A stretch of 28,912 nucleotides of DNA. Source: a virus. The translations under genes and the position numbers were made by a program. The stretch's first letter is position 1. Each line of letters starts with the position of its first letter. Below the pieces are notes generated by a model that saw nothing but the letters and a program-made list of their open reading frames with translations, was not told where the DNA came from and did not search any database. Positions 1 through 28,912 of the stretch are shown here, in pieces. The stretch is taken from positions 1-28,912 of the IMG/VR virus record IMGVR_UViG_3300030389_001603; one strand, 5' to 3'.

Positions 1-97
1 TGTCTCTTTCATAGGCTTCGTTAATGTCTGGTGTTGTAGGGTCGTCTGCAATATAATGACCCTTTTCATTACGTGCTCTTTTTCTTTTTTCTACCAT
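1..97 (-). CDS. Small basic conserved phage protein, cut by left edge
   Basis: Only the first 32 residues are inside the window; the gene continues past position 1. The visible part opens with a basic stretch (MVEKRKRARNEKGHYIADD) and a DDPTTPD segment. This K/R-rich start followed by an acidic turn resembles small proteins of unknown function found in many marine phages; that is from memory, not a search. The ATG at 97-95 directly follows the TAA of the upstream gene, and a GGAG at about 105-108 (minus strand) is well placed as ribosome binding site. It belongs to the leftward late operon. Function unknown. Confidence 0.7.
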   Translation of the reverse strand, partial: MVEKRKRARNEKGHYIADDPTTPDINEAYERD

Positions 98-373
98 TTA
101 ACATCTCCATCTTTTTCTAGCTTGTCTTAATCTGCTGTTAGGATTTTTTGCTGCTTTAGGAAACTTTTTCATTTGACCTGCACTTCTTGCACAAAAGGAC
201 TTTCTTCTTTTAGCTCTTGAACCTGTAGGATTCTTTTCTGTAACTGCTGTTTGTAATTTAGACCCGGGGTTTTCTCTACGATATTTAGCTACACCTTTAG
301 CTGTCATACCTGCACCCTGTTTTGTTGGACGCTTATGACCACCTTTAATCGTATGTCCTTTCATGCCTGCCAT
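98..373 (-). CDS. DUF6321-like small basic protein
   Basis: A 91-residue, strongly basic protein. The visible signature is GAGMTAKGVAKYRREN near residues 21-36, then AKRRKSFCARSAGQMKKFP in the middle, and a C-terminal NPNSRLRQARKRWRC. This order (TAKG.A.Y.RE, RRKSFCAR, NSR...A.RKW.C) matches my recollection of the DUF6321 family, common in marine phage genomes and without known function. The two conserved cysteines and high charge would suit a small nucleic-acid-binding or virion protein, but that is inference. It starts 1 nt after the DUF1127 gene stop and its own stop abuts the next ATG, so translation is probably coupled. Confidence 0.8.
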   Translation of the reverse strand: MAGMKGHTIKGGHKRPTKQGAGMTAKGVAKYRRENPGSKLQTAVTEKNPTGSRAKRRKSFCARSAGQMKKFPKAAKNPNSRLRQARKRWRC

Positions 374-374
374 T

Positions 375-530
375 TTAATTTATCCCATATACTTTTGAAT
401 ATAATTCACATCTATTAAGACCTAAATCTTGTAATTCTCTATCTGTTAAACTTCTTAATTCTTGTAATGCGATTCTTCTTTTTCTAGCTTGTTGAGCTTT
501 TTTATACCAATTTTTTAACATTTTAACCAT
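375..530 (-). CDS. DUF1127 (YjiS-like) microprotein
   Basis: A 51-residue protein (52 codons with stop). After a basic N-terminus (MVKMLKNWYKKAQQARKRR) it has the DUF1127 core ALQELRSLTDRELQDLGLNR at residues 21-40, matching the family pattern L..L.D.EL.DiGl.R. The ATG at 530 has a near-perfect Shine-Dalgarno, AAAGGAGGT, at about 536-544 on the minus strand. DUF1127 proteins are common in alphaproteobacteria, where short members have been linked to RNA binding and to phosphate and carbon regulation. A phage copy could act on host regulation, or on phage RNA; neither is shown by the sequence. It lies between a virion accessory gene and DUF6321, and has the strongest RBS in the left block. Confidence 0.85.
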   Translation of the reverse strand: MVKMLKNWYKKAQQARKRRIALQELRSLTDRELQDLGLNRCELYSKVYGIN

Positions 531-609
531 AATATACCTCCTTTATTATATATCAAGGTAGTTATACCATAGTTTATACTTATTTACTATACAAATTTAT
601 GCAATTCTG

Positions 610-963
610 CTATGCAGTCGTTATCTTGGGTATCTCAAATAAAGAAGCAACAACATGTAGTCTATTTGCTGTTGCTGCCTGTACTTTTAAAATATCTCCG
701 GGTATTAATATCAAGTCTTTTGTTAGTAATTCAACTGTTGCGTTGGCACTCACAGCCTTTGTTTTAAATAAACTAAACACAGACCCTGCACTATTTACCA
801 GTGTTACTGTTATCGTGTCTGCATTGCCACTGTCTTCCGATACAAGGATTGATTCAATGATTGCACTGCGTCTACTAGGTGCACTGTACAGAGTGGTCAG
901 GTTATTTGTAGTCAGGTCAACCTTTGCATTTTCATATCCTGCTGTACTAATTACATTTGCCAT
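610..963 (-). CDS. Putative virion accessory (tail or head decoration-like) protein
   Basis: A 117-residue protein with alternating beta-strand character: LTTLYSAPSRRSAIIESILVS, then TITVTLVNSAG, then a KDLILIPGDILKVQAA segment and a final HVVASLFEI strand. This pattern (T.LY..P....a.i..i.v.n....d.tv.v.l.ds....., L..GD.l.v.A....v.v..s..E) is typical of small beta-sandwich proteins found next to tail or portal genes in marine phages. The ATG follows the upstream stop with no gap and there is no obvious Shine-Dalgarno, so translational coupling is likely. A structural role is inferred from fold pattern and neighbourhood, not from a specific family match. Confidence 0.6.
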   Translation of the reverse strand: MANVISTAGYENAKVDLTTNNLTTLYSAPSRRSAIIESILVSEDSGNADTITVTLVNSAGSVFSLFKTKAVSANATVELLTKDLILIPGDILKVQAATANRLHVVASLFEIPKITTA

Positions 964-1716
964 TTATTTATTTTTCTTGTTAGGTTTTTTTGTAGTTTCT
1001 CTTGCAAATAAAGAAAGTCTTTTACTGTCTTTTTTAGCTTCTGGAGTATCTTTTATTCTTTCTCTGGCTTTTATGTTTCTTCTTACTTGTTCCATCTGAA
1101 GTTTTGTAGGATTACGAAAATAAGCATTTATTCCACCTTTTAATTTAACAGGGCTTATTTCTTTTCCTGTTACTTTAATAACTTCACCAGTTTCTTTATT
1201 AACATATTCTCCAGCTTCTATTTTTTTAGTACCACTTCTACCTATAGCAGATTTCATAACTCTAGATTCTTCTGCTTTAGCACTTGCTTTATCAAGTCTA
1301 TTTAAAATTGTTTTAGCTTTTTCTCTGATTGCTGTAGTTTTACCTCTAGTAGAAAATTTTTCTAATTCAGCAACAAGTTTTGCTCTTTTTCTAGAGCCAG
1401 CAGACATTACATCTGTAAATGAAGGCATAGATTTTGTACCTATAACAATAGGGTCAGGTCCTGCATCTGCAGCTTTACCACTACCTTTTAATTTACGTTG
1501 TGATATATCTCTAATTTTATCTTCTGTAGGATTTTTTCTACCTATATCTGTTTGATATTTTCTTTTAAAATCAAATCCTGTAGGTTTTTTTCTTTTTGTT
1601 TTTTCATCTACTTTATGAGGTAAAAATTCAGTTTTCTTTTTACTCTTATTAGTTGTTATTTTTTCTTCAATCTTATCTACTTTTTTAGCAAGTGACCTAA
1701 GTAATTTTCTAACCAT
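964..1716 (-). CDS. Lysine-rich hypothetical protein
   Basis: A 250-residue, very basic protein of unrecognised family. It has a lysine-rich N-terminal third (KKVDKIEEKITTNKSKKK...), a middle segment with GPDPIVIGTKSMPSFTDVMS near residues 86-105, helical K/E/A segments around 110-150, and a KETGEVIKVTGKEISPVKL beta-like stretch near 174-192. The C-terminus is again lysine-rich (KKPNKKNK). The start is supported by an AGGGAG Shine-Dalgarno, and its ATG overlaps the upstream stop by one base (TAATG). Composition suits a DNA-binding or packaged virion protein, but nothing in the sequence proves this. Confidence 0.6.
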   Translation of the reverse strand: MVRKLLRSLAKKVDKIEEKITTNKSKKKTEFLPHKVDEKTKRKKPTGFDFKRKYQTDIGRKNPTEDKIRDISQRKLKGSGKAADAGPDPIVIGTKSMPSFTDVMSAGSRKRAKLVAELEKFSTRGKTTAIREKAKTILNRLDKASAKAEESRVMKSAIGRSGTKKIEAGEYVNKETGEVIKVTGKEISPVKLKGGINAYFRNPTKLQMEQVRRNIKARERIKDTPEAKKDSKRLSLFARETTKKPNKKNK

Positions 1717-1928
1717 TATTTTTCTCCCTCTGTCCAGCCTTCAGCTCTCATAGCACGCTCAACATGTTCTAAAGTAAATGATTTACCATAGTAAGACTCT
1801 ACTGCTTTTCTTACGTAGAATACATCACTGTGTGGTATGTGTAATTTTTCTAAAGTATTATTACGGAGAGCATCATAAAATGCCTCGATAACATTGTCTG
1901 TATATAGTTTTACTGATTTTTTACTCAT
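1716..1928 (-). CDS. Small conserved hypothetical protein, first gene of leftward operon
   Basis: A 70-residue protein starting MSKKSVKLYTDNVIEAFYDAL. The C-terminal half, HSDVFYVRKAVESYYG followed by LEHVERAMRAEGW, reads as a compact helical domain. I do not recognise the family. The ATG at 1928 is preferred over an in-frame TTG at 1934. Neither has a clear Shine-Dalgarno, which is unusual here. It is the first gene after the strong leftward promoter at 2064-2092, so its mRNA would have a leader of about 130 nt. That leader includes two tandem imperfect copies of a CATTTAA(G/T)TGTTTTT unit (1966-1997, plus-strand reading). Confidence 0.6.
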   Translation of the reverse strand: MSKKSVKLYTDNVIEAFYDALRNNTLEKLHIPHSDVFYVRKAVESYYGKSFTLEHVERAMRAEGWTEGEK

Positions 1929-2063
1929 TGTCAAGAAAATTTTATTAATTTTTTACGGAGATTTACATTTAAGTGTTTTTCATTTAATTGTTTTTTTAAA
2001 TTTAGGTAATAAACATTCTTATGTTTTTCACTTTATATGTATTTTAAATACTAGTTATACATA

Positions 2064-2092
2064 ATTATACCACGTATTAATATGTGTGTCAA
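2064..2092 (-). promoter_or_regulatory. Consensus sigma-70 promoter for leftward operon
   Basis: Read on the minus strand, there is a perfect -35 TTGACA (2092-2087), a spacer of exactly 17 nt, and a perfect -10 TATAAT (2069-2064). The bases before the -10 (TGG) also give the extended -10 TGn motif. Transcription would start near 2057 and run left into the gene at 1928. A fully consensus promoter implies transcription by host RNA polymerase, in keeping with the absence of a phage polymerase gene in the window. Confidence 0.85.
2071..2086. promoter_or_regulatory. Operator-like dyad in promoter spacer
   Basis: CACGTATTAATATGTG is an inverted repeat with 7 of 8 half-site positions matching, centred at 2078/2079. 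It fills almost the whole spacer between the -35 and -10 of the leftward promoter. A protein bound there would block RNA polymerase. It could be coincidence in AT-rich DNA, but the outer CAC/GTG pairs and exact placement favour an operator. Confidence 0.5.
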
Positions 2093-2131
2093 TACTTATA
2101 TTTATATTTATTTATTTATGTGTTATATATG

Positions 2132-2145
2132 TTACTATATAGTAA
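2132..2145. promoter_or_regulatory. Perfect 14-nt palindrome upstream of leftward promoter
   Basis: TTACTATATAGTAA is a perfect palindrome about 40 nt upstream of the -35 of the leftward promoter. Its position suits an activator or repressor site for that promoter. No second copy was noticed in the window, so the role is inferred only. Confidence 0.35.
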
Positions 2146-2210
2146 AGTGTATGCATGTTTGTATAGTGGTTAACAGTGAATTTACCTAATCTGTGTATTT
2201 CTGTGTACAT

Positions 2211-2300
2211 ACTACGCACGCACCCCCAGTGGCACATGCCTGCCTGCGCCTGTGAGCGTGCGTGAGCTTGCGTTCAAGCGTTATGTGTGGCATATATGCG
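2211..2300. other. GC-rich structured island in AT-rich intergenic DNA
   Basis: This roughly 90-nt patch is clearly richer in G and C than the surrounding DNA. It contains ACGCACGC (2214-2221) and its inverted copy GCGTGCGT (2256-2263). Between or beside them lie GGCA-CA-TGCC (2231-2240), GCTTG-CGTT-CAAGC (2266-2279) and the perfect palindrome GCATATATGC (2290-2299). It has no open reading frame of note and does not fold as a tRNA by eye. It could be an origin component, an attachment site, or a structured RNA; the sequence does not decide. Confidence 0.45.
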
Positions 2301-2391
2301 TGTCATCCAGCCATGTGGAGGAAAATATCCAGTTTAGTTTCACTAAAAATGCAAAATATCCAATAAAACAAGGTATTTATTAAGATAAATA

Positions 2392-2424
2392 AACTGTTAT
2401 CAGAACAGTTGCTACAAGGTAGCA
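2392..2424. promoter_or_regulatory. Two abutting palindromes
   Basis: AACTGTT-ATCAG-AACAGTT (2392-2410) is followed with one shared base by TGCTAC-AAG-GTAGCA (2410-2424). Both have perfect arms (7 and 6 bp). They lie about 75-105 nt upstream of the rightward promoter candidate and look like protein binding sites or cruciform-forming elements. Confidence 0.4.
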
Positions 2425-2433
2425 TTGATTTAG

Positions 2434-2474
2434 TTGACGATTTTTAGATAGTACGTCAATTTGAATTGACGATT
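2434..2474. promoter_or_regulatory. TTGACG repeat cluster with perfect palindrome
   Basis: TTGACGATT occurs at 2434-2442 and again at 2466-2474. The second copy forms part of the palindrome CGTCAATTTGAATTGACG (2454-2471), which has 8-bp perfect arms around a TG centre. A further TTGACA lies at 2486-2491. Repeated half-sites with one inverted pair, just upstream of the first rightward gene, are what a cooperative DNA-binding regulator site looks like. Confidence 0.45.
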
Positions 2475-2498
2475 CATAAAATAACTTGACATGGTCGA

Positions 2499-2526
2499 TT
2501 GATTGCTTTAGGTATAGTTTTATAAC
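2499..2526 (+). promoter_or_regulatory. Candidate rightward promoter
   Basis: TTGATT (2499-2504, 4 of 6 to consensus) is separated by 16 nt from TATAAC (2521-2526, 5 of 6). Initiation would fall near 2533, at the foot of the long hairpin 2527-2572, so the mRNA would begin with that structure. An alternative pair, TTGACA at 2486 with TATAGT at 2513, has a 21-nt spacer and is less likely. Confidence 0.45.
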
Positions 2527-2572
2527 GATAAAATTTATATCTGAATATCTTGTGAAGATATAAATTGTTATC
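2527..2572 (+). repeat. Leader hairpin, diverged relative of the 67-bp repeat hairpin
   Basis: AATTTATATCT (2532-2542) pairs perfectly with AGATATAAATT (2556-2566) around a 13-nt loop. The stem extends outward through GATAA/TTATC with one bulged base, to about 16 bp. The loop begins GAAT and ends TGA, as do the loops of the hairpins at 3343-3382 and 5161-5200, and the stem sequence is similar. It sits between a candidate promoter and the RBS of the first rightward gene, like the other two. Confidence 0.55.
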
Positions 2573-2609
2573 TTATATAAAACATAACTCAAACAAAGGA
2601 TTTGAAAAA

Positions 2610-3272
2610 ATGGCTAAATCAACTCTAAAAAATCACATTTACAATGCTAATAATCCATCACTCAACACCAACGAAGTTGAAGGTCACATTATAGCTAAGG
2701 AATACAGGTCTTTCATACAAAATGAAAGAAGACAATTTAAAAAGCTTTTAAGTAAAACCAGTTGGTTTTATCGACTAGGTGAGTTACTTATCAGATTAAA
2801 ATCTGAGAGTGAGCTAGGTTATGTGACACGTGAAGTAAAGCAAAATTGTGGTATCAATAATATTGATAAGCAAAGATTGAGTGAGTCTGTTTGGTTGGTT
2901 ACTAACTACAAAGATTGTGAAACAATCATGAAAAATTCCAAAAAAGGTTATAGCAATATCCGTGCGCTACAAAGAGCTTTAAAAGCTCAAGAAAAAGCTA
3001 ATGAAGTAAAATCTAAAGATGAAAATATCAAAGATATTACACCTAACGCAAATATCAAAGATATTACACCTACCAAAAATATTGAGAATCATACCGAAGA
3101 AAAATTGAAGGATACTATCCTTTATACTTGTTCAAAGTATAACTTGGATTTAGAAAAAGTTATTAGTTTACTAAAGAATAGTAAATCTAATACTGAAGAT
3201 ACAACTATACAAGCTTACAAAGTAAGCGCACATAAAAAAGGCACATTGCCAAAAATAGAATTTTTGAATTAA
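2610..3272 (+). CDS. First gene of rightward arm, possible DUF3102-like DNA-binding protein
   Basis: A 220-residue protein. The ATG at 2610 is chosen because AAAGGA lies 9 nt upstream; a TTG at 2565 would start inside the leader hairpin. Residues about 52-125 (FYRLGELLIRLKSESELG, then a helical stretch ending IRALQRALKAQ) recall the helical layout of DUF3102-like proteins (G..Li..K..l..G.....), but the match is weak. Residues 139-154 contain NIKDITP twice, encoded by a tandem DNA repeat. The C-terminal 60 residues are a separate, mixed segment. Position, first after the control region and with its own leader hairpin, suggests a regulator or replication-initiation role; this is inference. Confidence 0.55.
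   Translation: MAKSTLKNHIYNANNPSLNTNEVEGHIIAKEYRSFIQNERRQFKKLLSKTSWFYRLGELLIRLKSESELGYVTREVKQNCGINNIDKQRLSESVWLVTNYKDCETIMKNSKKGYSNIRALQRALKAQEKANEVKSKDENIKDITPNANIKDITPTKNIENHTEEKLKDTILYTCSKYNLDLEKVISLLKNSKSNTEDTTIQAYKVSAHKKGTLPKIEFLN
3023..3072 (+). repeat. 27-nt-period tandem repeat inside a gene
   Basis: A 23-nt block beginning AAATATCAAAGATATT is repeated exactly at 3023-3045 and 3050-3072. Each copy holds a small dyad, AATATC-AAA-GATATT. In protein it duplicates NIKDITP in a charged linker. The 27-nt period keeps frame, so it looks like a recent in-frame duplication. Confidence 0.75.
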
Positions 3273-3283
3273 TACAAGCTAAA

Positions 3284-3317
3284 AATGTAACAGGTTATTT
3301 TTATAATCTGTTACATT
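3284..3317 (+). terminator. Strong 15-bp stem after first rightward gene
   Basis: AATGTAACAG (3284-3293) pairs perfectly with CTGTTACATT (3308-3317), and the stem continues inward by five further pairs (one G-T) to a TTTT tetraloop. It starts 12 nt after the stop codon. There is no U-run after it on the plus strand, so it may end transcription weakly, protect a 3' end, or attenuate. An alternative hairpin, TGTTAC-ATTGAA-GTAACA (3309-3326), shares one arm and would exclude the first. Confidence 0.5.
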
Positions 3318-3330
3318 GAAGTAACACTAT

Positions 3331-3397
3331 TTATAATATTTTTATTTATATACTTGAATGTTTTTATGAAAGTATATAAATATAAATAATATAATAA
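3331..3397 (+). repeat. 67-bp repeat, copy A (promoter-like hexamer plus hairpin)
   Basis: These 67 bases are identical to 5149-5215. The element starts with a perfect -10-like TATAAT (3332-3337) with no good -35 at normal spacing. Six bases later a hairpin begins: TATTTATATACTT (3343-3355) pairs with AAGTATATAAATA (3370-3382) around a 14-nt loop that begins GAAT and ends TGA. An AT-rich tail follows to 3397. If TATAAT is used, the transcript begins at the hairpin. The sequence TAACAC lies just before both copies. Confidence 0.8.
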
Positions 3398-3405
3398 ATC
3401 ACTTA

Positions 3406-3426
3406 AACAGTCCGACTGTCGGACAC
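3406..3426 (+). promoter_or_regulatory. 21-bp GC-rich palindrome element, copy 1
   Basis: Contains GTCCGACTGTCGGAC, a perfect odd palindrome with 7-bp arms, within a 21-bp block (AACA-palindrome-AC) shared exactly with 4227-4247 and 5231-5251. It lies between the 67-bp repeat and the RBS of the gene at 3446. As DNA it looks like an operator; as RNA it could fold as GUCCG-ACUGU-CGGAC just ahead of the RBS. Confidence 0.8.
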
Positions 3427-3445
3427 CAACAAAGAAAGTAAAACA

Positions 3446-4222
3446 ATGTTTGACATACAACCACAAAGAAAAATAAGTATTCCTAAAACAGGCTATAAAG
3501 GTAATATTGCGTCTTCGGGTAGTGATGCTAAAACTATCAAAGGCAATGGAGATGCGTATGAAACCGCTATTGCCTATTTGAAGCCGTATAAAACAATGAT
3601 TGATAACAAAGAGTATAACACTTGCTCAATGGCTAGCATAGCTAGTTGTCATGAAGGATGTTTAAATTCTGCTGGACGTGGACGTTTTAGCAATGTGCAA
3701 GACGGAAGATTGAGAAAGACAATTTTATTTTACAAAGATAGAGCTAAATTTTTAGCTTTACTAGCTAAAGATTGCGAAGCTATGTTAAGAAGGTCAGAAA
3801 AATATGGTTGGCAAGCTTGCATGCGTTTAAATGGTACAACGGATATTATTTATGAAAAAGTTTCTTTTATCAGGAATGGAGTAAAATATAAAAATATTTT
3901 TGAAGCTTATCCTAATATTCAATTTTATGACTACACTAAAATTTGGACTAGGAATGTCAAAGACATTGATAACTATCATTTAACGTGGTCGTATTCCGAA
4001 GCTTCCGAGTGGTATGCTTCAAAGCATAAAGAAGCTTTAAATAATGGCATGAATATAGCCGTAGTTTTTAGGTCTAAAAAAATACCTAGTACCTTTTTAG
4101 GATTGCCTGTAATTGACGGCGATAAAGATGATTTAAGATTCCTAGACCCAAAAAATTGTGTAGTTGGTCTTTATGCTAAAGGCGAAGCTAAAAACGATAA
4201 AACAGGATTCGTAATTGACTAA
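3446..4222 (+). CDS. Gp88-like (DUF7227-type) cysteine-containing phage protein
   Basis: A 258-residue protein. Residues 57-100 (YNTCSMASIASCHEGCLNS, then GRGRFSNVQDGRLRKT and FYKDRAKFLALL) carry three cysteines, C60, C68 and C72, spaced as in the phage gp88 family pattern of a Cys-rich opening followed by GRG...R..KT...... R. The middle has DYTKIWTRN, and the C-terminal third has FLDPKNCVVGLYAKG, again typical of that family as I recall it. Biochemical function is unknown; the cysteines may bind metal. It has its own leader of 67-bp repeat plus palindrome, so it may be controlled apart from the main operon. Start codon follows GAAAG about 9 nt upstream, a weak RBS. Confidence 0.6.
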   Translation: MFDIQPQRKISIPKTGYKGNIASSGSDAKTIKGNGDAYETAIAYLKPYKTMIDNKEYNTCSMASIASCHEGCLNSAGRGRFSNVQDGRLRKTILFYKDRAKFLALLAKDCEAMLRRSEKYGWQACMRLNGTTDIIYEKVSFIRNGVKYKNIFEAYPNIQFYDYTKIWTRNVKDIDNYHLTWSYSEASEWYASKHKEALNNGMNIAVVFRSKKIPSTFLGLPVIDGDKDDLRFLDPKNCVVGLYAKGEAKNDKTGFVID

Positions 4223-4226
4223 TTCA

Positions 4227-4247
4227 AACAGTCCGACTGTCGGACAC
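4227..4247 (+). promoter_or_regulatory. 21-bp GC-rich palindrome element, copy 2
   Basis: Same 21 bases as at 3406-3426 and 5231-5251, here 4 nt after the stop of the gp88-like gene and 17 nt before the ATG of a microprotein. This copy lacks the 67-bp hairpin repeat, which shows that the palindrome is an independent unit placed before RBSs. Confidence 0.8.
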
Positions 4248-4264
4248 TAAAAAAGGAAAGTAAA

Positions 4265-4390
4265 ATGAGAAACTTTGTAAAAATACCAAAGAAAAATAAT
4301 AAAAATAAACCCTCACCAAAACGTGACGATTGGAAAAGAAAAAGAAATCAAGCTAGAAAAGACAAGATTTTCAGAAGAAAAATTGCGTAG
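4265..4390 (+). CDS. 41-residue highly basic microprotein
   Basis: MRNFVKIPKKNNKNK, then PSPKRDDWKRKRNQARKDKI and FRRKIA: about half the residues are lysine, arginine or asparagine. AAAGGAAAG lies 5-8 nt upstream of the ATG, and the GC-rich palindrome lies just before that. No family recognised. A protein of this charge probably binds nucleic acid or ribosomes. The position directly after a regulatory palindrome supports a real gene, although it is short. Confidence 0.6.
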   Translation: MRNFVKIPKKNNKNKPSPKRDDWKRKRNQARKDKIFRRKIA

Positions 4391-4431
4391 AAGCTGAAAT
4401 AAATTATGTAAATAAACAGAAGGAGATTCAT

Positions 4432-4857
4432 ATGAATATAATTTCAATAGACCACGAAGTGAATGAGGTTATATGTACTGACCAGAATAATTCTGGCAGA
4501 AATTGGAGAGTAAAATTGTTATTTAAAGGCGATAAGTATGGTTTAAATAACTGCCTTACTCACAATAAGGATAAACCAATGGTAGAGTTTTATGACCTAA
4601 AATATATAGATAAGTTTGGGAAAGATGGTCAATTTGTTAGTAGATATGACTTAGGCACTATCTTATTTGAAGGCTATGTTTTTTCTAGGTCACAACTGAT
4701 GAATGCATCTGAGAGAGATTCACGATATGGTATTACATTACAAGGTAATGTTGATGGATGGGAGATGTCTTCTGATTGTCTTAATGAAGTATTGGAAAAG
4801 ATTAAAATCATGTACATAAAAAATCAGTTAGCTCCTTCATATGGAGAATTAAAATGA
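4432..4857 (+). CDS. Hypothetical protein, 141 residues
   Basis: Soluble mixed alpha/beta protein with no recognised motif. It starts MNIISIDHEVNEVICTDQ, has a central MVEFYDLKYIDKFGKDGQFV segment, and ends in a helical LNEVLEKIKIMYIKNQ region. In the middle, FVSRYDLGTILFE suggests a small beta-rich fold. The start has a strong AAGGAG 7 nt upstream. Its stop overlaps the next ATG (ATGA), so translation of the following small gene is coupled. Confidence 0.7.
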   Translation: MNIISIDHEVNEVICTDQNNSGRNWRVKLLFKGDKYGLNNCLTHNKDKPMVEFYDLKYIDKFGKDGQFVSRYDLGTILFEGYVFSRSQLMNASERDSRYGITLQGNVDGWEMSSDCLNEVLEKIKIMYIKNQLAPSYGELK

Positions 4858-5021
4858 TAAATGAAACTAAACCACAGGTCGTAGATTGTTATGAACTTTT
4901 GACACTAGAGCAACGTGAACAAGTTGGTGACATAATAATTGAAGCATTAATAGATAACGACATACACCCAGAAATATGGGAAATAAAAGTTGAAGCAATT
5001 ATTGACGGAGAATTAAAATGA
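4854..5021 (+). CDS. Small acidic hypothetical protein, 55 residues
   Basis: MINETKPQVVDCYELLTLEQ, followed by a helical acidic stretch and ending AIIDGELK. It overlaps the upstream gene by four bases (ATGA) and the downstream one in the same way; GGAGAATTAAAATG recurs at both junctions, giving each a good RBS. That twin junction is strong evidence that it is translated. Family unknown. Confidence 0.6.
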   Translation: MINETKPQVVDCYELLTLEQREQVGDIIIEALIDNDIHPEIWEIKVEAIIDGELK

Positions 5022-5101
5022 TACATTTAGAAGATATTATGTCAGTTATAACTTTAGTTATATCACTCTATATAATTACAGTAATTCTTTTTTCACTATA
5101 A
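5018..5101 (+). CDS. 27-residue single-span membrane peptide
   Basis: After MIHLEDIM the rest (SVITLVISLYIITVILFSL) is one hydrophobic helix long enough to cross the membrane. The ATG overlaps the previous stop (ATGA) and has GGAG about 8 nt upstream. Too short for family assignment. Such peptides in phages can be holin-like, inhibitors of host membrane proteins, or without function. Confidence 0.5.
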   Translation: MIHLEDIMSVITLVISLYIITVILFSL

Positions 5102-5110
5102 CAATCAATG

Positions 5111-5138
5111 ATTGTGGCATCTTTAATGGTGTCACAAT
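5111..5138 (+). terminator. Hairpin after the early cluster
   Basis: ATTGTGGCA (5111-5119) pairs with TGTCACAAT (5130-5138), nine pairs with one G-T, loop of 10 nt. A second small dyad, ACAATCA-A-TGATTGT (5101-5115), overlaps its left arm. There is no immediate U-run. It stands where the transcript of the 3446-5101 cluster would end, just before the second 67-bp repeat. Confidence 0.4.
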
Positions 5139-5148
5139 TATAACACAA

Positions 5149-5215
5149 TTATAATATTTTTATTTATATACTTGAATGTTTTTATGAAAGTATATAAATA
5201 TAAATAATATAATAA
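5149..5215 (+). repeat. 67-bp repeat, copy B, at head of long operon
   Basis: Identical over 67 bases to 3331-3397: TATAAT at 5150-5155, then the 13-bp stem between 5161-5173 and 5188-5200. It stands at the head of the unbroken gene run 5271-21790. Perfect identity between non-coding copies 1.8 kb apart implies either selection or recent conversion. Confidence 0.8.
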
Positions 5216-5230
5216 TAACAACTAAACTGA

Positions 5231-5251
5231 AACAGTCCGACTGTCGGACAC
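5231..5251 (+). promoter_or_regulatory. 21-bp GC-rich palindrome element, copy 3
   Basis: Exact third copy of the block at 3406 and 4227, again between the 67-bp repeat and an RBS (AGGAGA at about 5258). It precedes the gene at 5271, the first of the long operon. Confidence 0.8.
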
Positions 5252-5270
5252 TTAAATAGGAGAAAATAAA

Positions 5271-5504
5271 ATGTTAATCTATAGAACATCTATGCTTACA
5301 GGAAAGAAGCATTCCATGAATATTGATGTCACAGAAGAACAGATATCTAGCTGGGAAGCTGAACAAGATAGAATTAGTCCACTTTATTTTAGTCGTAGGC
5401 TAATACAGGATGCCTTTCCAAATCTCTCTGCTGATGAAAGAGAGTTTATTAAAACAGGTATAACACCTGAGGAGTGGGATAACATGTGTCAGGAGGAAGA
5501 ATAA
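5271..5504 (+). CDS. Conserved marine phage protein of the ITPEEWD type
   Basis: A 77-residue protein: MLIYRTSMLTGKKHSMNIDV, then EEQISSWE, and LIQDAFPNLSADEREFIKTG ITPEEWD near the C-terminus. The combination of a RTSMLTGK start, LIQDAFP.L..DEREF and TGITPEEWD is a pattern I recognise from many cyanophage and marine phage hypothetical proteins. The function is unknown. RBS AGGAGA is well placed. The stop overlaps the next ATG by one base. As first gene behind the leader cassette it is likely to be made early. Confidence 0.75.
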   Translation: MLIYRTSMLTGKKHSMNIDVTEEQISSWEAEQDRISPLYFSRRLIQDAFPNLSADEREFIKTGITPEEWDNMCQEEE

Positions 5505-5824
5505 TGAATTACGATTTAAATAGAACATATGAAGTATGTTTATCTGTTAATGGACAGAAAAGTATACAAGTTTTAGAAGAAGATAATGTTTCAGTCTGGG
5601 CAGAAGAGAACATACCCAACAAAAACAGTAGAAGAAAAAACAAAGGATTCTTTTCAAAAGACTGGAAAATAGCAGTAGAATTTGCTATTCAGTTAGTTAA
5701 AGAAGAGCATTATAGACTAGAGCTAGGCGAGCCTACTATAGAGTTTGAATACGTCAAAACGTTCTATAATAAACCAAAAGCAGAAGCTGGATATGTGTTT
5801 CAGCCTACAACCAACCTACAATAA
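5504..5824 (+). CDS. Hypothetical protein, 106 residues
   Basis: The ATG at 5504 is preferred to an upstream in-frame ATG at 5486 because AGGAGGA lies 6-7 nt before it and it overlaps the previous stop by one base. The protein begins MNYDLNRTYEVCLSVNGQK, contains SVWAEENIPNKNSRRKNKGF and WKIAVEFAIQLVKEEHYRLE, and ends with FEYVKTFYN. It looks like a small alpha/beta domain. No family recognised. Confidence 0.65.
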   Translation: MNYDLNRTYEVCLSVNGQKSIQVLEEDNVSVWAEENIPNKNSRRKNKGFFSKDWKIAVEFAIQLVKEEHYRLELGEPTIEFEYVKTFYNKPKAEAGYVFQPTTNLQ

Positions 5825-5838
5825 AAAGGAGATTTAAC

Positions 5839-6183
5839 ATGACCAACACAGTACAAAATACAAAGACACCTGTAACCAATGAAGTAGAGAAAAAGTTACC
5901 ATCGCATCTATATGCGAAGCATCAAGAAAAAGGTGCATACAAAAAGAAGGCAAACCCTTTTACATACAACTATGTAATTATGGACGCAGTTATATTTGAA
6001 GTGTTTAAAGAAACTACTATGAAAGATATATCAACTGCTTTAAAAGAGCCTATGGCTAGAGTTCAATACAGAGTTAAGGTATTGAGAGAAGAGGGTTTAG
6101 TAGCTCGTAAAGTTAAATTCAAAACAAGAAAAGTTAATGCTAAAGCAATAACTAAATCTAATAATAAAAAGAGGGTGGCATAA
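5839..6183 (+). CDS. Probable winged-helix DNA-binding protein
   Basis: A 114-residue basic protein. Residues about 45-95 (YVIMDAVIFEVFKETTMKD, ISTALKEPMARVQYRVKVL, REEGLVARK) follow the order of a winged helix-turn-helix: helix, helix, recognition helix with R.QYRVK.L, then the GLVARKV wing. This is typical of ArsR/MarR-like regulators. The N-terminal 40 residues look disordered and the C-terminus is lysine-rich. It is the best candidate in the window for a regulator acting on the palindromic sites upstream, though nothing links them directly. Good RBS (AAAGGAG). Its stop codon lies inside a hairpin that may tune the next gene. Confidence 0.6.
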   Translation: MTNTVQNTKTPVTNEVEKKLPSHLYAKHQEKGAYKKKANPFTYNYVIMDAVIFEVFKETTMKDISTALKEPMARVQYRVKVLREEGLVARKVKFKTRKVNAKAITKSNNKKRVA

Positions 6184-6207
6184 GCCACTCTCCTACTCAA
6201 AGGAGAG
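6171..6207 (+). promoter_or_regulatory. Two competing hairpins over a stop codon and the next RBS
   Basis: Hairpin 1: GAGGGTGGC (6171-6179) pairs with GCCACTCTC (6184-6192) across an ATAA loop, nine pairs with one G-T. Hairpin 2: CTCTCCT (6188-6194) pairs with AGGAGAG (6201-6207), which is the Shine-Dalgarno of the gene at 6213. They share bases 6188-6192, so only one can form. Ribosomes ending at 6181-6183 would melt hairpin 1 and change access to the RBS. Confidence 0.5.
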
Positions 6208-6212
6208 ACTAA

Positions 6213-6419
6213 ATGAAAAATAAAATGTATAAATGCTCAAACATTCCAATTTCAGATTGGAAACATGGTTTAGAACATAGTCATAAAGTAGATAATCTTA
6301 CAATAGGTGATTTGCTTGGTACTGAATATGAAGATTTAATACCAACAGATATACTTGATAATTTGTATTACTACTTACTAGACAGTAAAGCTATTAGGAG
6401 AAAATTAAAAAATGTATGA
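6213..6419 (+). CDS. Hypothetical protein, 68 residues
   Basis: MKNKMYKCSNIPISDWKHGL, then TIGDLLGTEYEDLIPTDILD and NLYYYLLDSKAIRRKL. Acidic middle and basic C-terminus, probably helical. The RBS AGGAGAG is strong but is one arm of a hairpin, which suggests translation is coupled to the upstream winged-helix gene. It overlaps the next gene by 8 nt. No family recognised. Confidence 0.6.
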   Translation: MKNKMYKCSNIPISDWKHGLEHSHKVDNLTIGDLLGTEYEDLIPTDILDNLYYYLLDSKAIRRKLKNV

Positions 6420-6642
6420 GCAATTAAACAGACAATTCAGTGGTAGTGAATCTATTGATGAGGAGTGGTTCAAACTTATAGAAATTGAAAATGACCCAAC
6501 AAAAAAGAGAGATGAGAAAGTTGAGTTTTGTATATACATGAACAAAATTTCTTACAATTCTTGGAGGTGGTTAAAAAAATCAAATGACGAAGAACTTGAA
6601 AGTGAATATAATTATTGGACAGAGGAGATGAAACAACAATGA
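6412..6642 (+). CDS. Hypothetical acidic protein, 76 residues
   Basis: MYEQLNRQFSGSESIDEEWF at the N-terminus and a tryptophan- and acid-rich end (SWRWLKKSNDEELESEYNYW). The RBS AGGAG lies inside the end of the previous gene. The last four bases (ATGA) overlap the start of the methyltransferase gene, so the two are translationally coupled; it could be an accessory to that enzyme, but there is no direct evidence. Confidence 0.6.
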   Translation: MYEQLNRQFSGSESIDEEWFKLIEIENDPTKKRDEKVEFCIYMNKISYNSWRWLKKSNDEELESEYNYWTEEMKQQ

Positions 6643-7730
6643 GTAAGCATAAACAAGTAGTAGTATCTTTTTGTGATGGAATATCTTGTGGTCAGATAGC
6701 ATTAAAAAAGCTAGGCATAACCGACTACATCTATCATGCATTTGAAACCGACAAATATGCAAGTGCAGTCGCAAAGTATAACAATAAATCAATGTTTCAA
6801 CATGGTGATGTAAGAAATTATCTAGGTGTATATGACAAATATTTGTACGCACGTAAAGTTGATTTATTTTTATCTGGCTTTCCTTGTCAGCCTTTTAGTG
6901 TGGCTGGAAAAAGGTTAGGCACTCAAGATGAAAGAGATTTATCCACGATTGTCTTTGACGCAATGAAACTACTTAGACCTGAGTATTTTTTAATAGAGAA
7001 CGTGCCAATGAAAAAGACAGACCAAGACAGAATCTCAAAAGAGTTAGGTGTAGAACCTATTATTATCAACTCAGCAGATTTTTCTGCACAAAATCGCAAG
7101 AGACTATATTGGACAAACATACCTGTATCTAAATGGACAGACAAAGGTATTGTTTTAAATGACATTGTAGAAGAAGGTTTTGTTGACCGAAACAAGAGCC
7201 ATTGCCTTGACGCAAACTATCATAAAGGTGGAAATCTAAAAAGCTATTTTAATAAACATAGAAGACAACTTGTGTTTAGTAATACGAAGTCTAACAAGTG
7301 TAAACAAGTCGGAGTAGCTGACTTAAAAGGACATGACATTTTAAAACGTGTGTACTGTACTTCTGGTAAAGCACCTACTGTAAATGCCATGACAGGTGGA
7401 AACAGAGAACCTAAGATTGTCTGTGGTTCTATTAAAAAAGACAATGTACTTGTTGACAATGAAAAGATGTATTGGAGAGCATTAACACCATTGGAATGTG
7501 AAAGACTACAGACAATTCCTGATGGCTATACTTCAAAAGGTGATTTTAGTATTACTAGTATTTACAGTGACATAAAAGATGTTAGTAACCACCAGAGATA
7601 CAAGCAGATAGGTAATGGCTGGACAGTAGATGTTATTGCTCATATTTTAAAAGGCATAAAAAATGAGTGTAACCCTCGTATACATTGGGAAGACAGTAAC
7701 AGATGGAATAAAAAAGAATGGAGAGAATGA
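6639..7730 (+). CDS. DNA (cytosine-5) methyltransferase
   Basis: A 363-residue C5-cytosine methyltransferase that would transfer methyl from S-adenosylmethionine to DNA cytosine. Motif I is VVVSFCDGISCGQIAL (residues 7-22); motif IV with the catalytic cysteine is GFPCQPFSVAG (C83); motif VI is ENV (120-122); motif VIII is QNRKRLYW (151-158); motif X near the C-terminus is QIGNGWTVDVI. The target recognition region lies between about 170 and 285. The ATG at 6639 (ATGA overlap) gives the FCDG motif its usual short lead-in. No restriction enzyme lies nearby, so it is an orphan enzyme, most likely protecting phage DNA or marking it. Confidence 0.92.
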   Translation: MSKHKQVVVSFCDGISCGQIALKKLGITDYIYHAFETDKYASAVAKYNNKSMFQHGDVRNYLGVYDKYLYARKVDLFLSGFPCQPFSVAGKRLGTQDERDLSTIVFDAMKLLRPEYFLIENVPMKKTDQDRISKELGVEPIIINSADFSAQNRKRLYWTNIPVSKWTDKGIVLNDIVEEGFVDRNKSHCLDANYHKGGNLKSYFNKHRRQLVFSNTKSNKCKQVGVADLKGHDILKRVYCTSGKAPTVNAMTGGNREPKIVCGSIKKDNVLVDNEKMYWRALTPLECERLQTIPDGYTSKGDFSITSIYSDIKDVSNHQRYKQIGNGWTVDVIAHILKGIKNECNPRIHWEDSNRWNKKEWRE

Positions 7731-8056
7731 TGATGAAAGCATTTTTAATTGACCCAGAATTAAAAGAGATAACAGAGGTAAAATACAATGGAAATTATAA
7801 ACAAATCTATACTCTGACTGGATGTAAAACTTTTGATGTCGTGAGGATACCCTATGGTTCTGATGGTATCTATGTTGATGATGAAGGGTTATATGCTGAT
7901 GTGTTGCACAAGTGGGAGTTTAACCTACACCACCAACCACCAATTAAGTTAGTCAATAAAGGATTAGTCTTAGGGTGTGATGATAATGGTGACACTGAAG
8001 AACCTACGATAAGTCTAGATTTATTAAAACATTTTGTAACTTGGAATTGGACGTGA
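7730..8056 (+). CDS. Conserved phage hypothetical protein, possibly DUF3846-like
   Basis: A 108-residue protein beginning MMKAFLIDPELKEITEV. It has YKQIYTLTGCKTFDVVRI and GIYVDDEGLY, then KGLVLGCDDNGD near the C-terminus. The DDEG motif after a (C/R).FD.V strand recalls the DUF3846 pattern found in phages. Three ATGs lie in tandem (7727, 7730, 7733); 7730 is chosen for its spacing of 6 nt from GGAG. It overlaps the methyltransferase stop by one base. Function unknown. Confidence 0.65.
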   Translation: MMKAFLIDPELKEITEVKYNGNYKQIYTLTGCKTFDVVRIPYGSDGIYVDDEGLYADVLHKWEFNLHHQPPIKLVNKGLVLGCDDNGDTEEPTISLDLLKHFVTWNWT

Positions 8057-8069
8057 AAGGAGAATGAAA

Positions 8070-8282
8070 ATGGCAAAATTTAAAGTTAATTATATGGACT
8101 ACGGAGAACCAACCTCTTGGTTGCTTGAATCTGATAATGAAGATGATGCTTGGGATGAGATGGACAGTATGACATTCGAAGGTTGCTTTGGTGTAAGGGA
8201 TGAATCTGACCCATGGTTAGAAGAAATATCCGATAATGAATATGAAAAAATAAAGGAGGAGGATGGTGGTGTTAACTACTAA
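8070..8282 (+). CDS. Small acidic hypothetical protein, 70 residues
   Basis: MAKFKVNYMDYGEPTSWLLE, then a run rich in D and E (SDNEDDAWDEMDSM) and FEGCFGVRDE. Strongly acidic, it may mimic nucleic acid, as several phage anti-defence proteins do, but composition alone is weak evidence. Its RBS and start (AAAGGAGAATGAAAATG) are the same 17 bases as those of the gene at 8320. The second ATG of that block is preferred for spacing. Confidence 0.6.
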   Translation: MAKFKVNYMDYGEPTSWLLESDNEDDAWDEMDSMTFEGCFGVRDESDPWLEEISDNEYEKIKEEDGGVNY

Positions 8283-8319
8283 GAAAAAAAACATGGTATT
8301 ATAAAAAAGGAGAATGAAA

Positions 8320-8811
8320 ATGAATAGATTTATTATTGACGATAGACCTTTTAAAATAGCTAGACAACTCTGTGACCAACACATAGTTAAGATGCCATTA
8401 GAAGAAGCACAAATGCTATGCACTGCATTATGGCATTATGCTCCTGACTATGCAGAAGAGCATGATTTATACAAACCTGTGCATCAAAAGCATCCATGCA
8501 CATTATGGGTGATGGAGTCCAGAGATAACTACAATTTTGCTGAAGTGTTATACAGTCAGATGTTAGCTGAGTATACTCATAGGTATGGTAAAATTCATGG
8601 AGCAAGTAAACATGGTAAAGCATTGATAGAAGGTCAGTTTTTTATACCAGAGGGTAAAATGACTAAACACCCTCAGTGTTTTAGTGGTCACAATGACTTG
8701 AAAACAGATGAGTTTATGCCAATAAATGCCTATCGTTCTTTCTATAAGGTTGACAAATCTAGTTTCGCAAGGTATAACAAAGGAAGACCTAAGCCAGATT
8801 GGTTAAATTAA
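8320..8811 (+). CDS. Phage protein of possible pyrimidine-dimer glycosylase-like family
   Basis: A 163-residue protein starting MNRFIIDDRPFKIARQLCDQ. The order CDQHIVKMPLEEAQML, YKPVHQKHPCTLWVMESRDN and EYTHRYGKIHGASKH is shared with a widespread phage family (D.HVVKM..E..Q, H..HPC..W...S..NY, EY..RYGK.H). From memory, some members are annotated as pyrimidine-dimer DNA glycosylase/endonuclease V-like. I am sure of the family resemblance and unsure of the enzymatic activity. The conserved histidines and acids would suit a DNA repair enzyme useful in sunlit water. The start is set by AAAGGAG with good spacing. Confidence 0.55.
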   Translation: MNRFIIDDRPFKIARQLCDQHIVKMPLEEAQMLCTALWHYAPDYAEEHDLYKPVHQKHPCTLWVMESRDNYNFAEVLYSQMLAEYTHRYGKIHGASKHGKALIEGQFFIPEGKMTKHPQCFSGHNDLKTDEFMPINAYRSFYKVDKSSFARYNKGRPKPDWLN

Positions 8812-8833
8812 TTTATTTGCTGGAGGAGTAATA

Positions 8834-8926
8834 ATGGATTTAAGAAAATATGAAATCAGTATATTCATAGGCATAATTTTATTAGCCTATTTATTTGAAA
8901 GTTTTGTGTTCAGTATGTTGTTTTAA
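8834..8926 (+). CDS. 30-residue membrane microprotein
   Basis: MDLRKYEISIFIGIILLAYL followed by FESFVFSMLF: a short polar start and one hydrophobic helix. TGGAGGAG lies 6-8 nt upstream of the ATG, a very strong RBS, which argues it is translated. It precedes another one-span protein and, less than 1 kb on, a cell-wall hydrolase, so a holin-like role is possible but unproven. Confidence 0.5.
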   Translation: MDLRKYEISIFIGIILLAYLFESFVFSMLF

Positions 8927-8941
8927 AAAGGGAGAACACTT

Positions 8942-9133
8942 ATGAAAGAGTATCATAATAAAGGTTTTGGAAAAGCATTTTTTGTTGTAGTATTTTTGCT
9001 AGTTCCTCTACCTTTTATAGCTTCATATCTTACTTGGGGAAACTCATGGCTAGAAATATATTTAGAGATGAGTTTTCCTGACAGGTGTAGGTATGAAGAT
9101 AATAAACATAATATTATAGATAACTGTGAATAA
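8942..9133 (+). CDS. Small membrane protein, 63 residues
   Basis: A basic start (MKEYHNKGFGKA), then one hydrophobic helix (FFVVVFLLVPLPFIASYL) and a polar tail with two cysteines (C49 and C62). GGGAGA is 5-7 nt before the ATG. It may be a holin or spanin-like component of lysis, because it sits 580 nt before the SleB hydrolase; equally it could be a host membrane modifier. No family match recognised. Confidence 0.55.
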   Translation: MKEYHNKGFGKAFFVVVFLLVPLPFIASYLTWGNSWLEIYLEMSFPDRCRYEDNKHNIIDNCE

Positions 9134-9135
9134 AT

Positions 9136-9306
9136 ATGAATTTAGAAACGATACAAAAAGAAATTAATAACTCAGATAATAAGGAGGTTATGGACTATTT
9201 AAACAAGGATGTTTCACAAGGTTGGCTTGTTCTATGCATGATGCATATGATAACAAATGAGCAATGGCACGATTTAAAAAAACGAATAGCCACTAAAATA
9301 AATTAA
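9136..9306 (+). CDS. Hypothetical protein, 56 residues
   Basis: MNLETIQKEINNSDNKEVMD, then YLNKDVSQGWLVLCMMHMIT and a basic end. The ATG follows the previous stop by 2 nt, without a Shine-Dalgarno, so coupling is needed. An internal ATG at 9190 has AAGGAGG close before it (2 nt, too near), so a shorter 38-residue product is an alternative. Probably helical; function unknown. Confidence 0.45.
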   Translation: MNLETIQKEINNSDNKEVMDYLNKDVSQGWLVLCMMHMITNEQWHDLKKRIATKIN

Positions 9307-9320
9307 CATGGAGAAATAAA

Positions 9321-9530
9321 ATGATAAAGAAAATCAATCCTGTAGCTAAAACTATGTTACAAAATAGACGTAGTCCACAGGTAATACCTAATAAGAAAAA
9401 GGATGTAAAACCTGACATTGAGGAAAGTCTTGAAGCATATCAATCATACTATAATGCAGATGACCCACATGATGAAATGTTGCCGCCACTTAAACATAGA
9501 CCTAACAAAAAGAAAGGAAAAATAAAATGA
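9321..9530 (+). CDS. Small lysine-rich conserved phage protein
   Basis: A 69-residue protein: MIKKINPVAKTMLQNRRSPQ, VIPNKKKDVKPDIEES, an aromatic middle, and a KHRPNKKKGKIK end. The NPVAK......R.P..V.P.KKK start is a pattern I recall from many phage genomes, always without known function. It has GGAG upstream and overlaps the next gene by ATGA. Confidence 0.6.
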   Translation: MIKKINPVAKTMLQNRRSPQVIPNKKKDVKPDIEESLEAYQSYYNADDPHDEMLPPLKHRPNKKKGKIK

Positions 9531-9700
9531 TAGCATTTGCACCTACAGTATTTTATAGATATTATGTGGAGTTTATAGATGATAATTCTCAGTGGGAGGG
9601 TGTCAAACATAGAGCTATATATATGTACGCAACAAGTGAGTTGAATGTAAAAGAAATACTAAAAGAATATAGAGTTACTTTAATAGATAAAACAGATTAG
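9527..9700 (+). CDS. Hypothetical protein, 57 residues
   Basis: MIAFAPTVFYRYYVEFIDDN, then SQWEGVKHRAIYMYATSELN and a VKEILKEYRVTLIDK end. It reads as strand, loop, helix, strand and could be a small beta-alpha domain. The ATGA overlap with the previous gene and an AAAGGA nearby support translation. Family unknown. Confidence 0.55.
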   Translation: MIAFAPTVFYRYYVEFIDDNSQWEGVKHRAIYMYATSELNVKEILKEYRVTLIDKTD

Positions 9701-9711
9701 AGGAGAGATAT

Positions 9712-10134
9712 ATGATGTTAACTACAGGTTTAATTTGCTTAGCAATGAATGTTTATTGGGAAGCAAGAGGTCAATCTACTGCTGGACAAATAGGTGTAGC
9801 ACAAGTAGTAATTAATCGAGTCAATGATAAAAGATTCCCTGACAACGTCTGTGATGTCGTTACACAGGGTGTTAAACACGCAGGTACTGACATACCTGTA
9901 AAACACCAGTGCCACTTCTCATGGCATTGTGATGGATTGAGTGACAATCCTACTGATGACTCAGCATGGGCAAAGGCATTGGTTGTAGCAGTAACAGTTT
10001 ATGATGGCAAAACGATTGATATGTTAGATGGAGCTACTCATTATCATGCGACTTCAGTAAATCCTGATTGGGCAGTAACAAAAACGAGAACAACTCGTAT
10101 CGACAATCACATATTTTATAGATGGGAGAAATAA
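9712..10134 (+). CDS. SleB-type cell wall hydrolase (Hydrolase_2), probable endolysin
   Basis: A 140-residue protein that is almost entirely one Hydrolase_2 domain. The catalytic glutamate is E17 in NVYWEARGQS. GQIGVAQVVINRVNDKRFP follows, then CHFSWHCDG and the C-terminal THYHATSVNPDWA. The family cleaves peptidoglycan and is used by many marine phages for lysis. No signal peptide is visible, so a holin or similar would be needed; the two small membrane proteins upstream are candidates. The start has AGGAGAG. Lysis sits in the replication arm here, not with the virion genes. Confidence 0.9.
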   Translation: MMLTTGLICLAMNVYWEARGQSTAGQIGVAQVVINRVNDKRFPDNVCDVVTQGVKHAGTDIPVKHQCHFSWHCDGLSDNPTDDSAWAKALVVAVTVYDGKTIDMLDGATHYHATSVNPDWAVTKTRTTRIDNHIFYRWEK

Positions 10135-10137
10135 AAC

Positions 10138-10299
10138 ATGACATTATTACAAGAAATAGATGACCTTGCAGACCAACTTGAAGAAGGTAAGATAACAGAA
10201 AACCAAGCCATAGCTACAATAAGAAGCATAGCTGATTATTATGATACTGTTGCAAAAAAGCAACAACAAATAGATAAAACAATAGATATGTATAAGTAG
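10138..10299 (+). CDS. Small coiled-coil hypothetical protein, 53 residues
   Basis: MTLLQEIDDLADQLEEGKIT, then ENQAIATIRSIADYYDTVAK and KQQQIDKTIDMYK. Heptad-like spacing of L and I indicates a short helical, likely coiled-coil, protein. It begins 3 nt after the hydrolase stop with no strong RBS except GGGAG in the hydrolase end. Role unknown. Confidence 0.6.
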   Translation: MTLLQEIDDLADQLEEGKITENQAIATIRSIADYYDTVAKKQQQIDKTIDMYK

Positions 10300-10313
10300 A
10301 GAGGTGTATGATA

Positions 10314-11420
10314 ATGAAATTACCTAGATATGTACAAGCAATGACACTGTCTAGTGGTGATGTTGAGTATAGATTTAATCCACCACAGTCACTTGTTGAT
10401 GCTGGAGTTGTTAAACGTAGGCAGTTTGGTTCTGATTTACGTATGGTGCGTAAACTAGTCAAGGAGGACAATAAAAAAATAGATGATTGGAGAGAAGAAA
10501 AGGCAAAAATTGTACAGTTAAAACGTAGCAGTACAGTTAAACAGTTGATTGACTACTACTACCAATCAAATGATTTTAAAATGTTAAGAGAAAATACAAA
10601 AAAAGATTACATTTATTTTTTAAATGTTGCAAATATGTCACTAGGTAACAAGAGTTTTTACACAATATCCTCTAAACTTGCTAAAGAAACGTATGAAAAG
10701 TGGGTAATTCGTGGTGTTAGCTTTGCAAATCATGTGTGTACCTGTATGTCTAAGGTTTATAACTACGCAATGGACATGGAACAGGCAAATCAAAACCCAT
10801 TTTCTAATATCAAACGTAAAAAAACAAAGCAACGTAAAGTTGTTTGGACAAAAGAGGACGTTATAAAGTTTCTTGATGTTGCATACGACTCTTTTGAGTA
10901 TAGAAGTGTGGGAATGATTGTGCAAATGGCATATGAATGGTGTCAAAGACTAGGTGATATGCGTATTTTAACATGGAATAACATAGACTTAGACAATTCT
11001 AGGTTATATCTGGAACAATCAAAACGTAGAGCAGAGGTTTTTCTTCCAATTAGTTCAGATTTAAACGAAATGTTAAAAGAACAACATGAAACATGGAAGT
11101 TTCAAGAGTATGTAGCACCATTACCTAAGCCTATAAGTGGTAAATATATGCCATATACAATGATGCAACTATCTAAGGTTGGTAGAATAGTAATGAACAA
11201 AGTTGGGCTGCCTAATACGCTACGTCTTATGGATTTACGTAGGACAGGAGTGGTTGAAATGATTGATGCTGGTGTTTCTTTACCTCAAGTTATGTCGGTA
11301 ACAGGTCACGCAAATCCTGCATCAGTTAAACCATATATGAAAAATACGTATACAAGCGCAAATAATGCCTTGACATTAAGAAATTCTACTATACAATCGA
11401 ACTTGAGAGAAACAAGGTAA
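10314..11420 (+). CDS. int: Tyrosine recombinase / integrase
   Basis: A 368-residue integrase. An N-terminal arm region and SAM-like core-binding domain (about 70-165) precede the catalytic domain. The catalytic set is visible: Arg I in CQRLGDMRIL (R212), lysine in the SKRR turn (K237), box II LMDLRRTG (R309), TGHANPASV (H332) and the nucleophile in VKPYMKNT (Y341). The first box-II histidine, normally H in HxLR, is a methionine here (M306), an odd but known kind of change. The ATG at 10314 is preferred to 10308 for RBS spacing. No intergenic space flanks the gene, so an adjacent attP site is not apparent. Confidence 0.9.
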   Translation: MKLPRYVQAMTLSSGDVEYRFNPPQSLVDAGVVKRRQFGSDLRMVRKLVKEDNKKIDDWREEKAKIVQLKRSSTVKQLIDYYYQSNDFKMLRENTKKDYIYFLNVANMSLGNKSFYTISSKLAKETYEKWVIRGVSFANHVCTCMSKVYNYAMDMEQANQNPFSNIKRKKTKQRKVVWTKEDVIKFLDVAYDSFEYRSVGMIVQMAYEWCQRLGDMRILTWNNIDLDNSRLYLEQSKRRAEVFLPISSDLNEMLKEQHETWKFQEYVAPLPKPISGKYMPYTMMQLSKVGRIVMNKVGLPNTLRLMDLRRTGVVEMIDAGVSLPQVMSVTGHANPASVKPYMKNTYTSANNALTLRNSTIQSNLRETR

Positions 11421-11431
11421 GTGATAATAAT

Positions 11432-12199
11432 ATGAATGATATATATAACATAGTAATTGATTTAAATATTAGAAACGGAGAGACAAAACGTATAAATTGT
11501 CCATCTTGTTTTGGATATAAAACATTTACAGCTACAAATAATATGGGTAAACTTATATGGAACTGTTACAAAGTAAATTGTAATGTATCAGGTGGAACTA
11601 GATTGAGAGTATCAACTGATGATATTCGTAACTCTTTTTTAAATAAAGAAAAAAATAATACAGAGGAAGATTTTGTGTTACCAGAGTATATCACTTGGAA
11701 TACCATAGAGATTGAGCCTTTTAGAAACCAATATAAATTAGATAAAGATGAAGTCGACCTCCTATATGACGTGCGTGACCATAGAGTAGTGTTTCCTATT
11801 TGTCACAGTGGGAAATTAATTGACGCTGTAGGTAGGTCATTAGGTAAAAAACTTCCTAAATGGAAAAGATATGGAAAAAGCACCTTGCCTTATGTTCATG
11901 GATATGGTAAGGTGGCTGTAGTTGTTGAGGATTGTGTGAGTGCTTCTGTTGTAGGTGATGATGTATATGTTGGGGTGTCTGTGTTGGGTACATCATTGTC
12001 TGAATCACATAAACAGTACTTATCACGATTCTCAACAGCGATTATAGCTTTAGACCCTGACGCAGTACCAAAAGCTATGAGTTTTGTTAAAGAGTTAAGA
12101 GGTTATGTAGAAAATGTAAGAGCTATTAAATTAATAGATGACCTAAAGTATAGAAATCCTACCGACTTAGAAAATTTAGACCAACATAGGAGATTATAA
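11432..12199 (+). CDS. TOPRIM DNA primase (T7 gp4 primase-like)
   Basis: A 255-residue primase that would make RNA primers for lagging-strand synthesis. The zinc finger is C23, C26, C45 and C50 (INCPSC ... NCYKVNC). The TOPRIM fold follows, with its glutamate in VVVEDCVSA (E166) and the DxD in ALDPDA (D208, D210). It corresponds to the N-terminal half of T7 gp4, but the helicase half is a separate gene one base downstream. The two proteins probably assemble on DNA. The RBS is weak. Confidence 0.85.
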   Translation: MNDIYNIVIDLNIRNGETKRINCPSCFGYKTFTATNNMGKLIWNCYKVNCNVSGGTRLRVSTDDIRNSFLNKEKNNTEEDFVLPEYITWNTIEIEPFRNQYKLDKDEVDLLYDVRDHRVVFPICHSGKLIDAVGRSLGKKLPKWKRYGKSTLPYVHGYGKVAVVVEDCVSASVVGDDVYVGVSVLGTSLSESHKQYLSRFSTAIIALDPDAVPKAMSFVKELRGYVENVRAIKLIDDLKYRNPTDLENLDQHRRL

Positions 12200-12200
12200 T

Positions 12201-13424
12201 ATGGAATTAGCACTAGTTAGAAGCTTGATGGACAAAGAGTTCTATGATGACCACAGAGGAGCTAGATGTCCTGATAAATTATTTACTAAAGATGTGCGTA
12301 AAATAAAACAATCTATAGATTCAGCTATGGATAGGTACAAACGCACAGTTACACCTGATGAGATTGAGGCATTGTTTATATCAAACAATCCCACTATGAC
12401 AACTGCACAGAAAAATGCTTTTTTATCTTTGTTTCATAAAATAAAAAGTGAAAAACCTATGGGTAAAGATATAGCACAAGAAGTATTATCTAAGTTATTT
12501 CAACAGGTTATAGGAGAGGACATAGCTAATATAGGTTTTGACTATGTCAATGGAACTAAAACAAGTCTTGAACCCTTACGAAATATATTAGAAAAATATG
12601 GAGATGATTTTACTCCAAGAATACAAGTTGAATGGGAAAATTTAGAGCTTGAAAATTTACTTGAGCAAAGTGACCTAGAAACAAGATGGCATTTTAATAT
12701 TGCTAGCCTTACACGTAAGATTGAAGGCATCAATGAGGGTCAACTTATTGAAGTAGGTGCAAGACCTAATACAGGAAAGACATCTTTTCATGCTAGTTTG
12801 ATAGCGTCACCACAAGGATTCGCTCATCAAGGTGCTTCATGTATTATTCTTTGTAATGAAGAGAGAGCTAGTCGTGTAGGCACTCGTTATCTTACTGCGT
12901 GTAGTGGTATGACAATACAGGAAATAAAAAATACTCCATTAAAAGCACACAATGAATGGAATAAAATAAAAGATAAGATAAAATTGTTTGACGCTACAGG
13001 TAGAGATATGGCATGGGTAGAGAGTGTATGTAAATCTTATAAGCCAGACATCTTAGTGTTAGACATGGGAGATAAATTAGCCACAACTAATGGATTTGCT
13101 AGGCATGATGAAGCACTCAAAGCAAATGCAATTTATGCTCGAAGCATTGCCAAACAACAGGGTTGTGCTATATTTTATATGTCACAACTATCGGCAGAAG
13201 CAGAAGGTAAAGTTTTATTAAATCAAAGTATGATGGAAGGTAGTCGTACAGGTAAGGCAGCAGAAGCTGACCTAATGATTCTAATAGCAAAGAATCCAAT
13301 AGTTGATGGACAAGAGGAAGAAGACACACAAAGACATTTAAACCTAGTCAAGAATAAACTATCAGGATGGCATGGTGTCGTCCACTGTGAGCTTGACTAC
13401 AAAACAGCGAGGTATGAAGCATGA
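12201..13424 (+). CDS. Replicative DNA helicase (DnaB / T7 gp4 type)
   Basis: A 407-residue RecA-fold helicase. The N-terminal 150 residues are helical and would bind the primase or form the hexamer. Walker A is GARPNTGKTS (186-195, K193), Walker B is ILVLDMGDK (D288), and motif H3 with YMSQLSAEAEG ends in Q329. A conserved basic GSRTGKAAEADL follows. The protein would unwind the fork with the primase. AGGAG lies upstream of the ATG, and the stop overlaps the next ATG (ATGA). Confidence 0.88.
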   Translation: MELALVRSLMDKEFYDDHRGARCPDKLFTKDVRKIKQSIDSAMDRYKRTVTPDEIEALFISNNPTMTTAQKNAFLSLFHKIKSEKPMGKDIAQEVLSKLFQQVIGEDIANIGFDYVNGTKTSLEPLRNILEKYGDDFTPRIQVEWENLELENLLEQSDLETRWHFNIASLTRKIEGINEGQLIEVGARPNTGKTSFHASLIASPQGFAHQGASCIILCNEERASRVGTRYLTACSGMTIQEIKNTPLKAHNEWNKIKDKIKLFDATGRDMAWVESVCKSYKPDILVLDMGDKLATTNGFARHDEALKANAIYARSIAKQQGCAIFYMSQLSAEAEGKVLLNQSMMEGSRTGKAAEADLMILIAKNPIVDGQEEEDTQRHLNLVKNKLSGWHGVVHCELDYKTARYEA

Positions 13425-14005
13425 GACCAAATAAAGGAGACATAAGAGAAGACGGAAAAAGATATGACGGAAGCACTTGGAGAAAAGTAGGAGTCAATCA
13501 TCACATGAATGATGAAGGAAAAATCTTTTACAAAAGAAAATTTAGAAGTTTAAATGGTTATTTACAACAAGGTGGTAGTGTAGCGAAGATAAAATCTAAA
13601 TTATCTAATGCTTCAACCATAGGAAAAGTAGTAACACTATTGTATGACCAAGAGAAGAGAGGATACATTTACGCCATATCAAATCCTGCTTGGAAGGGTT
13701 GGCTAAAGTTAGGCATGGCTATTGACCCAAATGATAGGTGCAATTCATATCAAACTTCTAGTCCATTAAGAGACTATAAATTAGTATATAGTAAATTTTT
13801 TAAAGATAGACGTAAAGCAGAGTTTAAAATGCATGAGTTAGCAAGAAAGGCATCTAAAAATAACAACTCTGAATGGTTTGAGCTATCAAATGAAAGTGCT
13901 ATACGAATAATAAATAGTATAAAAGATGATGGAGTAAGTGATTTATCTTCTATGATAAGTAAAACTATAAATATTAAGGAGAATAGGTATGCAATTAACT
14001 CTTGA
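13421..14005 (+). CDS. GIY-YIG-like / T5orf172-domain protein
   Basis: A 194-residue protein. Residues 81-155 look like a T5orf172 (MUG113) GIY-YIG-related domain: GYIYAISNPAWKGWLKLGMA, DPNDRCNSYQTSSP, a helix with R.AEFKMHELARK and EWFEL. The candidate active residues are Y82/Y84, R106, E134. The N-terminal 75 residues are unrelated and basic. It overlaps the helicase by 4 nt and the polymerase by 17 nt. It sits exactly between helicase and polymerase genes, where homing-type nucleases often insert in phages, but tight overlaps suggest it is a fixed operon member. DNA cleavage is inferred. Confidence 0.75.
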   Translation: MRPNKGDIREDGKRYDGSTWRKVGVNHHMNDEGKIFYKRKFRSLNGYLQQGGSVAKIKSKLSNASTIGKVVTLLYDQEKRGYIYAISNPAWKGWLKLGMAIDPNDRCNSYQTSSPLRDYKLVYSKFFKDRRKAEFKMHELARKASKNNNSEWFELSNESAIRIINSIKDDGVSDLSSMISKTINIKENRYAINS

Positions 14006-16028
14006 TGTAGAGAATACTGTTACAAATAGGAATGGTAAACTACACCTTGACCCTTTTGAACCTACTAACAGCTTAACTATGATTGGTATGTTGGATGAGC
14101 AAGGAAAAGAAACTATGATTACGTTTGACCATACAGAAATGCAACCTACAATGCTAGGTAAAGATATAGTTCAAGGTATGTTAGATAGAACTACATTACT
14201 TGTTATGCATAACGCATCCCATGACCTACTTTGGTTGTGGGAGTCTGGTTTTAAATATGATGGTGCTATCTTTGACACTATGCTAAACGAATATGTCATA
14301 CAGCGTGGGCAAAAACAGCCACTATCCTTAGAAGCTTGTGCTGAAAGATATAATTTAGATACTAAAAAACAGGACACTCTAAAAGAATATTTTAAAAAGG
14401 GTTATAAAACTAGCGAGATACCATTTGAAGATTTACAAATGTATTTGTCTGCTGATTTACAAGCTACTAAACAATTAGCTGAAAGGTTACAGCATCAATT
14501 AGCCACTTCAGATTCTGTTTTAAGCAATACAGCTAGGCTTACAGATGAGGTGGCTGTTTGCCTAGCTAGAATATATCAAAGAGGTTTCTCTGTTGATTTA
14601 AAAGCGTTAGAGAAGGTAAAAAAAGAGTTTGAAGATGAACGTGCCATGTTAATAAAAAGTTTAGACAAACAATGTCGTCAGTTGATGGGTGACTATCCTA
14701 TAAATCTCAACAGTCCAGAGCAATTATCTTGGGTTATATATAGTCGCAAGCCAAATGATAAGTCTATTTGGAATAATCAGTTTGACCCTTACATGTCTAA
14801 CATAGATTACAAAGAGAATGTATCTATTTACTCCAGTGTAGTCTACAAGAAACAGGCAAAGCAATGTAAAACTTGTTTTGGTAATGGTGTAATACGTAAA
14901 ATCAAAAAGGATGGCAACCCTTTTGCTAAACCTAGTAAATGTAATGTATGCACAGGTGTTGGTTATGTATTTGATAATATGTCAAGTGTAGCAGGCTTGA
15001 AATTTAAAGCTCCAAATGCAAAATGGATAAGCGCAAATGGTTTTAGTACTAATAAAACAAATCTTGAGTTGCTAGAAAGTGTAGCAAAAGCTAGAAATAT
15101 GACAGAAGCTGTAACATTTTTAAAGAATGTTCGTAGGCTATCTGCTCTTGATACCTACTTGTCTAGCTTTATTGATGGTATATCTACCTATACAAAACCA
15201 GATGGAAAGCTGCATGTAAGACTACTTCAGCACCGAACTAGCACAGGTAGATTTAGTGGTGCTGACCCTAATATGCAGAACATGCCGAGAGGAGGAACTT
15301 TTCCTGTTAAAAAAGTTTTTGTTTCCAGATGGGAAGGAGGACAAATTGTAGAAGCTGACTTTGCACAACTAGAATTTAGAGTGGCTGCCTTTTTAGGTCA
15401 AGACAAAGTAGCTATGGAAGAAGTGTCTACAGGTTTTGATGTACACAGTTATACTGCCAAAGTAATAACGGATGCAGGTCAGCCTACATCAAGACAAGAG
15501 GCAAAGGCACATACTTTTGCTCCTTTATATGGAGCTAGTGGTTATGGAAGAACTCCTGCTGAAGCGTCATATTATAAACAGTTTAATACTAAGTACAAAG
15601 GCATTGCACAGTGGCATAATATGCTTGCAAAAGAAGCCATTAACACAGGTAAAATAAGAACACCATCAGGCAGAGAGTTTTCTTTTCCTGACATAGTACG
15701 TAGACGTAATGGGAGTGTCTCACATTTTACACAAATAAAGAATTATCCTGTACAGTCCTTTGCTACAGCAGACATAGTGCCTGTAGCTTTACTGTATATT
15801 GATATGTTATTAAAAAGTTTAAATAGTTGTATAGTAAATAGCGTACATGATTCAATCGTGATTGATGTACATCCAAACGAAACTAAAGAGGTATTAAAAG
15901 TTATATCAGATACTAATAAAGAGTTAACAAAACTAATAGAAAACCAGTGGAATATAAAATTTAATGTGCCATTATTGCTTGAAGCAAAAATAGGTTTTAA
16001 TTGGCTTGACACTAAAGACGTAGCATGA
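13989..16028 (+). CDS. Family A DNA polymerase with inserted DnaJ-like zinc finger
   Basis: A 679-residue replicative polymerase. The 3'-5' exonuclease has D6/E8 in LTLDVEN, D79 in HNASHD and YLSAD (152-156). The polymerase has motif A VEADFAQLEFR (D457), motif B RQEAKAHTFAPLYGASG (R502, K506, F510) and motif C NSVHDSIV (H620, D621). The residue matching E. coli Pol I position 762 is phenylalanine (F510). Between the two domains is a Cys cluster, CKTCFGNG (C293, C296) and CNVCTGVG (C318, C321), a partial DnaJ zinc finger known from HMO-2011-type phages. AAGGAGA precedes the ATG, which lies inside the previous gene. Very confident. Confidence 0.95.
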   Translation: MQLTLDVENTVTNRNGKLHLDPFEPTNSLTMIGMLDEQGKETMITFDHTEMQPTMLGKDIVQGMLDRTTLLVMHNASHDLLWLWESGFKYDGAIFDTMLNEYVIQRGQKQPLSLEACAERYNLDTKKQDTLKEYFKKGYKTSEIPFEDLQMYLSADLQATKQLAERLQHQLATSDSVLSNTARLTDEVAVCLARIYQRGFSVDLKALEKVKKEFEDERAMLIKSLDKQCRQLMGDYPINLNSPEQLSWVIYSRKPNDKSIWNNQFDPYMSNIDYKENVSIYSSVVYKKQAKQCKTCFGNGVIRKIKKDGNPFAKPSKCNVCTGVGYVFDNMSSVAGLKFKAPNAKWISANGFSTNKTNLELLESVAKARNMTEAVTFLKNVRRLSALDTYLSSFIDGISTYTKPDGKLHVRLLQHRTSTGRFSGADPNMQNMPRGGTFPVKKVFVSRWEGGQIVEADFAQLEFRVAAFLGQDKVAMEEVSTGFDVHSYTAKVITDAGQPTSRQEAKAHTFAPLYGASGYGRTPAEASYYKQFNTKYKGIAQWHNMLAKEAINTGKIRTPSGREFSFPDIVRRRNGSVSHFTQIKNYPVQSFATADIVPVALLYIDMLLKSLNSCIVNSVHDSIVIDVHPNETKEVLKVISDTNKELTKLIENQWNIKFNVPLLLEAKIGFNWLDTKDVA

Positions 16029-16082
16029 TATAACTAAGATTCCGAATCAGTAAATAGCAAAATAATAAGGAGATTTTTATTT

Positions 16083-16985
16083 ATGAATAATGAAATAGTA
16101 ACAATAGATACCACTAACTTTAACGCAATGGCTAAAGCTATGGGTATATCGAATGAACGTGAGGAGTTAACCGAAACAAAAAAGGCTAGCACTCTAGCAA
16201 GAGTTAAATTAAACCATCAGCCTGTCATGGGTGAGGTAAAAGTAAATGGTAAAACTATTAACGCAGAGGTACTATCTGGAGGTTCTTATAAATTAGATAT
16301 ACCTAATGGTGCTACCTATCTAGGTAAATCTGCAATTATTAGACCCTTTATGCAAAGGTTTATGTACAAGCGTTTTATTCCTGCAAAAGGAAATGGTAAG
16401 CCTAGTTATAATAAAACTATTATGGCTGACAGTCTTAACATAGATTTAAAAGACAATCATGGTGGGTTTAACTGTGGTAAAAAATCTGGTTGGATAAAGG
16501 ATTTTAAAGCACTACCTAAGTCACAACAAGATTTAATTAAATCTATTAAAAGAGTAAGGGTTATCTTTGGAACGATAGAGTTGATAGAACCACACGATGA
16601 CAGTGGTAAACCTGTTGATTCATTAGAGCCTACTGCTTTTATATGGGAGGTAGATAACAGAGATGCTTTTAAAATATTTGGTAAAGCATTTAAAGATTTA
16701 GCTAAAGCTAAAAGACTACCACCACAACACAAACTAATCTGCACTTCTGAAGAAGTAAAAGATGCATCTATTAAATATTATCTGCCACAAGTTAAGCTAG
16801 ACTTAACTAAAACTATTGACCTTGACGATTCAGACCAAGAAATGTTTGCAGATATTATGTTATGGGTACAAAACTACAATGACTATATTTTTAACGAGTG
16901 GCAATCAAAAGTAAGTAATAGTAGTGATGTAGATGAATCCATAATAGATGAGTTCATTGACATCGAATCGGAAGAGGTTGCTTAA
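16083..16985 (+). CDS. Candidate single-stranded DNA-binding protein
   Basis: A 300-residue protein with no family I can name. The first 80 residues have strand-rich segments (VMGEVKVNGKTINAEVLSGG). The middle holds KKSGWIKDFKALPK and RVRVIFGTIELI, both suited to nucleic-acid binding. The last 20 residues (SDVDESIIDEFIDIESEEVA) are acidic, as in phage SSBs such as T7 gp2.5. Together with its place between polymerase and exonuclease genes, this makes an SSB or recombination mediator plausible. It overlaps the next gene by one base. The identity is an inference. Confidence 0.5.
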   Translation: MNNEIVTIDTTNFNAMAKAMGISNEREELTETKKASTLARVKLNHQPVMGEVKVNGKTINAEVLSGGSYKLDIPNGATYLGKSAIIRPFMQRFMYKRFIPAKGNGKPSYNKTIMADSLNIDLKDNHGGFNCGKKSGWIKDFKALPKSQQDLIKSIKRVRVIFGTIELIEPHDDSGKPVDSLEPTAFIWEVDNRDAFKIFGKAFKDLAKAKRLPPQHKLICTSEEVKDASIKYYLPQVKLDLTKTIDLDDSDQEMFADIMLWVQNYNDYIFNEWQSKVSNSSDVDESIIDEFIDIESEEVA

Positions 16986-17839
16986 TGAACCATCCTGCTG
17001 AAATGGCAATACATCAGTATATGTCTGATGCAGCCAACGGAAAGTCCTCTATTTCGGAGGACTCCGTTAGGCAGATAGGGCAAGATGTAATGGATGCAAT
17101 GAAGCGTCAGTTTGGTGGTGGAAACAAAAAGGAAAAGTTTAAACTACGCATGTCAAATATAGGTAGACCAACGTGCCAACTCTGGTTTGATAAAAATCAT
17201 CCAGAGAAAGCACTTCCTAAACCTACAACATTTGTAATGAACATGATGCTAGGAGATATAGTAGAAGCTGTATTCAAAGGCATATTAAAGGAAGCAGGTG
17301 TAAAATATGAAGATTCTAAAAAGGTTTCTCTTGACTTGGGAGAGGACAGTATTAGTGGAACATATGACCTTGTTATTAACAATGCTGTTGATGATGTTAA
17401 GTCAGCGTCAGATTGGTCATATAGAAATAAATTTGAAAGCTATGATTCGCTAAATGAAGGAGACTCATTTGGTTATGTAGCACAACTTGCAGGTTATGCT
17501 AAAGCATCTGGTAAACGTGCAGGTGGATGGTGGGTAGTAAATAAAGCAAATGGAGATTTTAAATACGTACCTGCTGATAAAATAAATGTTGATGAAGAAG
17601 TTGACAAAATAAAAAAGACTACTACCATAGTAAATAGCAATAAGTTTGAAAGATGTTTTGAACCTGTTGTTGAAACTTTTAGAGGCAAACCTACAGGCAA
17701 CACAATACTAAATGACGGCTGTAAGTTTTGTTCTTATAGACAAGCGTGCTGGGATATAACAGAAAGACCTGCCGTAAAGTCGCAAGCTAAAGAACCTAGA
17801 ATGGTTTCTTATATAACTTTAAGAAAGGAGTATGTATAA
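16985..17839 (+). CDS. PD-(D/E)XK exonuclease, RecB/Cas4-like, with Fe-S cysteines
   Basis: A 284-residue nuclease. The core has E94 in GDIVEAVF, D128 in GTYDLVI, D137-V-K139 in DDVKSAS and the QxxxY motif in YVAQLAGY (Q167, Y171): the RecB nuclease set. Four cysteines, C64 near the start and C246, C249 and C255 (GCKFCSYRQACW) at the end, match the split Fe-S cluster of Cas4 and AddB nucleases. The enzyme would digest DNA ends, for host DNA recycling or recombination, replacing the T7 gp6-type exonuclease. One-base overlaps on both sides. Confident of family, less so of polarity. Confidence 0.82.
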   Translation: MNHPAEMAIHQYMSDAANGKSSISEDSVRQIGQDVMDAMKRQFGGGNKKEKFKLRMSNIGRPTCQLWFDKNHPEKALPKPTTFVMNMMLGDIVEAVFKGILKEAGVKYEDSKKVSLDLGEDSISGTYDLVINNAVDDVKSASDWSYRNKFESYDSLNEGDSFGYVAQLAGYAKASGKRAGGWWVVNKANGDFKYVPADKINVDEEVDKIKKTTTIVNSNKFERCFEPVVETFRGKPTGNTILNDGCKFCSYRQACWDITERPAVKSQAKEPRMVSYITLRKEYV

Positions 17840-18075
17840 TGTTAGATGTAGATGAACTAGAAGCTATGGCTTCAAATATAAAAGAGTTAGAGTCACAACT
17901 CGCACAGGCTCGTAAGGAGTATAGAGAAAAGCGCACAGCTAATTTACGTAACGCAGTTGAGGCACGTAAAGAGGCAGATAAATTAGTTCAAGAAGAACTT
18001 AAAGCTTTAGGTGTAAATACAAGTAGCGTATATAGTATTTCATCTGGTCTCAGAAACTCTTGGTTTAATGTCTAG
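17839..18075 (+). CDS. Small coiled-coil protein, 78 residues
   Basis: Residues 1-58 are a long charged helix (LDVDELEAMASNIKELESQ, AQARKEYREKR, EARKEADKLVQEELKALG) with heptad-like leucines, then a short tail SSVYSISSGLRNSWFNV. It probably forms a dimeric coiled coil. AAGGAG lies upstream and it overlaps both neighbours by one base. Being between two nuclease genes it may be a partner of one of them; this is context only. Confidence 0.65.
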   Translation: MLDVDELEAMASNIKELESQLAQARKEYREKRTANLRNAVEARKEADKLVQEELKALGVNTSSVYSISSGLRNSWFNV

Positions 18076-18533
18076 TGGACGCTAAACAATTTAGTGTAGC
18101 ACGAAAGCATGGCTATCGTAGTGGGTTAGAGTTAAAAACTGCTGATTATTTAAACAACCTATCTCTTAAATATAGGTATGAAGAAATAAAAATAGAGTGG
18201 GAAGACCTAACTTATAGAACGTACACACCAGATTTTGTGCTACACAATGGCATTATTATAGAAACGAAAGGTATGTTTACTTCTGCTGATAGAAAAAAAC
18301 ATCTTGCAATAAAAAAGCAACATCCTAAATTAGATATACGTTTTATATTTGAAAATAGTAATCGTAGATTGTCTAAAGGAGCTAAGACAAGATACTATCA
18401 GTGGTGTAACAGATACAACTTTGAGTATAATGATAGAGTAATACCTGAAGAATGGTTAAAAGAAAAAGGAAAAGATAAACATCCTGTATTTATAAAGTTT
18501 GCCTATCAAAAAATTAAAAGGAGATTTAAATGA
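18075..18533 (+). CDS. T7-type endonuclease I, Holliday junction resolvase
   Basis: A 152-residue protein, close to T7 gp3 (149). YRSGLELKTADYL carries E19, YEEIKIEW gives E36/E37, YTPDFVLHNG has D53, and IIETKGMF has E63 and K65. The spacing matches the T7 active site E20, E35, D55, E65, K67. It resolves branched DNA and helps degrade host DNA. The start is GTG at 18075, overlapping the previous TAG, because no ATG lies near and shortening would remove conserved residues. RBS is poor, so expression may rely on coupling. Confidence 0.88.
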   Translation: MDAKQFSVARKHGYRSGLELKTADYLNNLSLKYRYEEIKIEWEDLTYRTYTPDFVLHNGIIIETKGMFTSADRKKHLAIKKQHPKLDIRFIFENSNRRLSKGAKTRYYQWCNRYNFEYNDRVIPEEWLKEKGKDKHPVFIKFAYQKIKRRFK

Positions 18534-18886
18534 ATAAAGATAAATTATTTTTTGATTTAGAACCAGAAGACTTTATTATACGGATACATCCAAAGACAGA
18601 TGAAAATAATAAGTGGACAGGAGAAGTAGTTGTTGGTATAGTGACAGCAGAGGAAAACGAATTAAACGACCACGACTATGCAGGTATGTTACAATTTACA
18701 AATATGTTATGTTCCTGTGTAGCCATGATGGAAGAAGATGAAGGATTTAGAGAAGCTATATTGGAATATTATGAATCAGAACAAAATAAACATACAAGCG
18801 ATACTAAAAAACATTCTATAACAAAAGAACCAGACTCTAACATAGTTAGAATAAATTTTAATACTAAAGTAGATGGGAGTGCATAA
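18530..18886 (+). CDS. Hypothetical protein, 118 residues
   Basis: An acidic protein starting MNKDKLFFDLEPEDFIIRIH. It has GEVVVGIVTAEENELND, then LQFTNMLCSCVAMMEEDEGF (two cysteines) and ends in a polar tail with NIVRINFNT. The strand-rich start and helical middle resemble small phage proteins seen elsewhere, but I cannot name a family. AAGGAG before the ATG; 4-nt overlap with endonuclease I. Confidence 0.6.
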   Translation: MNKDKLFFDLEPEDFIIRIHPKTDENNKWTGEVVVGIVTAEENELNDHDYAGMLQFTNMLCSCVAMMEEDEGFREAILEYYESEQNKHTSDTKKHSITKEPDSNIVRINFNTKVDGSA

Positions 18887-18887
18887 C

Positions 18888-19124
18888 ATGAAAGATAATA
18901 CTACAGATATGGTAAATAAACCACCACATTATAATAAGTATGGAATAGAATGTATAGACGCTATCAAAGCATCCATGTCACACTTAGAATTTTGTGGTTA
19001 TTTGAAAGGAAATATTGAAAAATATATTTGGAGATATAGATACAAAGGTAAACCATCTGAGGATTTAAAAAAGTCAATGTGGTATTTGAATATGTTAATA
19101 GAAGAGGTAAGCAATGAGACTTAA
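18888..19124 (+). CDS. DUF3310 protein (T7 gp1.7 C-terminal-like)
   Basis: A 78-residue protein that is essentially one DUF3310 domain: VNKPPHYNKYGIECIDAIKA, then FCGYLKGNIEKYIWRYRYKG and a LKKSMWYLNMLIEEV helix. The PPHY, E.ID and KY.WR.R.KG elements are all present. The domain occurs in T7 gp1.7, a nucleotide kinase, but this short form lacks the rest and its activity is unknown. The ATG at 18888 is chosen for GGGAG 8 nt before it, instead of the in-frame ATG at 18873. Confidence 0.88.
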   Translation: MKDNTTDMVNKPPHYNKYGIECIDAIKASMSHLEFCGYLKGNIEKYIWRYRYKGKPSEDLKKSMWYLNMLIEEVSNET

Positions 19125-19275
19125 AGTATATTTAGTTCTTGACATTGATGAAGAAGAGTATACTATTCCTAGTGACGGAATGGTTGATGAAGAAATAGAA
19201 CACAGCTTAGAACAACACATCTATGATATAGATGGTATTAAAATTAAATCGTTAAAAACTATTATGGAGGAATAA
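19114..19275 (+). CDS. Small acidic hypothetical protein, 53 residues
   Basis: MRLKVYLVLDIDEEEYTIPS, DGMVDEEIEHSLEQHIYDID, GIKIKSLKTIMEE: a beta-alpha-beta layout that would form a small ferredoxin-like domain. AAGAGG lies 6-8 nt upstream of the ATG. The start overlaps the DUF3310 gene by 11 nt, and the stop is 2 nt before the RNR start. Similar short proteins occur in phages, role unknown. Confidence 0.6.
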   Translation: MRLKVYLVLDIDEEEYTIPSDGMVDEEIEHSLEQHIYDIDGIKIKSLKTIMEE

Positions 19276-19277
19276 AT

Positions 19278-21185
19278 ATGAACAATATGCTACCAACAGA
19301 TTATCAAAACTTTATAGCTACATCTAGGTATGCAAGGTGGCTAAACGACAAAGGACGTAGAGAAACATGGAGTGAGACTGTGTCTCGTTATATAAATTAT
19401 ATGCATGAAAAAGTTGGCTTTTCTAAAAAAGATAAACAGGATATTACAGATGCAATAATAGGACTAGAAGTTATGCCATCCATGAGAGCGTTAATGACAG
19501 CAGGACAAGCTTTAGATAGAGATAATACAGCAGGATATAACTGTAGTTATCTGCCTATTGATGACCCTAAATGTTTTGATGAAACAATGTACATTTTATT
19601 ATGTGGCACAGGTGTTGGTTTTTCTGTTGAAAGAAAGTATATAGAAAAACTACCAGAGATACCTGCTGACTTAGGTTATGGTGATACTAGAATCACTGTA
19701 CAAGATTCAAAAGAAGGCTGGGCAAAGGCACTAAGAAAGCTAATTGCATTATTGTATGCAGGTGAAATACCTACGTATGATGTAAGTAATGTACGACCAG
19801 CAGGAGCAAGGTTAAAAATATTTGGTGGTAGAGCTAGTGGTCCTGCACCTCTGGTTGACCTGTTTAAATTTACTATAAATATATTTAAACAAAATGCAGG
19901 TAAAAAACTTTCAAGTTATGACTGCCATAGTTTAATGTGTAAGATAGGAGAAGTGGTTGTTGTTGGTGGTGTAAGAAGAAGTGCTATGATAAGTCTTAGC
20001 AATCTATCAGACCTACGCATGAGACAAGCTAAGTCTGGTGAATGGTGGTCAACTGCACCACACATGGCACTGTCAAACAACTCTGTGTGTTATACAGATA
20101 AACCAGATGCTGAAACATTTATGAGAGAGTTTACCTCTTTGATTGAGTCTAAGTCAGGTGAGAGAGGTATATTTAATCGAGTGTCTGCACAAAAACAGGC
20201 AGAAAAAAATGGAAGAAGAGAAATTAATTTTGATTTCGGTACAAATCCATGTTCAGAGATAATATTAAGACCTCATCAGTTCTGCAATCTCACTGAAGTT
20301 GTTATACGTTCTACTGATACTAAAGAAACACTAGCAAAAAAAGTAAGACTAGCTACAATATTAGGCACAGCACAGTCTACATTAACTAAGTTTCCTTATC
20401 TTCGTAAAGTATGGAAAAACAATACAGAGGAGGAAAGACTTTTAGGTGTTTCACTTACAGGTATTATGGACAACGTACTAACCAATGGTAGAAATATAGA
20501 GCTAAGAAATTTGTTAAGTTATTTAAAACAGCAAGCTGTTGCTACAAATAAAGAGTATGCTAAGAAGTGGAATATACCACAGTCAGCAGCAATCACATGT
20601 TGTAAACCATCAGGAACTGTGTCACAGTTATGTGACAGTGCTAGTGGAATACACGCAAGACATAGTGAATACTATATTAGAACTGTAAGAGGTGACAACA
20701 AAGACCCACTTACTCAGTTTATGATTGAGCAAGGCATACCAAGTGAACCTGACGTTATGAAACCAAAGGACACTACAGTATTTAGCTTTCCAATGAAGTC
20801 GCCAAATGAATCTGTTACACGTAATGAAATGACAGCTATAGACCAGTTAACGATGTGGTTAATATATCAACAAGAATGGTGCGAACATAAACCAAGTTGC
20901 ACTGTAACTGTTCGTGATGATGAGTGGGTTGAGGTAGCTGCCTTTGTCTATAAATACTTTGATGAAATGTCAGGTGTATCTTTTTTACCACACTCTGAAC
21001 ATATTTATCAACAAGCACCCTATCAAGAGTGTACACAGAAAGAATATAATGAGATGCTAAGTAGGTCTCCAAAGACTATAGATTGGAGTAAACTTGCAGA
21101 CTACGAAAAAGAAGACACTACTTCAGGTAATCAAACATTAGCTTGTAGTGGTGATAGTTGTGAAATTGTAGATATAGGAGCTTAA
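19278..21185 (+). CDS. Class II (B12-dependent) ribonucleoside-triphosphate reductase
   Basis: A 635-residue monomeric reductase converting NTPs to dNTPs with adenosylcobalamin, like the L. leichmannii enzyme (739 residues). C89 in YNCSYLP and C336 in HQFCNLTEV form the redox pair. C325 with E327 in TNPCSEI is the thiyl-radical site; the 11-residue step from C325 to C336 matches C408 and C419 of the model enzyme. CCKPSGTVSQL and a C-terminal ACSGDSCE (C623, C628, re-reduction pair) follow. It is about 100 residues shorter than the model. It needs host B12. AGGAGG is upstream; MazG and an RMF-like gene follow. Confidence 0.92.
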   Translation: MNNMLPTDYQNFIATSRYARWLNDKGRRETWSETVSRYINYMHEKVGFSKKDKQDITDAIIGLEVMPSMRALMTAGQALDRDNTAGYNCSYLPIDDPKCFDETMYILLCGTGVGFSVERKYIEKLPEIPADLGYGDTRITVQDSKEGWAKALRKLIALLYAGEIPTYDVSNVRPAGARLKIFGGRASGPAPLVDLFKFTINIFKQNAGKKLSSYDCHSLMCKIGEVVVVGGVRRSAMISLSNLSDLRMRQAKSGEWWSTAPHMALSNNSVCYTDKPDAETFMREFTSLIESKSGERGIFNRVSAQKQAEKNGRREINFDFGTNPCSEIILRPHQFCNLTEVVIRSTDTKETLAKKVRLATILGTAQSTLTKFPYLRKVWKNNTEEERLLGVSLTGIMDNVLTNGRNIELRNLLSYLKQQAVATNKEYAKKWNIPQSAAITCCKPSGTVSQLCDSASGIHARHSEYYIRTVRGDNKDPLTQFMIEQGIPSEPDVMKPKDTTVFSFPMKSPNESVTRNEMTAIDQLTMWLIYQQEWCEHKPSCTVTVRDDEWVEVAAFVYKYFDEMSGVSFLPHSEHIYQQAPYQECTQKEYNEMLSRSPKTIDWSKLADYEKEDTTSGNQTLACSGDSCEIVDIGA

Positions 21186-21186
21186 T

Positions 21187-21429
21187 ATGAAAAAATATAG
21201 AAATAGAAATAATTTAGGTAAGTACGATGCACCATTAATTATACAGTATAAGAGAGGAGTAGATGATTTTTATCGTGGTAGAGTAGTAAATCCCTTTCAT
21301 AAAGATACAATGCAATATCGTGAGTGGGAAAGGGGATTCAATAAGTCTTACTTTGAAAAGTTGGGAAAGGTATACAAGTATGAGCAAAAAAGAAACAGTA
21401 ATTCAACAAAAACAATCTCTTCAAGATGA
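21187..21429 (+). CDS. Ribosome modulation factor (RMF)-like protein
   Basis: An 80-residue basic protein. Residues about 21-60 (YKRGVDDFYRGRVVNPFHKD, YREWERGFNKSYFEKL) match the RMF-like pattern of RG...G..G...NP......... W.RGF. Cellular RMF drives ribosomes into inactive dimers; phage and marine relatives carry the domain without known function. The stretch after residue 60 overlaps the MazG gene start by 50 nt and may be just read-through tail. It begins 1 nt after the RNR stop. Confidence 0.7.
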   Translation: MKKYRNRNNLGKYDAPLIIQYKRGVDDFYRGRVVNPFHKDTMQYREWERGFNKSYFEKLGKVYKYEQKRNSNSTKTISSR

Positions 21430-21790
21430 AGTTAATGAGTGGTTAGAAAGGAAATATTCAATGTCAGATTTTAATTCATATCAAATAGTAGCAAGAACAA
21501 CAGCAATCTATCCTCCAACACATAAAATACTTTATCCTGCATTAGGACTTGCAGGAGAAGCAGGTGAGGTAGCTAATAAAGTAAAAAAATTGGTGAGGGA
21601 TGGTACAGATTCTTTACCAAAAGATTGGAAAGAACAAATAGGTAATGAAATAGGAGATGTATTATGGTATTGTGCTGTGTTAGCTGATGACTTAGGTATG
21701 TCTCTTGGTATGATTGCAGCTCAAAACGAAAACAAATTATACAATAGAAAAATAAATGGAACGATAGCTGGTAGTGGAGATACTAGATAG
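21380..21790 (+). CDS. mazG: MazG-like nucleotide pyrophosphohydrolase
   Basis: A 136-residue all-helical NTP pyrophosphatase. The metal site is seen in LGLAGEAGEVANKVKKL (E60, E63) and GNEIGDVLWYCAVLAD (E90, D93). Phage MazG proteins may hydrolyse dNTPs or affect (p)ppGpp levels to keep host metabolism active. Two starts are possible: 21380 (AAAGG 9 nt upstream) and 21461 (AAAGGA upstream, product 109 residues starting MSDFNSYQ, the usual MazG length and without overlap). The earlier is annotated; the later may be the real one. It ends the rightward arm, touching the convergent gene. Confidence 0.85.
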   Translation: MSKKETVIQQKQSLQDEVNEWLERKYSMSDFNSYQIVARTTAIYPPTHKILYPALGLAGEAGEVANKVKKLVRDGTDSLPKDWKEQIGNEIGDVLWYCAVLADDLGMSLGMIAAQNENKLYNRKINGTIAGSGDTR

Positions 21791-24700
21791 TTAATTTTTT
21801 ATAAGTGATTGTATTTTTCTCTCTTGTTTATCCTGTTCTTTAGCAATAGCCACTAGTTCTCTTACTATTTTTACATCTGAAAAATCTATAGCACTTTTTT
21901 CATTTTCTCTTTTATATTGTTCTATTGCAATTCTTCTACTAGGAATAGACAATTTTTTAAATTGAGATACTGCTGAATATAAAGGTCCAGATTCAAATTC
22001 TCTTTGTGGTTTAAAGGCATCTTTTAAACTACGTAAAAATGTATTAGCTCTTTGCTGTAGTCTAGTTCTTACTTCTAAAGGTTTTACATTATTTTTCTTT
22101 AAGTCTGACTCCATGTTCATTAATATTGGAACTAGAAATCCATGTATATGTTCTACTAAAAATTTAGATTCTGCTTGCCTAGCTTTTTCAGAGTCTGTTA
22201 AAGTTGGTATTCTGTAAGATTGAAATCCTAAATCTATTAAATACTCACCCTCTTCTGATGGTGCAGTTTGTTGTTTAAGACCAGTGATTACACTAACTAA
22301 ACTTGATTTACGTTTTATAATTCCGTCTTCTCTAAGGACATCTATTTTAAATTCTCTAGCTTTTTCTAATTCAGGACTTTCAAGTTTTTTAAACTTAGAG
22401 GTAAATCCCTTTTTTAAATTTTCTAATGCACCTATTACTGGCTCATCTCTTCTTGATACAACTTCTGCTGGTCTTAATCCAGCAACTCTTTCTAATTCAA
22501 GTATCTGATTGTAAGGAACAAAGAATGTCGCAACATAGTTTCCTGCAAGCTCTCCTATAGCTTCAGCAGTTTTACCTCCTTTAACACCTTCATTTATAAC
22601 ATTTGCTAGTCCATCTACTATTTGATTACCACTACCAACTCTAAGATTTGAGCCAAGAAAAGTTCTTGAAACTTCACCTGTTCTAAATTCTTCAGCAAAG
22701 TAACTTCCAGCTTGTCCAATTCTTTCTAAAAAACTTAGCCCTTCGCCTTCCTCAAATTTTTCTGCAACTTGACCCATAAAAGTTAATTGTCTTAAAGGAT
22801 AAAGAGGTGACGCATCTGTTTCATAGTTCTCCTCTAGACTAATCATTTTATAATCTGCTGGTGCTCCTTCTGATTTTCTAAATTCATATGCTCCATATAA
22901 AGCAGCTAAACCTACTAGATTATTGCCCATAAGTCTTCTTTCTGCTGTTCCAAAATCTTTACTATCCTTATACAAAATATCTTTTAGTAAAGAGTACATA
23001 GGATTTTTTGTAGGAGACATTCCGGGTATTGCAGATGTTTTAACTAAAGCTGTGCCCGGAGTATAAGCTGCTATTCTCTCCATAGCTTTAAACATAAAGT
23101 TTGGAAAAGGCAATACTACAGTACCACCACTTCTTACTATAAAATTTGAAACAGCTGCAAGAGCAGGACTATCAGGCTTTGACCCAAATGTTACATCTAA
23201 AGCATTTTTCATAGCGTCTTCCATTATAAAACCAAATGAACGTGCACCTTCAGGTCTAAATTCTGATGAGTCATTTATAATATCTAAAAGTTTTCCGTTT
23301 TCTAATTGCTTTAAAAAATCTACATTCCATTCTCTTTTTATTATTCTTTCTAAATCTGCTATTAAATATGTGCTTCTTATAACATGCTCTTGAAAACGAT
23401 TAGGAATGTTAAGAACATTTACTAAATCTTCAAACTCAGATAAAGTATTGTCTATAAACTTACCACCTCTAGTTGTAGCTAGACCCCTGTTTGCATTTTG
23501 TATTTCGTTAAGTCTCAAAAATAGTCGTTCATTTTTACTAGCAAACTCAGGTCTATCTAATATTAGTTTTGCTATTTCAACAGAGCGTTGTGGGTCATTA
23601 AACATTAAATCTAATTGTTTAAAACTAGTTTTCCATGAGCTAGAAAATGGATTAATAAGTTCTTTACCTACGTTGATTGGTAATACAGTTTTTAATGTTT
23701 TATCTACAATTCCATTTGATTTATTTATGTCGTCTACATATTTAAATAATACATTATCTGCCATATTAACAACAGTATCCATACTAGATAACATTCCAGC
23801 AGATGTTAAGTTACGAGTGGCAGTTGCTATCTGAGACACTAAGCCACCTCTTCTTATATTTTCTATTCTCATCAGATTATTATATACGATAGATTGTTGC
23901 TCTAAAAATTTTTTATCTCTTGCAAATTGTTTTTCGCCTAAAGTCTTAGTTGCTTTACGTATTTGAGATAATTTCTGTAATGTTTTACCAGCATCAGAAC
24001 CAGAGCCAACAACTGTAAGAACAAAATCCTCAAAACCTAATCCATACTTATTAAGGTCATCTAACATTTCTTGACCTCCTATTTTACCCTGTATGGTTAG
24101 TTCTTCTAAATTTCTTATTACTGTTTTATTAGGATTAAATTTTATACCATCCTTTTTTTGCACCTCTTTTACATAAGACACAAGAGCATTTAATTTATCT
24201 GGATTTAATATTGGAGAGACAAGAAGGTCTGTATCTATATCATTTACAACGACTGGAGCTTGCGCCATAAACTGTTCCATAGTTTCTTTTCCTATGGCAA
24301 CGCTTTTAGCGTCATCTATTTGTCGATTACCATTCTTATCTACTTTTGATATAGTTACAAAATCTTTATCTGTTCTATTTAGTCCTTTATTTAAAGCAAG
24401 ACTTTCCTCAAATTTTTCTATTAATTCGTTTTTTATTTTTGGATTATTATCTCCTATTACTTTAGCGACATTATATTTTTTTTGCAACTCGTCTGCCATT
24501 CTGATTTTTACTACACTTGCTGGTGGTAATCCCCTAAATTGCTTGTCTGCACTCCTAAATATATTAGTAATCTTTTTAGTAAACTCACTATCTTTTTTTA
24601 ATTGTCTCTGAACTTTTCTATCAAGCTTAGATAAAAAGCTTTTAGGTGTTTTAGTTGCTAACGCATAACCCGGAATAGTTTCAAAAAAAGCAGGTTCTTT

Positions 24701-25621
24701 TTCACTTCCAACAAGAAGAAAGGCAAGCGTATTTACAAAAGCCTCTCCAGCTTCTTCTGGAGTACCAATATTTGTTAAACCTAACCACTTATAAAATGGT
24801 GATTTTGCAATTATTTTTTCCGTTTTTTTACTAAATGGTATTTTAATTTCTCCTGTTTCAGGGTCACTAATACTCTTTCCTAATCCATATCTAAACAAAC
24901 CATCAAGAGCTACTAGACCTGCCTCTGTAACATCAGCTATTGCTCTGGGTGTTTCATTAAATAGTGTCACAAGTGCTGATAAAGTAGCGGCGGCTACCGA
25001 TGTGCTTATACCATCTGTTTTTCTATCCATGTTACTAAGTGCACCAAATTGTCCTTCTTTAATTGAATCACGTATAGCTTTATAATAACGAGTAAATTCT
25101 GAGGGAATATCATCTACTTTTGTAAATAATTTTTTAGCTTCTTCTTCTTTTCTAAGTCTTTCTTCTTTTGTTCTTAAATATTGTTCCAACTGCCTTCTAT
25201 CATAATCTTCTTTAAATTGTTCTTTTTGAATTGAATCATATGGTGGAGGAGCAGAAGCAGAAGGAAAAACATTAATATCTTTAACTGAAGAAACATCCGA
25301 TTCTTCTTCCTCTTTTTCTTCGGCTATATCATTAACAGATGGTACTACATCTGGTCTTATTTGAAACGAACTATTGGTATCTTTATTAATAGTATAGGGA
25401 GAGACTTTACGATAACTACGTTGATTGTTATCTTGGTCTACTTCTTCTTCAATATTTAAATGATTTGTATCTGGGTTTGATAACTTTTTTCTTTTATTAA
25501 AAAACTCTAATGAATATTCCATAGTATTAGATGTTTCTAGGTCAGAATCTATTTGATTAGTTACTGTAGAATCAGTACTAATACCTTTATTTAAAAACTG
25601 TAATGCAAATTCCATACTCAT
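21791..25621 (-). CDS. Large internal virion / DNA ejection-like protein, 1276 residues
   Basis: A huge minus-strand protein next to other virion-like genes, of the size of T7 gp16-type ejection proteins (gp16 is 1318). The first 180 residues are low-complexity and acidic (EEKEEEESDVSS), with a duplicated short motif MEFALQFLNK (3-12) and MEYSLEFFNK (34-43). The rest is mainly helical with hydrophobic segments such as STSVAAATLSALVTLF. No lytic-transglycosylase motif was seen. Assignment as an ejectosome protein rests on size, position and composition. A weak AAGGAT lies about 13 nt before the ATG at 25621. Confidence 0.6.
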   Translation of the reverse strand: MSMEFALQFLNKGISTDSTVTNQIDSDLETSNTMEYSLEFFNKRKKLSNPDTNHLNIEEEVDQDNNQRSYRKVSPYTINKDTNSSFQIRPDVVPSVNDIAEEKEEEESDVSSVKDINVFPSASAPPPYDSIQKEQFKEDYDRRQLEQYLRTKEERLRKEEEAKKLFTKVDDIPSEFTRYYKAIRDSIKEGQFGALSNMDRKTDGISTSVAAATLSALVTLFNETPRAIADVTEAGLVALDGLFRYGLGKSISDPETGEIKIPFSKKTEKIIAKSPFYKWLGLTNIGTPEEAGEAFVNTLAFLLVGSEKEPAFFETIPGYALATKTPKSFLSKLDRKVQRQLKKDSEFTKKITNIFRSADKQFRGLPPASVVKIRMADELQKKYNVAKVIGDNNPKIKNELIEKFEESLALNKGLNRTDKDFVTISKVDKNGNRQIDDAKSVAIGKETMEQFMAQAPVVVNDIDTDLLVSPILNPDKLNALVSYVKEVQKKDGIKFNPNKTVIRNLEELTIQGKIGGQEMLDDLNKYGLGFEDFVLTVVGSGSDAGKTLQKLSQIRKATKTLGEKQFARDKKFLEQQSIVYNNLMRIENIRRGGLVSQIATATRNLTSAGMLSSMDTVVNMADNVLFKYVDDINKSNGIVDKTLKTVLPINVGKELINPFSSSWKTSFKQLDLMFNDPQRSVEIAKLILDRPEFASKNERLFLRLNEIQNANRGLATTRGGKFIDNTLSEFEDLVNVLNIPNRFQEHVIRSTYLIADLERIIKREWNVDFLKQLENGKLLDIINDSSEFRPEGARSFGFIMEDAMKNALDVTFGSKPDSPALAAVSNFIVRSGGTVVLPFPNFMFKAMERIAAYTPGTALVKTSAIPGMSPTKNPMYSLLKDILYKDSKDFGTAERRLMGNNLVGLAALYGAYEFRKSEGAPADYKMISLEENYETDASPLYPLRQLTFMGQVAEKFEEGEGLSFLERIGQAGSYFAEEFRTGEVSRTFLGSNLRVGSGNQIVDGLANVINEGVKGGKTAEAIGELAGNYVATFFVPYNQILELERVAGLRPAEVVSRRDEPVIGALENLKKGFTSKFKKLESPELEKAREFKIDVLREDGIIKRKSSLVSVITGLKQQTAPSEEGEYLIDLGFQSYRIPTLTDSEKARQAESKFLVEHIHGFLVPILMNMESDLKKNNVKPLEVRTRLQQRANTFLRSLKDAFKPQREFESGPLYSAVSQFKKLSIPSRRIAIEQYKRENEKSAIDFSDVKIVRELVAIAKEQDKQERKIQSLIKN

Positions 25622-25642
25622 TTTTAGTATAAATCCTTTTTT

Positions 25643-27016
25643 CTATTTATAAAATGGTCTTCTTCTATTTATAAAATCACCAAGAGGTATAACATCTCCA
25701 CCATATATAGGAACAAAAAAAGTTTCATATTCATCAGGCATTGATTCTATATAAAATAAATAATTTTCAGTGTCTGTTGGTTTACTTGTTCCTGAAGCAC
25801 CAAGTACTTCAATTATACTTTTCATTTTTTTACTTATTTGTTGTTTTATATAAGGTACTCTTTCATCAAATAAAAGATCATCAGGCATTTCAATTTCATA
25901 AGCTTTCATTGCTTCAAGTCTAACTTTATCGTCTTGCAATCTATCATTCTCAATAGAAAAAGCTATCTCGTTTGCTACGTTCTGATTTTGGGTATTTGTT
26001 TCAATTCTTGTATAGAAAGTTTTCCATGCTCCATCAAGTTCTGTTAGTGATATTTCATTATTAAATCGTGAATCTTTGTCATTAAAAGTAGCTGAAAGAT
26101 TATTAAGAGCATTATACACTTTTAGAGTAGTTGAAGCTTCATCACCATACATAACTCTTTTTAATCCCTCTTCAAAATTTTGAGTGTATGGCATATCTAA
26201 AACTGAAGCAATAGTAAAATTAATTGTAGCATTAGCTTGATATGCTTGTTTACTTTCTATATCAAGTATCTTTTTTCTTATATCAAGTTCTTGTTTTTCT
26301 TTTTGCTCAGCAGTAAGTCCTGTCTTTTGTTTAAATTTTTCTTCTAATTTTAAAACTGTTAGTCTTTCTTTTTCTAATTGGTCAAGAAAGACTTCATCAG
26401 CTACTGTCTTTTCATTTAGTATCTTTTCTACTGCAGCTTTTCTTTTGTTTACATCTGTAATTTGAAGTGCATTATTATACTTTTTTACAAAATGTAAATT
26501 ATAGGATTCAAAAGTTTTAAACTCAGGTTCATCTTCTACATTAATTTTTTTAAAATATTCATCGTTTCTTTTAAGCTCATTAATTACAGGACCGGGTGAA
26601 AAACTCTCAGCTCGTTGCTTAATTGTATAAATACTTCCTACATCACCACCATTGTTTGACGTTTCTTTACCTACATTTATTGCGTCTTCTATTAATGAGT
26701 CTCCACCTGACATTATATTACTTATAATATCCTTAGAATAACCAAGAGAATTTAGAATACCTATGTCGTCTTTATATTTTTTTTCGAGTCTTTCTTTTTC
26801 CTTTTTTAATTCATATTTTTGTTTAAAAGAAAACAAATCTTTTTCACCTTTTTGTTGAATGGCAAATTTCTTTTCAAAGTCTTCCATATCTCTTTTACGC
26901 TGTATTTCAGCGTCTTGTCTTTTAAGTTCTCTTTCTCTTTGTTCTTGTTTTCTCTCAGAATACCTAGAGGCAGCACCTCCAAGTAACTGTAAGAAAAACT
27001 GTCCACCTAATCCCAT
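25643..27016 (-). CDS. Coiled-coil internal virion-like protein, 457 residues
   Basis: Begins MGLGGQFFLQLLGGAASRY, a short hydrophobic glycine-rich start, followed by about 80 residues of charged coiled coil (ERKQEQRERELKRQDAEIQRK and on) and further helical segments with A, K and E. A second coiled coil lies around residues 200-240. Such proteins between structural genes are often core or ejection proteins. The GGxG start may insert in membrane. The start overlaps the upstream stop (TAATG) with GAGGGAG as RBS. Confidence 0.6.
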   Translation of the reverse strand: MGLGGQFFLQLLGGAASRYSERKQEQRERELKRQDAEIQRKRDMEDFEKKFAIQQKGEKDLFSFKQKYELKKEKERLEKKYKDDIGILNSLGYSKDIISNIMSGGDSLIEDAINVGKETSNNGGDVGSIYTIKQRAESFSPGPVINELKRNDEYFKKINVEDEPEFKTFESYNLHFVKKYNNALQITDVNKRKAAVEKILNEKTVADEVFLDQLEKERLTVLKLEEKFKQKTGLTAEQKEKQELDIRKKILDIESKQAYQANATINFTIASVLDMPYTQNFEEGLKRVMYGDEASTTLKVYNALNNLSATFNDKDSRFNNEISLTELDGAWKTFYTRIETNTQNQNVANEIAFSIENDRLQDDKVRLEAMKAYEIEMPDDLLFDERVPYIKQQISKKMKSIIEVLGASGTSKPTDTENYLFYIESMPDEYETFFVPIYGGDVIPLGDFINRRRPFYK

Positions 27017-27618
27017 TATACAACTCCCTCATCAACTTCACTAACAGGCATGTCAACTTCACCAACAGGTTCTTCTATAGGTAAGATAGGTGCAGGTGTA
27101 GGTCTTGACATTAAACCTGTAGGCATTGGTTCTTCAGGCATATCTAACACTGGCTCTTGTTCTTTTTCTTCTTTATCTTTAATATCTACATCTTCAATCT
27201 TTTCAGAAAATTCTTTTAGTATTTTATATTTCATTGCCTTTTCAACAACAGGATTTCTAATATCCTCTTCTAAACCTGAATTGTACACTACGTCATTTAG
27301 TTCAGCCATATACATAAACATCTCTACAAGAACAGGAGATACAAGTACTCCTACATCTATAGTATGAATACCATGCATGACACTGCTATCTAAAATACTA
27401 TCTACTAGAGTTTTAATACTTATGCCACTATCTAACAAAGCAACAAACCCTTCTGCTGCTTTAGGTTCTGATATTTTTTGAGAATAAAAAGATATGGTTT
27501 CACCTACAGTTGTCAACTCTGGTGGGTTTTGCCACGGATAAAGTTTTGGCTCAGCAGTTAAAGATTCACCCGGAATAGATGCACTCAGTAGTTCTCTTGC
27601 TGCTCTTTCTTCATTCAT
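27016..27618 (-). CDS. Hypothetical virion-region protein, 200 residues
   Basis: Residues 1-125 contain YPWQNPPELTTVGETISFYS, FVALLDSGISIKTLVDSILD and GIHTIDVGVLVSPVLVEM, a conserved-looking helical domain I cannot name. After about 125 comes an acidic linker (KIEDVDIKDKEEKEQEPVLD) and a proline-rich end (MPEEPMPTG, RPTPAPILP). Such a layout suits a scaffold or a tail-core adaptor. RBS GAGGG upstream. It overlaps the next upstream gene by 8 nt and the one below by one base. Confidence 0.6.
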   Translation of the reverse strand: MNEERAARELLSASIPGESLTAEPKLYPWQNPPELTTVGETISFYSQKISEPKAAEGFVALLDSGISIKTLVDSILDSSVMHGIHTIDVGVLVSPVLVEMFMYMAELNDVVYNSGLEEDIRNPVVEKAMKYKILKEFSEKIEDVDIKDKEEKEQEPVLDMPEEPMPTGLMSRPTPAPILPIEEPVGEVDMPVSEVDEGVV

Positions 27619-27829
27619 TTTTTAAACCCTCTCTTAATTTTCTAAATTCCTTAACATAGTCAATAACAATCATTAAAGGTTCACCATCGTTTGTTAAGTT
27701 GTCACTCCTAGACACACCTCGACTAGTTCTATTTAATAAACCTTTAGATTCTTTTGCTGGCTCAACAGATGCTCCCATATCATCTATGAGTTTATTTACT
27801 GTTCTATACATTTTTTTCGTTGTATCCAT
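27611..27829 (-). CDS. Small hypothetical protein, 72 residues
   Basis: MDTTKKMYRTVNKLIDDMGA, a loop NRTSRGVSRSDNLTND, then GEPLMIVIDYVKEFRKLREG. Helix, loop and helix with a hydrophobic segment. AGGAGG lies about 13 nt before the ATG, a little far. It overlaps the next gene by 8 nt, so it belongs to the same operon. Role unknown. Confidence 0.55.
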   Translation of the reverse strand: MDTTKKMYRTVNKLIDDMGASVEPAKESKGLLNRTSRGVSRSDNLTNDGEPLMIVIDYVKEFRKLREGLKNE

Positions 27830-27861
27830 AATGTTATTTTAACCTCCTAGTCTAATGTTTT

Positions 27862-28912
27862 TTAAGAGACAATATCAGGTAATATAAAATCCATAATAGC
27901 ACCACCTATAGCACCTGCTGCTTGACCTGTAGATGCAATATTAGCTCTTTTTATATCTGTATCAGCCCTTAGTATTTCTATTGCTCTAGTTGCTAGTCTG
28001 CTCTGTGTATTTTCATTTGTTGTCCAAGCTCTTTGAAGGTTATCACCTCTCTCTTGCCACAGGTTTGCATAAGCTCTAAAAGATGTTTCAAGTGCATTAC
28101 TTGCATTTCTTTCAATCGCCGCATTTGCAAATTGATTGTCTATAGTAGCAATATCTTTTCTCCATTTTACGTTAGCTTGTTCAATTACAAGAGCTTGGGC
28201 AGCATTAAATTGCTCTCGTTGATTTTTCATTTGTGCATTAAATTGTGCTATTGCATTAGCTTGTTCTGCATTTAACCTTTCCATTTGGTCTTTTTGTGCC
28301 TTATTAAATTGTCTAGCTTGCATTTCCATATTATCATAGTACTGGTTTATTTGATTTTCACTACTTGCATTAAATTGTTTTGCGGCATTACTAGCAGCTT
28401 GGTCACTAAATAATGAATTTATTCTTTGTTGTGCTTTAAACATTTCTATCTGTTGTTCATTATTAAAGTTAGACATGTCTACTTGTAAAAAGTTTTGTGC
28501 ATTTATAACCTTTGCTTTTTGTCTGTTTCTTAAACTTTCTATGTCTAAATTAGCTACAGCACTAGCCTCTGCCAAAGTTAGAGCTTGGTCATTTTGTAAA
28601 TTTGCTAATTTCATAGTATTCACAAGTCTACTGTTTTCTAAAACTATTTGTTGGTCTGCACTAAATTGCATGTTTGCTATATTTTCTACTTTTGATGCAT
28701 TCATAACTTTTGTTTTAAATGCTTGGTCAAACTCTATACCTAAAAATCTAGCACGTTGTTCTGCTTTTGCTAAAGCCATCTGTTGTTTATTACCAGCTTC
28801 GATTTGTGCAATCGGTAGTGAAGCTTCCATCGCAGCCTGTACGATAGCTTGTCCTGCTATAGAGGAAGCTCCTAGTCCTCTTGCTGACATTAAAGCTGTA
28901 GCTTTACGCATA
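27862..28912 (-). CDS. Alanine/glutamine-rich internal virion-like protein, cut by right edge
   Basis: At least 349 residues are visible; the Met at 28911 may be internal because only one base lies beyond it. It begins with a small-residue-rich helix (MSARGLGASSIAGQAIVQAA) and has a long helical body. From about residue 150 the motif (Q)FN recurs: SNFNNEQQ, KQFNASSENQ, RQFNKAQKDQ, AQFNAQMKNQ, EQFNAAQ. It ends with a glycine-rich hydrophobic tail (GQAAGAIGGAIMDFILP). Such QFN-repeat proteins occur among marine podovirus virion genes, in my recollection. An ejectosome or tail-core role fits. Confidence 0.55.
   Translation of the reverse strand, partial: MRKATALMSARGLGASSIAGQAIVQAAMEASLPIAQIEAGNKQQMALAKAEQRARFLGIEFDQAFKTKVMNASKVENIANMQFSADQQIVLENSRLVNTMKLANLQNDQALTLAEASAVANLDIESLRNRQKAKVINAQNFLQVDMSNFNNEQQIEMFKAQQRINSLFSDQAASNAAKQFNASSENQINQYYDNMEMQARQFNKAQKDQMERLNAEQANAIAQFNAQMKNQREQFNAAQALVIEQANVKWRKDIATIDNQFANAAIERNASNALETSFRAYANLWQERGDNLQRAWTTNENTQSRLATRAIEILRADTDIKRANIASTGQAAGAIGGAIMDFILPDIVS

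Follow-up and report, generated by a model that had tools for sequence, protein, structure and literature searches.

The window analyzed here, a stretch of 28,912 nucleotides, is a complete IMG/VR virus record (IMGVR_UViG_3300030389_001603). Its DNA polymerase shares 70% identity with that of Puniceispirillum phage HMO-2011 and 68–69% with those of roseophages CRP-345 and CRP-1, and the window is therefore assigned to the HMO-2011-type marine phages, a dominant and broadly distributed marine viral group (PMC9038755). Long hairpins open its rightward, early-type arm, ahead of methyltransferase, integrase, primase, helicase and polymerase genes; the content and order of this arm suggest that its genes are early genes. 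As the earlier note had proposed, the hairpins lie upstream of the genes starting at 2610, 3446 and 5271, positions that the list of open reading frames bears out (Table 1).

Table 1. Coordinates of the hairpins, associated motifs and downstream genes in the window
Feature	Position	Strand	Basis and remarks
Possible −35 TTGACA	2486..2491	+	sequence; upstream of first-gene hairpin
First-gene hairpin, A-like	2517..2583	+	fold z −4.2; R1 match; loop 2543–2555 GAATATCTTGTGA
Gene after first-gene hairpin	2610..3272	+	ORF, 220 aa, unknown function
Hairpin A copy 1	3331..3394	+	repeat and fold; stem 13 bp + 1x1 + 5 bp + 1x1 + 5 bp
TATAAT, copy 1	3332..3337	+	inside 5' strand of outer stem (folds)
Element B	3410..3424	.	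palindrome GTCCGACTGTCGGAC
Gene after hairpin A copy 1	3446..4222	+	GP88 family PF17338 (Pfam E 7e-40); PHROG 1617 E 2.5e-68
Element B, without adjoining hairpin A	4231..4245	.	palindrome GTCCGACTGTCGGAC
Hairpin A copy 2	5148..5213	+	repeat and fold; loop 5174–5187; same as copy 1 over 67 nt
TATAAT, copy 2	5150..5155	+	inside 5' strand of outer stem (folds)
Element B	5235..5249	.	palindrome GTCCGACTGTCGGAC
Gene after hairpin A copy 2	5271..5504	+	77 aa, PHROG 20898

Bases 3331–3397 and 5149–5215 are exactly identical over 67 nt, a length at which chance is excluded, and both contain the TATAAT described previously. The 13-bp stem reported for these copies does exist as a perfect helix (3343–3355 with 3370–3382 in copy 1), but it is only the upper part of a structure whose pairing extends outward. 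In both copies the full stem comprises 13 bp, a 1x1 mismatch, 5 bp, a second 1x1 mismatch and 5–6 bp, so that the whole stem of this element, hereafter hairpin A, reaches about 25 bp in the window. The apical loop of copy 1 (3356–3369) begins with GA at 3356–3357 and ends with TGA at 3367–3369. Compared with dinucleotide shuffles, the folds give z-scores of −5.9 and −6.1 for the 67-nt copies and −4.2 for the hairpin at 2517–2583. Short additional hairpins without a clear T tract are found upstream of copy 1 at 3284–3317 (AATGTAACAG..CTGTTACATT) and of copy 2 at 5111–5139 (ATTGTGGCA..TGTCACAAT), about 9–14 nt before each 67-nt copy. Immediately ahead of copy 2, positions 5018–5101 form a possible open reading frame for a 27-aa membrane peptide (MIHLEDIMSVITLVISLYIITVILFSL).

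The diverged third hairpin recognized in the earlier note proved to be a true relative, longer than the 2527–2572 originally given. It was recovered at 25.8 bits (E 0.0056) by covariance model R1, which had been built without it. The 67-nt copies both score 45.6 bits (3336–3389 and 5154–5207), values that are not independent because their sequence is one of the 29 used to train R1. Counterparts of the third hairpin precede homologous genes in several other phages, and the product of gene 2610 clusters with those of five genes found downstream of such hairpins elsewhere (18–26% identity, too diverged to serve for collecting further loci). A second loop class, nn...TGA enclosed between CTC and GAG, occurs about 0.9–1.5 kb upstream of the main hairpin in loci L115, L435, L465, L481 and L487; the corresponding spacing in the window is 813 bp. 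Among the 19 listed members of this CTC/GAG class, the following gene mostly begins in the style of gene 2610. Since the placement of this class, the style of the gene start and the clustering of gene 2610 agree, the third hairpin is regarded as the family member that precedes the first gene.

A plain hairpin scan of relatives revealed the same design in HMO-2011 (record bases 4–42), CRP-345 and three contigs, and hairpin A is now known from HMO-2011, CRP-345, CRP-1 and dozens of viral contigs. Pattern searches combined with a structure filter returned 71 distinct candidates, a minority of which are short-stem chance hits in coding regions; their stem scores are bimodal, with the bulk at 2–4 and a second group at about 9–17. 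Copies have in common the loop ends GA...TGA, usually within ACTTGA...TGAAAGT, and the stem sequence otherwise varies. In 29 sequences picked by a minimum stem score, 17 of 20 stem pairs are altered on both sides, the covariation score is 0.52 against 0.19 in shuffled alignments and 0.14–0.19 with slid partners, and 81% of cells are paired as opposed to 59% and 41–49%, respectively. The search pattern itself dictated three loop-adjacent pairs, and the stem filter partly ensures the inner ones; it is therefore the pairs past the first six or so that constitute fair evidence of covariation. The covariance model and pattern-free scans moreover identified members whose inner, loop-side pairs are changed on both arms: CACTA-GA/TGA-TAGTG (L229, L179), GAGTT/AACTC (L378), CTCTC/GAGAG (L342), CCCTT/AAGGG (L256, L378), CT/AG (the second HMO-2011 copy and L137) and ATAT/ATAT (L019, L022, L054, L318). 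Thus both compensatory changes and conservation in related phages, which the earlier note had suggested looking for with a covariance model, were found.

The family also emerged from sequences gathered without reference to it. A set of 170 loci (1.73 Mb), retrieved through their polymerase or primase or drawn from isolate genomes, was searched for every hairpin having 11 or more Watson-Crick pairs out of 12 and a loop of 8–16 nt, each site being counted once; 14 of the 34 long hairpins had GA...GA loops, the next class, AC...GA, numbering four. The model matched 14 of 33 records picked without regard to hairpins, many of them fragments that may miss the early region. We hold it virtually certain that an unnamed family of long covarying hairpins precedes early genes of HMO-2011-type phages. 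Folded individually, its members form about 17 to 35 bp as a row of helices, with an upper stem of about 9–19 bp, a lower stem and, between them, small bulges or loops that recur, for the most part on the 3' side. The loop varies from about 10 to 14 nt; the cap, when formed, consists of 2–3 bp over a 2x2 GA/GA step whose sequence probably corresponds to tandem sheared G-A pairs. A looser scan detected six family hairpins within a 2.1-kb stretch of locus L318 (8873–10985 of IMGVR_UViG_3300030090_000972), four of them capped ATAT-GA..TGA-ATAT. Incidentally, the same HMO-type phage contigs (L513/L514 and L516/L517) have been binned in two differently labelled metagenome-assembled genomes, Flavobacteriales TMED123 and Neomarinimicrobiota MED589, and were probably misassigned to these bacterial bins.

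Hairpin A occupies a restricted position in the genome. Whole-genome searches gave matches at 1–49 and 1198–1249 in HMO-2011, at a single site in CRP-345 (811–862, an extra match being the opposite strand of this site) and at 983–1034 in CRP-1. None of these matches lies more than 1.3 kb into its record; all stand where the early arm begins, and the structural arm of these three complete genomes contains none. The isolates CRP-2, CRP-207 and HTVC033P yielded no model match, and hairpin A is consequently not universal in the HMO-2011 group. Records usually hold 1–4 copies by the model, and in contigs carrying a polymerase gene hairpin A lies upstream of that gene on the same strand. For most copies, no more than tens of bases separate the hairpin from the end of the preceding open reading frame, and a Shine-Dalgarno sequence and start codon follow, in clear cases 7–69 nt past the hairpin. 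Downstream genes fall into 10 clusters of at least two members and many singletons, and a diversity of this kind implies that the hairpin is not bound to one gene; homologues of the 77-aa gene at 5271 are found downstream of hairpin A in eight other loci. A host origin was sought in 190 genomes from the class to which a Rhodobiaceae-labelled genome belongs, where the model had no match at E 0.001 in a search run without a positive control, and one exact-pattern scan of bacterial genomes found no hairpin A.

A second element, palindrome B, accompanies part of these hairpins. The 15-bp palindrome GTCCGACTGTCGGAC is present three times in the window, for 0.06 occurrences expected by chance. Its copies, of the general form GTCC-R...-Y-GGAC, are almost the same throughout one phage and change from phage to phage, with 3–6 copies per phage in both orientations, mostly in early regions (the window, L171, L172, L087 and L138). 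HMO-2011 carries five copies around its early region (four GTCCGACAGCGGAC and one reverse complement), L087 has six copies of GTCCGACATCGGAC, and L138 has five copies of GTCCAATGTTGGAC and one reverse complement; exact matches of palindrome B in viral contigs amount to 62. This pattern suggests a phage-specific operator, which a repressor might bind. The 114-aa protein encoded at 5839–6183 (PHROG 1123, E 5.7e-4) has, by eye, a winged-helix DNA-binding appearance, and our guess would be that it reads palindrome B.

The earlier note had interpreted each copy as a TATAAT promoter with a 13-bp hairpin behind it that would form the mRNA 5' end. This layout was not supported: TATAAT is paired within the stem and is absent from most relatives. 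The region upstream of six first-gene leaders scores as promoter (KS p 0.005, exploratory like the other KS p-values below since several promoter placements were tried in turn), and a promoter just upstream of the first-gene hairpin and its counterparts is plausible; in several relatives, TTGAC may be the stop-codon context of the preceding gene and not a −35. A −10 fixed upstream of the apex was rejected, as no register stands out. According to one alternative, the base of the 5' arm would supply the −10 of a sigma-70 promoter, placing the hairpin at the extreme 5' end of the mRNA, where it would block 5'-dependent decay. Stem-loops of the ompA type at the 5' terminus stabilise mRNA, and hairpin A would protect likewise if it stood at an mRNA 5' end. 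The TTGACA-like and TAnnnT hexamers upstream of first-gene leaders and the GTTACA-N16-TATAAT of copy 1 agree with such an arrangement. We nevertheless consider it unlikely because, upstream of the other copies, promoter signal does not rise above the control region, TATAAT is not conserved, some of the TTGAC motifs are ambiguous as just mentioned, and the outer stem, which would be missing from such an RNA, pairs and covaries across phages and hence argues against a transcription start inside the hairpin.

A further possibility is an element acting at the DNA level, through extrusion of a cruciform or single-strand hairpin or through an internal promoter with its −35 in the apex TTGA or TGAAA and its −10 in the 3' arm. 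In 39 nonredundant copies, TAnnnT is enriched 16–18 nt after NTGAAA (about 40%), and the internal region of 40 copies scores high as a promoter relative to dinucleotide shuffles (KS p 2.6e-10). Shuffling the 3' arm alone, with the apex kept constant, however lowers the signal to KS p 0.003 for TTGA and 0.32 for TGAAA. It therefore mostly reflects the fixed apex and the A+T-rich arms, and an internal promoter was rejected as the cause of conservation. Taken with the stem-embedded TATAAT, this result leaves no promoter placed, the first-gene leader possibly excepted. Base composition also bears on the DNA-level explanation: stem arms contain about 18% G+C compared with 40% in the loci and genomes, which would suit melting or a promoter role as well, and G-U pairs are nearly absent from the upper stems. 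The latter is not what RNA would usually show; a DNA hairpin could account for it, as could template-switch repair of palindromes, which could keep complementarity without any RNA function, but not the cap or the position. The G-U to A-C asymmetry itself was dropped as a discriminator between RNA and DNA, there being too few non-Watson-Crick pairs (two G-U versus one A-C). Several well-formed members lack a −10 at the expected place, and a loop varying from about 10 to 14 nt is hard to reconcile with a fixed promoter or protein site; overall, action as DNA appears improbable.

Features pointing to RNA are the single strand and orientation of hairpin A, the bulges, mainly on the 3' side, of its lower stem, its position at gene junctions and a pairing kept with little sequence conservation. 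We regard it as quite probable that hairpin A acts at the RNA level, whether through processing or stability, as a 5'-end leader, in antitermination or in translational control. The early region of phage T7 contains the RNase III sites R0.3 to R1.3, which are irregular intercistronic hairpins. Hairpin A is of similar size, is likewise divided by an internal loop into an upper and a lower stem and is repeated along the early region; by its folds and positions it spans about 20 bp or more, with an internal loop, between co-directional early genes. It differs from the T7 sites by its conserved GA...TGA loop ends and its mostly A-T stems, and cleavage is predicted by analogy. Hairpin A resembles known phage mRNA hairpins in its presumed working and is a candidate for the T7 RNase III class.

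Other known hairpins compare less closely. Promoters for the virion RNA polymerase of phage N4 are hairpins with stems of 5–7 bp and loops of 3 nt. They too are hairpin-forming repeats ahead of podovirus early genes, but the stems and loops of hairpin A are much longer. For the 1276-aa virion protein of the window (21791–25621), Pfam and PDB gave no relative and regular expressions no polymerase motif. As no polymerase match appeared in this check of part of the phage proteins, in a window that holds about half of the genome, an N4-type promoter was set aside. An intrinsic terminator, which would have a G+C-rich stem with a U tract behind it, was rejected: the stem is about 90% A+T, no T run follows it and the terminator scan did not list it. 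In phage HK022, each early promoter is followed by one put site made of two neighbouring stem-loops (PMC9378689). Like hairpin A, put RNA is a folded early leader that shows bulges and conserved bases and needs no known phage protein. A put site totals about 70 nt and occurs twice per genome, whereas hairpin A is one long hairpin usually present in 1–4 copies with an optional and separate companion. An antiterminator of this kind, acting as nascent RNA on the host RNA polymerase, would explain the early-leader position, the several copies, the conserved loop and bulges, and the small second hairpin formed by B downstream of 37 of 70 copies. It is nonetheless very unlikely in our view: hairpin A repeats gene by gene unlike put (PMC9378689), and palindrome B, absent after 33 of the 70 copies by the pattern used, located 9–27 nt past the model end of hairpin A where present and also occurring alone, is separable and resembles a DNA operator.

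A last alternative is translational control. A phage RNA-binding protein could read the GA...UGA cap and repress the following genes, which would fit the nearby Shine-Dalgarno sites and the recurrence of one motif ahead of many unrelated genes. No candidate protein presents itself, however, and the Shine-Dalgarno sequence is usually unpaired and tens of bases downstream; such an operator seems to us as doubtful as the antiterminator.

We tentatively favor, at somewhat less than an even chance, an intercistronic or leader RNA hairpin for the processing or stability of early mRNA, in the manner of the T7 RNase III sites. The early genes would be read as a polycistronic RNA; in the first early gene's leader and at some of the gene junctions, it would fold into a hairpin of 20–33 bp that carries small internal loops and ends in a GA...UGA cap. 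This hairpin would serve as a double-stranded site for host RNase III, or as a blocking hairpin, and the cut or block would separate messages and expose or protect the ribosome-binding site of the next gene. In L320 (3468–3519) and L378 (6439–6491), the Shine-Dalgarno sequence lies within the 3' strand of the stem, so that cutting or melting the stem would affect translation. The earlier proposal of a phage-specific leader setting mRNA stability or regulation is retained in this form, for the leader is repeated, covarying and conserved, and it is the promoter-hairpin arrangement of every copy that was not supported. RNase III requires no conserved loop, yet GA...TGA is kept, and a more specific reader may therefore exist. 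Hairpin A would then represent a new strand-specific family of elements whose GA...UGA cap is read by a phage or host factor, whose stem drifts freely and which coordinates early genes without plain RNase III cleavage, a possibility we judge real but rather unlikely.

The opinion that no equivalent had been described in this phage group holds for the sources consulted. Rfam release 15 has no match at gathering score in the window and six relative loci, only weaker hits with E up to 5, and the main paper on HMO-2011-type phages mentions no promoters, hairpins or intergenic elements (PMC9038755). An open-access search, including few subscription papers and not extending to bioRxiv, found no literature on early-gene control in these phages; an earlier description of hairpin A may exist. 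The family is convertible to an RNA family model, and its function is testable in cultured phage-host pairs (CRP-1, CRP-345 and HMO-2011). For the HMO-2011-type phages, hairpin A provides a structurally conserved and largely sequence-free leader that marks early transcription units in unannotated contigs.
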